A program made the translations under genes and the position numbers. From NCBI GenBank assembly GCA_020723385.1, contig DYIZ01000016.1, forward strand, positions 1-58,903: a stretch of 58,903 nt of DNA, written 5' to 3'. Position 1 is the first letter of the stretch, and each line of letters starts with the position of its first letter. Shown in pieces: positions 1-58,903 of the stretch. The notes beneath the pieces were generated by a model. That model had not been told where the DNA came from, ran no database searches, and saw only the letters and a list, made by a program, of their open reading frames with translations. The DNA is from Candidatus Aquidulcis sp. (GTDB lineage: Bacteria; Chloroflexota; Anaerolineae; Anaerolineales; UBA4823).

Positions 1-595
1 CCGACTTGCGCGGCGTCATCATCCCGGAGGGCAACAGGCGCACCCCGATGGGGGTTGCGTCCACCAGCCCAAAGATTTCTGCCTGCCCCGCGCCGACCTC
101 CCACCCGTCGAGACCGGGCGAGATGGGCAGGGAGGCGCGCCAGCCGGGCGGGGCCTGCCCGCCAAGCATGCGGCAGATTTCGGCCGCCAGCGCCTCGACC
201 GCCGCCGAGCCGAGGCCGTCGAGGGCCAGGGCGAAGGCCGGCTCGCTTCGCATAGCCAATGAAGATTGCTGTTCCAGCGCCTCGCCGATGGTGCAGACCA
301 CCGCTGTTACGCGCTGTGCGCCCGCCAGGCAGTGGCTGACCAGCGGCCCGCTGAGGCTTCTGCCGCCGGCGAGCGTGATCCGCTTGTGCCGGAGGCTCTC
401 TATCTCCCACGACTGGCAGACAGCCTGCGGGGCAAGCAGCGCCTGCCCGGCGTCGAGCGCCCGCTCAGCCAGCGCCAGCACGGCGGGATGGCGCGCCCGC
501 ACGGCAGCCGGGTGTTCTGTACCCGCCGGGTCATCAATACCCTGGCCGCGCAGCACGGCGTCAACGTCGAGGGGGAGGTGGAAGTCGGTGAGCAT
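1..595 (-). CDS. Corrinoid-protein / methionine synthase activation-domain-like protein (3' end outside window)
   Basis: An open reading frame runs on the minus strand from an ATG at 595 to the window edge without a stop, so the C-terminus is missing. The visible 198 residues have the layout of the vitamin B12-dependent methionine synthase activation domain: an Ala/Leu-rich helical middle part and a motif ending in TPRKS, like the P-x-K-S signature of that family. Such domains handle reductive reactivation of cobalamin or methyl transfer from SAM. The gene lies near an MttB-type corrinoid methyltransferase and a homocysteine methyltransferase, which fits a role in servicing a corrinoid protein. 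That corrinoid protein is not in the window. No clear ribosome binding site precedes the ATG. The family call is from motif recognition only. Confidence 0.7.
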   Translation of the reverse strand, partial: MLTDFHLPLDVDAVLRGQGIDDPAGTEHPAAVRARHPAVLALAERALDAGQALLAPQAVCQSWEIESLRHKRITLAGGRSLSGPLVSHCLAGAQRVTAVVCTIGEALEQQSSLAMRSEPAFALALDGLGSAAVEALAAEICRMLGGQAPPGWRASLPISPGLDGWEVGAGQAEIFGLVDATPIGVRLLPSGMMTPRKS

Positions 596-792
596 GGGCA
601 GGGTGTAGTTTAGCGCGATTCGGGAGGATTGGGCGAAGGGATTGTTGGGCGATTACACTGAATCAGCGCCTATTGTGCTCTGGGTGTTGGATACATTTCA
701 CCCCTTGAACCGCGAGATGATTGGTTATAGAAAGTGTCTGAAAGCGTCCAGGAAGATTACTACGCTTTACCTTTGGATGAAAGGGATTGATT

Positions 793-1521
793 TCAAGGGA
801 CGGTCCATCCCAACGCAGCTGCTTGTAGCCCCCATGCGGGATGAGGAACCGGAGGACACAAGAAGGGACATCCGCATCCTAAACTTACACCTGTTAGGTA
901 TTTGACCAGTGTGACTTTCTCCCCTGGCGAAAGGGTTACTTCTTGAAATATGGTTCTCACGCTGCCAGAGCTCCATAAAACCACATTAATTCTATTGATG
1001 GTAGTCATACCTGTGTTTTCAACTTCAACTGAAGCAGACGCCCCATACAAATCACAACTTAGCACATCCTTTGGCGTCGTTTTTAAGGGGATATAAACTG
1101 TGTCTGTAACGATACTTATTTCGTTTACAGTATAGCTTATGGTATAGCTACCAATGCCATCAATGTGACTGTAGAAAGGAGCTGTTATACCTGGGAAAAG
1201 AAGTATTTGGCCGGGTTGGGCTGATAGGGATGTGGTAATGCCGTAGTATAAATCAGTATATAAAACTGTCATCTTGATGTCCAAAATGGAATCGGATGTC
1301 AGGTTGGTTACCTCGATACTACTGATTGTTCCCCCTTTGAGACGTATAGCATTAGTCTCGCCAAGGTGAATCAAAGGTGGTCGAAAAGCTATTGGCAAGT
1401 ATTGGACAGTCGAATCGCTTTGAGTGCGAGCGATGGTGGGGGGGAAGAGCACATTGTAGGTTGTGAGCAGCAGCGTGGGGATCAAGGCGATCAAACCGAT
1501 CAAGAGTAATCTGCGTTTCAT
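793..1521 (-). CDS. Exported protein of unknown function
   Basis: The start at 1521 is chosen because a strong AGGAGG site lies just upstream and the product then begins with a textbook export signal: MKRR, a long Leu/Ile-rich hydrophobic stretch, then a polar region. The mature part (about 215 residues) is rich in Thr, Ser, Ile and Val and alternates in a way typical of beta-sandwich domains. A second stretch near residues 180-225 resembles a CARDB- or Ig-like strand pattern. No catalytic motif is visible. The final 20 or so residues are Cys/Pro rich and could be an out-of-family tail. The local base composition is more AT-rich than the neighbouring genes, which may mean recent acquisition. 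Function unknown. Confidence 0.6.
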   Translation of the reverse strand: MKRRLLLIGLIALIPTLLLTTYNVLFPPTIARTQSDSTVQYLPIAFRPPLIHLGETNAIRLKGGTISSIEVTNLTSDSILDIKMTVLYTDLYYGITTSLSAQPGQILLFPGITAPFYSHIDGIGSYTISYTVNEISIVTDTVYIPLKTTPKDVLSCDLYGASASVEVENTGMTTINRINVVLWSSGSVRTIFQEVTLSPGEKVTLVKYLTGVSLGCGCPFLCPPVPHPAWGLQAAALGWTVP

Positions 1522-1778
1522 AATCTCCTCCTTTAGAAAGTAGACCTTTACTAGGAATGGGGCGCTTGGTTTTTTTTTAGTATAGATGCAAATGCAAAAA
1601 TCTGCAAGTTGGCTAGAATTTGGAACCCCGAGGCATGTCACTCCCCTCCCCCGCCGAACCGGGGTAAAATGGGCGCAGCGTGATGTACCGCCAGCCGTTG
1701 GCCGGATTGCCAATCCGGCCAACCGTCAACAAAACTCCGCGCACTCTGTGTCTCTGTGGTGAAAACAAAGGTACCCCC
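1522..1778. other. Intergenic region between divergent genes
   Basis: This 257-bp gap separates the exported protein from the MttB-family gene. It contains a 21-bp palindrome (1700-1720) and, at about 1737-1770, a CTCTGTGTCTCTGTGGTG word of the kind that also builds the long hairpins at 4170 and 6389. A T-rich/TATAG stretch near 1570-1585 could carry promoter elements, but no convincing -35/-10 pair is seen. Confidence 0.5.
1700..1720. repeat. Palindromic repeat, copy 1 (CGGATTGCCAATC core)
   Basis: A 21-bp palindrome, perfect except at the centre, built on the core CGGATTGCCAATC. The same 13-mer core occurs at 13417-13435 and 32953-32973, always in non-coding sequence next to a gene start or end. 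Confidence 0.8.
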
Positions 1779-3212
1779 ATGATCTTTCAAGCCTCCCTGC
1801 TCTCCACCGACGAAAAACACCGCATCCATGCCGAAAGCCTGCGTATCCTGGCCGAAGTGGGCGTAAAGATCACCCACGACGCCCCCCTGCGCCTGCTCGA
1901 GGCGCACGGCGCACGCGTGGATTGGGACGCCAAAACCGCCCGCATCCCCGAGACGATGGTCGCGCGGGCGCTGGAGACCGTCCCGAAAACGCTCACGTTA
2001 GGGGCGCGCAACCCGCAGCACGCCTTTGCCATGCCTTCCCCGGTCTCGGCCTACAGCCTGGATGGCACCGGAACTTACGCCCTCGATTTCGAGACGGGCG
2101 AGCGGCGCTACGGCACACGCCGCGACATCGAGTTGGGGGCGCGCATCTTCCAGGCCATGGACACGGGCGTGATGGTCTGGCCTCCCACCTGCGCCTCCGA
2201 CGCGCCCGCCGCATCGCGCGTGCTGCACGAGTTCATCACCCTGCTCAAATTCACCTCCAAACACTGCGAGCACGAGCTGCACAGTATCGAAGAAGTCCCC
2301 TACCTCATCGAAGCGCTGCGCCTCATCCTGGGCAGCGAAGACGCCATCCGGGAGCAAAAAATCGTCTCGGTGACGTACTGCCCGGTGGCCCCCCTCGTTC
2401 ACGAAGGCCCCATGTGCGCGGCGTATCTCGAGCTGGTCGAGTACGATATCCCCATCCTCGTCCTGCCTATGCCTGCCCCCGGAACCACCGCCCCGGCCAG
2501 CCTGTATTCCAGCGTTTGCCTGGCTACCGCCGAGGCGCTCTCGTCGCTGGTCATCTTCCAGTGCGCCCGGCCCGGCTCGCCGCAGATTTTCGGCTCGGCA
2601 GCGGGCGCGGTGGATTTCCGCAACGGCAATTTCCTCGAAGGCGCGCCGGAGATGGTGCTGCAAACCGCGGCCATGGCCGAGATGGGGCGTTTCTACAACC
2701 TGCCGAACACCGCTGCTGGCTGCCTCACCGACGCCAAAACCCCCGGCCCCGACGCCCTGCTCGAAAAGCTGCTCACCACTATTCCATTGGTGATGGCAGG
2801 GGTAGACATCATCGAGGGATTGGGGGAGATCGAATCCAGCCAGACGCTCGTTCTCGAACAGCTCGTGGTGGATAACGAGATCGCCCACCTTTGCCGCCGC
2901 CTGCGGGAGGGGGTGGATTGCTCACCCGCCAGGGATTTCAACGCCGACCTGGCGAAGTTTGGTCCCGGCGGGAATTTCCTGGCCTCGCGTAACACATTGA
3001 AGGCCCCGCGCGGCGGCGAATTCTATCTGCCCCGCTTGATTGACCGCAGCCCCTACGAGGCCTGGCTGGGACTCTCCAAACCGGATGTTTACACCAAAGC
3101 CAGGGATGTCGTCCGGGGCATCCTGGAATCCCCGGTGGTTGATCCTCTCCCGGATGCTGTGACCCAATCTCTCGATGATCTGCTCGCCGAGGCCGATAAA
3201 TCGCTCGCTTGA
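1779..3212 (+). CDS. MttB-family (COG5598) corrinoid-dependent methyltransferase, non-pyrrolysine type
   Basis: The 477-residue product matches the trimethylamine methyltransferase MttB superfamily along its length: an N-terminal HAESLRILAEVGV segment, a central TIM-barrel-like region with SVTYCPVAPL and LPMPAPGTTAPAS, and a C-terminal helical part ending in DPLPDAVTQSLDDLL. Members move a methyl group from a quaternary amine to a corrinoid protein. The pyrrolysine position of true MttB is read through with no in-frame TAG, so this is the Pyl-less class, whose characterised members act on glycine betaine, proline betaine or carnitine. The substrate cannot be told from sequence. A homocysteine methyltransferase follows 61 bp downstream and a corrinoid-activation-like gene lies upstream on the other strand. 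The start at 1779 is chosen by alignment of the N-terminal helix; no good SD is visible. Confidence 0.85.
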   Translation: MIFQASLLSTDEKHRIHAESLRILAEVGVKITHDAPLRLLEAHGARVDWDAKTARIPETMVARALETVPKTLTLGARNPQHAFAMPSPVSAYSLDGTGTYALDFETGERRYGTRRDIELGARIFQAMDTGVMVWPPTCASDAPAASRVLHEFITLLKFTSKHCEHELHSIEEVPYLIEALRLILGSEDAIREQKIVSVTYCPVAPLVHEGPMCAAYLELVEYDIPILVLPMPAPGTTAPASLYSSVCLATAEALSSLVIFQCARPGSPQIFGSAAGAVDFRNGNFLEGAPEMVLQTAAMAEMGRFYNLPNTAAGCLTDAKTPGPDALLEKLLTTIPLVMAGVDIIEGLGEIESSQTLVLEQLVVDNEIAHLCRRLREGVDCSPARDFNADLAKFGPGGNFLASRNTLKAPRGGEFYLPRLIDRSPYEAWLGLSKPDVYTKARDVVRGILESPVVDPLPDAVTQSLDDLLAEADKSLA

Positions 3213-3223
3213 AACTACTCGAC

Positions 3224-3246
3224 GTAGCGACTTAAGTCGCCACTAC
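3224..3246. repeat. Short palindrome between mttB-like and homocysteine methyltransferase genes
   Basis: An inverted repeat with arms GTAG/GCGACTT and AAGTCGC/CTAC sits in the 61-bp gap. It does not end in a T-run, so it is more likely a dispersed repeat or an mRNA-processing hairpin than a terminator. Confidence 0.6.
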
Positions 3247-3273
3247 GAACCCCCTTTCAAAGGAGACCCCCTC

Positions 3274-4158
3274 ATGACTCGTTTCACCGACCGACTATCC
3301 CAACCCGGAATCCTCATCGCCGACGGCGCAACTGGCACGATGCTGCAAAAAGCCGGGTTGCCGCGCGGCGTGGCCCCCGAACGCTGGAATCTCGACAATC
3401 CCGACGCGGTGCGCGCCCTGTACCGCGCCTACGTCGAGGCCGGGTCGGACATCATCCTCACCAACACTTTTGGCGGGAGCCATCTCCGGCTGGAGAAACA
3501 CGGGCTGGAAGAGCGCGTCCACGAGGTCAATTTGTTCGCGGCGAAGCTGGCCCGCGAAGTTGCCGGGGAGCGGGCCTTCGTCTTCGGCGATGTAGGCCCG
3601 CTGGGGGTGCTGCTCAAACCATTGGGGACGCTGTCTTACGATTTCGCGGTCAGCTTTTTTGCCGAGCAAATCGCCGGGCTGGCCGATGGCGCGGTGGACG
3701 CCATTCTCGTCGAGACGTTGAGTGACCTCAACGAAGCCAAAGCCGCCATCGCCGGGGCGAGAAAAGCCGCCCCAGACCTGCCCCTGATCGTCACCTTCAG
3801 CTTCGACACCAAAGGCCGCACGATGATGGGGGTCAAGCCCGGTGACGCGGCGCGTGAAATCTGGGGGTTGGGTGTAACTGCCGTGGGGGCTAACTGCGGG
3901 CGCACACTCAGCGAGACGCTGGCCGCCATCGAAGCCATGCGCCAGGCCGTTCCCGAGGCGGCGCTGATGGCCAAGCCTAACGCCGGCCTGCCCCACGCCG
4001 AAGGCTCGGATATCGTCTACGATGTAACGCCGGAGATCATGGGCGAATATGCGCTCAAGTTCGCCGCGCTGGGTGTGAAAATCTTCGGCGGCTGCTGCGG
4101 CAGCACGCCTGAGCATATCAAAGCGATTGCCGCCTCGCTGCGAGCTGGTGTGGTTTGA
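3274..4158 (+). CDS. Homocysteine S-methyltransferase (Zn-dependent, BHMT/MetH N-terminal type)
   Basis: The 294-residue protein is a (beta/alpha)8 S-methyltransferase. The N-terminal LIADGATGTMLQKAGL, the GANCG segment at about residue 210 and the C-terminal FGGCCGSTPEHI supply the three Zn-binding cysteines that activate homocysteine thiolate. It is close to the N-terminal domain of MetH but carries no folate, cobalamin or activation domain, so it is a stand-alone homocysteine-binding module. With the MttB-like protein just upstream it may pass methyl groups from a quaternary amine, through a corrinoid protein, to methionine. The start at 3274 has an AAAGGAG site 8 bp upstream and is the first Met of the conserved domain. 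An independent methyl donor such as S-methylmethionine or betaine remains possible. Confidence 0.88.
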   Translation: MTRFTDRLSQPGILIADGATGTMLQKAGLPRGVAPERWNLDNPDAVRALYRAYVEAGSDIILTNTFGGSHLRLEKHGLEERVHEVNLFAAKLAREVAGERAFVFGDVGPLGVLLKPLGTLSYDFAVSFFAEQIAGLADGAVDAILVETLSDLNEAKAAIAGARKAAPDLPLIVTFSFDTKGRTMMGVKPGDAAREIWGLGVTAVGANCGRTLSETLAAIEAMRQAVPEAALMAKPNAGLPHAEGSDIVYDVTPEIMGEYALKFAALGVKIFGGCCGSTPEHIKAIAASLRAGVV

Positions 4159-4169
4159 CGAGGTAGGTG

Positions 4170-4265
4170 TTTTCTAAACACAAAGGACGCGAAGGGCACA
4201 CGAAGGACACAAAGAATCTTGGTGTCCTTCGTGAAAGCCTTTGTACCCTTTGTGTTTTTCTTTTT
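4170..4265. repeat. Long imperfect hairpin of ACACAAAGG words (copy A)
   Basis: About 95 bp in which the left half repeats the word (A)CACAAAGG / CGAAGG every 10-12 bp and the right half is its reverse complement, ending CCCTTTGTG then a T-run. A second copy with the same 5' flank (TTTTCTAAACACAAAGG) lies at 6389-6482. The hairpin separates two convergent genes and could also terminate transcription. Confidence 0.75.
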
Positions 4266-5715
4266 AAAACGGCCCAAAATGGATCGCCACCGCGACTGCC
4301 AGGCAGGCGATGATAACCGCCGCCAGCACAGCCCAAAAACCGGCCAGCCAGCGAATCCATTTTGGGAAGCTGACCACGGTCAGCCCCAGGCTGATCAGCA
4401 GTACCGGGTTGGTGGGATAGATCACATTGGTGAATCCCTCCCCGAAGCAGTAGGCCATCACCGTCGCCTGCCGCGTCACGCCTACCAGGTCGGCCAGCGG
4501 CAGCAGGATGGGCATCAGCAGGAAGGCTTTGGCCGATCCGGAGCCGATGAAGAAGTCCATCCCCACGCCCAGTACCAGCACAAGCAGCGCGGCCGAAAAT
4601 GGGCTGGCCTGGCTGAATCCGGCGGCGGCGCTATGCAGGATCGTGTCCATGATCCCGCCCTGGGTGACGATGTGCCGCACGCTGGCCGCCATCAAAATCA
4701 GCGGGATGGCGGGGGCGATCCCGGTCGCGCCTGACCCCATGGCTTTCAGCACCCCCTGCCGGTTGGGGGAGGCGATCAACCCGGCGCCCATCCCCCCGAT
4801 GAAGAACAGCAATCCCACGATGGGCAGGGAATAATCCGAAATGGCGGGGATGAACGGCGCGGTCACCAGCACGACGAAAATCAGCCCGATGGACACCGCC
4901 AGCCAGGCCATGGCTTTGCCGAAGGCAGGCGTCTCACTGGATGCAGCGTCCAGCCCGGTCGAAGCCTGCCCCTGGCGGTTGGCGGCGTCTTCCGCGTAGA
5001 CCGAGGATGCTTCCGGGCGGCGCTCGATTCGTCTGGCATACCACGTGATGAAGACGGCGAACAATCCGTAGACGACGACAAAAATGATAATGCGCAGCCA
5101 CGCCCCAGAGAAGAGCGGCAGCCCGGCGAGCTTCTGCGCCACGCCGATGGTGAATGGGTTGGTCACCGCCGCGGCGAAACCGAGATTCGTCGCCATGAAT
5201 GTGACTCCCAGCCCGACGAGCGAATCCCACCCCAGGTAGACGCACAGCGCCACGATCAACGGCACGAGCGGGACGATCTCCTCGACGATGCCGAAGAACG
5301 CTCCCAGGGCCATGAAAACGAAGGCGATGACCAGCAGCAGCACATATTTCCGCGCCCCAAAGCGCCTGACAAGGCGAGCCACCGCCGCCCGCAGCAGCCC
5401 GTTGTGATCCATCACCGCGAACGCCACGCCGACCAGCAGCAGGAAAACGATAATGATGATGACGACCAGCCCGTTGTCGCTGCCCAGCACCTCCACCGGC
5501 GCGGTGAGCCAGCGCCAGACCGGGTAGTTGGGCCGCTCGGTAAGAGTGAACGAGTCGGGGACGATGACCTGGCGGCCATCCTGCTCGGCGCGTGTATAGC
5601 TCCCAGCGGGGACGATGCAGGTGAGTATCCCGGCGGCCATCATCAACACGAACAGGATGAGCAGGGATTGGATGAAGGCTTTTTGGCTGATTTGCGGGCC
5701 TGCTTTTTGTTGCAT
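4264..5715 (-). CDS. YfcC/ArcD-type membrane transporter
   Basis: A 483-residue polytopic protein with about 11-12 hydrophobic segments. Motifs GIVEEIVPLVPL, GVTFMATNLGFAAAVTNPFTIGVAQ and GEGFTNVIYPTNP are those of the YfcC / DcuC-like superfamily (COG1288), annotated variously as C4-dicarboxylate, amino-acid or arginine/ornithine transporters. The substrate is not deducible. A hydrophilic loop lies at about residues 225-260. The gene starts 4 bp after the stop of ppnP on the same strand, so the two are likely cotranscribed, with ppnP first. Confidence 0.85.
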   Translation of the reverse strand: MQQKAGPQISQKAFIQSLLILFVLMMAAGILTCIVPAGSYTRAEQDGRQVIVPDSFTLTERPNYPVWRWLTAPVEVLGSDNGLVVIIIIVFLLLVGVAFAVMDHNGLLRAAVARLVRRFGARKYVLLLVIAFVFMALGAFFGIVEEIVPLVPLIVALCVYLGWDSLVGLGVTFMATNLGFAAAVTNPFTIGVAQKLAGLPLFSGAWLRIIIFVVVYGLFAVFITWYARRIERRPEASSVYAEDAANRQGQASTGLDAASSETPAFGKAMAWLAVSIGLIFVVLVTAPFIPAISDYSLPIVGLLFFIGGMGAGLIASPNRQGVLKAMGSGATGIAPAIPLILMAASVRHIVTQGGIMDTILHSAAAGFSQASPFSAALLVLVLGVGMDFFIGSGSAKAFLLMPILLPLADLVGVTRQATVMAYCFGEGFTNVIYPTNPVLLISLGLTVVSFPKWIRWLAGFWAVLAAVIIACLAVAVAIHFGPF

Positions 5716-5718
5716 GGG

Positions 5719-6036
5719 TCACCCGTACGAGCAGCAATAATCAGCGACGGCAGTGATCTTTAGTTTGAACGATGAATTGGCCGGTACCTCGAACGCATCA
5801 CCCGGTTTGAAGGTTTTCCAGTCGCTGCTGCCGGGCAGGAGCACGGTCATCTCGCCGTTGAGGACTTCCATGACTTCGCGTGCCCCGGTGCTGAATTCGT
5901 AATCGCCGGGCATCATGATCCCCAGGGTCTTGCGCGTGCCGTCGGGGAATAGCACGGCGCGGCTGGTGACTTTGCCGTCGAAATAGACGTTGGCTTTTTT
6001 GACGACGGTGACGTTCTCAAAGCGGTCTTCTGGCAT
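5719..6036 (-). CDS. ppnP: Pyrimidine/purine nucleoside phosphorylase PpnP
   Basis: A 105-residue single-domain cupin of the DUF1255 family. Visible marks are [18 protein letters not shown] at the N-terminus, [12 protein letters not shown], the [10 protein letters not shown] turn and a C-terminal [16 protein letters not shown], all typical of PpnP (94 residues in E. coli). The enzyme phosphorolyses several nucleosides to free base and pentose-1-phosphate in the cytoplasm. The start at 6036 has an AAAGGAG site upstream; a longer in-frame extension to 6141 lacks one and matches nothing in the family. It leads a two-gene unit with the YfcC-type transporter. Confidence 0.92.
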
Positions 6037-6100
6037 AGGAGGCTCCTTTTGTGAGTGGATGAAATGTGGGGTTGACCAATTATAACCGAGAGGGTCTATC

Positions 6101-6175
6101 GGAAAACTATCGGCAACGCCAAAGACTCCCGGAGTTTCCAAAACTCCGAGAGTCTTTCCCGTTAATTTTGCGTTA
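6101..6175. repeat. Palindrome built on AAAGACTC..GAGTCTTT
   Basis: An inner stem (6121-6137 with 6141-6157, one mismatch) is flanked by AAACTAT/ATTTTGCG sequence. A related element with the same inner stem and flanks is at 34391-34456. It sits upstream of ppnP. Its reverse-complement structure resembles a terminator, but it is a dispersed repeat. Confidence 0.7.
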
Positions 6176-6232
6176 CTCTCTCACCGAGAGCCGCATTTGA
6201 CATCCACCCCACTCCCGGTTACAATCACGCCG

Positions 6233-6347
6233 TTTGGTCGGGGAGTAGCTGCCTGCCGGAGGGCAGGACAGGCTGCCGACACCCCGGAGCGAGGCGACCC
6301 GCTCCCGGCAGCCTGGGCGCTTCCGATTTAGCGATTTGCGAGACCGC
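6233..6347 (+). promoter_or_regulatory. yybP-ykoY manganese riboswitch
   Basis: The leader of mntP carries the diagnostic pieces of this aptamer: GGGGAGTAGC at 6240, a GC-rich P2/P3 arm, GCTGCCGACACC, the CGAGGCGACCCG arm and a closing GCGAGACC. P1 pairs GGTC (6236-6239) with GACC (6342-6345). The 3' strand of P1 runs into the stem of the terminator at 6344-6371, so aptamer closure and termination exclude each other. In characterised members Mn2+ binding stabilises the aptamer and switches expression on. The gene downstream encodes the Mn exporter, as expected. Confidence 0.9.
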
Positions 6348-6371
6348 CAACGGATGTTGGCGGTTTTATTT
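6344..6371 (+). terminator. Intrinsic terminator, expression platform of the Mn riboswitch
   Basis: CCGCCAAC (6344-6351) pairs perfectly with GTTGGCGG (6356-6363), followed by TTTTATTT. The 5' arm overlaps the last bases of the riboswitch P1 helix. Confidence 0.85.
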
Positions 6372-6388
6372 ATCTTCTGGTCAAAGAG

Positions 6389-6482
6389 GTTTTCTAAACA
6401 CAAAGGATACAATGGCCACACAAAGGGCACAAAAACTTTGTATCCTTTGTGAACCCTTTGCGACCTTTGTGTTTAAAAAGCC
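6389..6482. repeat. Long imperfect hairpin of ACACAAAGG words (copy B), inside the mntP leader
   Basis: Second copy of the hairpin at 4170-4265, with the same TTTTCTAAACACAAAGG left end. It lies between the riboswitch terminator and the mntP ribosome binding site, so it is transcribed as part of the mntP 5' leader. Confidence 0.75.
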
Positions 6483-6496
6483 CGGTGAAAGGAAAA

Positions 6497-7057
6497 ATGG
6501 AATTCGTTTCATCAGTTTTGATCGCAATCGGCCTGGCGATGGATGCTTTCGCGGTCTCGCTGGGTATCGGCACGGGCGGGCAGGCCAACAACCGCCGCGC
6601 CAAGTTTCGCCTGGCATTCCATTTCGGCTGGTTCCAGATGATGATGACGGTGCTTGGCTGGCTGGCCGGCAGCACGATTGCCATTTTCATTGGCGCATTC
6701 GATCATTGGGTGGCGATGGGCCTGCTCGGCTACGTGGGGGTGAATATGATCCGCTCGGGGTTGAATCCCGATGGCGACTGCTATCGCGCCGATCCATCGC
6801 GCGGCAAGACGCTGATGATGTTGTGCGTGGCGACCAGCATTGACGCCATGGCGGTCGGGTTGAGCATGGCGATGATCGGGACGCCGGTCATTGTGCCCTC
6901 GATCATCATCGGGGTGATCACGCTCGGTTTGTCCGCCTTTGGCCTGATGGCTGGTGGGCGATTGGGACAGAAGTTCGGCAAGCGCATGGAAATCCTGGGG
7001 GGGGTGATCCTCATCGGGATTGGCATCCGGGTGGTGGTAACTCATCTTTGGGGTTGA
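6497..7057 (+). CDS. mntP: Manganese efflux pump MntP
   Basis: A 186-residue integral membrane protein with six hydrophobic helices, the same size as E. coli MntP (188). Two inverted repeats each carry the conserved Asp motif: AIGLAMDAFAVSLG near the N-terminus and ATSIDAMAVGLS in the middle. It exports Mn2+ across the cytoplasmic membrane. The start at 6497 follows GGTGAAAGGAAAA; a longer in-frame extension lies in the hairpin repeat and is rejected. Control is by the yybP-ykoY riboswitch upstream. A hairpin immediately after the stop is a likely terminator. Confidence 0.95.
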   Translation: MEFVSSVLIAIGLAMDAFAVSLGIGTGGQANNRRAKFRLAFHFGWFQMMMTVLGWLAGSTIAIFIGAFDHWVAMGLLGYVGVNMIRSGLNPDGDCYRADPSRGKTLMMLCVATSIDAMAVGLSMAMIGTPVIVPSIIIGVITLGLSAFGLMAGGRLGQKFGKRMEILGGVILIGIGIRVVVTHLWG

Positions 7058-7061
7058 TTCC

Positions 7062-7100
7062 AAAAAGACCCCAGGGGTTTTTAAAACCCCTGGGGTCTAT
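7062..7100 (+). terminator. Hairpin terminator after mntP
   Basis: AGACCCCAGGGGTTTT (7066-7081) pairs with AAAACCCCTGGGGTCT (7083-7098). The A-rich 5' flank and T-rich 3' flank allow function in either direction. It also resembles the dispersed palindromes at 6101 and 34391. Confidence 0.75.
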
Positions 7101-7137
7101 CTTGCCGTGAACGGCAATCCGGTTTATCATTGCGCCG

Positions 7138-7839
7138 ATGACCCCCATCTCTCCCCACGATCTCGAAAACCTGGTCACGGACGTTGTCCGGCAAATTCTG
7201 AATGAGCCACCTGACCCGCGGCTCGAGTTGGTGCAAACCATCAACGAGCTGTATCTTGTCCAGCTCATCACGGCAACCGGCGGCAATTTGAGCGTCCGCA
7301 TCCCAGGCAAGGCCGAAGCCTGGATTACGCCCGCCGGCCTGTACAAAGGCGATCTGCGCCCTGAGGTGATGGTGCGCATTGACCTGGAGGGAAATCCGCT
7401 CGACCGTGGCGCGCTAACCCCCTCCAGCGAGCGCTGGGTACATACCGAGATTTACAAAGCCCGCCCGGATGTGCAGGCTATTGTTCATACCCATGCGCCG
7501 TATATCACGGTGTTGGGTTTGAGCGGCCTGCCGTTCTTGCCGGTGACTTCGGAAGCGTCGTTTCTGAAGGAATTGCCGCGTGTGCCGTTCATCATGCCTG
7601 GCACGCGTGAGCTGGCGGCGGCGGTCGCCCGGGGGATGGGCCGCAACCCGGCGGTGTTGATGCTGAATCACGGGCTGGTGGCGGCGGCTGGCAATCTGCG
7701 CCAGGCGAGCAACCTGACGCAGGTCATCGAGCGGGCTGCGCAATTGATTTGGAGCTGTTATGCGGCGGGTAAGGAGCCAGCGTTGATCCCGGCGGATTTG
7801 GTGCGGCGGTTTCAGGAGATGGGGGAGCTGAAAGCGTAA
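7138..7839 (+). CDS. Class II aldolase/adducin family protein
   Basis: A 233-residue class II aldolase fold. The ATGGNLSVR substrate-loop motif is at about residue 42, the metal-binding HTHAPY at about 117 and the third metal histidine in LNHGLV at about 180, so the Zn site is complete. Relatives are L-fuculose- or L-ribulose-phosphate aldolases and epimerases and methylthioribulose-phosphate dehydratase; the substrate cannot be fixed. The first helix (about 25 residues) is longer than in FucA. The start at 7138 is the first ATG; no clear SD. The gene's TAA stop lies inside the CGTAAAA tandem repeat that follows. Confidence 0.85.
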   Translation: MTPISPHDLENLVTDVVRQILNEPPDPRLELVQTINELYLVQLITATGGNLSVRIPGKAEAWITPAGLYKGDLRPEVMVRIDLEGNPLDRGALTPSSERWVHTEIYKARPDVQAIVHTHAPYITVLGLSGLPFLPVTSEASFLKELPRVPFIMPGTRELAAAVARGMGRNPAVLMLNHGLVAAAGNLRQASNLTQVIERAAQLIWSCYAAGKEPALIPADLVRRFQEMGELKA

Positions 7840-7934
7840 AACGTAAAACGTAAAACGTAAAACGTAAAACGTAAAACGTAAAACGTAAAACGTAAGGTGC
7901 CCTTTACGGATTACGCAATACGTTTTACGTTTTG
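7835..7934. repeat. Tandem CGTAAAA heptamers between convergent genes
   Basis: Eight perfect CGTAAAA units run from 7835 to 7890 with a decayed ninth, followed by an inverted stretch ACGTTTTACGTTTTG at 7920-7934 that can pair with them. The stop codons of both convergent genes (aldolase and scpB) are the TAA of this repeat. Confidence 0.9.
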
Positions 7935-8500
7935 AGCAGCTCACCTGGCGTTGTTTCCGCCTCGCCATTCCCTCCCGGCGGATTGAGTGGAGGCAGCTCG
8001 GTAAGCGAATTCAACCCGAAATGCTGCAAAAAATCTGGCGTTGTGCTGTACAGAATCGGCCGCCCGGGGCGTTCGGCGCGGCCTACTTCTTGCACTAAGC
8101 CCTTCGAGAGCAGGCTCTTCAGCACGCCATCGCTGTTGACCCCGCGCACCGCGTCGATCCCTGGGCGGGTGACCGGCTGCTGGTAGGCGATGATTGCCAG
8201 CGTTTCCAGCGCAGCGCGGCTCAAGCGGTTGGCGGCCTCCAACCCAAGGAATTTCTCGACCGATTGGGCCATCTCGGGCGCTGTTGTCAACTGCACCCGC
8301 CCGTAGTGACGCTGCAAACGCAGTCCCCGCTGGCTGTACTCGACCTCCAGCGCCGCGAGCCCTTTTTCTACGTCGCTGGCGGGAATATCCATTGCCGAGG
8401 CCAGTTGGGCGGGAGTCACAGAGCCAGGGGCGACGAATAACAGCGCTTCCAGCCGGGCGGTCAGGCTGAGTGAAGGTTGTGGGGTGGTTTGGTCTGACAT
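7925..8500 (-). CDS. scpB: Segregation and condensation protein B
   Basis: The 191-residue product has the two winged-helix domains of ScpB: an N-terminal SLTARLEALLFVAPGSVTPAQLA segment and a second domain with RAALETLAIIAYQQPVTRPGIDAVRGVNSDGVL, the family signature. ScpB pairs with ScpA and the SMC ATPase to compact and segregate the chromosome. scpA is not adjacent here. The start at 8500 is set by the conserved N-terminus; an extension to 8689 would run through the neighbouring gene's promoter and start. The C-terminal tail (about 25 residues, Pro/Gly-rich) is variable and its last codons derive from the heptamer repeat. Confidence 0.95.
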   Translation of the reverse strand: MSDQTTPQPSLSLTARLEALLFVAPGSVTPAQLASAMDIPASDVEKGLAALEVEYSQRGLRLQRHYGRVQLTTAPEMAQSVEKFLGLEAANRLSRAALETLAIIAYQQPVTRPGIDAVRGVNSDGVLKSLLSKGLVQEVGRAERPGRPILYSTTPDFLQHFGLNSLTELPPLNPPGGNGEAETTPGELLKT

Positions 8501-8537
8501 GCTATAATCGGGAAATAAAAAGTCTGGATAGAACAAG

Positions 8538-10130
8538 ATGAGATTATACCACCGCCGTTTTTTGATCATCCTTCTCCTCGGTTGTTTTTTAGCCGGATGC
8601 ACTGCCCCCAAAGTTACCCAGGCATTGATCACAGTCAACATCACCGCGGATGGGAAGACTCTGCCCGTACAGGTCGCTCCGGGCAGCACGGTGCAGCAGG
8701 CGGTCGCGGCAGCCGGAGTGACCCTGGGCGACCTCGACCGCAGTGAGCCGCCGCTCTATATGGCGTTATCCGATGGCGCAGAGGTGCAGGTGATCCGGGT
8801 GATCGAAGAATTCGAGATCGAGCAGGTCATCATCCCCTTCGAGCACCAGGTGCTGCGCATCGAATCTCTGCCCGAAGGCGATACCCGCCTGGCTCAGCCG
8901 GGGGTCAACGGCCTTCAGGAGAACACTTACCGCCGGGTATTGGAAGACGGCATCGAAATCTCCCGCAGCATCGTGAAAACCGTTATCGTCACCGAGCCGG
9001 TGCCCGAAATCATGATGGTGGGCAGCCAGACTCTTTTTGCCCCGATTATCATTCCCGGCCGTCTGGTCTATCTCCTGGCGGGAAACGCCTGGCTGATGGA
9101 AGGCTCCACCGGTAGCCGGAGTCCCATCGTCACCACCGGCGACCTTGACGGGCGCATCTTCTCGCTCTCGCCGGACGGCCAATGGCTGCTCTTCACCCGC
9201 CGCTCCGATGTGGAAGGGCAGATCAATTCTTTGTGGGCGGCCCGTCTGGACGGTGAGTCCGTTTTGATGGTGGATTTGCGGGCGGCCAATGTCGTCCATT
9301 TTGCGGAATGGGCGTCCAATTCGGTCAATATCACTTATTCGACCGTCGAGCCGCGCAGCGCTGCCCCCGGCTGGCAGGCCAACAACGATTTGATGCTGAT
9401 CGGCGTCAGCCAGAGTGGGTTCATCTCTGGCCCGTCAGTGCTGTTGGAGGCCAATTCGGGCGGCATTTATGGCTGGTGGGGGATGAGTTTTGCCGCCTCG
9501 CCCGATGGCGCTTTGACGGTTTACCACCGCCCGGATGGGATTGGTTGGGTAGATACCGATGCCGGTATCCTGGCCTCAATCTTCGACATCGTTCCGCTGC
9601 AAACCGGGAGCGACTGGGCCTGGGCGCCAGGATTATCCTGGGGGCCGGATGGGGAAGTGCTTTACTCGGTAGATCACGTTATCCCGGCGGGCAGCCCGGA
9701 GCCGGAAAAATCTACTCTTTTCGATTTGGTTGCCATCCCCATCGAAGGCGGCGCACCCATTCACATGGTCTCGCAGGTTGGGATGTTCGCCTACCCAACG
9801 CCTTCGCCAATGGAGATTCTGCCCACGGGTGAGACGGCTTACCGGGTGGCCTATCTCCAGGCGATCCTGCCAGCCCAATCCGACACGAGCCGCTACCGGC
9901 TGTCGGTGATGGACCGGGACGGCTCGAACCGCTGGGTGATGTTTCCCTCGGATGGCGCTCCGGGACTGGACCCTCAACGGGTGGTGTGGTCCCCAATGGC
10001 TGTGGGCGACCCGGCGGGTCTGGTGATCGCCGTGCTTTACCAGGGAAATATCTGGCTGGTCAACGCCGACACCGGCGCAGCGCAGCAAATCACCGGCGAC
10101 GGGTTGACGGAACGAGTGGACTGGAAATAA
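8538..10130 (+). CDS. Lipoprotein with ubiquitin-like (DUF348) and G5 domains and a C-terminal beta-propeller
   Basis: The 530-residue protein starts with a lipoprotein signal (LLLGCFLAGC, lipid-modified Cys near 21). Residues about 30-95 (TADGKTLPVQVAPGSTVQQAVAAAG) match the DUF348 fold found in resuscitation-promoting-factor-like proteins. Residues about 95-175 (EIEQVIIPFEHQVLRIESL to KTVIVTEPVPE) match a G5 domain, which binds cell-wall or glycan ligands. Residues about 190-530 contain repeated SPDGQWLLFTRR, SWGPDGEVLY and RVVWSPMA blades of a TolB/PD40 propeller. It is probably anchored outside the membrane. A TATAAT at 8503-8508 is a candidate -10 box, but no good -35 is seen. Function unknown. 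Confidence 0.8.
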   Translation: MRLYHRRFLIILLLGCFLAGCTAPKVTQALITVNITADGKTLPVQVAPGSTVQQAVAAAGVTLGDLDRSEPPLYMALSDGAEVQVIRVIEEFEIEQVIIPFEHQVLRIESLPEGDTRLAQPGVNGLQENTYRRVLEDGIEISRSIVKTVIVTEPVPEIMMVGSQTLFAPIIIPGRLVYLLAGNAWLMEGSTGSRSPIVTTGDLDGRIFSLSPDGQWLLFTRRSDVEGQINSLWAARLDGESVLMVDLRAANVVHFAEWASNSVNITYSTVEPRSAAPGWQANNDLMLIGVSQSGFISGPSVLLEANSGGIYGWWGMSFAASPDGALTVYHRPDGIGWVDTDAGILASIFDIVPLQTGSDWAWAPGLSWGPDGEVLYSVDHVIPAGSPEPEKSTLFDLVAIPIEGGAPIHMVSQVGMFAYPTPSPMEILPTGETAYRVAYLQAILPAQSDTSRYRLSVMDRDGSNRWVMFPSDGAPGLDPQRVVWSPMAVGDPAGLVIAVLYQGNIWLVNADTGAAQQITGDGLTERVDWK

Positions 10131-10131
10131 C

Positions 10132-10195
10132 AGTGATCAGTTATCAGTTATCAGTACACTGATCACTGGTTACTGATCACTGACCACTGATCACT
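10132..10195. repeat. Low-complexity TGATCAGT/TTATCAGT repeat
   Basis: Units of TTATCAGT and CTGATCACTG alternate and form inverted pairs for about 64 bp between two co-directional genes. No protein-coding signal. Confidence 0.85.
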
Positions 10196-10212
10196 ATCTT
10201 TCGGAGGTATTC

Positions 10213-11172
10213 ATGCGTATTTTGATAACCGGCGCGGCCGGTTTCCTCGGCTCTCACCTGTGCGACCGGCTGATTGCCGATGGCCACGAGGTGGTTGGGA
10301 TGGACAATTTCATTACCGGCAGCCCGGATAACCTGGCGCACCTGGCGGGAAACTCGCATTTCGAGTTCATTCGCCATGATGTGTCCAATTTCATATTCGT
10401 GCCAGGCAGGGTGGAGGCGGTGATGCACTTCGCCTCGCCGGCCAGCCCGAACCCGGCCTCGCCGTTTGGGTACGTCAACCTGCCGATCCAGACGATGAAG
10501 GCTGGCGCGCTGGGCACGCACAACACCCTGGGCGTGGCGCGGGCGCACGGGGCGCGTTTCCTGCTGGCCTCGACCAGCGAAATCTACGGCGATCCGCTGG
10601 TTCACCCGCAGACCGAGGATTACTGGGGGCACGTGGACCCCATTGGGGTGCGGTCGGTTTACGATGAAGCCAAGCGCTTTGCCGAAGCGCTGACCATGGC
10701 GTATCATCGCTTTCATGGGATTGACACACGCATCGTGCGAATTTTCAACACTTATGGCCCCCGAATGAGGCTCGATGATGGCCGGGTGGTGCCGAATCTG
10801 TTGCAGCAAGCCTTACGCGGCGAACCGCTCACCGTTTACGGCGATGGGATGCAGACCCGCAGCTTTTGCTTTGTGAGTGATCTTGTGGATGGCATTGTGC
10901 GGCTGCTGCTTTCCGATGAGCATGAGCCGGTCAATATTGGCAATCCCACTGAGACCAGCATCCTCGAGTTTGCCGAGACGATCAACCGGTTGTTGAGCAG
11001 CCCCGCCGGGGTTGTTTTCCAGCCCGAAAATCGTCTGGGGAGCGACCCCCAGCGCCGCCGCCCCGATATTTCCCGCGCCCGCCAGAGTCTCGGTTGGCAG
11101 CCGCGCGTTGATCTGGAAAAGGGCTTGCTGGAAACCATCGCGTATTTTCGGCAGAAGCTGGGCGTCAATTAA
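10213..11172 (+). CDS. UDP-glucuronate decarboxylase-like SDR (UXS type)
   Basis: The 319-residue extended SDR has the NAD-binding GAAGFLGSH at the N-terminus, the catalytic [19 protein letters not shown] block, and a YDEAKR (YxxxK) pair. This combination is specific for UDP-glucuronic acid decarboxylase, which makes UDP-xylose for surface polysaccharide. It could also be a related dTDP- or UDP-sugar epimerase. A GGAGG site lies 7 bp before the ATG. It is followed after 3 bp by a GtrA-family gene, so the two are likely cotranscribed and act in cell-surface glycan assembly. Confidence 0.88.
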
Positions 11173-11175
11173 ATT

Positions 11176-11643
11176 ATGGCAGCTAATCTGACTTCAATCG
11201 TGACTGATCCTCGCGAGCGTACCCGTTTCCTGAAATTTGCGGTAGTCGGTGCGATCGGCGCAGTGATAGATTTCGGTGTGGCGAATTTCCTGGTTTACGC
11301 GTTTCACGCGCCGCTTGTCCTGGCTGGTACGGTGTCTTTTCTCGCTGCTATTTGCAGTAATTTCTTATGGAACCGTTATTGGACGTACCCTGATTCGCGC
11401 TCCAAACCCGTATGGCGGCAGTTGGCGCAATTCACGATCATCAATGTCATCGGGCTGGGTATTCGCATCCCGACTTTGCGTTTCCTCGAGCCAGTGCTGA
11501 AACGGTTGTTTACCGCGCTGGCCTTGCCCGTTTTTTCACCAGACTTTCTCGGTAAAAATATCACCCTTGCCGTCGCAGTTGTACTTGTGATGTTCTGGAA
11601 TTTCTTTGTCAACCGATATTGGACGTATAATGATGTCAGCTAA
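11176..11643 (+). CDS. GtrA-family membrane protein
   Basis: A 155-residue protein with four hydrophobic segments and the family hallmarks FAVVGAIGAVIDFGVANFLV, FLAAICSNFLWNRYWTY and a repeated NFFVNRYWTY at the C-terminus. GtrA proteins are thought to help move undecaprenyl-phosphate-linked sugars across the membrane. It begins 3 bp after the UXS-like gene and 14 bp before the GGDEF gene. Confidence 0.9.
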   Translation: MAANLTSIVTDPRERTRFLKFAVVGAIGAVIDFGVANFLVYAFHAPLVLAGTVSFLAAICSNFLWNRYWTYPDSRSKPVWRQLAQFTIINVIGLGIRIPTLRFLEPVLKRLFTALALPVFSPDFLGKNITLAVAVVLVMFWNFFVNRYWTYNDVS

Positions 11644-11657
11644 ACGATAGCCCGGTT

Positions 11658-12557
11658 ATGATCAAACGTCAATTATTCCGCAGCCAATCGAAGCCGTTCA
11701 TTTTCGCCGTAGGTTTGCTCCTGGTGCTGCTGCTGGGTGTATTCGATGCCATCATCGGCTCGGATATGTCCACGACCGTCTTTTACTTGGCGCCCATTGT
11801 CATCGTGGCCTGGTTCGCTGGTAGACCGGCTGGGATTGTTATAGCAATCGCCAGTATGTTGGTTGCGATTGGCGGCGACTGGCTGACCGGCGCTCAGTAT
11901 CGGTTTTGGTTCATTCCTGTGTGGAATATTGGCTCCCGGCTGTGTATTCATTTGCTGATCATTTATTTCGTGGCCTTGTTGAGGGCCCGGCTTGCAGAAG
12001 TAGAATCCCTGGCTCGCACGGATCCGCTCACCCGGCTTGCCAATCGCCGTCACTTCTTCGAGCTGGCCGATTTTGAATTGAACAAAGCCAGCCGTTACAT
12101 GCACCCGTTGACGGTAGCTTACTTCGATCTGGACAATTTCAAAACGATCAACGACCATTTTGGTCACCATGTGGGTGACCTTCTGCTCCAGGAGGTGGCC
12201 GATACGCTGCGCGGCAACCTGCGTAAAACCGACCTGGTTGCCCGCCTGGGCGGCGACGAGTTTGTCGTGCTGCTGCCCGAAACCGCCCCGGAGGCCGCCG
12301 TCGAGGTGATCGAGCGGCTGCGCGTCCGCCTGAACGCAGCGATGCAATCCCGGCAATGGCCGGTTACCTTCAGCATTGGGATGCTGACGTTTTTTACTTT
12401 GCCGATCACCGTGGACGAAATGCTCAACCAGGTTGATCATCTTATGTATACGGTCAAAACCAGCAGCAAGGATGCACTTCTGCATCGAGTCGTTGGCGAA
12501 TTTCCGGCTCAAAATCTGAATCTGGTTGAGATGACCGCCACACCAGGAGGAAATTGA
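11658..12557 (+). CDS. Membrane-bound diguanylate cyclase (GGDEF)
   Basis: The 299-residue protein has three or four N-terminal transmembrane helices (residues about 12-110), then a GGDEF domain from about 120. The A-site RLGGDEFVVLLPE is intact, and an inhibitory I-site RKTD precedes it by five residues, so both c-di-GMP synthesis and product feedback are expected. DPLTRLANRR marks the domain start. The membrane part has no recognised ligand motif. Its stop overlaps the start of the next gene (TGATG), implying translational coupling. Confidence 0.92.
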   Translation: MIKRQLFRSQSKPFIFAVGLLLVLLLGVFDAIIGSDMSTTVFYLAPIVIVAWFAGRPAGIVIAIASMLVAIGGDWLTGAQYRFWFIPVWNIGSRLCIHLLIIYFVALLRARLAEVESLARTDPLTRLANRRHFFELADFELNKASRYMHPLTVAYFDLDNFKTINDHFGHHVGDLLLQEVADTLRGNLRKTDLVARLGGDEFVVLLPETAPEAAVEVIERLRVRLNAAMQSRQWPVTFSIGMLTFFTLPITVDEMLNQVDHLMYTVKTSSKDALLHRVVGEFPAQNLNLVEMTATPGGN

Positions 12558-12937
12558 TGAATACATCCACAAGCCGTTTAGTGCCAGTCTACACCACACG
12601 CGGCGACCTGGGCGCTTACCTGCTTTACCCTTACTTATACAGCCGCCAGGGGGAGTGGATTGGCTGGGTGACACCCGACCGGTGGGTTTACTCCGTTCAC
12701 GGCCATTACGTGGGCTGGTTGAGCGACGATCCGCGTGTTTTACGCCGCCAATCCGACAGCTTCGGGCGTCCCCGCCGGGACCCGCCGGCCTTGCCCGTTT
12801 CGATCCGCCCCCCGGCGACCGCTCCCCTGGCCCCGCTGATGCCCGAGCTGGCGCACGGGATCGTGGATGTGTTGCAGGACGACCCAGATCTACTGCCTCC
12901 GGTGGATTTCGGCGACCTGCGGGAGGATATGGATTAG
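12557..12937 (+). CDS. Small protein with repeated beta-strand units, unknown function
   Basis: A 126-residue protein. Residues about 15-62 hold successive aromatic G-x-Y/W strands (LYSRQGEWIGWVT, WVYSVHGHYVGWLSDD), a pattern resembling the '4-fold beta flower' domain. The second half is Pro/Arg rich and then acidic, probably disordered. It starts at 12557 with an AGGAGG site and overlaps the diguanylate cyclase stop by one base. It is followed after 2 bp by a thioesterase. No signal peptide. Function is not recognised. Confidence 0.75.
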   Translation: MNTSTSRLVPVYTTRGDLGAYLLYPYLYSRQGEWIGWVTPDRWVYSVHGHYVGWLSDDPRVLRRQSDSFGRPRRDPPALPVSIRPPATAPLAPLMPELAHGIVDVLQDDPDLLPPVDFGDLREDMD

Positions 12938-12939
12938 CC

Positions 12940-13416
12940 ATGAGCGACGCGAAACCCGGCAAAACTGTCAACGCCTCGCGGGTTACTCTTTCCCAATTGA
13001 TGCAGCCTGAGCACGCCAACACGCATGGCAATGTCCACGGCGGCTGGATCATGAAGCTGATTGATGAAGCCGGCGCGCTGGCATGTATGCGCCACGCCCA
13101 GCAGCGCGTCGTCACCGTTGCCGTTGATACGATCACCTTTCGCCATCCGATCCGGATTGGCGACCTGGTCATCATCACTGCGGAAGTCAGCTTTGTGGGG
13201 CGCACTTCGATGGAAGTCGAAGTGCGCGTCGAGGCGGAGAACCCAATCACCGGCGAGTGTTCCGAGACTAACGCTGCTTACCTGGTCTATGTGGCCTTGG
13301 ATCATAATGGCCGTCCCATACCGGTGCCGCCGCTCATCCCCGAAACCGATGCTGAGCGCCAGCGCATGGAAAGCGGCCGCGCCCGCCAGGGAAACCGCCT
13401 GGCGCGGGAGCGGTAA
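12940..13416 (+). CDS. Acyl-CoA thioesterase, hotdog fold
   Basis: The 158-residue protein matches the YciA/BACH acyl-CoA thioester hydrolase family: MQPEHANTHGNVHGGWIMKLIDEAGALACMRHA at residues about 22-55 carries the conserved N-x-x-G-x-x-H-G-G region with the catalytic Asp/Glu, and VTVAVDTITFRHPIRIGDLV and GRTSMEVEVRVEAEN follow. It hydrolyses acyl-CoA to acid and CoA in the cytoplasm. It starts 2 bp after the small protein, so the GGDEF, small protein and thioesterase genes are probably one transcript. Confidence 0.92.
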   Translation: MSDAKPGKTVNASRVTLSQLMQPEHANTHGNVHGGWIMKLIDEAGALACMRHAQQRVVTVAVDTITFRHPIRIGDLVIITAEVSFVGRTSMEVEVRVEAENPITGECSETNAAYLVYVALDHNGRPIPVPPLIPETDAERQRMESGRARQGNRLARER

Positions 13417-13435
13417 GCCGGATTGCCAATCCGAC
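13417..13435. repeat. Palindromic repeat, copy 2 (CGGATTGCCAATC core)
   Basis: Contains the 13-mer core found at 1700-1720 and 32953-32973, immediately after the thioesterase stop. Confidence 0.75.
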
Positions 13436-13453
13436 CCCACTGCACCGTCGGAT

Positions 13454-13595
13454 CAGGATTTTCTTAAAGTCGCGAGTATCTCTTACCATCCCGTCATTGC
13501 GAGCGTTTTTTGCGAAGCAATCCCGTTCTTGCCAGGAGATTGCTTCGGCAAAGTACGCCTCGCAATGACGCCCCATAGATTTTAAAAAATTCCTG
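13454..13595. mobile_element. MITE-like element, copy 1 (142 bp)
   Basis: Same length as the element at 34474-34615, with 4 differences over 142 bp. Ends are inverted repeats starting CAGG and ending CCTG. Inside is a nested palindrome with CGTCATTGCGAG and CTCGCAATGACG arms. Flanking sequence shows near-matching CCGTCGGAT and CCGTCGAAT, a possible target duplication one base away from the right end. No coding capacity. Confidence 0.8.
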
Positions 13596-13698
13596 CCCGT
13601 CGAATATGCTGCTCTTTCACAGTAACTCCCAATAAGCCTGATCTTTCGGATTTTTCTTCTGAGCCGTGATGTGCTAAAATACTGGTGGTAGTGTTCTC

Positions 13699-14874
13699 AT
13701 GACTGAAACCCAAAAATCTTCCATCCCGTCGCAACCTCCAATTGCCGAGCCGCCTCCGTCGGTGCGTTCCTTGCGTGAGTTGATCGAGACCGTCTCTGGT
13801 CGCGGGATGCGCACGCCCTCCGGCGGTGAAGATGCCGGGCTGGCGGAAACCCTGCCGTTCCCGTTCCTGGCCATCGTCGGGCAGGCCGAGATGAAGCTGG
13901 CCCTGATGCTGGCGCTCATCAACCCGTCGGTCAGCGGCGTGCTGCTGATTGGCCCGCGCGGCACCGGAAAAACTACGGCTGTACGCAGCCTGGTGGATTT
14001 ACTGCCACAGGTGCCGCGCAGCTTATGCCATTACGGCTGCATGCCCGAAGACGTCGAAATCGGCGGTATCGACGCGGTCTGCCCCGACTGCGCCCGCAAG
14101 TACGCCATGGGCGAGCCGCTGGCTGTAATGGACTGCGTTCGGCTGGTGGAGCTGCCCCTCAACGCCCGGTTGGATGACGTGGTGGGCGGGATTGACGAGC
14201 GCGCCGCCGTCCACGAGCGCCTTCGTCTGCGGCGCGGCATCCTGGCCCAGGCTGACCGCAATCTGCTCTATGTGGATGAGGTCAACCTGCTGCCCGACGA
14301 AATCGTAGATGCGATTCTCGATGCCTCCGCCCAGGGCAGTTACACCGTCCGGCGCGGGCCGGTCTCGGCGACTTATCGCGCGCGCTTCGTCTTTGTCGGC
14401 TCGATGAATCCCGAGGAGGGCCGCCTGCGCCCGCAAATCATGGATCGCTTTGGGCTGCGGGTGGTGGTGCACGGCCTGGAAAAACCCGCGGAGCGATTGG
14501 AAGCCTATCGCCGGGTGCAGGCCTATCTCTCACATCCCCGCCAGGTGGACCGCCAATACGCAGATGAGACTGCTATCGCCCAGGCCGAAATTCAAGCCGC
14601 CCGCGACAGCCTGCCGCACGTTCACCTGCCAGATGACATTGCTCACCTGGGACTGGCGATGGTCAATCAGTTGAAGATCGATTCTCTGAGGGCTGAGATC
14701 ACGCTCTTCGAGGCGGCACGCGCTTACGCCGCAGCCGATGGCCGTTTGTCAGTTTCTGAAGACGATCTGCATGAGGTTGCCCCGATGGCATTGCGGATGC
14801 GCCGCTCGATTTTTATGCAGGAATACTTCGCCGCTCAGAACACTGAAGAAAAAGAGCTGCTGGATTTGCTGTAG
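13699..14874 (+). CDS. Magnesium chelatase subunit I-like AAA+ ATPase
   Basis: The 391-residue protein has Walker A GPRGTGKTT (about residue 80), a Cys-containing insert (CHYGC and CPDCARKY), Walker B LLYVDEVNLLPDE, and sensor/arginine-finger segments GSMNPEEGRLRPQIMDRFGLRV. These are the marks of BchI/ChlI. In pigment-making cells it forms a ring with BchD and BchH to insert Mg into protoporphyrin. No bchD or bchH is near and nothing else here suggests photosynthesis, so it may serve as a MoxR-like or other metal-chelatase/remodelling ATPase. The 60-residue N-terminus is Pro/Ser rich. The preceding 280 bp are non-coding and carry a MITE-like repeat. Confidence 0.85.
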   Translation: MTETQKSSIPSQPPIAEPPPSVRSLRELIETVSGRGMRTPSGGEDAGLAETLPFPFLAIVGQAEMKLALMLALINPSVSGVLLIGPRGTGKTTAVRSLVDLLPQVPRSLCHYGCMPEDVEIGGIDAVCPDCARKYAMGEPLAVMDCVRLVELPLNARLDDVVGGIDERAAVHERLRLRRGILAQADRNLLYVDEVNLLPDEIVDAILDASAQGSYTVRRGPVSATYRARFVFVGSMNPEEGRLRPQIMDRFGLRVVVHGLEKPAERLEAYRRVQAYLSHPRQVDRQYADETAIAQAEIQAARDSLPHVHLPDDIAHLGLAMVNQLKIDSLRAEITLFEAARAYAAADGRLSVSEDDLHEVAPMALRMRRSIFMQEYFAAQNTEEKELLDLL

Positions 14875-14881
14875 AATCCCC

Positions 14882-14952
14882 CTTCGACTGCCCTCAGGGC
14901 GCTTTTACAGGCGGTTTGAATGCGGTCACAGGCGGTCTGAGCGCAGTCGAAG
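14882..14952. repeat. Inverted repeat CTTCGACTG...CAGTCGAAG
   Basis: CTTCGACTGCCCTCAG at 14882 pairs with CTGAGCGCAGTCGAAG ending at 14952. Between the arms lies a CAGGCGGT direct repeat. It separates the AAA+ gene from the TPR gene. Confidence 0.65.
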
Positions 14953-14995
14953 ACCAATTATTGGTTGTGATATCGAACATTTGGAGTGACTCGTT

Positions 14996-15394
14996 ATGCC
15001 CCTCTTCAAAACGAAAGAAATCGCCCACGTAAAATCCATCCCTGTAGATCCCGAAGGAATGCCCTCCCCGGAAACGGCGGAAGATTTCGTCAGGCGCGGC
15101 ATGGCCTTTTACGCTCGTAAGCGTTACGACCGCGCCGAAGACGATCTGCGGCAAGCCGTATCGCTCGATCCCAAGTTGGTGGATGCTCATTACGCCCTGG
15201 GTATGACCCTCAAAGCCGCAAAGAAGCCCGAAGCGGCCGCGCTAGCCTTTCAGGAAGTCATCCGGCTGATCAATAATGGCGCAATCCGTACCCAGACGAC
15301 CGCGGAAATGCTGCGCCGCCTGGCGCTGGGGCATGTCAATCAAATCCAAACCGGCGACTGGAATCTGGAGAAAGAAATTTGGCATCACGTTTAA
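14996..15394 (+). CDS. Tetratricopeptide repeat protein
   Basis: A 132-residue soluble protein. Residues about 28-90 contain two TPR units (AEDFVRRGMAFYARKRYDRAEDDLRQAVSLDP and VDAHYALGMTLKAAKKPEAAALAFQEVIRL), and a third weaker helix pair follows. TPRs mediate protein contacts; no catalytic motif. The 3' end overlaps the next gene by 16 bp, so coupling with the URO-D-like protein is likely. Confidence 0.85.
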   Translation: MPLFKTKEIAHVKSIPVDPEGMPSPETAEDFVRRGMAFYARKRYDRAEDDLRQAVSLDPKLVDAHYALGMTLKAAKKPEAAALAFQEVIRLINNGAIRTQTTAEMLRRLALGHVNQIQTGDWNLEKEIWHHV

Positions 15395-16374
15395 CGCACC
15401 GACAGCGATTGGAGGCCTGTGTCAGCGGGGGGGCGTTGGATCGTCCCCCCGTGGCGCTGTGGCGGCATTTCCCGGTTGACGATCAATCCCCGGAGGATTT
15501 AGCAGCGGCGGCGCTCGATTTCCAGCGGGTTTACGATTTCGACCTGGTCAAGGTGACGCCTGCGTCATCGTTTTGCCTGAAAGACTGGGGCGTGGACGAT
15601 GAATGGCGCGGCGCCACCGAGGGGACGCGCGATTACACCCAGCGGGCGATCTTTGCCCCCGAGGATTGGGCGCGGCTCCCGGCGCTCGACCCCGCCTCAG
15701 GCCATCTCGGCAGTCAGTTAGACTGCCTGCGCCGGCTGGCGGGCGAGCTCGGCCCCGAGACTCCCATTATCCAGACCGTATTCAGCCCACTCTCGCAAGC
15801 CAAAAATCTCATCGGACGCGATGATCTGTTGGTACACATGCGCCGCCATCCCGATGCGGTCCACGCCGGGCTGAAGATCATCGCCGAGACTACCCGGCGT
15901 TTCATCGAGGCCGCCCGGCAAACCGGGATTGCTGGCGTGTTCTACGCGGTGCAGCACGCCCAGCATGGACTGCTTTCCGAAGCGGAATACAAGGTTTTCG
16001 GCAAACCCTACGATCTGGAAGTGCTTTCCCCGGCGCGTGACTTGTGGTTGAACCTGCTGCATCTGCACGGCGAGAACGTCATGTTCGAGTTGTTTGCCGA
16101 TTACCCGGTCAGCGTCATCAACTGGCACGACCGCGATACCCGCCCAACCTTGCATGAAGCGCAGCAAATGTTTGGCGGTGTGGTATGCGGCGGATTGCAG
16201 CGCGAACGCACGATGGTGCTGGGCACACCCGCCTCAGTCACAGCCGAAGCGCTCGACGCTATCCAATCTACCCACGGGCAGCGGTTCATCCTCGGCACAG
16301 GCTGCGTTTTACCAACCATCGCCCCCCGCGCCAATATTCTCGCCGCGCGCCGCAGCGTAGAAATAAATCAATAA
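15379..16374 (+). CDS. Uroporphyrinogen decarboxylase-like (URO-D/CmuA/MtaA superfamily) protein
   Basis: The 331-residue protein has the URO-D TIM-barrel pattern: LTHRQRLEACVSGGALDRPPVALWRHFP at the N-terminus (the DRPP/RP substrate-loop region), FDLVKVTPASSFCLKDWG, and a C-terminal GTPASVTAEALDAI and FILGTGCVLPTIAPRAN. The superfamily includes haem-pathway decarboxylases and corrinoid methyltransferases such as MtaA and CmuA. The rest of a haem operon is absent, and the Cys in TGCVLP is seen in the methyltransferase branch, so that alternative is open. The start is a TTG with GGAG upstream, inside the TPR gene. Confidence 0.82.
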   Translation: MASRLTHRQRLEACVSGGALDRPPVALWRHFPVDDQSPEDLAAAALDFQRVYDFDLVKVTPASSFCLKDWGVDDEWRGATEGTRDYTQRAIFAPEDWARLPALDPASGHLGSQLDCLRRLAGELGPETPIIQTVFSPLSQAKNLIGRDDLLVHMRRHPDAVHAGLKIIAETTRRFIEAARQTGIAGVFYAVQHAQHGLLSEAEYKVFGKPYDLEVLSPARDLWLNLLHLHGENVMFELFADYPVSVINWHDRDTRPTLHEAQQMFGGVVCGGLQRERTMVLGTPASVTAEALDAIQSTHGQRFILGTGCVLPTIAPRANILAARRSVEINQ

Positions 16375-16451
16375 CCGCCGTCAGGCAGCCCACGCCGATC
16401 CATATTTCCCTGTATTATGCCCCCATCCCTTTTCCCCTATCCCCTGTCTTT

Positions 16452-17030
16452 ATGAGCGGTCTCAGAATCATCGGCGGCAAAGCCCGCGGACGCAAGCTAT
16501 TATTGGTACCCGGCGACACCACCCGGCCGATCACTGATAAAGTCAAAAAGGCGTTGTTCGACATCATCGGCGCAGATATTCAGGATGCAACCCTGCTCGA
16601 CCTGTTTGCCGGGACGGGCAGCGTAGGCATCGAGGCGCTCAGCCGGGGGGCGGCCTTCGTCCGGTTTGTGGATCTCAACCGGCAGCCGATCGCCACGCTG
16701 CGCGCCAACCTGGAGTCTACCGGCCTCGCCGGGGGCGCTCAGGTGCTGCGGGCCGACGCCCTGGCGATGCTGCAACACCCCGCGGAGCGCCGATTCGACT
16801 ACGTTTATATTGCCCCTCCGCAATATAAACAGCTTTGGTCGCGCGCCCTCCAGGCGCTGGATGCTCACCCAGATTGGTTGTCCGACGATGCATGGATCAT
16901 TGTCCAGATTCATCCCGTCGAATATGAGCCGCAGGATTTGCAAACTTTGATAGAATTCGAGCAGCGCAGTTACGGCAGCACGATGCTGGTTTTCTACGAA
17001 ACACGCCCTAAGGAGGCCACCGATGGTTAA
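16452..17030 (+). CDS. rsmD: 16S rRNA (guanine-966-N2) methyltransferase RsmD
   Basis: A 192-residue protein with the RsmD start GLRIIGGKARGRKLL, the TRPITDKVKKALFDII segment, the SAM-binding LLDLFAGTGSVGIEALSRGA and the acidic VDLNR. It methylates G966 of 16S rRNA during 30S assembly. The usual catalytic DPPY is IAPPQY here, lacking the Asp (see findings). The start at 16452 is the Met of the conserved N-terminus; a longer in-frame extension overlaps the previous gene and is rejected. Its last 8 bp overlap the histidine kinase start. Confidence 0.9.
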   Translation: MSGLRIIGGKARGRKLLLVPGDTTRPITDKVKKALFDIIGADIQDATLLDLFAGTGSVGIEALSRGAAFVRFVDLNRQPIATLRANLESTGLAGGAQVLRADALAMLQHPAERRFDYVYIAPPQYKQLWSRALQALDAHPDWLSDDAWIIVQIHPVEYEPQDLQTLIEFEQRSYGSTMLVFYETRPKEATDG

Positions 17031-18195
17031 ACACATTGCTCCCCGAAATGTGATCCGGCGCGCATTCCCGGGAATCCGGGAAAATGAAGCTGACGAGATG
17101 ATTGCCGTCAGCAAAATTTGCTCCTACCCGCCCAAATCCATCCTGTGCCATGACGGCGCTATCGAGAACACGTTTTATATCATTTTGGATGGCGAAGTCG
17201 AGGTCACCAAAGTCATCAATGATGCCGAGATTCGCTTTCTCAATTATTTGCGCGCTGGGGATTTCTTCGGGGAAATGGCGCTCATCCACAATGCGCCGCG
17301 CGTCGCCAACGTAGTCACGATCTCGCCTACCACGGTGCTGGAAATCAACAAAGACGATTTCACCCGCCTCCTGGAGCACAGCGGCAGCATGTCGCTGGCG
17401 ATGGTGCGGGAGGTCAGCCGCCGCCTGCGTGAAAACGACGAGATGGCCATCGGCGATTTGCGTCTCAAGGCCCGTGAGCTGGCCGACGCCTACCAGCAGC
17501 TTGCCGAGCAGGAATACGCCCGCCATGAATTTCTGACGACGATTGCCCACGAGCTGCGCACACCGCTCACGGCGGCCGGCGGCTTCTTGCAAATGGTGCG
17601 TTCGGGAATGCTGAAAGGTGAGCAGCTCGACCAGGCGCTGGATACGGTTTCGAGGAATATCAAAGACATCGTTTCGCTGGTGAACGACATTCTTTTCTTG
17701 CAGGAGATGGATCTGATCCTGCCTGATTTCCAGCCCACCGACGTGGGGGCTGTGGTCAAATCGGCGGTGGCAGCCCAGCAGATTCGAGCCGAGACCACCG
17801 GCGCCAGCCTGACGCTGGCAGTCTCGTCCGACCTGCCTCCCATCCCAGGCGACCCGAAAAGCCTCGAGCGTGCGGTCACTGCTGTGATTGATAATGCCAT
17901 CAAATTCAGCCCGGATGGCGGGGACGTGCGTGTGGCGGTCGGGTGTGACGATACTCACCTGTGGATCAAAGTCCAGGATCACGGCGTGGGTATTCCGCCT
18001 GAGGCCAAGCCGCGCATCTTCGAGCGTTTCTTCCACATTGATCAAATGGGCGTGCATCTGTTTGGCGGGGTGGGGCTGGGTCTCTCGATTGCCCGCCAGG
18101 TGATCGAACTTCATAACGGCGACATCGAAGTGGACAGCGAGCTGGGCAAGGGCAGCACGTTTGTCATTCGGTTGAAGAAAAATTCACGCGTATGA
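17023..18195 (+). CDS. Histidine kinase with N-terminal cyclic-nucleotide-binding domain
   Basis: The 390-residue soluble kinase has a cNMP-binding domain at residues about 20-135 ([31 protein letters not shown]), then a coiled linker, HisKA with [18 protein letters not shown] (phospho-acceptor His), and HATPase_c with [10 protein letters not shown] (N box), DHGVGIPPE (G1) and [18 protein letters not shown] (G2). There are no transmembrane segments, so it senses cytoplasmic cNMP or another ligand. No response regulator is adjacent. It overlaps rsmD by 8 bp and the PIG-L gene by 4 bp (ATGA), forming a coupled three-gene unit. Confidence 0.92.
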
Positions 18196-18932
18196 GCGAT
18201 TATCTTCCTGAAAGCGCCATGGCAATCGTGGCGCATCCTGACGACATCGAATTTGGCTGTGCGGGTACGATGGCGCGCTGGGCGAAGCTCGGTGTGCGGA
18301 CTTGTTACGTGCTGTGTACCAGCGGCGAGGTGGGGATTGACACGCCGGGGATGACGAAAGAGAAGGCGACTGAAATCCGAGAAGCGGAAGCGCTGGCTGC
18401 GGCGGAGATTGCCGGGGTGAAAGACGTGATTTTTTTACGCGAACCGGATGGGCTGCTGCAACCGACGCTGGATCTGCGCCGCAAGCTGGTACGGGAGATT
18501 CGCCGTTTTCACCCGGAAGTCATCATCACCTTCGATCCGGGCACGATCATTGCCGGGGACGATTACATCAATCACCCGGATCACCGCGCCGCCTCCATCG
18601 GCGCAGTGGACGCGGCTTTCCCGGCCTCGGGGCAACCCCTGCTCTACCCGGAAATGGCCGCTGAGGGGCTGAGACCTCACAAGGTACGCAAAGTCTACAT
18701 CGTCGCCTGGGGACAGGCGGATACATGGGTCAATATCAGCCAGACGATTGACATTAAAATCGCCGCACTGCGCGCCCATGCGAGCCAAATGGGCGATTGG
18801 GATCCCACCGAGAGAATCAAAGAATGGGCGGCGGGACGCGCCAAAGGCAAGGAAATGGACTACGCCGAAGGTTACAAAGTGGTTACACTGCTGGATGATG
18901 AAGAGTGGGGAAAACTCAACGGGAAGGGATGA
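18192..18932 (+). CDS. PIG-L/LmbE-family N-deacetylase
   Basis: The 246-residue protein has the two metal-binding motifs of the LmbE/PIG-L family: [14 protein letters not shown] near the N-terminus (H-P-D-D) and NHPDHRAAS at about residue 130 (H-x-x-H). Members are Zn-dependent deacetylases acting on N-acetylglucosamine-linked substrates such as GlcNAc-PI, GlcNAc-inositol or GlcNAc-malate (bacillithiol pathway). Substrate is unknown here. It overlaps the cNMP-binding kinase by 4 bp. Confidence 0.9.
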
Positions 18933-18941
18933 CAACTCGAA

Positions 18942-18980
18942 GCCCTCACAGGTTTTCAAAACCAGTGAGGGCAATTTTAT
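18942..18980 (+). terminator. Hairpin terminator after the PIG-L gene
   Basis: GCCCTCACAGGTTTT (18942-18956) pairs with AAACCAGTGAGGGC (18959-18972), followed by AATTTTAT. Confidence 0.75.
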
Positions 18981-19001
18981 AACCAGGGAGGGCTACACGC
19001 T

Positions 19002-21077
19002 ATGAAATCTCGCTTCAATTCATTCAAATTCGGCATATCTCAGCTTCGCTGGTCGCCGGTGATGTTGATTGTGCTGTGGGCTGGGTTGGCGCTGGCTTGC
19101 CGGGTAGGAGCAGCCCCGACTCCGACGCCGACGCTGGCCCCAACGGTGACGAATACACCCACCGTCACCTCAACCGTCACACTGACGCCCACGCCGACGA
19201 TCACCCTCACCCCCACCATCACGCCCACCCCCACGCGCACGCCGACAGCCACACTGTCGCCGACGCCGCAAGGTTTGATCGGGCCGGCCAGCGCTGGCAA
19301 GGTGCAGGAACTGCTGCGCGTCGGCGATGGTGCGATCAGCCAGACCTTATTTTCGGTAGATGGCAGCCGCCTGGCAGTTGTCTCGACCACCGGGTTGATT
19401 TTGTATGATACGGCTTCCTGGGAAAAACTGTGGGGTGTGGCTTCGGAGGGCACCCTTCGCCGGGTGGCCTTTTCTACCGATGGAAGCACATTGTCGGGCG
19501 TGGATAAAAAAGGAAAAGTTTACAAATGGCAGGCGAGCGATGGTTATCTCATCAAGTCAGCCCGCCCCACGGGAATTATCGAAGAGCCGACCGATGTGGC
19601 ATTATCCTCGGATGGGGCGATCATGGCGGCGTACGATTATTCAGATGCCATTCTATTGTATGACACCAGCAATTTAACCATGCTGCGCCGAATTGAAGGC
19701 GGGTCCACTTCTATGGACATGATTCGCCTGCTAAGTTTTTCTCCGAACGGGAAAACGCTTGCATCGGTGACGTTTGGCGGCGATATCAGTCTATGGCAGG
19801 TCAGCAGCGGCGCGCTATTGCGGACAGTCGCCAGCCCGGATGGCTGGTTCGCCGACCGTATGGCTTTTTCACCAGATGGCAGGCTGCTGGCCGTTGATTT
19901 TCATGCTTCTGACAGCCTGGAAATTCGAGTTTTGAGCGTCAACAGCGGGGCGTGGCAGCACACGCTGGCTGGCGCTTGGGCCGCTTTTTCACCCGACAGT
20001 ACCTCCCTGGCTGGCAAAAATGATAACGAAGTCAATCTTTGGACGGTCTCGGGCTGGAAACAGAACAACTCTCTGCAGGAGCAGATTGTCATGCAGGGCG
20101 AGATGGCTTTTTCGCCGGACGGCGCGTATCTCATCGTTGGGACGGGCGAGGGCGTACACGTATGGCAGACCAGCGATAGCACGCTGGCGCAATCCCTGCC
20201 GGGTGAATTCCCAAGCTTCACCAGCCTGGCGCTTATGCCGGATGGATTGACTTTCGCTGCGGGAGTGGTTGGCGGCGTCGAGCTGCGCAGTGTCGCCGAC
20301 GGCACGCGGGTGAGCACGCTGACCGCCGATAATTTGACCGGCAAGGTTTATATCGTATCCTGCTCATCGGATGGACAACTCGTTGCCGGAGTAGCAGACG
20401 AAACGATCTACCTGTGGCAGGCAGGCGATGGGGCGCTGGCAAGAAAAATTTCGGTGCGTGAGTCGATCATGGATATGGCTTTCTCCGCCGATGGGCAAAC
20501 CATCGGGGTCATCCAATCTCCCGGGGATTTGAGCCTGTGGAGCGCTGCGACCGGCGGCTTGATTTACAAGGCAACAGCCAAGTCGTCAAACAGCTTGATG
20601 GGGTTCGCTCACCTGGCATTCTCTTCAGATGGGCAATACGTGGCTGTATCTGATGTTTTTGGGAAAATCTACCTAAAAAACCCCCTGGATGGATCGGATG
20701 TGAAAAGGCTGAAGGGAAGTGAAGCAATGGGCTGGTATCCGGTGGTAGCCTTCTCACCGGACAGCGAGATCATGGCTTCGGGCGCTTATGACCGCAATGT
20801 GATGTTGTGGGGGGTGAAGGGCAGCAAACTGCTGTGGACGCTGACCGGCCACGAGGATTCCATCGTGGGTCTGGCTTTCTCGCCCGATGGGCAAGTATTG
20901 GCTTCAGCATCGAGCGATACGACCATCCGGTTGTGGCGCGTCAATAACGGCAACTCGATGGGCGTATTGGAGGGCAATGCGGACGGGGTGGAGGCCGTGT
21001 TCTTTACCCCCGATGGGCGGTTCATCCTATCGTTTGGGGAAGATGGAACGGTGCGAATTTGGGGTGTGCCGTCGTGA
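19002..21077 (+). CDS. Exported WD40-repeat lipoprotein with Pro/Thr stalk
   Basis: The 691-residue protein has a signal anchor ending in LALAC (a lipobox), a Pro/Thr-rich stalk at residues about 38-90 (TPTPT-type), and then about twelve WD40-like blades. Blades carry the AFSPDGQ/LASAS...TIRLW signature, clearest in the C-terminal half (residues about 570-691). It is likely a cell-surface beta-propeller that binds a protein or glycan partner. The start at 19002 has an AGGGAGG upstream. A strong bidirectional hairpin follows the stop. Confidence 0.88.
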   Translation: MKSRFNSFKFGISQLRWSPVMLIVLWAGLALACRVGAAPTPTPTLAPTVTNTPTVTSTVTLTPTPTITLTPTITPTPTRTPTATLSPTPQGLIGPASAGKVQELLRVGDGAISQTLFSVDGSRLAVVSTTGLILYDTASWEKLWGVASEGTLRRVAFSTDGSTLSGVDKKGKVYKWQASDGYLIKSARPTGIIEEPTDVALSSDGAIMAAYDYSDAILLYDTSNLTMLRRIEGGSTSMDMIRLLSFSPNGKTLASVTFGGDISLWQVSSGALLRTVASPDGWFADRMAFSPDGRLLAVDFHASDSLEIRVLSVNSGAWQHTLAGAWAAFSPDSTSLAGKNDNEVNLWTVSGWKQNNSLQEQIVMQGEMAFSPDGAYLIVGTGEGVHVWQTSDSTLAQSLPGEFPSFTSLALMPDGLTFAAGVVGGVELRSVADGTRVSTLTADNLTGKVYIVSCSSDGQLVAGVADETIYLWQAGDGALARKISVRESIMDMAFSADGQTIGVIQSPGDLSLWSAATGGLIYKATAKSSNSLMGFAHLAFSSDGQYVAVSDVFGKIYLKNPLDGSDVKRLKGSEAMGWYPVVAFSPDSEIMASGAYDRNVMLWGVKGSKLLWTLTGHEDSIVGLAFSPDGQVLASASSDTTIRLWRVNNGNSMGVLEGNADGVEAVFFTPDGRFILSFGEDGTVRIWGVPS

Positions 21078-21083
21078 AAGAAA

Positions 21084-21136
21084 CCAAAATTTGGGGTGTG
21101 TGGCCGGCTACGCCGCCCACACACCTCAAATTTTGG
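21084..21136. terminator. Bidirectional terminator between convergent genes
   Basis: CCAAAATTTGGGGTGTGTGG (21084-21103) pairs with the stretch ending AAATTTTGG at 21136. The stem is about 20 bp with A-rich and T-rich flanks, located between the WD40 lipoprotein and the GH5 gene. Confidence 0.8.
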
Positions 21137-21149
21137 ATATTCTTCTATT

Positions 21150-23024
21150 TTACGAGCTGATACGGATGGCATGGACGGCATTCGCCGGGCTGTGATGATA
21201 TAGCAGCGTCTGCGTCTCCGGCTGGAATTCGTAGGCCCCGTCGGAGACGGAGACCCGGCAGCCGCGCGGGTATTGCAGCCGGGGGACGAATATCTCGGTG
21301 GGGGCGCTCACCGCCGGGTCGTGGCGGAAGACGAACTCGAAGGTTTTACTCCGCAAGTCGAAGCTCATGCGCAGCGGCTCCCCGGCGGTGGCGCGCGCAT
21401 ACGGGCGCACAACGGCCTCCAGCGCCCGCCCGCCGGAATTGATGTCGGCGGGATCGGATTGGTCGTCGCGGCTGAAGATGGACAGATCTTCGTCGTTCCA
21501 CTGGTCGCCGTGGGCGTGATCGTTGTCGGCGGTGTAATTCCACAGGGTGCAGCTCACCAGCGCGTCCTCCATCGCCCGGAAGACGCGGTCCATCGCCCGC
21601 ATCTGCGGTGTGAAATTGCCGGTGCGGTAGGCGCGCTTGTGCTGCAAATCGAAGGGGATGCCGAATTCTCCGATGAGGGTGGGGATGTTGCCCATGTGGG
21701 CGATGGCGGTCTCTTTGTAGTGTTTCACCTGCCGGGCGAAGGAACGCCGCACCGCCCACGGGCCGAAGACGAGTTTCCCGGTGTGCATTTCCACGCCCAA
21801 CAGGGGGTTGAAATCTTTGAGCATCAGGGTGGCCCCATCGTACCAATGGGGGGCGGAGACGATCCCCTGGGCTTCCGCGGCATCCCAGTGAGGCGGCGTC
21901 TTTTCCGGCTCAGATTCGACGAAGATCATCGTGCCGGGGACGATCTCGCGTATGGCGGCGGCAAATCGTTTGGCGAAGGGATTGAAATAGTCCCGGTTGA
22001 AATCAATCTCCCGCCCGGCCACGCGGCTGAAGTGATCGGGGCGCAGCAAGCGCGGCGCGCCGGTATCATCCAAATCCCACACGCCGTTTTGCCGCCAGAC
22101 GCAGTCGTGACCCGGCAGCCAGGCGGATTGCCGGTTGGGGTTGAGGGTTTGCCGCCCGATGAATTTGGGGCCGGTGGTGCGCAGCTCGAAGGTGTCTATT
22201 TCTTGCGGGATGCCCGCGCCGAGCAGCATCGCCTGAAAGGGGGTGGGCATGGGGCCGAGCTTGAGCTGGCCGCGGGGCTTGGTGAGGTCGGGCCAGCCGA
22301 TGTAGCCGGAGGCGGGTTCGTTGAGCGTGTCGTAGCCGATGACGTGGGGAAAATCCTTGAGGCGGCGGGCGATCTGCTGCATGGCGGCGATGTAGTGGCG
22401 CTGGAGGTAGGTTTGCACGGGAACGCCGTCCACTTTCGCGGCGGGGGCGAAGTCGTCGCCGCCAAAGAACAGCGCCCACATGGTGGCGGCGGCCAGCCGG
22501 GCGTTGTTGGTGGGCCAGATCATGCGCGGGAAGGGGTCGCCGTGCGTGGCGTGGACGACGGCCGCGCCGGTCTCGTGGAAGTGAGTGATGTCCAGCCCGA
22601 CGGCTTCGAACGTCCAGCCGGGGGCGCCGTCGCCGCCGGAGAAGCGGCTCCACACATCTTCATGGGGGTCAATGAACAGGGTTAATCCATACTCGCCGGC
22701 CTTGGCGACAACCTCGGTGAGATAGTCGAGATAGTCGGCATCGTAGATTCCCGGCCCGGCGTGCTCGACGGCTTCCCAGGTGACGAGGAAGCGCAGGCAG
22801 GTGAGGCCCCAGGCGCGCAGGCGGGTGAAGTGCTCATCGGCCTCGTCCAACGAGAAGGGCCGCCCGACGAAAGAGACGGCGCGATGGTCGAAGAAGCCGT
22901 CGCGGATATAGGTGGCGCCGTCTGGGGCGGCAGGGACTTTGCTGCTGCCGCCCAGGTTGACGCCGCGCAGGAGCAGGGTGCGGTTGTGGGTGTCTTTGAA
23001 ATGGTGGGAGGAGGTGTGGATCAT
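21150..23024 (-). CDS. Glycoside hydrolase family 5 (endoglycoceramidase/glucosylceramidase-like)
   Basis: The 624-residue protein has a GH5 TIM barrel: RGVNLGG at the start, LRFLVTWEAVEH, DPHEDVWSRFSGG, acid/base Glu in GYDTLNEPASGY and nucleophile Glu in LIGEFGIPF. These blocks resemble GH5_12 endoglycoceramidase-type enzymes that act on glycosphingolipid or steryl-glucoside linkages. Residues about 545-624 form a C-terminal beta-sandwich. No signal peptide is seen, so it is probably cytoplasmic. The start at 23024 overlaps the stop of the upstream WD40 gene (ATGA), with GGAGAA upstream; an in-frame ATG at 23039 is the alternative. The natural substrate is unproven. Confidence 0.9.
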   Translation of the reverse strand: MIHTSSHHFKDTHNRTLLLRGVNLGGSSKVPAAPDGATYIRDGFFDHRAVSFVGRPFSLDEADEHFTRLRAWGLTCLRFLVTWEAVEHAGPGIYDADYLDYLTEVVAKAGEYGLTLFIDPHEDVWSRFSGGDGAPGWTFEAVGLDITHFHETGAAVVHATHGDPFPRMIWPTNNARLAAATMWALFFGGDDFAPAAKVDGVPVQTYLQRHYIAAMQQIARRLKDFPHVIGYDTLNEPASGYIGWPDLTKPRGQLKLGPMPTPFQAMLLGAGIPQEIDTFELRTTGPKFIGRQTLNPNRQSAWLPGHDCVWRQNGVWDLDDTGAPRLLRPDHFSRVAGREIDFNRDYFNPFAKRFAAAIREIVPGTMIFVESEPEKTPPHWDAAEAQGIVSAPHWYDGATLMLKDFNPLLGVEMHTGKLVFGPWAVRRSFARQVKHYKETAIAHMGNIPTLIGEFGIPFDLQHKRAYRTGNFTPQMRAMDRVFRAMEDALVSCTLWNYTADNDHAHGDQWNDEDLSIFSRDDQSDPADINSGGRALEAVVRPYARATAGEPLRMSFDLRSKTFEFVFRHDPAVSAPTEIFVPRLQYPRGCRVSVSDGAYEFQPETQTLLYHHSPANAVHAIRISS

Positions 23025-25525
23025 GGCTCGATTCTCCATACTCGAATTGTGTTGTCGCCCTCGCCTCCTGCGGAGGCAAGATGGTTACCGTCAGGGCTGA
23101 ATGCCACGCCGAGCACCCAGCCGTCATGACCGACCAGCCGCCTGATGTAGGAGCCTGTCGCGGCGTCAAAGAGAATGATGTCGTCATCCGAGCCGCCGGA
23201 GGCCAGCATGGTTCCATCGGGGCTGAAGGCGATGCCGTTCACACCGCCAGCGTTGGCATCCAGGGTGAGCAGCAAATTCCCGGCGGCAGAATCCCACAGG
23301 TAAACGCTGCCCGTGCTGGTTCCTGCGGCGATTGTCGTTCCGTCGGGGCTGTAGGCCACGCTGTAGATTTCTGCATTCACGCTCAATTCGAGTAACTGCG
23401 CGCCGGTGGCGACATCCCATACGCGCACGGTCTGATCCGATGCGCCCGAAACGAGGCGGCTACCATCCGGGCTGAAGGCGATGCTCCACACATCAACTGT
23501 GTGCCCCCGGAGGGTGCGAATCAGCGCTCCGGTGGATGGGTTCCACAAGATGATGGTTTTGTCTTTCCCGGTGGAAGCGAGCAGGCTGCCATCCGGATTG
23601 AAGGCAACCATGTAAACGGCTGCCGAGTGGCCTTGCAGGGTGCGCACTTGTTGACCATCGGTGACATTCCAGATGCGCACGCTGTTGTCGTCTTTTCCAC
23701 CGCCGGAGGCCAGGAGTGCGCCGTCGGGGCTGAAGGCGACGGCGACGACGCTGCCGGGATGCCCGCTGAGGGTGAGGCGCACTTTCCCGGTGGCTGGATC
23801 CCAGAGTTTGATGGTTTTATCCCGGCTGGCCGAGGCAATCGTGTTCCCATCCGGGCTGTAAGCGACGCCGTTGACCCGGTCGGTGTGGCCTGATAGGATG
23901 AATTGTACATAATTTGGCGTAGCTGTAACCGATGGAACGGTGGTTTTGGTGATCGTGGGGGTCAGCGTCGGCGGGCGGGTTGGGGTTACGGTCGGCGTGA
24001 CCGTGGGCGGGCGGGTTTGCGTCAAGGTGGGGGTTGGCGTGAGGGTGCGGGTGATGGTGGGTGTGAAGGTGGGGCCGGTGGGGGTGAGCGTTGGCGTCAC
24101 CGAAGGCGTGGGGCTGTGGGTGATGGTGGGGGTGGGCGTAGGGATGCTGGGAAGGACGGTGAAGAGGCAGAAGGAATTCTCAGCGATCGAGCCGTTCAAC
24201 CAGGTGGATGTTTTAGCGATGAAACTGGCGATGTAATCAGGCTTGCCGTAGATTCCTTGGATTGCCAACAGAGTGTTTGGATCCCAATCGAGGAGGATAA
24301 ATCCTTCCCATTGTGAGAAGCGGGTGATGCCAGATTTTATCTTCGTCAGTTGATCCTCAGTCCGGTAGACATCGTAACTGGTTTGCGATCCAGTATCTAC
24401 AATAAAATCGTGAGAGTTTGGTAACCAGCCGGTTACTTGCCAATCATCAGAAATAATCGAGCCGATCAGGGCAGCGTCTTCGACGCGGCGAACATTCAAG
24501 CCGCCTTGTCCATCGGTCTCTGTAAAATATTCCAGGTCAGGCGAAAAATGTGTCGGCGTTTTGATTGAATGGGAAAGCTCGATGATTGATTGTCCATCGG
24601 CGGAGATCAAACGGTCAGAAGGCGATATATGGAGGATAATAAAGGTGCTCGAATCGGAAGCCCAATACAATTCTGAATTGTAGACGGCGTTTTCATTATC
24701 GGCGAAGGAGTTAGGATCGTATTCCAAAACCACCTTTTGGCCGCCGGTTTCGACATCCACAATATAGATTTCTTCGTACGTAACGATAGCAACTTTTTTC
24801 CCATCTGGAGATGGACGGGCATAAACATTACCGATGAATGGTTGACCAATCTTGAGGAGAATTTTCCACTCGCGGGTGTCGGCATTGACGGCAACAACGT
24901 GTGAATAAGCGGTTTTCCATTCGATTGGAGAAACCACCGTTGTGAAGAGCAACGTACGGGTTCCCGGAATCCATTGATACTCGAGAATCGAAGGCTGTAG
25001 TTTATCTTGATCTTGGATATATAGCCCTTGGACATCATACTTGTTGACTACCAAGCTGTTACCTTGGCCATTGTAACCGACAACATAAATATGCCCATCT
25101 TGATTATAAGCAAAGGTTTTGCCATCATCGGAAAATAGACCGTGTTGGCAAGTGAAGCTCGACATTGCATTCAAGGCTGTCACCGAGCCTTCGTAACTGA
25201 TGCGGGCAATTCCGTTGTCGTCTATGTAAACGATCCCCAGGGTATCGTGTGGCGACATCGGTGTGAAGGCGATAGTCGGGGTGCTGCTAGGAATGGGCGT
25301 GTCGCTGGGGGCGGGCGTCGAGGATGGGGTGCGCGTATCCACAGGGCGCATCGTAGTCGGGATGGGGCGCGTCTCCATGGGAAGCGGTTGGCTGGTCGGA
25401 GAGGCGGGCGCTGGCTGCACCGCAGGCGCTGTGGCGGTAGCCGCTGGCTGAGGGGCGTTGAGGTTGCAGGCAGTTATCAGTGCGACGAAAATGATCGGGA
25501 CAATGAGCAGCGATAAGCGTTTCAT
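23021..25525 (-). CDS. Exported lipoprotein: TolB-like propeller, Pro/Thr stalk and WD40 propeller
   Basis: The 834-residue protein starts at 25525, after an AGGAGGA site. It has a lipobox signal (ALITAC), a Pro/Thr/Ala linker (about 22-90), a first beta-propeller-like region (about 95-440; SPDGKKVAIVTYEEIYIVDVE), a second Thr/Pro stalk (about 445-530) and a canonical seven-blade WD40 propeller (about 540-834; LSGHTDRVNGVAYSPDGNTIASASRDKTIKLW). It is coupled to the GH5 gene by a 4-bp overlap. A structural or recognition role at the surface is inferred. Confidence 0.9.
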   Translation of the reverse strand: MKRLSLLIVPIIFVALITACNLNAPQPAATATAPAVQPAPASPTSQPLPMETRPIPTTMRPVDTRTPSSTPAPSDTPIPSSTPTIAFTPMSPHDTLGIVYIDDNGIARISYEGSVTALNAMSSFTCQHGLFSDDGKTFAYNQDGHIYVVGYNGQGNSLVVNKYDVQGLYIQDQDKLQPSILEYQWIPGTRTLLFTTVVSPIEWKTAYSHVVAVNADTREWKILLKIGQPFIGNVYARPSPDGKKVAIVTYEEIYIVDVETGGQKVVLEYDPNSFADNENAVYNSELYWASDSSTFIILHISPSDRLISADGQSIIELSHSIKTPTHFSPDLEYFTETDGQGGLNVRRVEDAALIGSIISDDWQVTGWLPNSHDFIVDTGSQTSYDVYRTEDQLTKIKSGITRFSQWEGFILLDWDPNTLLAIQGIYGKPDYIASFIAKTSTWLNGSIAENSFCLFTVLPSIPTPTPTITHSPTPSVTPTLTPTGPTFTPTITRTLTPTPTLTQTRPPTVTPTVTPTRPPTLTPTITKTTVPSVTATPNYVQFILSGHTDRVNGVAYSPDGNTIASASRDKTIKLWDPATGKVRLTLSGHPGSVVAVAFSPDGALLASGGGKDDNSVRIWNVTDGQQVRTLQGHSAAVYMVAFNPDGSLLASTGKDKTIILWNPSTGALIRTLRGHTVDVWSIAFSPDGSRLVSGASDQTVRVWDVATGAQLLELSVNAEIYSVAYSPDGTTIAAGTSTGSVYLWDSAAGNLLLTLDANAGGVNGIAFSPDGTMLASGGSDDDIILFDAATGSYIRRLVGHDGWVLGVAFSPDGNHLASAGGEGDNTIRVWRIEP

Positions 25526-25839
25526 GGTGTATTTCCTCCTCCGATTATGTTTGATGGGCAAAATAGCATTGTGAAGTGGTTGCAAAATGATTGCCAGTTT
25601 TTTTGACACCTTTCGCCTTAATTATCGCACCCGCCCGCGCTGCGGTCAAGCGAGTTTGGAACATTGCCGTCCTCGATGAAAATACGAATACTCGAAAGGG
25701 AACCGGCGCATTCGAGCATTTGTGTCGCATTCGAGGATGGCAAGCTCTCCAAATCGAAAAAATCACCAGAAATGAGCCGCGGCTGCTTCGCCCCAGAAAC
25801 AACCCTCAAGTCTTTCTGCCATCTGCCGTTAACAGCCGT
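25526..25839. other. Intergenic region, nothing recognised
   Basis: This 314-bp region lies between divergent genes. It contains AT-rich stretches near 25560-25625 that may carry promoters, but I see no convincing box pair, no repeat family member and no coding signal. An ORF reading through it from 25591 has no homology-like character before residue 84. Confidence 0.5.
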
Positions 25840-26046
25840 ATGGACAGCGCTAACTCTCTCAGCAGCTCCCTGGCGGCCATGGCCAGCGACATGCAGGCTA
25901 GTAACCTGCAGCTTGCGTTCTCGGTGGCGGTCATGAAGAACGTGCAGGATTCGCAAAAGCAGTTCGCCAGTGCGCTCCTCGAAATGATCAGCAAGTCGCC
26001 CAGCCCCGATCCAGCGATTGGCCGGAATCTCGATGTGGCTGGATAA
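25840..26046 (+). CDS. Small YjfB-like putative motility protein
   Basis: A 68-residue protein whose helical sequence MDSANSLSSSLAAM...SNLQLAFSVAVMKNVQDSQKQFASALLEMI resembles the YjfB family (labelled 'putative motility protein'). Its role is not established. No flagellar genes are nearby. The start is set by the conserved N-terminus; no clear SD is visible, so the gene call is moderate. Confidence 0.55.
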   Translation: MDSANSLSSSLAAMASDMQASNLQLAFSVAVMKNVQDSQKQFASALLEMISKSPSPDPAIGRNLDVAG

Positions 26047-26112
26047 TTAGTTTGCCTGCGGCAGGGTGGGGGTCAGTTATAAACGCGCGCTAAAATCCAG
26101 ATCAGAAGTTTT

Positions 26113-26718
26113 TCACCCATCCGTCGCCCCGGCCTCCCAGCCTGTATCCTGGCTCCACCGGTCAGCCCGCCTCATAATCTCCCAAATGAACGGCTCTTTC
26201 CCAGCGACATAACCGAGACGATCCTCGCCATACTGGGCGGCCAGTTGATACTTTAGCGCGGCGTAGCGGAGGGCGTCTTCCGCGTGGATGCGCAGATAAT
26301 CGCGAAACAACAGCGCAAACTGTTCTGACCAGCTTCCCGCCTGCCGGACGTGGATGTGCGTCCGGCGCTGGCCGGGCGCTTCGCGGAAATAGCGCTTTGT
26401 CCGCTCGGGGTTGTCGGCCCGAAAGGTGTATCCGAGCGTTTCCAGCGGGATGCGGTACAAATCCAACGGATCGAAAGATTTCACCGAGATCTGCACGTCA
26501 ATGATCGGTTTTGCATCTAAACCGGGGATGGATGTGGAGCCAATGTGGTCAATGCGCAGCGCAGTATCGCCCAGTGCATTGCGAAGCGCTGCCGCCAATT
26601 GTGAAAAGAGCTTCGGCCACTGCGGATCGTAAGGAACGACGATTATTTTATCTGGCACAGGTCGGGCGCCTTTTGGAGAAAGATGACATTCTTCTTCCAA
26701 TTCTTCTGCAAGAATCAT
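26113..26718 (-). CDS. GrpB-family (UPF0157) protein
   Basis: A 201-residue protein with the GrpB/UPF0157 core: IIVVPYDPQWPKLFSQLAAAL, RIDHIGSTSIPGLDAKPIIDVQISV, and THIHVRQAGSWSEQFALLFRDYLR. The fold belongs to the nucleotidyltransferase superfamily; the GST and D-x-Q/D residues are visible, but the reaction is unknown. An additional ~25 residues precede the domain. The start overlaps the stop of the upstream gene by one base, so it is coupled to it. Confidence 0.88.
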   Translation of the reverse strand: MILAEELEEECHLSPKGARPVPDKIIVVPYDPQWPKLFSQLAAALRNALGDTALRIDHIGSTSIPGLDAKPIIDVQISVKSFDPLDLYRIPLETLGYTFRADNPERTKRYFREAPGQRRTHIHVRQAGSWSEQFALLFRDYLRIHAEDALRYAALKYQLAAQYGEDRLGYVAGKEPFIWEIMRRADRWSQDTGWEAGATDG

Positions 26719-27635
26719 TAACTGATCAACTTCTCGATCTCGTCCTTCAACTGAACGATTTCTTGCCTTCGTGAAGCCTCGAATTTGATTTCTACCCGCC
26801 GTCCGCCTGGGGAAAGTGTCAGGGATAATGTTAGCAGGTCGCCGCTATGCGCCAGCAGTGACACCGCTTCGATATGACTCAAGGCAATATAGCGCCATTT
26901 GCCGCCATACCGAATCCCCCGGTTTTCTCTGCCGCGTTCATCATCCAGGATAACAATGAGTTCCTTATCGGTCAGGATAACCAGATGAGCCAATGCTAAA
27001 GCTCGATAAAATGTGCGCCAGCCCAGTTTGAAGGTGGGTTTATTGATTTTGGGCTGGTATATGGTTTGGATGACCTTTTCGCCGTCCACCAGACTTTCGA
27101 TGGCAAAGTTCATAAATTTGAAGTTTTCCACCGCCAAATCATCGAACTTGGCCCTTTCGGCGCGCCGCTCGTGCGCGTCTACGATGCCTGGCGCGGGCCG
27201 CATCTTGTTCAGAAAAGGCGCAAAATGCCGGGCCGTCGCAGTGTTGAATTCAATGGTCGTGGAGGATACTTTCCCCGTGCTGGTTACACCCCCAATCGTG
27301 ATCCAGGAAAATAATAGGATAAAACCTATTTCAAGATCGGTAATGGTTTCCAATGGATATTCTGTCATGATCACCTGGCTGCCGATCCGCTCCCAAACCG
27401 TGATCGTATCGTTGACTTCACAAAGCAGCTTCTCAGCCGTCTTGTGACGGAAGCCCGCAATCGAAGGCGCAAAAACGGTATACGGCATTTGCTGCCCAAT
27501 TTGCAGACTATCTCCCAATGTCATTTTGTAGGCGCTTTTATAGGGTTCGGGAACAGCCTCATAAGACTCGATGACTTTAGCCCACGACGACATCGTTTGC
27601 CGGCCCCCGGTCATTGAAGACAACTGATTATCCAT
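26718..27635 (-). CDS. Protein of unknown function (PH-like C-terminal half)
   Basis: A 305-residue protein, not recognised beyond structure-like patterns. Residues about 85-120 contain a hydrophobic strand pair (ITDLEIGFILLFSWITIGGV), and residues 205-305 (LAHLVILTDKELIVILDDERG...KWRYIALSHIEAVSLL...VEIKFEASRRQEIVQLKDEIEKL) read like a bacterial PH-like domain, in which a small beta-barrel is capped by a helix. There is no signal peptide and no sure transmembrane helix. It leads a two-gene unit with the GrpB-family gene. Confidence 0.75.
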   Translation of the reverse strand: MDNQLSSMTGGRQTMSSWAKVIESYEAVPEPYKSAYKMTLGDSLQIGQQMPYTVFAPSIAGFRHKTAEKLLCEVNDTITVWERIGSQVIMTEYPLETITDLEIGFILLFSWITIGGVTSTGKVSSTTIEFNTATARHFAPFLNKMRPAPGIVDAHERRAERAKFDDLAVENFKFMNFAIESLVDGEKVIQTIYQPKINKPTFKLGWRTFYRALALAHLVILTDKELIVILDDERGRENRGIRYGGKWRYIALSHIEAVSLLAHSGDLLTLSLTLSPGGRRVEIKFEASRRQEIVQLKDEIEKLIS

Positions 27636-27669
27636 ATTTGATGTCTTAGCAATAGTCCTTTATTTTTGA

Positions 27670-27813
27670 TTTTGCTACGGGACATTCTGAGATAGCGCCT
27701 GCATTTTTATCACGAATGCCACGAATAGACAAATTTCACGAATGCTTTTTATGGAAAATTCGTGTCATTCGTTCATTTGTGCTATTCGTGATTTGATTTG
27801 TCCGGTAGCAAAA
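27670..27813. mobile_element. 144-bp element with 15-bp inverted ends and an internal CACGAAT palindrome
   Basis: TTTTGCTACGGGACA (27670-27684) is matched by TGTCCGGTAGCAAAA (27799-27813), inverted with one mismatch. Inside, CACGAAT words in one orientation pair with ATTCGTG words in the other. No ORF. It resembles a MITE or a REP-type palindrome cluster; no second copy was seen in the window. Confidence 0.65.
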
Positions 27814-27976
27814 TTTTCGATCAGAGATTACTTCGATTTTTCTGATAATTACAGCCTCTGCTCTGCGACCCCATTATCGCGCCGGCCCAACCCACCGTCA
27901 AGCGAGACGGCGATCCGGTATTCGCTGCCGATAAGCTTGGGGAGATAGTAGCTGGCAGGAGACGCCTGTCGTTATA

Positions 27977-28041
27977 GGGTATCCCCTATAGACGATTTAG
28001 GGACATCCCCAATTGAACCTTCCGGTAAACTACCTTATCCT
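27977..28041 (+). promoter_or_regulatory. Promoter of the FHA/TolB gene with tandem GGR-N4-YCC sites
   Basis: Site 1 is GGG-TATC-CCC (27977-27986), within a perfect TATAGGG/CCCTATA palindrome. Site 2 is GGG-ACAT-CCC (28000-28009). Centres are 23 bp apart. TTGAAC (28013-28018) and TATCCT (28036-28041, 17-bp spacer) are the -35 and -10. The same geometry recurs at 31806, 34291 and 36805. Confidence 0.7.
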
Positions 28042-28179
28042 AGAAAGTATCAACACAACCTTTCGTGGGTTCTGCTCGATTATCTCTGAAGTAACCTCGA
28101 CTGCGCCCAGCGCATCCTTTCTGGCGAACCACAGGATTCCCTCGGGGGCGCAGCCTGTTTTCCGAAAAAGTGTGAGCCG

Positions 28180-30789
28180 ATGAATAAACGAAACGAAATC
28201 TTCCCCGAATCCGAAAAAATGACGACCGACGAAGATCGCATTCTCATCCTGACGGCTGACCATGCCTCGCGAACGGTCCCCATCCCCAAAACCGGCCTGA
28301 CGGTCGGCTCAAAACCCGATAACACCATCGTCCTGAATGATCCCCAGGTCGCCGGATACCATGTGCGCGTCGAAGCCGAAAACGGTCATTACCGTGTCAT
28401 TGATCTCAACAGCATCACCGGGACGTTCCTGGGCGACTTGCGCCTGCATCCGGGCGCTCCGGCGGAATGGATATCGGAGCAAGCCCTGCGAATCGGCGAG
28501 AACTGGTTGGGACTCAAACTGGCAAAAGAAACAGCAGAACCTGCGGAAGAGTCTGAAAAACCCGCTTTGCCAGAATTCGATCCTCAGCTCATTCAGTGGA
28601 GCGACGGGGAGAAAGTCGGTATCTACATTGCTGTATCACAACTATCGCTTTACCCCGGTAAAAGCGCAGATATCGGCATGGTAGTCTTCAACGCTGGCCC
28701 GGCTGAGGATCACGTCCGCCTGACAGCCGGGGGTGTGCCTGCGAACTGGGTGCACGCCCTCCCCGCCGTGGTTGCTGTGCCTGCCGCCTCCCAACAGGAG
28801 ATCAATCTACACATTCAATTGCCCCAAGCGCCGCTGGCCCGAGTTGGCAGGCATGTTATCACGCTTCAAGTCGCCAGCCAAAACCGGGCGGAGGAAAAGA
28901 TCGAGACGACCATCTCGTTGACCGTGCTGGCTTTTTCACGCTTCAACAGCACGCTCAGCCAGGAGCCGGCGCTCGATAAGCCAGCCCGGCTGAAGATCGA
29001 GAATTTGGGTAATTTACCCGAGACCTTCGTCATTTCGACGCAAGACCCGAGCGGCAAGCTTAAATTTCAATTGAGCGACGAGCAGGTGAAGATTGCCGAA
29101 GGCGAAGCTGCCGTAGTGGAACTATATGTCACCCCGCCGGTGACGCTTTTGAGCCGCACCGAGCCAGTCTTCCCCTTCTCGGTTCAAGTAAGATCTGCCT
29201 CCGGCCAAATACAGACCCACAAAGCCAGCCTGGCCGGGCAAGCGCTGTTTCCCATCTGGCTTTTGCCGGTCTTGCTGGTCAGTATGTTGTGCATGTCTGG
29301 CGTATTGTTGGCCGCGTTGTTCGGTCTCGCCCGGGCCGGAGCGCCCGCCCCGGAGACACGCACTCCCACCCCAACGATGACCGTGACCAGCCTCTTGACC
29401 GATACCGATCTAGACGGCCTGAGCGACGCGGACGAAATCCGCATGGGCACCAACCCCCGCTCGGCAGACACCGACAGTGATAGTTTGAGAGATGGGGATG
29501 AAGTGCGCGCCGGGTCTAACCCATTGGTGATCGATTCGGATGGCGATACGTTATCCGATGGTATGGAGGTGCTGGTGATGCACACCAGCCCCGTGAACCC
29601 TGATACCGATGGCGATGGGCTTTACGACAATGTTGATCCTGCCCCGGGAGAACTGCCCACACCCACCCCAATCATCCCTACCGCCACAGAACCACCCAGC
29701 GCCACGCTCCCGCCCACGGCGATTCCCCCCACTGCCACACCCCCGCCTCCGACGAATACGCCGATTCCCCCGAGTCCCACCGTACCGCCGCCTACGCCAG
29801 CGCCCACAACGGCCTCCCCTCCCACTCCAACTACCGCCCCGCCCACTGTCACGCAGCCGCCGCCAGTGATCGTCCATGGCACGATCGCCTTTGAAACCGG
29901 CCGGAATGGGAATCTGGAGATTTATCTCTATCAAGCCAGCACCCAGAGCGAGCTGCGTCTGACGAATAATGCGACCGACGACCGTCACCTGGCCTGGTCC
30001 TCTCTCAATCAACTGGCCTTCGATACCGATCGTGACGGCAACAGCGAGATTTATGTCATGAATGCCGATGGCAGCGCTCAAACGCGCCTGACCGATAACC
30101 CGGCCCGGGATTTCAACCCATCCTGGTCGCCTGATGGCAGGAGCCTGACTTTTATTACCAACCGAGACGGCAACGACGAAATTTATGCGATGAGCGCCGA
30201 TGGCTCTAATGCAATCCGCCTGACGAATACGCCCGCGGCTGAATGCTGCCAGCTTTTTTCGCCGCAGGGAAACCTGATTGTATTCATGTCCGATCAGACA
30301 GGCGGCTGGGGCCTATACCGGATGAATACCGATGGCACGAATCAATCGTTGCTCGCCCCAGCCAGCGCCTCGCCCCCGAGTTGGGCGCCGGATGGGACGC
30401 GGCTGGCTTTCGTCAGCAATCGCGATGGCAATGCTGAAATTTATACGATCAATAGCAATGGCGGCGGCGAAACACGCCTGACCAATAACTCGGCGCAGGA
30501 TACAAACCCCGTATGGTCGCCAGACGGCTCGCGGATCATGTTTCTCTCCAACCGGGATGGGAATTTCGAGATTTATACCATGAACCCGGATGGCTCGAAC
30601 CAAAGCCGAATGACCAACACCGCCGGCGACGAATGCTGCCTGGTTTGGTCCCCGGACGGCGCTCAGATTGCATTCTCAACACCGCTCGATGGCGCGCTGG
30701 AAATCCATGTTTTCGATATCATAACCCGGGGTTTTCTACGCCTGACATCCAATGCATCTTACGATGCCCCGTTGCTTTGGCGCCCATAA
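28180..30789 (+). CDS. Single-pass membrane protein: FHA domain, Ig-like domains, TSP3 calcium repeats, TolB propeller
   Basis: An 869-residue protein. Residues about 20-110 form an FHA domain (VGSKPDNTIVLNDPQVAGYHVRVEAENGHYRVIDLNS), a phosphothreonine reader. About 130-360 are two beta-sandwich repeats of the alpha-galactosidase-NPCBM-associated type. A single transmembrane helix is near 363-385. Then follow three or four thrombospondin type-3 Asp-rich calcium repeats (TDLDGLSDADEI, DTDGDGLYDNVDP), a Pro/Thr stalk (about 495-570) and a TolB/PD40 propeller with NRDGNAEIYTINSNG blades. There is no N-terminal signal peptide, so the FHA end is predicted to face the cytoplasm. It may couple outside conditions to Ser/Thr-kinase signalling. 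The PRC-barrel gene follows after 79 bp. Confidence 0.85.
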   Translation: MNKRNEIFPESEKMTTDEDRILILTADHASRTVPIPKTGLTVGSKPDNTIVLNDPQVAGYHVRVEAENGHYRVIDLNSITGTFLGDLRLHPGAPAEWISEQALRIGENWLGLKLAKETAEPAEESEKPALPEFDPQLIQWSDGEKVGIYIAVSQLSLYPGKSADIGMVVFNAGPAEDHVRLTAGGVPANWVHALPAVVAVPAASQQEINLHIQLPQAPLARVGRHVITLQVASQNRAEEKIETTISLTVLAFSRFNSTLSQEPALDKPARLKIENLGNLPETFVISTQDPSGKLKFQLSDEQVKIAEGEAAVVELYVTPPVTLLSRTEPVFPFSVQVRSASGQIQTHKASLAGQALFPIWLLPVLLVSMLCMSGVLLAALFGLARAGAPAPETRTPTPTMTVTSLLTDTDLDGLSDADEIRMGTNPRSADTDSDSLRDGDEVRAGSNPLVIDSDGDTLSDGMEVLVMHTSPVNPDTDGDGLYDNVDPAPGELPTPTPIIPTATEPPSATLPPTAIPPTATPPPPTNTPIPPSPTVPPPTPAPTTASPPTPTTAPPTVTQPPPVIVHGTIAFETGRNGNLEIYLYQASTQSELRLTNNATDDRHLAWSSLNQLAFDTDRDGNSEIYVMNADGSAQTRLTDNPARDFNPSWSPDGRSLTFITNRDGNDEIYAMSADGSNAIRLTNTPAAECCQLFSPQGNLIVFMSDQTGGWGLYRMNTDGTNQSLLAPASASPPSWAPDGTRLAFVSNRDGNAEIYTINSNGGGETRLTNNSAQDTNPVWSPDGSRIMFLSNRDGNFEIYTMNPDGSNQSRMTNTAGDECCLVWSPDGAQIAFSTPLDGALEIHVFDIITRGFLRLTSNASYDAPLLWRP

Positions 30790-30868
30790 CGGCAACGTGG
30801 AATTTTCGAAGAATGGGCGTTACAGATTATCCAGAAGGATATACCCTCACGAACAAAGGAGGCTTTCC

Positions 30869-31510
30869 ATGAACACAACAATGGAATTCGAACAAAACGC
30901 TGGGGTTGTTACCGCCAGCGGTCAGGAAGTTGGACACATTGACCGGGTGGTGGTAGATCCCGAAACCCGAGCAATCACGCACATCGTCGTCCGCAAGGGA
31001 TTCCTGTTGACGCACGATAAAGTTGTGCCGATCGAGCTGGTCGAGGATGCTACCGAGCAGCAGATCACGCTGCGTGAAGATGCCGGTGATTTGGATGCAC
31101 TACCGCCATTCGAAGAAACACATTACGTCTTGGCTGATGAAGACGCTCAAAACGAACCGCCCCCTGTCGAGTATATGCCTTCGGCGTATGGCTTAGGGTC
31201 TCCCCTGGCCATGCCGGCCAATCGGTATATCCAGAAAACTGAGCAAAATATCCCCGAAGGCTCGGTTGCGTTGAAAGAAGGCGCGAAAGTCGTTTCCGCC
31301 GAAGGCAAATACGTTGGCAATGTTGAACGCGTTGTCACAGACGCTCCGACCGACAAAGCCACCCATTTGCTCGTTTCGAAGGGGCGGATCGCCAAAGTGA
31401 AAAAACTCATCCCGATCAACTGGGTGATGGGATTGAGCGAAGAAAAAGTTCGTCTCCGCGTCGAACAGGAAACGATCGAAGAGTTATCCAGCGTTACGAC
31501 TGAGAAGTAA
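30869..31510 (+). CDS. PRC-barrel domain protein (two barrels)
   Basis: A 213-residue soluble protein with two PRC-barrel/DUF2171-type domains: residues about 10-70 (GVVTASGQEVGHIDRVVVDPETRAITHIVVRKG) and about 135-200 (AKVVSAEGKYVGNVERVVTDAPTDKATHLLVSKGRI). They are joined by an acidic, Pro-rich linker. PRC barrels occur in RNA processing, photosynthetic reaction centres and stress proteins, so the role is open. A strong AAAGGAGG site precedes the start at 30869. It probably shares the FHA gene promoter. Confidence 0.85.
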   Translation: MNTTMEFEQNAGVVTASGQEVGHIDRVVVDPETRAITHIVVRKGFLLTHDKVVPIELVEDATEQQITLREDAGDLDALPPFEETHYVLADEDAQNEPPPVEYMPSAYGLGSPLAMPANRYIQKTEQNIPEGSVALKEGAKVVSAEGKYVGNVERVVTDAPTDKATHLLVSKGRIAKVKKLIPINWVMGLSEEKVRLRVEQETIEELSSVTTEK

Positions 31511-31959
31511 GGGGGCTGTATGACCCAGGAAACACGTTCAGGCAGCCAGGGAGGCTGCCAAAATGACGCAGGGATACTGATCTCCGCCTGCCTCAAGGCG
31601 GCGCGCTGATCCCGGCTCAGCCCCGGGGTCAGCGCAATTTCTGTGGCTCTTCCGCCTTCGGTGGGAAATATCCCAGATTTGGGGATTCTTCCCTTGAATC
31701 GGGAGACCCAATTTGTTAATGCGCCAAAGATTTGATGCGGCGGACGACAGTCCGCCGTGAGCATCACGGCAAAACGGTAGAGCCGGAAAGTCCCTATGGC
31801 GGGTAGGGAAATCACTATACCGATAGTGGGATACATCCTGATTGTTCAGCGCACTTTTTCGGTTTATATTGATGACTGTAAAGGCCATCCACCTGATTGC
31901 AAATTGCCAGGCGAAGGCCAATCAACCAAAATCAAGCTCGATAAAGGAAGGAGATTACG
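31511..31959. other. Intergenic region with a regulated promoter
   Basis: The 449-bp region includes short inverted repeats (for example around 31715-31770) and the tandem-site promoter at 31806-31870 for the GlsB-like gene. Apparent ORFs on both strands show no homology-like sequence. Confidence 0.7.
31806..31870 (+). promoter_or_regulatory. Promoter of the GlsB/YeaQ gene with tandem GGR-N4-YCC sites
   Basis: Site 1 GGG-AAAT-CAC (31806-31815), site 2 GGA-TACA-TCC (31829-31838), centres 23 bp apart. TTGTTC (31842-31847) and TATATT (31865-31870, 17-bp spacer) follow. The offset of the -35 box from site 2 is identical to the other three promoters. Confidence 0.7.
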
Positions 31960-32244
31960 ATGTCTCTCATAGGTTTGGCAATTTTGCTCGTCATTGCAGC
32001 CATCGCGGGCAGCCTCGGATCGGCTTTGGCGGGCTACTCTGTAAGAGGCTGCCTGATGTCTATCGTTGTTGGGTTCATCGGCGCTTTATTGGGCCTTGGG
32101 CTTGCAAAAACCCTGGGGCTGCCAGAACCCCTGCCAATCTCGATTCAGGGGGAAACCTTTCCACTCATCTGGTCAATCATCGGATCGGCGCTGTTTTGTG
32201 GCGTCCTCGGGTTTCTATCCCGTAGACGCCGGTTAACCTACTAA
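31960..32244 (+). CDS. GlsB/YeaQ/YmgE-family stress-response membrane protein
   Basis: A 94-residue protein with three hydrophobic helices; IAGSLGSALAGYSVRGCLMSIVVGFIGALLGLGLAK is the GlsB/YeaQ transglycosylase-associated family core, and a short Arg-rich C-terminus ends it. Members are induced by envelope or general stress. Their biochemical role is not known. An AGGAAGGAG site precedes the ATG. A hairpin lies between it and the next gene. Confidence 0.9.
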   Translation: MSLIGLAILLVIAAIAGSLGSALAGYSVRGCLMSIVVGFIGALLGLGLAKTLGLPEPLPISIQGETFPLIWSIIGSALFCGVLGFLSRRRRLTY

Positions 32245-32281
32245 ACAAAGGTCGTGTCAACTCAATAAAATTTGGGAAAGT

Positions 32282-32324
32282 GGAGTGTTTTGGGCAGGCG
32301 AAGCCCGCCCAAAACACCCACTCC
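32282..32324 (+). terminator. Hairpin between glsB-like and yggT-like genes
   Basis: GGAGTGTTTTGGGC (32282-32295) pairs with GCCCAAAACACCCACTCC ending at 32324; only short T-runs follow. It may attenuate or stabilise a shared transcript. Confidence 0.55.
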
Positions 32325-32399
32325 CTCCTTTTGAGATGATACCAATGGGCGATCTGAATGCTCGAAACAGATATTCGGACGCCACTGGAGAGATAACCG

Positions 32400-32834
32400 A
32401 TGTTAGAGAATAAAGTCGAGGAATACGAAGTTGTGAAAAAAAGCTCCCAAGGCGATTACGAGCACCATGAAAGAATTGTCGAAGATGTTGGCGCTCAACA
32501 TCGCCAGAATATCAACCGGCTGATGCAATTCCTCTGGCTGATATTCGGTGTTTTGGAGGCGCTGATTGGGCTAAGATTCTTTCTCAAGCTAATCGCTGCC
32601 AACCCAGACAGCCCCTTCTCCCAACTGGTTTATACCTTCACGGACCTTTACATGTGGCCGTTCGCCGGCCTGACCAGCTCACCCTCTGCCGGTGGTATGA
32701 TTTTGGAAGTTCCGGCCATCATCGCCATGTTCGTTTATGCCTTGTTGGCCTGGGTCCTGATCAGTGTCGTCGGCATCTTGTTCGCCCGCTCAAATGCGCG
32801 GAATGTTACCGTGTTCGAGCGCCGCAGCGAGTGA
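32400..32834 (+). CDS. YggT-like membrane protein
   Basis: A 144-residue protein. After about 40 polar residues come two hydrophobic stretches (residues about 43-65 and 100-128), around a GLRFFLKLIAANPDSPFSQLVYTFTDLYMWPFAGL core like that of YggT/YlmG. YggT-family proteins have been tied to osmotic protection and to cell-division or chloroplast functions. The N-terminal acidic extension is unusual. It is followed by a strong terminator. Confidence 0.75.
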   Translation: MLENKVEEYEVVKKSSQGDYEHHERIVEDVGAQHRQNINRLMQFLWLIFGVLEALIGLRFFLKLIAANPDSPFSQLVYTFTDLYMWPFAGLTSSPSAGGMILEVPAIIAMFVYALLAWVLISVVGILFARSNARNVTVFERRSE

Positions 32835-32870
32835 ATGAGGGAATGATCCAGTTAGGTCAAACACTACAAC

Positions 32871-32917
32871 CCAAAAAGACCTTCATGCGTGCGGGGCACG
32901 TGTGAAGGTCTTTTTGG
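32871..32917. terminator. Strong intrinsic terminator
   Basis: CCAAAAAGACCTTCA (32871-32885) pairs perfectly with TGAAGGTCTTTTTGG (32903-32917), with a nested CGTGC/GCACG stem. It sits between convergent genes and works in either direction. Confidence 0.9.
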
Positions 32918-32952
32918 TTCTCTGGAAACTGCTGTTATACACCGCCAGCGTT

Positions 32953-32973
32953 AGATCGGATTGCCAATCTGGC
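32953..32973. repeat. Palindromic repeat, copy 3 (CGGATTGCCAATC core)
   Basis: Third copy of the 13-mer core seen at 1700-1720 and 13417-13435; the right arm has one change. Confidence 0.75.
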
Positions 32974-33049
32974 CTACCTCCTTTTTTGCGACCGTTTTAT
33001 GAGTCATAACTTCAGGATGGTCATGCGTGACAGGCTATCGGAGGTGACT

Positions 33050-34153
33050 TCAGGAGGATATTTTATGCTGCTCGTGGTATAGGTCTGCCTTTACACCCAG
33101 TTTGGCAAATATTTTAGCCTTGACCTGAGTATCGAATACCTGCCATTTCAATTCTGCGTAATCTTCGCACAGCTCACCGGCCAGAAACCCAAGCGGGATG
33201 CTGAATCCGCCTGCCATGTGTTTCCCACCCCCATAATAATGCTCTTCGGGGTTGGCTCCGAATGCTTCTTTCAGGAATTGATCGGGGTCAAACGTCAATT
33301 TGGATGTTCTCAACGAGCCGGTCAGGGTCTCTTTTTGATCATCTTCCTTCAATATCCCATAGACGATGGCTGTATGGACATTCTCTTCTTTCCCCAGGAA
33401 TTCGGCGGCCTGGGGAATGGCATCCCGATCCTCGGCGCGTAAATAACCGATCCCTGCGATTGACAGGTTTTCGACCAAAATACGGTTTCCCAGCGCCCGG
33501 CGGATAATGTCCATCACCTGCTTGGAGCGCGCCTGGTTCATGATCTGTTCCAGTAGATCGGCGTCTCGAAATTGGCTGAGAAAGGCTGCGGCATGAAAAT
33601 CATCCTCACCGGCCCGGATAAAACCAGCGGTATCGGTGATAATGCCGTGCAGCAGGGCAGTGGCAACTGCCACATGTTCTTTACGCCCCTTCTGCAAGGA
33701 CAGCAGTCCCTGCTCAATATAGTGGGTATAAATGGTCGCAGTGGATCCAGTTTTTTGGATATCGCTAAATTCGGGTTTCAGATTCCCTTGCGGCTCATGG
33801 TGGTCCACAACGATCAAAACCGGTACGCTGGCTGTTTCGAGGGATTTGACAAGGCCGTTGACGGTCGTGCCCTGGTTGTCCAAAAAAACCGCGCCGTGGT
33901 ATTGCGCCAAATCCAGCTTCTCATCGTAAGGCGCCAGGTCCACGCCTAACAACTTTACCAAAGCGACATTCTGGCTATGACTGATTTTTCCTGTATAAAC
34001 GATGTCGGCTTCGATGTTGTGTTCGGCTGAAATCAGCCGATGAGCAAAGGCTGAAGAGATCGCATCTGGGTCAGGGTAATCATGTAAAACGACCAGATGC
34101 TTCTCCCCCTGGTGTTTATCCAACAATTCGATGATCTTTTGGTTTTTATCCAT
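33050..34153 (-). CDS. DHH/DHHA1 phosphoesterase
   Basis: A 367-residue protein with an N-terminal DHH domain: VVLHDYPDPDAISSAF (metal site), VFLDNQGT and VDHHEPQG, the DHH motif itself. The C-terminal DHHA1 part carries GGGKHMAGGFS, which binds the phosphoryl substrate. Relatives include NrnA-like oligoribonuclease/pAp phosphatases and c-di-AMP phosphodiesterases. The exact substrate is open. The start at 34153 is chosen for an AGGTGG site; a TTG at 34183 in frame is the alternative. Its promoter carries the tandem sites described at 34291. Confidence 0.88.
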   Translation of the reverse strand: MDKNQKIIELLDKHQGEKHLVVLHDYPDPDAISSAFAHRLISAEHNIEADIVYTGKISHSQNVALVKLLGVDLAPYDEKLDLAQYHGAVFLDNQGTTVNGLVKSLETASVPVLIVVDHHEPQGNLKPEFSDIQKTGSTATIYTHYIEQGLLSLQKGRKEHVAVATALLHGIITDTAGFIRAGEDDFHAAAFLSQFRDADLLEQIMNQARSKQVMDIIRRALGNRILVENLSIAGIGYLRAEDRDAIPQAAEFLGKEENVHTAIVYGILKEDDQKETLTGSLRTSKLTFDPDQFLKEAFGANPEEHYYGGGKHMAGGFSIPLGFLAGELCEDYAELKWQVFDTQVKAKIFAKLGVKADLYHEQHKISS

Positions 34154-34290
34154 GATGTCCACCTGCCCACGGGAAGGTTTCAACTCTTCCGGCTTGAGAA
34201 TGAAATGGGTCGGATTTTTGGGCGCATCGTGAAATTACCCGATAGCCCTAAAATCCGCATTTCTTGACGGCAAATCCGATTATTAATTTC

Positions 34291-34355
34291 AATATACACA
34301 TATACTTGATCATAATCAATGGGGAAGCGCCCTTTCGAGATAGTAGGGATTTCCC
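34291..34355 (-). promoter_or_regulatory. Minus-strand promoter of the DHH gene with tandem GGR-N4-YCC sites
   Basis: On the minus strand, distal site GGG-AAAT-CCC (34346-34355) and proximal site GGG-CGCT-TCC (34323-34332) are centred 23 bp apart. TTGATT (34314-34319) and TATATT (34291-34296, 17-bp spacer) follow, with the -35 offset 8.5 bp from the proximal centre. The geometry equals that of the three plus-strand promoters. Confidence 0.7.
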
Positions 34356-34390
34356 CATCTGTCTGGGCAATGTCCGCCGGGGGATAGCAC

Positions 34391-34456
34391 AAACTGTCAG
34401 CAGCAGTAAAGACTCCCGGAGTTTTGGAAACGCTGGGAGTCTTCCCTGATAGTTTT
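34391..34456. repeat. Palindrome related to 6101-6175
   Basis: Shares the AAAGACTCCCGGAGTTTT arm and AAACTGTC/GATAGTTT flanks with the repeat upstream of ppnP. The inner stem pairs GACTCCC with GGGAGTC. Confidence 0.7.
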
Positions 34457-34473
34457 GCGCTGCACTCGTACGC

Positions 34474-34615
34474 CAGGATTTTCTTAAAGTCGCGAGTATC
34501 TCTTACCATCCCGTCATTGCGAGCGTTTTTTGCGAAGCAATCCCGTTCTTGCCAGGAGATTGCTTTGGCAAAGTACGCCTCGCAATGACGCCCCATGGAC
34601 TTTAAGAAATTCCTG
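34474..34615. mobile_element. MITE-like element, copy 2 (142 bp)
   Basis: The better-preserved copy. CAGGATTTTCTTAAAGTC (left end) and its inverted partner at the right end differ at one of 18 positions. CGTAC occurs on both sides (34467-34471 and 34616-34620), a possible target duplication. The internal CGTCATTGCGAG and CTCGCAATGACG arms match copy 1 at 13454-13595. Confidence 0.85.
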
Positions 34616-34686
34616 CGTACACCAGTATATATACCCAATTTGGATAATAATCGTTATAATTAGAAATTCCGGGCGCTATCAAGTTT

Positions 34687-36165
34687 GTGAATAGAGTGGT
34701 AACGATGATGAATCTAGAATATCGCTGGCTCGATGAATACTTCGACACGGTTCACCAATATACTTGGATACTCGATCCACGCGGAAAAGTGGTCAGAGCG
34801 AACCATGCCGTGCAAAAATTAACCGGTCTTTCCCAGGAAGCCATGGCTGGCATCCCATTATGGTCAATGCCCTGGACAGGACTCACCAGACAGGATAAGC
34901 AGACTATCAAATGGGTGGTCAATCAGGCTGTCAAAGGTAGAATGGCAGGTCATGAGTTAGAAATCCACCACAGAGGCCAGCCAGGCATAATTATCAACTT
35001 ATCCCTCAAGCCAATATTATTCGAAACAGGGGAAATCAAGTTTATCGTTGCTGAAGGATACGATATTACCGCCTATAAACGCACATCCGAAGCCTTGAAT
35101 CAAAGCGAAGCGCGGTTTAAAACGATTTTCGATAAGGCAGGCATTGGAATTTTGATCAAAGACATTAATGGGAAGATGCTCGACTGCAACCCGGCTTTCC
35201 ATTCGATGTTAGGCTACACGATTGATGAATTGAAGCAACTCGATTATTTAGAAATCACGCACCCACTGGATAAAAAACTCAGCCGGAAGTTATTCAACGA
35301 ACTGGTGAATGGCAAACGAAAGAGTTATTTCATCGAGAAACGATACCTCCATAAAGACGGACAATCAATCTGGGCGCGACTCACCGCTTCCCTGGTTCTC
35401 GAGCCTGATCACCAGGCGCAATTTGTCATCGCGATGGTCGAAAATATAACTGCGCAGAAAGAAATCGAAACCGAGCTGGTTGAATTGCAACAGCGTCTGA
35501 TGCAGGGCCGTGAAATGGAGCGTCTCCGCTTAGCTCAAGAACTCCATGATGGGCCATTGCAGGAAATAATAGGCGTGACTTACCAGGTTCAGGAATTGGA
35601 AGATACAACCACGGAAAATGCGATCCGCGAGCAGCTCCAGGCCGCCCATACCGCCCTCAATCAACTTACAAGGTCGCTGCGAACAATTTGCGGAGAGTTG
35701 AGACCTCCGACATTGGTCCCCTTTGGGCTGGAAAAAACCATAAAATCTCACGCCGGGCAATTCCAGGCAACTCATCCAGATTTGACAATCAATTTGGATT
35801 TGGCCCATGATGGTCAATCTCTATCCGAACAGGTTCGCATTGTTCTGTTTCGCATTTATCAGGAAGCGCTAAACAACATCCTGCGTCACGCACAAGCCAG
35901 TAAAGTGCAGATTCGCTTCAGTCAAGAGGAAGAGCGCGCTATCCTGGAAATACAAGATGACGGAACAGGGTTCGAGCTGCCAAACCGCTGGATTAAGCTG
36001 GCGCGCAATGGTCACCTTGGCCTTGTCGGTTCCATGGAACGCGCCAAAGAGGTCGGTGGCAATCTGGAAATACTGACAAAACCCGGCAAAGGCACGATCA
36101 TTCGAGCTATTGTTCCCCTTCACGATGAATCGTTTCATCCTGCGGGCCAGGAGGAAAAGTCATGA
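34687..36165 (+). CDS. NarL-family sensor histidine kinase with two PAS domains
   Basis: The 492-residue kinase has no transmembrane segment. PAS 1 spans about residues 15-130, PAS 2 about 140-260 (ARFKTIFDKAGIGILIKDINGKMLDCNPAFHSMLGY and a PAC-like MVENITAQKE). A HisKA_3 domain follows (ERLRLAQELHDGPLQEI, phospho-acceptor His) and then HATPase_c (EALNNILRHAQASKVQIRF, DDGTGFELP, GHLGLVGSMERAKEVGG). The start is GTG 34687; ATG codons at 34705 and 34708 are alternatives. Its stop overlaps the response-regulator start (ATGA), so they form a cognate pair. Confidence 0.92.
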   Translation: MNRVVTMMNLEYRWLDEYFDTVHQYTWILDPRGKVVRANHAVQKLTGLSQEAMAGIPLWSMPWTGLTRQDKQTIKWVVNQAVKGRMAGHELEIHHRGQPGIIINLSLKPILFETGEIKFIVAEGYDITAYKRTSEALNQSEARFKTIFDKAGIGILIKDINGKMLDCNPAFHSMLGYTIDELKQLDYLEITHPLDKKLSRKLFNELVNGKRKSYFIEKRYLHKDGQSIWARLTASLVLEPDHQAQFVIAMVENITAQKEIETELVELQQRLMQGREMERLRLAQELHDGPLQEIIGVTYQVQELEDTTTENAIREQLQAAHTALNQLTRSLRTICGELRPPTLVPFGLEKTIKSHAGQFQATHPDLTINLDLAHDGQSLSEQVRIVLFRIYQEALNNILRHAQASKVQIRFSQEEERAILEIQDDGTGFELPNRWIKLARNGHLGLVGSMERAKEVGGNLEILTKPGKGTIIRAIVPLHDESFHPAGQEEKS

Positions 36166-36794
36166 GTCCCATCCGAGTTTTACTGGTAGACGACCATCCC
36201 GTAGTTCGCAGTGGACTGCGCGGCATGGTGGAAAAAGCCGTAGATATCGAAATGGTGGGCGAAGCATCCAACGGCGGAGAAGCTTTACAAATGGTCGAAG
36301 AGACCCACCCAGACGTGATACTGTTGGATATGGAGTTGCCCGATATTCAAGGCGCCCAGGTGGCGCGACAGGTGCAGCAGCTCTATCCGAAGGTTAAAAT
36401 ACTGGCGCTGAGCGCTCACGATGATTCTGTATATGTCCGTGAGCTTCTTGAATTGGGGGCGGCCGGATACCTGATGAAAGAAGAAGCCCCGGAAGCAATT
36501 ATTGATGCAATCAGAGGCATAGCTCACGGAGAACGAGGCTGGGTCAGCCGGCGCATTGCCGCCCAAATGGCTTCCTGGGTGGAAGTTGGTGAACAAAGCA
36601 AGATGAAATTGACCACGCGGGAACATGAGGTTCTTCGCTTGATTGTCCGGGGAAAGACCAACCAGGCGATAGCACTTGACTTGAGTATCAGCGAGAAAAC
36701 CGTCGAGAAATACATCAGCGCAATTTTCGCCAAACTAAACGTTGCCTCCAGGGTCGAAGCGGCGGTTCATGCGGTGCAAGAGGGATTGATTTAA
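36162..36794 (+). CDS. NarL/FixJ-family response regulator (receiver + LuxR HTH)
   Basis: A 210-residue regulator. The receiver has DDHPVVRSGL (acidic pocket), VILLDMELPD (phospho-acceptor Asp), and LSAHDD. The LuxR-type HTH at about 145-205 reads KLTTREHEVLRLIVRGKTNQAIALDLSISEKTVEKYISAIFAKLNV. It is coupled to the PAS kinase by a 4-bp overlap. It is the best candidate to bind the tandem GGR-N4-YCC sites at four nearby promoters; that link is inference. Confidence 0.95.
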   Translation: MSPIRVLLVDDHPVVRSGLRGMVEKAVDIEMVGEASNGGEALQMVEETHPDVILLDMELPDIQGAQVARQVQQLYPKVKILALSAHDDSVYVRELLELGAAGYLMKEEAPEAIIDAIRGIAHGERGWVSRRIAAQMASWVEVGEQSKMKLTTREHEVLRLIVRGKTNQAIALDLSISEKTVEKYISAIFAKLNVASRVEAAVHAVQEGLI

Positions 36795-36804
36795 ATTCAA
36801 GGTA

Positions 36805-36868
36805 GGAATATCCCTATGCTTTATTTAGGGTTATCCGGGCTTGAAATGCCATACCCATCGCATATAAT
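36805..36868 (+). promoter_or_regulatory. Promoter of the stand-alone receiver gene with tandem GGR-N4-YCC sites
   Basis: Site 1 GGA-ATAT-CCC (36805-36814) and site 2 GGG-TTAT-CCG (36828-36837) are centred 23 bp apart. TTGAAA (36841-36846) and TATAAT (36863-36868, 16-bp spacer) follow. This is the best sigma-70-like promoter in the window. Confidence 0.75.
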
Positions 36869-36954
36869 GACAGTGAATACTAAAGACTTTGGTCGGCAGA
36901 AGAATGAATTGCTGTCATTTCCAGCACAGCAGAGAATCCCTTCTGCATAAGAAC

Positions 36955-36986
36955 CCTAACCCGCATAAAGCAGAATAGCTATAACC
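36955..36986. repeat. 32-bp leader repeat, copy A
   Basis: CCTAACCCGCATAAAGC and the next 15 bp match, in reverse complement, 55024-55055 with two mismatches. Both copies lie in 5' leaders, here of the stand-alone receiver gene. Confidence 0.8.
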
Positions 36987-37061
36987 TGAATCTTGAAATT
37001 CATGCTTTTTCTGCACAGATCGCATGGGTCAGGCCTTATATATCGATTGCAGGCGCATCTA

Positions 37062-37490
37062 ATGTTACCAACAATAACCCAAGTGGTAATTGCGGAAGAT
37101 AACGAGTTTGTGCGGAGGGGGATACGCAAATTACTCGACAAGGCAGCAGACATCCAGGTGGTCGGTGAAGCGAAGAATGGTTTGGAAGCTTTACGCCTGG
37201 TGAATGATCTGCTGCCCAATATTTTGCTGCTGGATGTTGAAATGCCCTTCGTCAACGGTATCGAAGTTGCTCGCCAGCTAAACAGAACCAGTAAAGGGGT
37301 CCGTATCTTGGTATTGAGTGCTTACGATGATCAGGAATATATTCAAGAAATGCTGGCAAATGGCGCCTCTGGATATTTGATCAAGGATGAGGCGCCCGAA
37401 CGAATTGTTGAGGCCGTGCGGGGTGTCGCACAAGGTGAGACCGGCTGGGTCAGCCCACAGGTTAAAGCAAAACTGATAAAAAAACGGTGA
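37062..37490 (+). CDS. Stand-alone response-regulator receiver domain
   Basis: A 142-residue protein containing only a receiver: AEDNEFVRRGIRKLL (acidic pocket), ILLLDVEMPFVNG (phospho-acceptor Asp), VLSAYDD, and a C-terminal ETGWVSPQVKAKLIKKR. The end matches the linker that precedes the HTH in the 210-residue neighbour, so it looks like a NarL-type regulator that lost its DNA-binding domain, or a CheY-like partner. The start at 37062 begins the conserved domain; no clear SD. Confidence 0.88.
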   Translation: MLPTITQVVIAEDNEFVRRGIRKLLDKAADIQVVGEAKNGLEALRLVNDLLPNILLLDVEMPFVNGIEVARQLNRTSKGVRILVLSAYDDQEYIQEMLANGASGYLIKDEAPERIVEAVRGVAQGETGWVSPQVKAKLIKKR

Positions 37491-37563
37491 TCGCCAGCGC
37501 ATTGGCGATAGCTGCCGCCCTCCGTAAGATGCGCTCAACAATTCCTTCGAGAAACTCAAAGAA

Positions 37564-37600
37564 AGCGGCGCGCCAGAGATGGCGCGCCGCTGTTTATTGT
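37564..37600. terminator. Terminator after the receiver gene
   Basis: AGCGGCGCGCCA (37564-37575) pairs perfectly with TGGCGCGCCGCT (37580-37591), followed by GTTTATTGTTT. Confidence 0.85.
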
Positions 37601-37610
37601 TTCCCCGGAT

Positions 37611-37649
37611 TGCGGGCTTCAGCCCGCAAACTGGCAGGCTAAAGCCTGC
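37611..37649. repeat. Two short palindromes (TGCGGGCTTCAGCCCGCA, GCAGGCTAAAGCCTGC)
   Basis: Adjacent palindromes at 37611-37628 and 37634-37649 in the gap between convergent genes. They look like dispersed repeats; the strong terminator lies before them. Confidence 0.75.
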
Positions 37650-37668
37650 ACTCCAGAGTAGATGAGAG

Positions 37669-40600
37669 CTACCGTTTCACTACCGGCAGGTAAACCCTGT
37701 ACTGCGGAGCGATCACGGCAGTTGTCGTGGCGGTGGTTGTGGCGGCCACGCCGCTGTCCAGCGATGAGGTGACCGTGAGGGTGGCGACATCGTCATCGCC
37801 ATCCGCTGCGCCAGCCGGGATGACAACCACGACTGTGACGATCACAGTATCACCCGCTCCCACCGGGCCGGTGCTCAGCCCGCCGGGCAGGGTCGCCGTC
37901 CATACACCGGTTACCGCCAGGGTAAAGGTGTCGGTGTAGTTGCCCTGGTTGGTCACCGTAAAGGTATAGGTGACTACTTCACCGGGGAGGGCATCGCCAG
38001 TCTGTGCGGCGCTCACAGCAACCGCCGGTTCGGCGCCGGCATAAGTCGTGCCGGTGGCTTCGGCGCTGCCGCCCAGCGAGCCGGTGGCCGTCAGGGTGAA
38101 GGTATCGCTGGCGAGGATGACCGCATCCAGCGGGTCTGGCGGGATGGTCACGCTCACCGTGAAGGTGATCGTTTCCTGGGGGTCGAGCATTCCGGTGCTG
38201 AGCGGCGCATCGGTCGCCCACAGGTTGCCGGCGACATCCAACGAGAAGGACTGCGCCGCGGGAGCCGTATTGGTGATGGTCAGAACGTGATTTACCGTCT
38301 CGCCGGGGCCGCCCGTGTGGGCCTGCGCCGCTGGGGAAAGTTCCACACCCAGGGACGGGTCGGCGGTGGTCACGCCGTGCGTGGTCAGTGTGATTCCGGG
38401 AATATCGGCTGATTGGGCGGTAAGGGTGAACTCACTCGAGCCAGTCGCATCCCCCGGGACATCCACCCGCACATCAATCGTCGCGGCAGACCCACCGGTG
38501 ACTGTGATCGTTGTCGGGCCGAGGATCGCCGCCGGCCAATCGCTCGTTGTCACATCGAGGGTGTATGTATCATCAGCGCCGTCGTTTTCGAGCGTGAAGG
38601 TATGCGTCACCGGAACTCCCGGAAGCGTCGTCAGGTCGGTATCCGGGCCGAGTGAAGCGGTGGGGGTGCAGGCAGTCACGGAGACATCGTCCACGTACCA
38701 GCCTTCCAGCCCGATGGCGTTGTTCGTGCCCATACGGTAGCGTATAGCCACCGTTTGACCAGCGTAGGCGCTCAAATCTGCGACGGTCTCGAACCAGTTC
38801 TGCGTGTTGCCGCACCAGGCATTCAGGCCCGACAGGGGGTTGCCGGTTCCCGAAGCGATGGCGCCATCGTAAGGATTGGTAAGAAGCTGGCCTTCGAGCT
38901 GTGTCCAGCTTTGGCCGCCATTGGTCGTGACTTCGATGATGCCGCCATCGTAACAGCCGCCGGTGCGGTTCTCGATCTTCTGATAATCCCAAAAGCGCAG
39001 TGTAACCGGGGTCTGACCTGCGGGTAGAATGAGTGCAGGCGTTTCCAGCCACTGATCGCTGACAATGGATTTGTCAACAGCCTTGAAAGAGTTGGGGAGA
39101 CTGTGACGACGTTGGCTGTTCAAGGCCCAGGTGTCTTCGATCCCGCCATGCAGCCAGCCGGGATCGCCCGCGTCGAAGTTTTCACTCAGCAGGGTGACAG
39201 AGGTTGACCCCATGGCGCATTGACCGACGCCTGCCGAGGTCAGGAAGCGGTAAGCAATGGAATACGCGCCGTCGCCGCAGGTGTTGGCAGCCAGCACGCG
39301 CCAGTAATAGATCGTGTTCGCAGCCAGCGCCGCGCCGGGGGTATAGGCGTTGGTCGTCAACCCCGAAGCGGATTCGACGATGTTGGTAAAGCCCGCGTCG
39401 GTCGCGATCTCGATCGTGTAGTTTTTCGCCTGGCCGGCAGCCAGCCAGGTGAAGGTGGGCAGAACCGGAACATCGCGGGCTTCATCGGACGGGTAGGTCA
39501 GATCGGGGATGGCGGGCAGGTCGGTGAACAATTCCAGCCCGACGGTAGCCGTGTGAACCTGCGTCACAGCCACGCCGACGATATCAATACTGTAGCTGCC
39601 CGGTGTACCGAGATTGGTGTCGGAGATGGTGAAATCGCTGGTGGTGGGCGGGGTGGCCGGGTTGGGGGTGAAGGCGCTGGTCGTCCCGGCGGGTGTGCCG
39701 TATGCCGTAAGCGCAACAGGCTGATTGAAGCCCATCACCTGCCCGAGGGTGATGGTGTAGCTGGCTTCGGTCGGGGCGCAGATGCTCTGCGTCGCGGGAT
39801 CGGCGCTGATGGTGAAATCTGCGCCGAAGATGCAGTTCGAGCAAACCAGTGCGAAATCCTGGTCGGTGGTGTCGCCGTTGTAGACGACGCCGTCGCCGGC
39901 AATGTTGATCGCATCAATCGTGATCGTAGCCGATGCGCCGCCTGGGGTCTGGATGAACACGTTTTCGAGGTTGTTCAGCGTATCGGCGCTGCCGCCCGTG
40001 GCAGACCAGCCGCCGCTGAAGACATTGCCTTTGTAGGTGTTAGCGCCGTTGACCACAGTCAGGTTGAGATTGTTCACCAGGGCGGGATTGGCGCCCACTG
40101 CACCAGCGGCATCTGCCCAGGCCACTGTGACCTTCAGGGGCTGGCCGGGGTCTGCGACGCCCACGGTCAGCGTCCAGGTTTCGCCGCTGTTGTGGAACAC
40201 AGTTTCCTGGTCGCGGTAGATGCGGTCGGCGTCGGGATCGAACAGGTTGCCCAGGTTGACGCGGCCCCAGCCTTCGTTGGCGTTGGGGATATCGTGCGTG
40301 CTCATGTCCACTGCGGAGTTGACCAGCAGGGCTTTGGCCATTTCAGGGCTGGGAGTGGCTCCACTGTTGAAGCCGCGCCACCACTGGGTGAGCAGCACCA
40401 CCGCGCCGGAAACGTGCGGCGATGCCATGCTCGTGCCGGAGCAGTAGGCATACATATTGTTCGTGCCGGAGATGGAAGTGGAGCAATCGCCGCCTTCATC
40501 GTTGCGGGTGGATGCAATTTGCTCACCGGGTGCGGTAATTGTGGGCACCCAGCGGCCATCCACCGCAGGGCCGCGGCTGCTGAAGCTGGAGATGTTGTCA

Positions 40601-42102
40601 ATATTGCCGACCCGGTAGTTAATCGAGCTGGCGACGACGATCAGGTTTTTGGCTTCTTTCGGGGCGGTGAGGGTGTGCGCGCTGGGGCCAGAGTTCCCTG
40701 CTGAGAAGACCTCGATAAACGGCTCGGCAGCCGCGGCGGTATCGAAGTTGCCATCCAACACCATCAGGTCATGCGTGCGCTCGGAGGCTTGATAACCATG
40801 GTTGGTGCCTTCGCCGGTAGTCCACGAGTTGTTGCCGCCGATAGCGCCGCCCAGCACCGCACGTTTCGAGTGTTCCTGCCAGCCGCCCGAAGGAGGCCAG
40901 GATGTGCCGGAGCCAGAGTTCATAGCGAAGAAATGCACCGCCGGGGCCACGCCCAGGCCGTACAGGTAGCCGTTGGCGTCGGTGTAGCCCGCCGTCGCGT
41001 CACCGCCGACGATGCCGGAAACGTGCGTGCCATGCCCGCCGCCAAAGGCGCTGGAGCAGTCGGAGCCAGGCTCACCGGGGTAAGAACACGCCCCCGGGAA
41101 GTCGTACCCGCCGACAATGTGAGATCCCAGGTCGGGGTGATCGTAATCCACGCCCGAATCGATGATCGCCCAGATGACGTTATCGCCGTCCAGGCCCAGG
41201 CCGTTCAGCCAGGTGTTGTAGCCCGTGAAGGGCACAGAGGGCGTTCCGGTGTAATTGCCCGCGATGATCTGGGAAGACATCTCGTCTTCCATCACCGGCG
41301 TGGGGTAAGAATATCCCATCCAAAGCACCGTATTCAACCGGGCAACATCCTCGATTGAGGCGGCGTTCAACTGGACGACGGCCTCATAGAAGGCTTTGTC
41401 TGGCTGGGCGGGGAAATACTGGACGATGCTCGCCCCCAGGCTGGCGAGGGTGTCGAGCGTGGCGGCGACGTTGCCATCGTTGTAGAACATCACGTCCACG
41501 TTTTTGATCTGCCCGGCGAGGCCTTTCAGATCGGCGTTGATCTTGTATGCCGGGTGAAAATCGCCCGCCCAGCGGACAAAGCCCAGGGCCGATGCGGTCT
41601 GAGCCTGCGAGGGAGTGGCCCACACGAGATAAGTCTCGAACGGGTAATATTGCAAGACGGTCATACCGGTTTCGGACAGACGCGCCAGCCACTCATCTTT
41701 CGTGGGGCCGACGATTTGCACCAGCCGGAAGCCAGCGACGTTCTCGTTAGCGCGTAAAGCCGCCGGTAAGCTGGGTTCGCCATCGGCGATGGGGTCGAAG
41801 GCATAATCCAAGACGCGCACCTGCCCGGCATCGGGGGCATCCTCGAACGGGATGCCGCTGGCGGCCAGGGCTGCGTAGTCGGCGTTGTTCAATTCCAGCC
41901 AGCGAAACGCGCCGTAATCGAGGCTCAATGCGGGCGTGAGGCCCAGGCTGGCAAGCTGGACGCCGGCGGAGGCCGGCAGATGCACGAAGTGACTGCCGGT
42001 TGGCCCGGCGGAGAGCACAGAGGCTCCCACCAGGAGGTTAGGGACGATCAAGGTGACGATCGCTGCGATGGAAAAAGCTTTGAAAAGGGTACGCAGGTTC
42101 AC
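37669..42102 (-). CDS. Large secreted subtilisin-like (S8) protease with beta-sandwich repeats
   Basis: A 1477-residue exported protease starting at a GTG with AGAGGAG upstream. The signal peptide spans about residues 1-32. The S8 catalytic triad is visible at D315 (IIDSGVDYDHPDL), H357 (GGGHGTHVSG) and S558 (CSGTSMASPHVSGA). C-terminal to this lie a fibronectin-III-like unit (about 890-960), a MAM/immune-inhibitor-like beta-sandwich (about 985-1150, YVDDVSVTAC), three conserved DUF11/NEW3-like repeats (about 1155-1465) and the ending YRVYLPVVKR. It probably digests external protein. An isolated 23-bp perfect hairpin lies upstream of the gene. Confidence 0.93.
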   Translation of the reverse strand: MNLRTLFKAFSIAAIVTLIVPNLLVGASVLSAGPTGSHFVHLPASAGVQLASLGLTPALSLDYGAFRWLELNNADYAALAASGIPFEDAPDAGQVRVLDYAFDPIADGEPSLPAALRANENVAGFRLVQIVGPTKDEWLARLSETGMTVLQYYPFETYLVWATPSQAQTASALGFVRWAGDFHPAYKINADLKGLAGQIKNVDVMFYNDGNVAATLDTLASLGASIVQYFPAQPDKAFYEAVVQLNAASIEDVARLNTVLWMGYSYPTPVMEDEMSSQIIAGNYTGTPSVPFTGYNTWLNGLGLDGDNVIWAIIDSGVDYDHPDLGSHIVGGYDFPGACSYPGEPGSDCSSAFGGGHGTHVSGIVGGDATAGYTDANGYLYGLGVAPAVHFFAMNSGSGTSWPPSGGWQEHSKRAVLGGAIGGNNSWTTGEGTNHGYQASERTHDLMVLDGNFDTAAAAEPFIEVFSAGNSGPSAHTLTAPKEAKNLIVVASSINYRVGNIDNISSFSSRGPAVDGRWVPTITAPGEQIASTRNDEGGDCSTSISGTNNMYAYCSGTSMASPHVSGAVVLLTQWWRGFNSGATPSPEMAKALLVNSAVDMSTHDIPNANEGWGRVNLGNLFDPDADRIYRDQETVFHNSGETWTLTVGVADPGQPLKVTVAWADAAGAVGANPALVNNLNLTVVNGANTYKGNVFSGGWSATGGSADTLNNLENVFIQTPGGASATITIDAINIAGDGVVYNGDTTDQDFALVCSNCIFGADFTISADPATQSICAPTEASYTITLGQVMGFNQPVALTAYGTPAGTTSAFTPNPATPPTTSDFTISDTNLGTPGSYSIDIVGVAVTQVHTATVGLELFTDLPAIPDLTYPSDEARDVPVLPTFTWLAAGQAKNYTIEIATDAGFTNIVESASGLTTNAYTPGAALAANTIYYWRVLAANTCGDGAYSIAYRFLTSAGVGQCAMGSTSVTLLSENFDAGDPGWLHGGIEDTWALNSQRRHSLPNSFKAVDKSIVSDQWLETPALILPAGQTPVTLRFWDYQKIENRTGGCYDGGIIEVTTNGGQSWTQLEGQLLTNPYDGAIASGTGNPLSGLNAWCGNTQNWFETVADLSAYAGQTVAIRYRMGTNNAIGLEGWYVDDVSVTACTPTASLGPDTDLTTLPGVPVTHTFTLENDGADDTYTLDVTTSDWPAAILGPTTITVTGGSAATIDVRVDVPGDATGSSEFTLTAQSADIPGITLTTHGVTTADPSLGVELSPAAQAHTGGPGETVNHVLTITNTAPAAQSFSLDVAGNLWATDAPLSTGMLDPQETITFTVSVTIPPDPLDAVILASDTFTLTATGSLGGSAEATGTTYAGAEPAVAVSAAQTGDALPGEVVTYTFTVTNQGNYTDTFTLAVTGVWTATLPGGLSTGPVGAGDTVIVTVVVVIPAGAADGDDDVATLTVTSSLDSGVAATTTATTTAVIAPQYRVYLPVVKR

Positions 42103-42167
42103 AATTGGCTCCTCTACAGGGGATTGGGGTGGGGATTTTCAGCCGGCTAAGCCGGAATAAAACAGAA

Positions 42168-42215
42168 TGGAAGGATAGAAGGATGAAAACTGGTTTTCAT
42201 CCTTCTATCCTTCCA
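42168..42215. repeat. Perfect 23-bp hairpin of GGAAGGAT words
   Basis: The left arm (42168-42190) is fully complementary to the right arm (42193-42215). It is built from GAAGGAT units and lies between two minus-strand genes. It may act as a terminator for the YYY gene. Confidence 0.8.
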
Positions 42216-42252
42216 TCTTTTCATCTTGTGAATTTCGAGTTTCTCATCCACG

Positions 42253-44937
42253 TTATGGCACGGCGTAGATCGTCATCTGTCCCTGGGTGAATACCGGGGT
42301 GAACGATGTCTCGAACTTTCTCAGCGCAGCAGTCAGGTTGCATGTACGCCCTGGCTCGTCACATACACGCTGAATATAGGTTTTTTCCGATGCGCCGACG
42401 ATAACGTACTGAACCTGCCATTTTTTCAGCAATTCCAGTGCATCATTAGCATCGTGCGTGGTAAAAATTGTGGCGATATCTGGCTGGCGCAATCCTTGTT
42501 CTGTGTAACTGCCGCGCCATTGTTCCTCGTGGACGGCCCAACCAAGTACGGTCGGCAGGCCGGTAAAGGCGCTGATGCGGCCATAATATTCATACAATCC
42601 CCCTGGGGCTTCCAGAATGACCGGCGCGCCGGTCACGTTGGTGTTCAGCCACTCGATGGCAGCCCAATCGTCGGGGTTGCCGGATGCAATCTCACTGGTT
42701 CCGTCGAGATTCGGCTGCGTGGTGAAGCCTTTCACCCGGCTCCAAAAAGCCATGGTTGGGTAGATCATTGCCAGGAGAACGAGAATGACACTGACGGACA
42801 GAAAGCTCCATTTGACGACCGGCCCAAGGATGCGCTCGCTGCGGTTGAGCATCCACCACACGCCGTAGGCGCTGGCGCAAGCCAGCATTACCCATCCCTG
42901 GAAGTAGAATTTAAAGACCGTGTTCATGCGGTAGCCGAATATATCCCGCAGATAGAAGAACTCGACGCTCAGGGTGAGCGCCAACCCAATGAGGATCAGC
43001 AAAAAGGCGAAGATGTCGCTGGAGGCGGCAGGTTGCGCTCCGCCAGCTTCATCGGCCCCTTTGGCTGCCCCGGCGTGGATGCGCTCCCGGGGGGCGGCCT
43101 CGCCAGTGGAAGCGGGTCGCCACAACAGCGCGGCGATACACAGCGCCAGGAGCAGCGTCAGCAGGATGAACAGCCAGGGGTTGAGCAGCCGGGCTTTCAG
43201 CGATGCGCCAACCGCCTCGGCAAGGCTCAAATTACCAAAAGCGACATTGACTCCTGTATCAACGATCAATTTTTGGAAGGCCTGGCTCAACGCGTACAGC
43301 AGCCGGGCGCCGATCAGCACCAGGGCGTAGAATCCCAGGCAGATAGCGACGATCCAGCCCCATCCCTTCAGCGCGACATTCAAGACCGAGCGCGGGTTGC
43401 CCTGGCGGGCGCGTCCGATCAGATAGGCAGCCAAAAAACAAATCGCCACGAAAATGAACGGCCCGAATTGGATCAGATACTGCGGCAGACGCGTGGGCGG
43501 GAATACATAGGGCAGGATGCCGCCCGCTTGTGAGCTGAAGCCGGCATAGAAAAAGGCATACAACGCCAGCCCGCTGACCAACCAGGCGACGAACAGCGCG
43601 CCCGTGCGCAGGATCAGATCACGGTCGAGCGGCTGCCTCGATCGGGCGTAGACGCCCGCGCCGTAGGCCAACGAGACCAGGGCCAGGTAGATGGGGAGAT
43701 CCCAGGTGTTCAAGAAGCCCAACGCGCCCAAGGCGACTGCGTAGATCACAAAAGTGACCCAATCCCCCTCGAAAACTGTTGCGATGGGATTCCACCATGC
43801 AGCAGGCCTGGCGGTGATTCCCGCGTCACCCTCCACCGTCCGCAGTCCACGGTCGTCGGTCTGCGGTCGTCGGTCAGAAGTCTGCCGCCGCAGCAGATTC
43901 AGCGCCAGCGCAATTGCCAGGATTACAAAGGGAAGCCCTAACACGTGGGGGTGGTTGTCGCCGAGGAGAAAGCTAAAGAAAGGAAATTCCGAAATCGGCG
44001 GGATGGTGACGAGCTTGCCGCTGAAATCGAGGTCAGCCAAAACACGTGAGCCGCGCCACCACCACCAGCCGCCCGCATCTCCCGGGTAAAACGAGCCGCT
44101 GGTGGCTGCGGAGGCCAGGTCGGGAATATTGATCCATTCCCAAAACCACGCCGGGATGATGCCCAATGAATGAAGCCCCTCGAACAAGCCCTCCAGGTTA
44201 CCCATCAGCGCAACGAACAGCGATCCGAGCAAACCGTAACCGAGAGCCTGGGTAGTGCGGGCGCGCCTTTCCGATTTCAGGCGGCGGCTGCCTGCTATCA
44301 GGTTGTACACTACCCCGAACGAACCCTGTACCGTCAAGGCGAACAGCAGCGCATCGTACAACTCGAAACCGACGCCCGCCGCGACGCCCGAAAGCCGCGT
44401 CATGATGCCTATCATCACGTAACCGAAATAATAATACGAGATCGAGAATCCCGACAGCCAGGCGTCGAGCGGCGGGAAATTCGGGCTGCGCAGGATTCCG
44501 TTCAGGAAAGTGATTTCCATGAATTTCTCGCCGCCGGCGCTCATGATCTTGCCCGCCGCGTAAGCCCGCAGAACCACCCACAGCACGAAGGCCAGCGTGA
44601 ACAACACCTCGACCAGGATCACGAGGTTGCGGTTTTCCACCAGGAAAGACGGCAAGGTGGGTTGGCCCTCCTCCTCGGGGCGTTTCTGTCGCCAGATGTA
44701 GATAAACAGCGACAACCCTCCGGTGACCAGCAAAGCAACCAGGATTCCGGCAGTGTTATTTTGGATCAGATAACTGCTGGCCCCCAGCCACAGCAGGTAA
44801 CTGACCAGCAGCAGACCGAGCGATTTCGCAAATGTGTAGCCGCGGTCAGGCAGCCAGCGGAAGAGACGGAAGGACAGCGGCAACGCCGCCAGCCCGAAAA
44901 GCTGAATGATGACCCACCAGAGAAGAACATCGGTCAA
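42253..44937 (-). CDS. DUF2298 (YYY domain) membrane protein
   Basis: An 894-residue polytopic protein with about 16-18 transmembrane helices. FSISYYYFGYVMIGIMTRLSG contains the YYY triplet that names the Chloroflexota/archaeal family. The C-terminus (about 740-894) is soluble and ends in SLE-poor, Ile/Tyr strands. It starts at TTG 44937 with AAGGAGA upstream. A Thr/Asp/Arg linker at about residues 352-369 derives from a low-complexity repeat. The family is inferred to act in surface polymer or glycan synthesis; the reaction is unknown. Confidence 0.88.
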   Translation of the reverse strand: MTDVLLWWVIIQLFGLAALPLSFRLFRWLPDRGYTFAKSLGLLLVSYLLWLGASSYLIQNNTAGILVALLVTGGLSLFIYIWRQKRPEEEGQPTLPSFLVENRNLVILVEVLFTLAFVLWVVLRAYAAGKIMSAGGEKFMEITFLNGILRSPNFPPLDAWLSGFSISYYYFGYVMIGIMTRLSGVAAGVGFELYDALLFALTVQGSFGVVYNLIAGSRRLKSERRARTTQALGYGLLGSLFVALMGNLEGLFEGLHSLGIIPAWFWEWINIPDLASAATSGSFYPGDAGGWWWWRGSRVLADLDFSGKLVTIPPISEFPFFSFLLGDNHPHVLGLPFVILAIALALNLLRRQTSDRRPQTDDRGLRTVEGDAGITARPAAWWNPIATVFEGDWVTFVIYAVALGALGFLNTWDLPIYLALVSLAYGAGVYARSRQPLDRDLILRTGALFVAWLVSGLALYAFFYAGFSSQAGGILPYVFPPTRLPQYLIQFGPFIFVAICFLAAYLIGRARQGNPRSVLNVALKGWGWIVAICLGFYALVLIGARLLYALSQAFQKLIVDTGVNVAFGNLSLAEAVGASLKARLLNPWLFILLTLLLALCIAALLWRPASTGEAAPRERIHAGAAKGADEAGGAQPAASSDIFAFLLILIGLALTLSVEFFYLRDIFGYRMNTVFKFYFQGWVMLACASAYGVWWMLNRSERILGPVVKWSFLSVSVILVLLAMIYPTMAFWSRVKGFTTQPNLDGTSEIASGNPDDWAAIEWLNTNVTGAPVILEAPGGLYEYYGRISAFTGLPTVLGWAVHEEQWRGSYTEQGLRQPDIATIFTTHDANDALELLKKWQVQYVIVGASEKTYIQRVCDEPGRTCNLTAALRKFETSFTPVFTQGQMTIYAVP
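43832..43885. repeat. Low-complexity CGGTCGTCGGTC words inside the YYY gene
   Basis: CCGTCCGCAGTCC, GGTCGTCGGTCTGCGG and GTCGTCGGTC words occur in tandem and in frame. They encode a hydrophilic loop with RRPQTDDRGLRTVEG. The words resemble intergenic repeats elsewhere in the window. Confidence 0.75.
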
Positions 44938-44949
44938 GGTTGACTCTCC

Positions 44950-45294
44950 TTAGCGCGCTTCGGAAAGTATTCTTTCCAAAATAGCGATCAACGGCGGAAG
45001 ATCGTCTGTGACTGTATCCCAGACAAGATTCAAATCAATATCAAAGTAGGCATGGATCAACCGGTTCCTCATAGCGACGATATTAGGCTAGGGAATTTCC
45101 GGGCATTTTTCGATTGTTTCAGGAGATACATGTGCAGCGGCCTCCCCTACGATTTCAATATCTTTGACAAGGATAAGGACAAGCCCGCGATCTGTATTGA
45201 GATCCTCACGTGTGTGGCCTTCAGCAAATTGCACTGCTTCTTTGGCTGCGTCACACATGTGGTGTATGCGAACCTGGTCATCCTTTTTGGACAT
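44950..45294 (-). pseudogene. hepT: HepT toxin (HEPN) with an in-frame TAG
   Basis: The reading frame from ATG 45294 encodes the HepT N-terminus (residues 1-68, MCDAAKEAVQFAEGHTREDL and LVKDIEIVGEAAAHVS), then hits TAG at 45088-45090 after EIP. The same frame continues without shift to TAA at 44950 and encodes the conserved C-terminal part with RNRLIHAYF (the HEPN R-x4-H-x-Y motif) and VWDTVTDDLPPLIAILERIL. In family members a Trp (TGG) sits at that place, so one G-to-A change explains the stop. The toxin is therefore truncated before its active-site motif unless TAG is suppressed. MntA upstream is intact and overlaps it by 17 bp. Confidence 0.9.
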
Positions 45295-45619
45295 ACTGAA
45301 CCTCGGCTGTTTCTACTACTTCTTGTCGAAAGTATCGGCTCAAATCGGCTGGTGTCCTCATGTCAACCTTTCGACCTAAAAGCCTCGAAAGTTCGATCTC
45401 CATTCCTGCCAGGCGAATCAGACCAACCCTTGCCCCTGACTCGAATTCCACCAAAATGTCCACATCGCTTTCAGGTCGAAAGTCATCACGTAAAACAGAA
45501 CCGAACAATGATAACTTCCGTATCTGATTACGACGACAAAATTCGGCAATCTTGCGCCTGGGAATGGCGATATTCCTTCGAGAGTGTGACGGAGAACTCT
45601 TAGTAGAAGGTGTGTCCAT
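45278..45619 (-). CDS. mntA: MntA-type antitoxin nucleotidyltransferase
   Basis: A 113-residue minimal nucleotidyltransferase. The motif G-S-x10-D-V-D ([22 protein letters not shown]) at about residue 37 is the MNT catalytic core. The N-terminus [22 protein letters not shown] and the C-terminus [18 protein letters not shown] are typical. MntA adds AMP to a Tyr of HepT and silences it. It starts at 45619 with AAAGGTGG upstream. It lies directly upstream of hepT and overlaps it. Confidence 0.92.
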
Positions 45620-45648
45620 AATTTGATCCACCTTTCTTTGAAACAGTC

Positions 45649-48600
45649 TCACTGCCCAATTACCTCGTATATTATCATATCCCGATCCCGATAGACCTCG
45701 TTCCATAACACTCCGAGCAGCGACGGGAACTTGTCAAGCCCTGGGCCGGGATACCAGCCGCGTTCCAACTGTCCCACGATGATATATTGGACATTGTACT
45801 TGTTCAAAAAAGCGCGCGCCTCGCTGGTCTCCAGCGTCTCGTAGAATTCGCGCACTTCGCGGCCCCGAACAGACACCGGGTCGCTGGGGATGAGGGCGCG
45901 CTGCTGCTGCTGGTGCCACTGCCAGCCGACGACCGTTGGCAGGCCGGTGTAGATCGAGAAACGCGAGAACCAGGCATACTGGATGCCATCCGATGCGCCG
46001 TCGAGAAGAACCGGCGAGCCTTTCACGTTATCCTGCACCCAGCGGATAGCGGTGTAATCCTGGTTCAAATCCAGCTCTGTGTTCCGGTTGTTGTAAGTTG
46101 CCGAAGCCATATAAGCCATGCCATCCAGCGTGTGCGGCGCAGTCGGAACCATGCGATCCCTGATCTTGGCAGAGGTGGCAGTGATGGTATACAACCCGGC
46201 AGAGGCGAACAGGAAAACCAGGACGATCATCCAGGGGACGCGGTAGCGCGCCAGCCAGGTGCGCAGATCGGCGAACAGCCAGCCGAGCGCCGCCGCGGCG
46301 CTTACCGAGAACAGGGTCCAAACCTGGAGATAGAATTTGAAAACCGTGTTCTGCCGCCCGATATCGCCGCGCGCCACAATGACCTCGACCACCAGGGTGA
46401 TGACCAATCCGGTGCCGATGAGGAACAGCACCGCCCGTTTGGCTTCCGGCATCCCGGGGCGCAAGAGCAGCACCCCAGCCCAGGCCGCCAGCGGGATGGC
46501 AAACCAGGCGACGGCGATGCCCCGCCCAATGGGCAGCCCGGCCAGCGCTTGACCTTTATCAGCATCGGGCATCTTGATCGCCAATAACAAAATGAGCATT
46601 ACCAGCAAAATCACCGCCCCGATGATGATTTCGCGGAAGGGGATGAGCTTGCGCAGCGAGGAAAGCGGCGTGCTGGCCATCCAATTGCGCGTCTCCCACA
46701 GCATCCACGAGACCAGCACGAAGAGGAACAGGCCCCAATGGACAAGATACGACTCTGCCGGCGTAATCGGGCCTTTCCACACTTCGACAGCCTTATAAGC
46801 TGGCCCATACCATTGCCAATACGGGCGGTACATCAGCAAAGACAGCCCGACGAGCAAAGCCACTCCGCTCACGGTAGCGATCAAACTTTTACTGAACGGA
46901 GGCCAGGTTTTTAGCCAGGGCGCTTTCCCAGGGTCGAAATAGCGCCAGATAGCATATCCCGTGGCGACCACCGCCAGCGGCAGGTAGGTGTAAATATCCG
47001 ACAAATTGAACGGGTACAGCGCCCCGATCACCAGCCCGCCGAGGAAGAAACCCAATGCGCCGTCCAGGATGCTCTTCCAGCGGGCGCGACCCAACACGAT
47101 CGCCGCCGCCCAGGCCACCGCCAGCAGATAAACTGGCATAGCGAACAGGTGTGCGTGCGGGTCGGCGTAGAGGAACGTGAACAACGGGAACTCAGTGATG
47201 GCCAGGTCGCCGCCGGGCATCACCCGGCTGGGGATCCAATACCAATCGCCCAAGCCGTAGGGCAGGTTAGCGCCGCTGATCCATTGCGTTGCCCCATTGA
47301 GCGCCCACCCCACTCGGGTCAGCAGTGAGATGCCCTCGGCATAGATGTCTGCGCCAGATGAACCCAGGATTTGCCAGCCGCGGTAAATCATGCGCAGCGT
47401 CCCCAGGTTGCCGAGCATCACCATCAATAACGCCGCCGCCAGCCCGGCGAGGAGGGGATAGAGTATCTCGCGGGAGAGCAGAGGGGCGAAGGGCGAGGGG
47501 CGAGGGGCGAGGGGCGAGGGCGGAGGGGCGTGGGGCGAAGCACTCGTACGAGATTCATCCCCGGTGGCTTCCGCCGGTTGTCGGTTTTCTGTCTTCGATC
47601 TCATCAAATTCCAGCCAATCGAGAAGGCCGCCAGCGCCACCATGGCGAAGAGGGTGGGCAGGATGAGGTTGTAGCCGATGGCAGGCACAATGCCCAACAG
47701 CTTGACCGGCACCCCCGCGAAGACGAAGCCGTAATAGTAATAATTCAGATAGCCGCCCGCAAACCACGGATCATAAGGCGGGAAGGTCGTACTCTTCAAG
47801 ACGGCGTTGAAGTAGGCAAAATCCATCGGCTTTTCGCCGCCGAAGCTGGCGTGCCACAGGTCGGGGTTGCCCAACCGGATTAAGAGATCGGCCAGGAAGA
47901 AGGCCAGGAACAGCCCCTCGACGAGCAGAAAATACCAGCCGCGCTCGTTCAATTCTTGCCACAGCTCTTCTCGCTGCCGGTAAGCCAACAGCAAACCGGC
48001 AATCAGGATGAGCGTGAAAGCCGCGACGATAGTCGGGCGGGTGAAGGGCAGGCGCAGCGACCCGGCCAGCCACACCATCCAGGTGAGCAGCAGCAACCCG
48101 GCCGTGCGCGCCAACGGGTAGCCGCGGTCGCTCAAACCGGGCAGCGCCGCCCGCACGATCGGGTACACCAGCAATCCCAAAATCCCGATGAACACATACC
48201 AAACGACCAGCCCCAGGAAGTGGAAGCGGTTGACCAGCGAATCGTAGCTGAAGAAATCAGACCACGTCCCGCCGGCCTGCTGTTCCGTCAAACGCTCGGA
48301 TGGAAGCATCAAATCCGATGGGTAGGAGGCGAACTTCTTGGGGGTGAGGCGCACGATCTGCGAGAAATCCACTGCACCCAGAATGTCACGCACCCGCTGC
48401 GGGTCGAAATCCGCCGTCTTGCGGAAGATCAGCACCTTGGGCGCGTCGTACACGGTGAAAGCTTCTTCGGCAAACTGAGAGTTGAAGCGGATCGGGCCGA
48501 TGGCCGGGTCGGATTGGAAAACCGCCGCCAGCTCGTAGCCCAGGTTGCCCTGGAACATGCCCGGCTCCGCCACGGCATAGCACCAGATGATCGTCTTTTC

Positions 48601-50967
48601 TGCCGGGCAGCCGAGTAAATTGCGGTAATAGACCGTCGTCATCGGGAAACGCTCAGGGATGCGCGTCAGGCTGCCCCACTGCCGGTTGGACGAGATGGCG
48701 ATGTACTCCGCCGAGTCCATAATGGTAGCGAACCGCTCGACTTTTTCGGGGTTGTCATCCCAGTACATGTTGAAGTTCAACCCCGGCGAGTACACACCGC
48801 CGAAACCGTCCTGCCCATCCACGCGCAGCGGCAAGCCATCGTCCCAATCGCCCTCGTTGGCCAGCGCCGCGCCGAGCAAGGTGAGCGCGCCATCGCCTTG
48901 CACCTCGAAGCGCAGGCTGTAATTCTTATCTTCGACAATCGTGACCGGGCTGCTCAGGGTGAGGGTGTACCCGGAACCGTCCGGCCCCTTGGGTTCGAGG
49001 AAATCCCCGCTGACGGAGGCCGTCGCCAGGGGTTCATCGCCCGTCTCCGGCGAGGTGACTGTCACCGTCAAAGTCTTCGTCCCCGGCGCGCCTTGCTGGT
49101 CTTCGATCGTGTGCAGGTAGATTTCGGTCAGCTCGCCGCTGGCAGGAGCGGTGAAACTCGTCAAATAGGATTGGTCAGCCCGGAAGGTGTGATCGTAGGG
49201 ATAAGCCACCACCTGATTTTTCATACCCTCACTGGTCTGGATATGAGCATTGATCGGGCCGGGGACGTTCTGGAAGAGCCAGCGGGAGGCAGCTACGCGG
49301 GTGAAATCTTGGCCGTAAACGCTGCTCACGAACGCCAAGGCGTAGAGGAAGGTTGCGAGAAGGACTCCGATCCCGATGACGAGCCCGGCTGGTTTACTCA
49401 GTTTGGCGGCCCAGAATTTGATCTGATCGGCGGCCTGCGAAAACCACTCTGGCGAGGGGCGGTTGGTCAAATCCGTATGAGGGTTGTGGGCTATCGAACC
49501 TTCAACCTTTAACTTTGAACCTTCAACCATTTGGAATACCGCCCACGCAGCGAAAATTACCAAAAGTGGATAAACCGGAAGCTGGTAACGCATGGTCGGA
49601 TTGGCCTGCAAGGATTGCCAGGCAAAGTAGGCGCCCGTCCAACCCCACAGCAGGATGTGATCCCGCCACTCGCCGGTGCGGGAAGCCAACATTCGCCACC
49701 CCACCCACAGGAATCCGGCGAAGGCCAGGATGCCCAACGGCAGCCCGAGGCCCCAATTGACCAGGTTTTCACCCGAGAACAACACTGTGCGGCGCGCCCA
49801 TTGCAGCGCGAAGGGGACATCTATATCGCCAGCGGCTTGCGCCCGCTGCTCGCGGATAGTCGCCAGCCATTGCGGGTTGGGCTTCATCCCGAAGAAACTC
49901 GGCCCGGTGAAGGCATACGGCTGTGCTACCCGGAAGACGAGGATGCTGACCAGGGCGGCGATGCCCACGTAAGCGATCAAGTGAATCGCTTGACGCTTGC
50001 GCTCGCTGGCCGGGAGCTTGATGAACCGTAGAAATGCCGCGACGGGCAGCACCAGCGCCACCGGAGCCGCGTTCAACTTCGACGCGACCGCCAGCCCGAG
50101 CGCAACCCCAAAACCGATGCTGAACCAAAATGTCGGCGCGGTAAGAAAGCGGATGATGGCGCGGGTGATTTCTAGGGTCATATCCGCCGGCGGCTGATCG
50201 TTGACGGTGGACGGTTGACCGTTGGCCGTTGACGGTTGCCCGCTTTCCGCCAGGGATTCATCGGTGGTCGGCGGTTGGCGGTCGGCGGTCGTTTTGGCCT
50301 GCATCACCAACACGGCAAAATACACCGCCAGCGCGGCGAAAAAGTTGAGGAAAGTATCTTCTTTGAAAAAGTGCGACAGTTGGATAGGCAGCACCGCGCA
50401 GCCATAAAAAGCGGAGGCCAAAAGGCCGATCTTTTTGTTGTATAACCGCGATGCAATGAGATAAACCAGCAGCACGGTCGCCAGGTCGAACAAGGCCGAG
50501 ACGATGCGCCCGATATCTTGCGCCTCGTTGAACCCGCTGTGCCCATAGATGCCCTCGACCAGATAACGCACCAGGAATATAGGGAAGGTGCCATACACGA
50601 AAAAGCTGTAATTCTGATTGCCCGGATTGAGCGGTGAACAGGAGGTATCGAAATACCCGCCCCAGTCTTCACAATCGGAGAAAGTGTCAGCGTAAGCCTC
50701 GCGCCACGGCAGCCGTGCGGCGGTGGGCGGCGCGCCGACGCCTTTGCCAATCGGCTTGATGTCTGATTCGACCATGAGCAGGAAGCGCTCATCGGGGTGC
50801 ATGTAGGTGTATTCGCCCCACTTGGTGCCTACGGCCCGGAAAACCGCCGATACGAGCAGTACGTAGATCACCAAAATGTTGTAGATCCACTCACCCAACG
50901 GACGGCGTGTCTTTTTGGGGCTAGGCGGGGAGGAAATGGTCGTTACGGGCAAGGCGGAAGGTTGCAT
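45649..50967 (-). CDS. Giant membrane protein: GT-C-like N-terminal half fused to a DUF2298/YYY C-terminal half
   Basis: A 1772-residue protein with about 25 or more transmembrane helices. Residues about 30-560 resemble GT39/PMT GT-C glycosyltransferases, with an acidic first loop ([11 protein letters not shown]) that would hold the catalytic Asp/Glu. About 590-890 is a soluble region. The second half (about 930-1770) matches DUF2298, including [20 protein letters not shown] with the YYY group. It ends in a soluble domain. Four low-complexity word repeats form in-frame hydrophilic linkers (see repeats). Starts are ATG 50967 or TTG 50973. It sits 14 bp downstream of a GT39 gene. Confidence 0.85.
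47481..47540. repeat. GGGCGAGGGGCGAGG words inside the giant YYY gene
   Basis: Seven GGGCGAGG-type units in tandem, in frame. On the coding strand they encode a Pro/Ser/Ala-rich stretch ([19 protein letters not shown]) at about residues 1143-1162. Confidence 0.85.
49494..49532. repeat. AACCTTCAACC words inside the giant YYY gene
   Basis: AACCTTCAACCTTTAACTTTG and TTCAACC units occur in frame and encode a [11 protein letters not shown]-type linker at about residue 480. Confidence 0.75.
50187..50292. repeat. GGTTGACGGTTG-type words inside the giant YYY gene
   Basis: Over 100 bp of ACGGTTGACCGTTGGCCG-like words and GGTCGGCGGTTGGC units, in frame, encoding a linker rich in Thr, Asp, Pro and Gln ([20 protein letters not shown]) at about residues 226-261. 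Confidence 0.85.
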
Positions 50968-50980
50968 AATCAATCACTTT

Positions 50981-53305
50981 TCACTCAGGCGGTTCGCTGG
51001 TCGTGAACGCTGGGGCCAGCAATTCCAACGGGGTCGGCGGGATGGAGGGAGGAACCAGGTAGAGCAGGAAATCTTTGCCCACGTGAGACACGTAAGTAGT
51101 CATCTGCCCCTGGGGATAGAGCTGGCGCAGGGTCTCCTGATCCTGTTGATCCTCCGGGTAGATGATGAACAGCTTCATGCGTGGATCGTTGAGGGTGTCC
51201 GCGAAGTGATCGGGCCATATCGCCATGTCGCGTGTGGTCAGGCCAGCATTCATTCCCACCAAACGGGTATCCACCCAGTACGGGTAGGCTACCACCCAGG
51301 CTGTGTCGCTTGTTCCAGATAGCACGGCGAACTCACGCACCACGTCACCCATCTCGGAGGTGTTCCAGGCTCCGCCTACGTATGATTGGTAATACTGCCT
51401 AAAAACCAAACCGTAATTCTCGGCGGCAGACCAAAAGAGCAATACGATTGCCAGCACCCACCCGACGCGTCTCCCGGCGGTTTTGGCATGGGTTTCCAAA
51501 GCAGTCAGCAATCCATCGAGTGCAATTGCCACAATGATGAATACCGTCACATACGCGCCGCCCGCCCGGTTGAGGGCCGGGTTCTCCGCAGGGAACGCCA
51601 GCGAGAGGATGGACGGCATCATCAAGAGCGGTACAGAGAGCGGCAAGAATAAGTCCAGCCAATGCGCGGCGTTTTTACCATTTTCCGAGGTGATCAAATT
51701 CCAAATATAACGCCACAGGAGCAGCGCCATCCCCAGGTAGAACAGCACCGCCGAGATCGTGTCCAGCGCCGGGCGGTGGGTCACCGAATGCACCCAGATT
51801 TCGCCATCGTCCCAGGCGAACATGGCCATGGCGCGCCCGGTGTTTTCCAGGAAGATTTTCCAGGCTGCGTCGGGCAGCGGCTGCTCAACGCTCCCCACAC
51901 GGGAGAAGGCGCGAAAGCTGAATCCTTCCGGGTTCTCTTGCGCGTAACGCAGCAGCGGCAAAAACACGTAAGCCGACACGATGGCGACGATAGCCAGCCA
52001 GAAAATGGCCTGCCGCCGCGCGCCGGAGGCTTGCTTGTGAATCAGATACAAACCAACCGCCGCGACCACCACGAACGGCAGGATGCGGATCGGGGTATAA
52101 CCGTGCAGCCCAATCCCCAAGGCGATGCCGCACAAAATGAAATCGTTGCGATTGCGGGTGCGCAGCCCGCGGATGAGATAATACAGCACAGGTGCAACAA
52201 ACAACGGGTAAAGCGGGAAGCGCAGCCCGACGCGTGAAATCACGTTCGGCCAGTAGCCGATGCCGGCGAAGAGCAATGCCAGCCAGCCTACCCGCTTGTT
52301 CGCGACCTCTTTACCCAGCAAGTAAATGAATGGCAGCGTGAGCAGCCCGGCCAAAACCGTCCCGATCTTAAGGCTGAGGAACGAATATCCTGTGCCGAGA
52401 TATTTGACAATCGCCGCGGTCATATACATTTGCAGCGCCTCGCGACCGGTATTGCGCGGGAAGAAGATTTGCGTTTGGCCGTGGAGCACATCCCATACGT
52501 CGAGCAGCTTCTCGGCCTGGTCGCTGACCATTTCCGGCGGAACCTCGTTGATGCGATACACCCGGAAGAAAACCACCACCCCGATGATCGCCAAAGCGAG
52601 CAGCGCCGAGCGGGAGAAGCTGATACTCCACCTGGGTTGGCGAATGAAGTTGATCAACCGTATCAGCCAGGGAGTCGCGGCCGGGCGGGGGAGCCACAGC
52701 CCGAAGACCAGGCAGAATATTGCCGCTCCCCACAAAATGAGATTCAAGGTATTGAACTGGTTGGCTTTGAAAAAATAGAAAGCCGCCACCGTGAAGGGGA
52801 CGCTGGCAATCATCCAGAGCACGCGCACCTGGTCTGGCTCGTCGCGGGTCTCGTCAGCGGGGATGGGGGCAGCCCGCCATTCGCCGAGCGCGTTCGACAA
52901 GATCATCCAGGCAGCAGCCAACAGGTAAATGCCTAATCCCCACAATCCGACTATCCAAGTACGCTCCGGACGCGGGCGCATGATGAACTGGGCGAAAATA
53001 CCTACGAACACGGCAAGCAGCGCCGGCCAAGCCCAGCGAATGCGCGTCGCGGCCGGTTTGGCTTCGGCAGGCGTCGCAATTGCCGGCGCGGGGATTTCGA
53101 GAGATGGGACGGCGATCTCGGAAGCTGGCAGCTCAACCAGAGGGTGAATCGCATCCGAGGGGGCTGCCCCTTCCGGTTGAGTCAATCCTTCAGCCGGAAG
53201 GGGCAGCGTTTCAGATTTGGCGGGTGGTATGGGGATGGGTTTCCCTTTCCAGGGAGTGAGGCATGACTTGACATAATCGAGGACGGTCGGTTCTTCGTTG
53301 TTCAT
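50981..53305 (-). CDS. GT39-family membrane glycosyltransferase
   Basis: A 774-residue protein. A 90-residue Pro/Glu/Ala-rich N-terminus precedes about 12-13 transmembrane helices. The first large loop, EMVSDQAEKLLDVWDVLHGQTQIFFPRNTGREALQMY, is the GT39/PMT-like region with the acidic catalytic residue. The C-terminal 120 residues are soluble (YPQGQMTTYVSHVGKDFLLYLV). It transfers sugar from a polyprenyl-phosphate donor; the acceptor is unknown. Its start overlaps the next upstream gene's stop by 4 bp. Confidence 0.88.
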   Translation of the reverse strand: MNNEEPTVLDYVKSCLTPWKGKPIPIPPAKSETLPLPAEGLTQPEGAAPSDAIHPLVELPASEIAVPSLEIPAPAIATPAEAKPAATRIRWAWPALLAVFVGIFAQFIMRPRPERTWIVGLWGLGIYLLAAAWMILSNALGEWRAAPIPADETRDEPDQVRVLWMIASVPFTVAAFYFFKANQFNTLNLILWGAAIFCLVFGLWLPRPAATPWLIRLINFIRQPRWSISFSRSALLALAIIGVVVFFRVYRINEVPPEMVSDQAEKLLDVWDVLHGQTQIFFPRNTGREALQMYMTAAIVKYLGTGYSFLSLKIGTVLAGLLTLPFIYLLGKEVANKRVGWLALLFAGIGYWPNVISRVGLRFPLYPLFVAPVLYYLIRGLRTRNRNDFILCGIALGIGLHGYTPIRILPFVVVAAVGLYLIHKQASGARRQAIFWLAIVAIVSAYVFLPLLRYAQENPEGFSFRAFSRVGSVEQPLPDAAWKIFLENTGRAMAMFAWDDGEIWVHSVTHRPALDTISAVLFYLGMALLLWRYIWNLITSENGKNAAHWLDLFLPLSVPLLMMPSILSLAFPAENPALNRAGGAYVTVFIIVAIALDGLLTALETHAKTAGRRVGWVLAIVLLFWSAAENYGLVFRQYYQSYVGGAWNTSEMGDVVREFAVLSGTSDTAWVVAYPYWVDTRLVGMNAGLTTRDMAIWPDHFADTLNDPRMKLFIIYPEDQQDQETLRQLYPQGQMTTYVSHVGKDFLLYLVPPSIPPTPLELLAPAFTTSEPPE

Positions 53306-54024
53306 GTTTTCTCAGCCAATACGATCAGACTTTCGCCCATGCGAAGGGGAATGATACTCCATCCGAGAATTGCCTGCAAGCCCCCCGGCCCACCAAAGAT
53401 CAATTTTTGCAGTTTGACGGGCAAAAACGACACATAAGGTGGGTCCCAAAACCCATCTGAGAAGACCCGGCGCGGGCGTAAACCCGCTTTCCGCAGGTAG
53501 TCGAGCCACTGCGAGGGGGGCAGCAAGCTGATGTGCGTTGGATCTTTGTAACCGACCCACTTCTCTTTCTTGCGCGCCCGCATGGGTGAATCCAGGTTGG
53601 GGGTTGCCATGAGCAGCAATCCCCCGGGGGACAGGACGCGGCCCATCTCGGAGATGGCCTGCTCCGGGTGGGGTAAATGCTCCACCACGTGCTTGGCAAT
53701 CACGATGGCAAAATGGGCATCCGGGTAGGCGCTCAAATCTTCGGCAGACAACGCCGCAAACTGCCCCTGGGGCACATTGCGGCGCGCTTCTACCAGCGCT
53801 GATTCGTTGATGTCGCTGCCAAACACCTCATAGCGGTCGGTCAGCCAGGTGAGCAGATGCCCCAGCCCACAGCCGACTTCCAGCACACGGCCCATTTTCG
53901 GCCCGTGCCGCCGCGCTAACAACGCGTAGAACCGGTTCGACCACCAATACTGGCTGTATTTGGCAAAAGAGACGGTGGCGTAGGGGCCGGAAGAGAAATA
54001 GGAGTCGTCGAAGGGATTCTTCAT
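53302..54024 (-). CDS. Class I SAM-dependent methyltransferase
   Basis: A 240-residue protein with a Rossmann methyltransferase core: VLEVGCGLGHLLTWL (motif I), SDINESALVEARRN, AIVIAKHVVEHLPHPEQAISEMGRVLSPGG. The substrate is not evident. It ends by overlapping the GT39 gene start (ATGA), so it may modify a glycolipid or sugar in the same pathway. Confidence 0.9.
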   Translation of the reverse strand: MKNPFDDSYFSSGPYATVSFAKYSQYWWSNRFYALLARRHGPKMGRVLEVGCGLGHLLTWLTDRYEVFGSDINESALVEARRNVPQGQFAALSAEDLSAYPDAHFAIVIAKHVVEHLPHPEQAISEMGRVLSPGGLLLMATPNLDSPMRARKKEKWVGYKDPTHISLLPPSQWLDYLRKAGLRPRRVFSDGFWDPPYVSFLPVKLQKLIFGGPGGLQAILGWSIIPLRMGESLIVLAEKT

Positions 54025-54106
54025 AGGGGATCGGGGAAAAGGGGCAGGGGATAGGGGTTAAGAGATACCGGGGATGAACTTCCCTTATCCCTTTTCCCCT
54101 ACTCCC
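54025..54106. repeat. Low-complexity GGGGAAAAGGGG words and inverted partner
   Basis: GGATCGGGGAAAAGGGG and GGGGATAGGGG on one side, and CCCTTATCCCTTTTCCCC with CCCCTAT on the other, form a long loose hairpin between two minus-strand methyltransferase genes. Confidence 0.75.
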
Positions 54107-54922
54107 CTATATTTTTCGGGCAATATAAAACGTGAACGTCCCCTGCGGATGCGCCTCCGCCGTGGCGTACTGCTCGACCAGACGCCGGGTGAGCGCCAGA
54201 TTCCAGCGGGTGGGGGCGATAATCCAGCGCCGGGTGAGAAGATGCGGCAGCAAGGTAGGCGCGCCAAAGTAGTGCCCCCATTCGAGCATACGCATCGCCT
54301 CGGGAGAGAAGTAATGCCACCACTTCTCCAGCCGGAAGCCGGCCTTCTCCAGCCAGCTTTGCCAAACGTCTGGCTCGACGGCGTGATGGACGCGCGACAT
54401 CTTGCGGAACCATTCCGTATAAGCCCGTCCCAGCCCGGAGAGTCCGATCTTTTGCAGGATGGCGGGTATGGACAGTTCACTGAGATAACGCGGGTTGGGC
54501 ACGCAGAAAAGGAATAACGCCCCCGGTTTGAGCACCCGCCCAGTTTCGATCAACACCTGCTCGACGTGCGGGATGTGTTCGAGCACTGAGTTGCTGACTG
54601 CGCTGCCGAAATGCCCATCGGGGAACGGCATTTTGCCGCCGTCGCTTTGCACAACCGTCCGGTAGCCGCCGCGCCGCGCTGCCTCGGTCAGCGGTCCCCA
54701 CCATGGGTCGAGGCCCACGTCTAGCGGGCGGGTGAAGGTCACGCTGGCGAAGTGACCGTCGCCGCAGCCCACGTCCAGCGTTGGGCCAGGGAGCTCGTAC
54801 TGCTGGTAAACCGCGGCTTCGGCGGCGCGCAGCATGGCGCGGAAATAGGGCAGGTCACGCAGGTGAAGCCAAAGGAAGTCTTTTGAATTGGGATTTAGGG
54901 TTTCCGTTTGCGGGTTGGGCAT
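54107..54922 (-). CDS. Class I SAM-dependent methyltransferase
   Basis: A 271-residue protein with TLDVGCGDGHFASVTF (motif I), GLDPWWGPLTEAARRGGYRTVVQSDGGKMPFPDG, and NSVLEHIPHVEQVLIETGRVLKPGALFLF. It resembles the glycan/lipid-modifying methyltransferases found in surface polysaccharide clusters. The first 15 residues (MPNPQTETLNPNSKD) derive from a low-complexity word and are probably not conserved. Confidence 0.88.
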   Translation of the reverse strand: MPNPQTETLNPNSKDFLWLHLRDLPYFRAMLRAAEAAVYQQYELPGPTLDVGCGDGHFASVTFTRPLDVGLDPWWGPLTEAARRGGYRTVVQSDGGKMPFPDGHFGSAVSNSVLEHIPHVEQVLIETGRVLKPGALFLFCVPNPRYLSELSIPAILQKIGLSGLGRAYTEWFRKMSRVHHAVEPDVWQSWLEKAGFRLEKWWHYFSPEAMRMLEWGHYFGAPTLLPHLLTRRWIIAPTRWNLALTRRLVEQYATAEAHPQGTFTFYIARKI

Positions 54923-54928
54923 ATCAAT

Positions 54929-54957
54929 ATGTTATCACTTTTGTTATAATGTTATCA
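54929..54957 (+). promoter_or_regulatory. Candidate promoter/operator of the RHH-PIN pair
   Basis: ATGTTATCA occurs twice (54929-54937, 54949-54957) with a 20-bp period, and a TATAAT (54945-54950) overlaps the second copy. Such spacing fits binding of an RHH antitoxin on one face of DNA. No clear -35 box was found. Confidence 0.45.
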
Positions 54958-54960
54958 GGG

Positions 54961-55055
54961 CCTAACCCATGCGTTCTGTGCTAAAAAGCACACGGATGTT
55001 CTCTATCCGCAATTCCAAGAGTGGGTTATGGCTATTCCGCTTTATGCGGGTTAGG
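54961..55055. repeat. Leader element with CCTAACCC/GGGTTAGG ends
   Basis: CCTAACCC (54961-54968) and GGGTTAGG (55048-55055) are inverted ends. The last 32 bp (55024-55055) match 36955-36986 in reverse complement with two mismatches. The final bases merge with the AGGAGG ribosome binding site of the antitoxin gene. Confidence 0.75.
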
Positions 55056-55064
55056 AGGCGCGAC

Positions 55065-55349
55065 ATGATCCGCACAATCGTACAACTGACCGAGGAGCAG
55101 CACCGGCTATTGAAGGAGATGGCGGCAGAATATCACACGTCGGTCTCTGAGTTGGTGCGCCAGGGAGTGGACAAGTTGACCCGCTCCCAAAAGCCCATTT
55201 TGAGCCGGGAGGAGAAAATCCGCCGGGCGATGTCTGTCGTCGGAATTGCTCACGACCGGTACGGGGCAACCGACATTTCCATAAACCATGATAAGTATCT
55301 CGAAGAAATCTACGCAGAGGAAAACCAGGACGATGACGACCTTCGTTGA
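55065..55349 (+). CDS. Ribbon-helix-helix antitoxin
   Basis: A 94-residue protein. Residues about 1-45 (MIRTIVQLTEEQHRLLKEMAAEYHTSVSELVRQGV) form a CopG-like ribbon-helix-helix DNA-binding unit. The acidic C-terminus (YLEEIYAEENQDDDDLR) would wrap the toxin. AGGAGG lies upstream. It overlaps the PIN gene by 17 bp, as in VapBC-type pairs. Confidence 0.9.
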   Translation: MIRTIVQLTEEQHRLLKEMAAEYHTSVSELVRQGVDKLTRSQKPILSREEKIRRAMSVVGIAHDRYGATDISINHDKYLEEIYAEENQDDDDLR

Positions 55350-55731
55350 TACTTCTGCTTTTCTGGCATTCCTCGACGCAGATGATGAAAATCATGCTAT
55401 CGCCAGCCGCACATGGCAAACTCTCCTCGACCAGGAAGAAGGGTTAGTGTGCAACAATTACATTTTGGTCGAGACGTTCTCGTTGATCCAGAAACGATAT
55501 GGCCTGACTGTATTGCGCACTTTTCAGAATAATGCCGTACCTTTCTTGATCATTGAATGGCTAACTCTCGAACATCACGAGTCCGCAATTACTGCCGTGC
55601 TTGCCGCCAACCGCCGACACTTGAGTCTGGTAGACTGCGCCAGTTTTGGAACGATGCAGCGATTTGGCATCCGCGCTGTCTTCGCCTTCGACCCGCACTT
55701 TGCCGAGCAGGGATTTGAAGTCGTACCCTGA
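55333..55731 (+). CDS. PIN-domain toxin (VapC-like)
   Basis: A 132-residue PIN RNase. Acidic catalytic residues are visible in FVDTSAFLA, LVETFSLI, SLVDCASFG and FDPHFAEQ, so the four-carboxylate site is complete. It is expected to cleave RNA when freed from the RHH antitoxin. Start at 55333 inside the antitoxin gene. Confidence 0.92.
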   Translation: MTTFVDTSAFLAFLDADDENHAIASRTWQTLLDQEEGLVCNNYILVETFSLIQKRYGLTVLRTFQNNAVPFLIIEWLTLEHHESAITAVLAANRRHLSLVDCASFGTMQRFGIRAVFAFDPHFAEQGFEVVP

Positions 55732-55742
55732 CAGCTTACGTT

Positions 55743-56909
55743 TCACGTTTCACGTTCTCGCTTCTCCCTGATTCCCATAAACAACCGCTCATATTGCTCT
55801 GCGATGGTCAACGGCGAGAACTGCTGCGCTACCGACTTTGGATCGCCGCGGTAAGCGGAAGGGTTATCCAGCACGGCGATGATCGCCTGCGCCAGCGCGA
55901 CCGCATCCGCCGGGGGGACGATACGCCCCATGCCGCTGATCGCCACCGGCTGGCGCACTCCCGGCAGATCGGATGCAATCACCGGGGCGCCGGCCATCAT
56001 CGCTTCGATCTGCACCATTCCGAACGACTCGGTGCTGTTCAGGCTGGGCAGAACAGTGACTTCACACGACCGAAAAAACGCCGTTCGCTCCGCTGGCGGC
56101 TGGTTGCCCAAAAAGGTCCAATGATCGCCCAATTGCTGAATGATGGGAGCCAGCTTGCGGGCGTAGGCTTCCTCGCCGAAGACGTTTTGATGCTGCCCGG
56201 CGAAGAGCACGCGTGCCGTGGGGTATTTTTCCATCACCTTCGGCAAGGCTTCAGCCAGGTATTCGACTCCTTTTTCGGTCGCCAGACGGGCGGCAATGCC
56301 GATGATGCGCTGCTCCGGCTGGATGCCAACCTTCTCACGGAAGGCGGATATATCCGCATCGGTCGCGGGGTCCAACACCGCCGGGGGATAGATAGGATGG
56401 ACTTTCGGGAGATACGGACGCAGGAAATTAGACGATTCGGCGTAATCGCGGGTATTCGTGACGATGGCATTGGCAAGCGCTGCGGCAAAATGGTTTGCAG
56501 TATGCGATACCTGGTTTGCCACCCAATGGACGAAACCTTCGGGCAAGCGCAAATCGCAGTGATAGGTCAACACCACCGGCTTTCGCAGCAACCGCCCGAA
56601 CAGCGCCAGATACGACGCGTCGAGCTGCGGCAGGTGGAGGTGGATCACATCGGCGCGGCGGGCCAGCTTCCAGCCCCACATTACCATCGAGGGCATCACC
56701 ACCCCCTTGCTGACGTGCAGCCGCACCGGAAGGCGGATCACTTCCACGCCGTCGCGCACCTCGCGGGCAGGGGTAGCTTCGTCATAGTGCGAGGTCAGCA
56801 CTGAAATTTTATGCCCCCGCTCTCCCAGGGCAAGCGCTAACCGCTCGGCATAGATGGTCAGGCCGGAGTAATGAGGACGGTAGTAAGTAAGAGAGGTGAG
56901 AATATTCAT
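55743..56909 (-). CDS. GT4-family glycosyltransferase
   Basis: A 388-residue GT-B enzyme. The N-terminal half has YYRPHYSGLTIYAERLALALGERGH; the C-terminal GT4 part has IIGIAARLATEKGVEYLAEALPKV, VLFAGQHQ and the E-x7-E motif NSTESFGMVQIEAMMAGAPVIASDLPG. It adds a hexose from a nucleotide sugar. An upstream in-frame extension to 56954 only translates a low-complexity repeat, so 56909 is chosen. The last residues (RERET) also come from a repeat word shared with the region after the PIN gene. Confidence 0.93.
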   Translation of the reverse strand: MNILTSLTYYRPHYSGLTIYAERLALALGERGHKISVLTSHYDEATPAREVRDGVEVIRLPVRLHVSKGVVMPSMVMWGWKLARRADVIHLHLPQLDASYLALFGRLLRKPVVLTYHCDLRLPEGFVHWVANQVSHTANHFAAALANAIVTNTRDYAESSNFLRPYLPKVHPIYPPAVLDPATDADISAFREKVGIQPEQRIIGIAARLATEKGVEYLAEALPKVMEKYPTARVLFAGQHQNVFGEEAYARKLAPIIQQLGDHWTFLGNQPPAERTAFFRSCEVTVLPSLNSTESFGMVQIEAMMAGAPVIASDLPGVRQPVAISGMGRIVPPADAVALAQAIIAVLDNPSAYRGDPKSVAQQFSPLTIAEQYERLFMGIREKRERET

Positions 56910-56976
56910 GGGTTGCAGGTTGAAAGTTTCAGGTTGAAGGTTCGGCGCGTGCAACCTTCAACTCGTAGCTTTCAAC
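56910..56976. repeat. GGTTGAAGG/CAACCTTCAAC word repeat
   Basis: GGTTGAAAGTTTCAGGTTGAAG on one side and GCAACCTTCAACTCG on the other occupy the gap before the GT4 gene and spill into the 3' end of the flippase-like gene. Related words are at 49494-49532. Confidence 0.75.
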
Positions 56977-57998
56977 CGTTTGAAGAGATTGGCAAGAGAT
57001 TCGCCGTCGCGGCTCAGGCCGTAGACGCCCAGGATGCCCGTGACGAGGATGTTCCAAAGGTGAAGCGTCAGAGCGTAAGCGAAAGCAGCCGCCTTGAACT
57101 CGTCCGTTTGATTGAGCGCAATTAACGGCAGGAAGAATGAAATTGTCCATTCGAAAACCCCGATAGAGGCAGGGCCAGAAGGCGCTGCCATCCCCAGGGA
57201 GGAGGCAGCCAGGCAAAAAATTGCCCAAAGCGGCGGCGCCTTGGGAAAGAAAGCCAGCATCATCAGATAATATTGCAAGAAGGCGATGCTCAAGTTGAGC
57301 AGGAAGAAGAGCGCCACCCGCAAGAAACGCTTGCTGTCGGTCAACACAGCCAGACCGGAGAGAAACGCCGGGAGCAAACGCCCGCCCAGGCGTTGGATCA
57401 ACGGCCAGCGCTGACTCAGCCGGTCGAAGATTTGTGTAACCCATTGGGGATAACGCGCCATCAGGAATAGAACAAGCAATCCAATAATGACCAGCCCACC
57501 CGGGAGGATTGCCGTCTGCCAGGGAACGCCAGCGCTGACCACAAACGGTAGTGTACTGAAGAATACTCCTACGGCCAGCAAAATATCGAAAGCTCGTTCG
57601 ACTACAATGGTCGAGAGCACGTAGGCAAAATCCAGCCCGGCTTTGCGGTTGAGCAGAAATGCCCGCCCCAGTTCACCCAGCCGGAAGGGGAGAAAATTGT
57701 TGAGCAGGTAACCTTCGTTCAACGTGAAAAACACCTGGCTGTACGTGGCTTTCTCTTGCAGCAGGTTTCGCCAGACGACCCCGCGCATCAGCAGCCACCC
57801 CAGGGTAACGAATACCCCCAGGGCCACCAGCCGGTAATCGGCCAGGCGCAGCGCGGCGATCAAATCTTTTGGTTTGATCAGGATGAAGAGGATAACCAGA
57901 AAAACAGCGCTGACCAGCAGTCCGGGTAGAATTTGCCGCCAATTTCTTTTCGAAGAAACGGTAGTAATATCAGTCCTCCCCGAGTCGCAGCACCGCAA
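56958..57998 (-). CDS. Lysylphosphatidylglycerol synthase-TM / flippase-like (UPF0104) membrane protein
   Basis: A 346-residue (or 336) membrane protein with 8-9 helices. ALNEGYLLNNFLPFRLGELGRAFLLN-like and PSGPASIGVFEWTISF segments are the family signature of the LPG synthase TM/AglD group. It may flip or anchor a lipid-linked sugar next to the GT4 gene. The start is unclear. TTG 57998 has no SD and lies inside lepA, while an in-frame ATT at 57968 follows GGGGAGGA by 5 bp. Confidence 0.8.
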   Translation of the reverse strand: MRCCDSGRTDITTVSSKRNWRQILPGLLVSAVFLVILFILIKPKDLIAALRLADYRLVALGVFVTLGWLLMRGVVWRNLLQEKATYSQVFFTLNEGYLLNNFLPFRLGELGRAFLLNRKAGLDFAYVLSTIVVERAFDILLAVGVFFSTLPFVVSAGVPWQTAILPGGLVIIGLLVLFLMARYPQWVTQIFDRLSQRWPLIQRLGGRLLPAFLSGLAVLTDSKRFLRVALFFLLNLSIAFLQYYLMMLAFFPKAPPLWAIFCLAASSLGMAAPSGPASIGVFEWTISFFLPLIALNQTDEFKAAAFAYALTLHLWNILVTGILGVYGLSRDGESLANLFKRLKATS

Positions 57999-58903
57999 AA
58001 AATGCTTCCTGCGGGATTTCGACGTTTCCCACCATTTTCAGGCGTTTCTTGCCGCGTTTTTGCTTTTCGAGCAGCTTCTTTTTGCGGGTGATGTCGCCGC
58101 CGTAGCATTTCGCCAGTACGTCTTTGCGGATGGCTTTGGCGGTGGCACGCGAGATGATACGTCCCTCGGCGGAGGCCTGGATTGGCACCACGAACATCTG
58201 CCGGGGGATCAGATCTTTCAGCTTCGAGACCAGCTTCTGGCCTTTGTGATAGGCGTCGTTTTTGTGAACGATCATCGCCAGTGCGTCAATCGGCTCATCG
58301 TTGACCAGGATTTCGACTTTGACCAGTTGGTCGGGGCGATACTCAAGAAGCTGGTAATCCATCGAGGCGTAGCCTTTGGTGCGCGACTTCAACTGGTCGA
58401 AGAAATCCACCAGCATTTCGGAGAGCGGGATATTGAAGGTAAGCTGGACGCGGTTCGAAGCAGGATACTCTTGCGAGACGAAGGTGGCCCGCCGCTTGGT
58501 GGCAAGGTCCATCACCGTCCCGTAATAATCGGTGGGTGTGAAAATGTCCAGCTTCATCCACGGCTCGCGGATCTCCTCGATGTCGCCTTCGTTTGGCAAA
58601 TCCGTTGGTGAATTGATCACGATGGTTTCGCCGGTCGTGCGCAGCAGAACTTCGTATTCTACCGATGGGGCGGTGACCAGGATATCCAGGTCGTACTCGC
58701 GTTCCAGCCGCTCCTGGATGATCTCCATGTGGAACATACCCAAAAAGCCGCAGCGGAATCCGAATTTGAGGGCTTCGGAGGTTTCCGGTTCGAAGGACAG
58801 TGCGGCATCGTTGAGCTGGAGCTTTTCGAGCGCTTCTTTCAGGTTTTGGTAATCATCGTTTTCCACCGGGTAGATGCCGGCGAAAACCATCGGCTTGGCT
58901 TTG
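57970..58903 (-). CDS. lepA: Elongation factor 4 (LepA), 5' part outside window
   Basis: The last 310 residues of EF4. KPMVFAGIYPVENDDYQNLKEALEKLQLNDAAL, the domain V-like GFLGMFHMEIIQERLEREYDLDIL, and the C-terminal AKCYGGDITRKKKLLEKQKRGKKRLKMVG are diagnostic. EF4 is a ribosomal GTPase that affects initiation/translocation under stress. The GTP-binding domain lies beyond the window. The 3' end overlaps or abuts the flippase-like gene. Confidence 0.96.
   Translation of the reverse strand, partial: KAKPMVFAGIYPVENDDYQNLKEALEKLQLNDAALSFEPETSEALKFGFRCGFLGMFHMEIIQERLEREYDLDILVTAPSVEYEVLLRTTGETIVINSPTDLPNEGDIEEIREPWMKLDIFTPTDYYGTVMDLATKRRATFVSQEYPASNRVQLTFNIPLSEMLVDFFDQLKSRTKGYASMDYQLLEYRPDQLVKVEILVNDEPIDALAMIVHKNDAYHKGQKLVSKLKDLIPRQMFVVPIQASAEGRIISRATAKAIRKDVLAKCYGGDITRKKKLLEKQKRGKKRLKMVGNVEIPQEAFFAVLRLGED

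Follow-up and report, generated by a model that had tools for sequence, protein, structure and literature searches.

Organization of the locus

The window, the whole stretch of DNA that was analysed, is one complete contig of 58,903 nucleotides from Candidatus Aquidulcis sp. (Chloroflexota). It encodes a sensor kinase and a NarL-type response regulator among genes preceded by four intergenic promoter sites (Table 1). Each site contains two GGG-N4-CCC-like boxes with centres 23 bp apart (4/4) and a -35 box whose start lies 8.5 bp beyond the proximal centre; the spacer to the -10 box is 16 bp at the receiver promoter and 17 bp at the other three (FHA, GlsB, DHH). Three sites start at 27977, 31806 and 36805 on the plus strand, and the fourth spans 34317-34355 on the minus strand. 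The proximal box abuts the -35 box without overlapping it, the promoter hexamers are sigma-70-like (TTG-type -35, TATATT -10), and the sequence between the boxes is variable. Over 12 sites from five genomes the distal-box consensus is TAGGGAAATCCCTA, i.e. of the TAGGGN4CCCTA type. A first-pass annotation had described these four tandem-palindrome promoters, and a check of both strands reproduced all four together with their 23-bp, 8.5-bp and 16-17 bp dimensions.

The regulator matches Response_reg (E 4.5e-29) and GerE (E 2e-20), and its partner kinase matches HisKA_3 (E 1.5e-12) and HATPase_c (E 1.4e-10), which fits a NarL/FixJ (LuxR-type) response regulator with its kinase. The kinase contains PAS domains, has two cysteines in 486 aa and gave no GAF match at E<=0.001 in the Pfam scan; the nearest upstream site in the window points away from its gene. 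Among solved structures the best match to the regulator is VraR (5hev, E 3e-37), and DevR (3c3w) is a further sequence relative (E 9.7e-29). The recognition helix reads TVEKY, versus TVKTH in VraR. The GlsB call lies under the Pfam cut-off (20.2 vs 25.3 bits). The stand-alone receiver keeps the phospho-Asp and is 48% identical to the regulator's own receiver domain. An RNA-element reading of the leaders was rejected, as 27600-37600 gave no Rfam match at the gathering threshold.

Table 1. Genes and promoter elements of the locus, with the basis of each assignment.
Feature	Position	Strand	Basis
Distal box GGGTATCCCC, FHA-gene promoter	27977..27986	+	sequence and pattern scan
Proximal box GGGACATCCC, FHA-gene promoter	28000..28009	+	sequence and pattern scan
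FHA-gene promoter, -35 TTGAAC / 17 bp / -10 TATCCT	28013..28041	+	sequence
FHA - TSP3 - PD40/TolB-type protein, 869 aa; predicted target	28180..30789	+	Pfam
PRC-barrel / DUF2171 protein, second gene of FHA unit; predicted target	30869..31510	+	Pfam
Distal box GGGAAATCAC, GlsB promoter	31806..31815	+	sequence and pattern scan
Proximal box GGATACATCC, GlsB promoter	31829..31838	+	sequence and pattern scan
GlsB promoter, -35 TTGTTC / 17 bp / -10 TATATT	31842..31870	+	sequence
GlsB/YeaQ-like small membrane protein; predicted target	31960..32244	+	Pfam below cut-off
YggT-family membrane protein, second gene of GlsB unit; predicted target	32400..32834	+	Pfam
DHH/DHHA1 phosphoesterase; predicted target	33050..34153	-	Pfam
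DHH promoter, -35 TTGATT / 17 bp / -10 TATATT	34291..34319	-	sequence
Proximal box GGGCGCTTCC, DHH promoter	34323..34332	-	sequence and pattern scan
Distal box GGGAAATCCC, DHH promoter	34346..34355	-	sequence and pattern scan
Sensor kinase PAS-PAS-HisKA_3-HATPase_c	34705..36165	+	Pfam domains
NarL-type response regulator, receiver and GerE HTH; presumed site-binding activator	36162..36794	+	Pfam, sequence comparison
Distal box GGAATATCCC, receiver promoter	36805..36814	+	sequence and pattern scan
Proximal box GGGTTATCCG, receiver promoter	36828..36837	+	sequence and pattern scan
Receiver promoter, -35 TTGAAA / 16 bp / -10 TATAAT	36841..36868	+	sequence
Stand-alone receiver; predicted target	37062..37490	+	Pfam, sequence comparison

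Rarity of the paired sites

The pattern GGRNNNNCMC-N13-GGRNNNNYCS-N3-TTG, derived from the four sites themselves, matches exactly four places on the two strands of the window. Pairs from a strict box list, likewise derived from the four sites, occur four times at spacing 23 and at most twice at any other spacing from 8 to 60. With leave-one-out matrices each withheld site ranked first of ~118,000 window positions, the three training sites being set aside from the ranking; the smallest margin was that of the GlsB site (12.6 vs 10.4 bits). A matrix built from the sites of five relatives, with no window site included, recovered all four (38.7, 25.9, 20.8 and 16.8). Over 322,428 bases from elsewhere in the same genome this matrix scored 15.7 at best, which leaves the FHA site a margin of only 1.1 bits; with a matrix made from the window's own four sites, the best background score was 18.9. 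In the full-genome scan that the first-pass annotation had proposed, a model of the window's four sites (R1) listed four matches at E<=10 across 6.43 Mb, and these were the four window sites; as 150 of the 331 first-look candidates were scored, the list may lack weak genomic sites.

Conservation of sites, targets and regulator

A second model (R2), for which 12 sites from five genomes were used and whose training sites came from genomes in which it then matched, gave matches at E<=0.05 in 7/38 genomes of the family and none in 31/38. A column-shuffled control model (R3) matched 0/38, and over 400 genomes of the phylum R2 matched the own genome only at E<=0.001. The four family genomes with the regulator at E<=1e-60 hold 4, 33, 7 and 4 matches (0, 31, 6 and 1 outside R2 training), among them G007 (33; 31 outside training), G013 (7; 6) and G030 (4; 1), each carrying an orthologous NarL-type regulator. 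Three other family genomes have 3, 1 and 1 matches. G433, with a regulator 80% identical, has 11 (9 outside training); G237 and G426 have regulators 56% identical, yet no R2 match. In G018 sites precede SpoVS (E 1.8e-5) and GlsB (E 0.03) genes, and no regulator homologue was found at E<=1e-44. Box spacing is 21-24 bp in 73/79 sites, a figure that is partly circular because R2 has its own spacing preference.

Target types are conserved as well. The four G030 sites lie ahead of the same types of target as in the window, namely a unit with a PRC gene, GlsB, DHH and a receiver; the short GlsB and receiver genes, missed by the simple gene finder, were located by tblastn. The G030 GlsB counterpart is 72.5% identical over 80 residues, the DHH counterpart 73% identical, and the window PRC protein is 41% identical to a G030 PRC protein whose gene is the second one called after a weak site. 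In G018 a weak site is followed by the GlsB gene and then by a YggT-like protein, named by resemblance. Stand-alone receivers also lie behind a site in G030, G013, G433 and G366. The tree of these receivers, which bears on a single versus repeated origin, is weakly supported; from its recurrence behind the site, the receiver may be a feedback component rather than an arbitrary gene.

The larger G007 set allowed the placement of sites to be examined. Called genes contain none of the G007 sites (0/33), and 6/33 are covered by raw six-frame ORFs of at least 150 aa. The next gene is on the same strand at 27/33 sites, within 300 bp at 25 of these; at the remaining 6/33 the neighbouring gene is convergent and no target is called. 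Among family sites outside the window 2/49, both weak, fall within a called gene. The first-pass annotation had named random occurrence in coding sequence, as often as upstream of genes, as the outcome that would speak against its proposal; these counts point the other way.

Pfam scans of site-led genes covered 49 proteins plus L130:75-869. Every first gene behind a same-strand G007 site was included (26 distinct genes for 27 sites), and 4 of these genes had no Pfam match; second and third genes were chosen by eye, and the YtxH-like gene of L031 was named by resemblance. Families behind sites include GlsB, PRC, YflT, CsbD, YtxH, BON, DJ-1, META and DoxX, and target families of this kind are usually stress-induced. 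Judged by family, many genes behind G007 sites look like a general or envelope-stress set. This resembles the gathering upstream of stress, envelope or signalling genes that the first-pass annotation had asked about, but several G007 targets fall outside that picture (glycosyl and sugar transferases, UbiA, LLM, UDG). In G007 3/4 GlsB-family genes lie in site-led units; across seven further genomes in which R2 matched, 0/24 lie by a listed site. The description of the regulon as local fits the strong sites of the own genome but not G007, where the sites are genome-wide and stress-like.

In the more distant genomes G063, G204, G313 and G366 a site is found next to a gene for a regulator of this type (4/10 other genomes of the class with a match), and one G433 site points towards the BON, kinase and regulator genes. 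Regulators with a T(V/G)EK(Y/H) helix had an adjacent site in 7/13 cases vs 0/37 without the signature (Fisher 1.7e-5), in a post hoc test devised after the data were seen, with related rows, some of them picked because their genomes had matches; 6/13 signature-bearing regulators, including the second copy in G007, had no adjacent site scoring 25.5. Conservation of the sites in relatives and their placement next to NarL-type regulators, which the first-pass annotation had proposed to check, are thus supported, the former with the orthologous regulator and with target synteny in G030. The choice of the 36162-36794 regulator as prime candidate gains independent computational support from orthologue co-occurrence, site adjacency and the post hoc helix signature.

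A proposed activation circuit and its alternatives

The paired promoter switch is probably governed by the two-component regulator encoded among the sites. In the circuit that we consider likely as a whole, the PAS-type kinase would phosphorylate the NarL-type regulator, which would then bind the tandem TAGGGN4CCCTA-like boxes as two dimers. With centres predicted at about -44 and -67 relative to the transcription start, the boxes would lie about two helical turns apart on the same DNA face. The regulator would act as a class II activator in the manner of DevR, bringing housekeeping RNA polymerase to the -35 next to it. The targets would be envelope or general-stress-type proteins (FHA-TolB and PRC, GlsB-YggT, DHH phosphoesterase) together with the stand-alone receiver, which would probably damp the response through competition for phosphate or for dimer partners. 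Directly seen are the architecture, the rarity of strong sites, conservation, target synteny, and regulator co-occurrence and adjacency; binding, activation, phosphorylation, receiver feedback, the stress label and a signal are inferred.

The sites could be real and yet be bound by one or more other NarL-family regulators of overlapping specificity, the regulator here being a mere neighbour. We regard this as unlikely: the own genome does hold about 30 near-full-length homologues of the regulator, and G018 has sites without an orthologue, but sites adjoin this regulator type in several families, co-occur with its orthologue, and none scoring 25.5 is adjacent to any of the 37 regulators without the helix signature. 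Repression, in which regulator bound next to the -35 would keep polymerase out until released by a signal, appears quite improbable. A proximal box abutting the -35 is compatible with steric effects; however, boxes that abut rather than cover the promoter, the (partly circular) 21-24 bp spacing, target families that are usually stress-induced and, as far as the available text describes it, the DevR precedent all fit activation, and that precedent, with tandem sites and the proximal one at -35, lends computational support to the activation reading of the first-pass annotation. Finally, a chance likeness or dispersed repeat in intergenic DNA, with which the variable inter-box sequence and a loose core (GG-N6-CC) whose pairs in the window show no excess at spacing 23 (3, against as many as 7 elsewhere) would agree, was rejected as barely credible on the leave-one-out ranks, cross-species matrix, shuffled control, target synteny and near absence of sites from called genes; conservation restricted to the boxes and promoter hexamers is also unlike a repeat.

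The activation circuit would tie together a regulator, a DNA code and targets in uncultured Chloroflexota, from which the literature searched, at the level of its listings, held no such regulon. More broadly, and only tentatively, a NarL-family two-component system rather than an alternative sigma factor could run the general or envelope-stress response in this Chloroflexota branch through dedicated tandem-palindrome promoters, with a receiver paralogue as built-in brake and a regulon ranging from a four-promoter island to >30 dispersed promoters. The model predicts promoters in related genomes and offers a testable candidate protein-DNA code, the TVEK(Y/H) helix with GGG-N4-CCC boxes. The series of 4 to 33 listed sites would suit the study of regulon growth or shrinkage, and the receiver that follows a site of the type attributed to the regulator itself, having no DNA-binding domain, hints at a brake that is simple and can be tested.

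Comparison with known systems

Sigma-B and EcfG responses have similar target families (CsbD, GlsB, YflT and DJ-1 types). In contrast, the promoters here are sigma-70-like with putative activator boxes and do not have the character of alternative-sigma promoters. VraR/LiaR systems are alike in that VraR is the closest solved structure and the targets here are of envelope type; the TVEKY helix differs from that of VraR, and no LiaF/VraT-like membrane partner was found in the ten neighbouring genes scanned.

NreC has the consensus TAGGGN4CCCTA, and NreB is a PAS-type kinase with four cysteines for an Fe-S cluster. The window resembles NreBC in its box, equal to this consensus, and in pairing a PAS-type kinase with a NarL-type regulator; unlike NreB, the window kinase has two cysteines rather than the four of an Fe-S PAS domain, and NreC targets nitrate/nitrite genes, none of which were among the genes scanned here. 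The available portion of the staphylococcal literature describes binding of NreC-P to a GC-rich palindromic region and an O2-sensitive [4Fe-4S] cluster in NreB (PMC8139620). The consensus itself was not confirmed in the literature searched.

The data are best read as a regulon with a DevR/DosR-like activator, which is small and local in the window's genome and more extensive in relatives. The DevR box is longer (roughly GGGACT..AGTCCC), and DevR/DosR kinases are GAF/haem sensors. The phylum differs, and the window kinase is of PAS type without a GAF match. As in M. tuberculosis DevR/DosR, so far as the accessible text describes it, a NarL-subfamily regulator is combined with tandem sites, the proximal one at -35, here abutting and not overlapping. 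That text reports close-packed DevR sites with the start-proximal one at -35, and cooperative binding that serves full induction of some targets (PMC3029386).

The four sites in the window

The four tandem-box promoter sites claimed in the first-pass annotation were recovered as described when read in the window sequence, and at all four the box centres lie 23 bp apart and the -35 hexamer begins 8.5 bp beyond the proximal centre. The pattern GGRNNNNCMC-N13-GGRNNNNYCS-N3-TTG, derived from the sites themselves, occurs, with both strands of the window searched, at exactly four places, which are these sites. Using leave-one-out matrices built from three sites each, the withheld site was top-ranked in the window in every case, with the smallest margin (2.2 bits) at the weakest, the GlsB site. 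A matrix made from five sites of relatives and no window site scored the four at 38.7, 25.9, 20.8 and 16.8 bits; read on the reverse strand, sequence that overlaps the receiver site scored 19.0 bits. The background maximum, over 322 kb elsewhere in this genome, was 15.7. A genome-wide scan (6.43 Mb, E<=10) with the model of the four window sites listed four matches, all of them the window sites, with 150 of 331 first-look candidates scored. Counting against the sites, loose GG-N6-CC pairs in the window showed no excess at spacing 23.

Features of the window and of compared genomes (L, extracted locus; C, contig)
Feature	Position	Strand	Remarks
FHA-TSP3-PD40 protein, then PRC-barrel protein			window target unit
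GlsB/YeaQ-like small protein, then YggT-family protein			window target unit; GlsB/YeaQ-like protein below Pfam cut-off
DHH/DHHA1 phosphoesterase		-	window target
Inverted repeat CGTCATTGCGAG...CTCGCAATGACG	34510-34592		between DHH-side site and kinase gene; like a dispersed intergenic repeat
PAS-PAS-HisKA_3-HATPase kinase	34705-36165	+	gene overlaps regulator gene
NarL-type response regulator	36162-36794	+	
Stand-alone receiver	37062-37490	+	window target
Subtilase, 1477 aa	37669-42102	-	3' of receiver, opposite strand; InhA-like MAM and Ig-like domains
Divergent promoters, G433	L031:445-571		YtxH-like and BON genes
Second NarL-type gene	L043:8375-9079 (G007)	-	near regulator and receiver
Second NarL-type gene	L130:75-869 (G366)	-	near regulator and receiver
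Convergent-facing sites, G007	C15:26397, C90:14954, C109:2908, C57:41717, C120:21385, C120:21639		no called sense gene; loci L079, L081, L084, L085, L086

Conservation of the sites in relatives

The window spans a complete contig, and the genome to which it belongs encodes about 30 near-full-length homologues of the regulator. Near relatives of the regulator are rare, occurring in 4/38 family genomes (E<=1e-60) and 4/396 class genomes (E<=1e-65), own genome counted in both; in named MAGs they include FK_Sedi_A_Bin.25 (G433; 80%) and RBG_16_57_11 (G434, which seems identical to the G030 assembly; 70%). With the window-site matrix, tandem boxes and promoter hexamers were present in loci L031, L032/L038 and L039, and no site was detected in the 3.6-kb loci L040 (60%) and L041 (56%); sites are nevertheless present on the longer G013 contig to which L040 belongs.

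A second model, R2, was trained on 12 sites from the own genome (G000, four), G030 (three), G433 and G007 (two each) and G013 (one). Their consensus reads TAGGGAAATCCCTA, then roughly nine unconstrained bases, AGGA..ATTCCC.ATTGAA, a spacer and TATATT. At E<=0.05, R2 matched seven of the 38 family genomes (G000 4, G007 33, G013 7, G030 4, G018 3, G004 1, G008 1) and none of the remaining 31, while the column-shuffled model had no match in the 38. G433 gave 11 matches, G237 and G426 none. Matches outside the training set numbered 31 in G007, nine in G433, six in G013 and one in G030. Related genomes with a regulator orthologue (G007, G013, G030, G433) keep the sites, as their R2 matches indicate, and the tandem-box sites are real and conserved. 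In the class, at least 11/396 genomes were matched at E<=0.01 (own genome counted), and in the phylum (400 genomes, E<=0.001) the own genome was the sole one among the matches listed; both counts are lower bounds because about a dozen candidates per genome were scored, with stricter filters.

Two large class genomes (G341, G315; loci L122, L131, L124) carry related promoters whose distal palindrome resembles TAGG-N7-CCTA and so has one more base than TAGG-N6-CCTA, the usual form; this is possibly a sister specificity.

Genes behind the sites

Sites are seldom found in coding sequence: only 2/49 family sites outside the window lie within called genes, both weak (G018:C137, G008:C91). In G007 none of 33 does; the next gene is on the same strand at 27 (within 300 bp at 25) and convergent at six, and these six may be promoters of small RNAs or of genes that are very short. 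Raw ORFs of at least 150 aa overlie six of the 33, none of them retained by a codon-usage gene finder.

The site-led units of G030 equal the four of the window minus the FHA gene. Three sites precede the DHH phosphoesterase at 73% identity, the GlsB-like gene at 72.5% and the stand-alone receiver at 71%; the fourth, a weak one (E 0.005), leads a unit in which the gene called second encodes a PRC protein 41% identical to that of the window. Families in site-led units comprise YtxH, Transgly_assoc (GlsB), YflT, BON, Trypsin_2-PDZ, M50-CBS, DJ-1/PfpI, DoxX, SIMPL, CsbD, META, PRC, erythromycin esterase with YkuD-LysM, BrkB, cytochrome c, short-chain dehydrogenase, DUF1328 and SpoVS, but also glycosyltransferase 9, sugar transferase, UbiA, LLM, UDG, a lamin-tail protein and AI-2E_transport; 4/26 distinct first genes of G007 lack any family match. 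We take these families to resemble general and envelope-stress sets. Transgly_assoc genes lie inside site-led units in G007 (3/4), G013 (2/3), G030 (1/2) and G018 (1/2), and in 0/24 cases across seven other R2-matched genomes. The same search of the own genome listed one gene, without a listed site, and did not list the GlsB-like gene of the window.

The probable cognate regulator

The window regulator had been proposed as the prime candidate, and this gained support from adjacency: among the matches listed, a site directly adjoins a homologous regulator gene in 4/10 other matched class genomes (G063, G204, G313, G366), the called gene extending into the site in G313. In G433, one intergenic stretch holds three boxes and two divergent promoters, with the middle box shared; the kinase gene begins about 320 bp beyond the BON gene, and the regulator gene is next. 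In a regulator tree, the family orthologues and the regulators of G366, G063, G426, G237, G340 and G108 fall into a single 14-member clade (95/94), with the site-adjoining G204 and G313 regulators just outside.

The site-adjoining regulators have in common T(V/G)EK(Y/H) in the recognition helix. An adjacent site (score >=25.5, within 600 bp) was found for 7/13 regulators with this signature versus 0/37 others (n=50; Fisher 1.7e-5), in a test devised post hoc on related rows, some regulators having been picked for their matches; cut-offs of 24.5 and 27.2 gave 8/13 and 5/13, each versus 0/37. In shuffled sequence, a score of 27.1 was reached once in 200. The sites most probably mark the promoters controlled by a single NarL-type two-component system, with targets mainly of the stress type.

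The site-adjoining G063 regulator (L144) has Asn at the phospho-acceptor Asp position. The receiver part of the second NarL-type gene of G007 has no Response_reg match and that of G366 a weak one (39.3 bits); these genes may encode partners with decayed receivers.

Box spacing and a possible brake

In a set of 79 sites that includes the training sites, the boxes were best spaced at 23 (34 sites), 22 (24), 21 (8), 24 (7) or other values (6). Among 74 good pairs, TTG began 8 bases beyond the midpoint of the proximal box in 49, 7 bases beyond it in nine, 9 bases in two and elsewhere in three, and was not located in 11; these statistics are partly circular because R2 itself favours such spacing. 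We infer that two dimers would bind one DNA face about two turns apart, the nearer one at -35, and that binding, with box centres near -44 and -67, would activate transcription; activation had already been suggested in the first-pass annotation.

In the window and in G030, G013, G433 and G366, a site stands in front of a gene for a stand-alone receiver; in G007 such a gene comes second among the called genes of a site-led set. All six receivers retain the phospho-acceptor Asp as well as the conserved Lys, and the one in the window shares 48% identity with the receiver domain of the regulator itself. Such a receiver would presumably brake the response, either as a phosphate sink or in a mixed dimer unable to bind DNA.

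Comparison with known systems

No such regulon turned up among the papers listed by a literature search whose coverage of subscription journals is sparse. The closest relatives of the regulator with solved structures are VraR, NarL and DevR. The distal box equals the presumed NreC consensus; NreB is an Fe-S sensor, whereas the window kinase has two cysteines in all, and an NreB-type Fe-S sensor is therefore absent. DevR systems have GAF-type kinases and a longer box than that of the window. Among the M. tuberculosis DevR promoters analysed, close packing of sites was common, as was a start-proximal site overlapping -35, and cooperative binding was important for certain genes to be fully induced (PMC3029386). 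Paired dimers about two turns apart on one face, the nearer at -35, are the DevR arrangement. The window system would work like DevR, yet it is not a DevR system, because its kinase carries PAS rather than GAF domains and its box is shorter.
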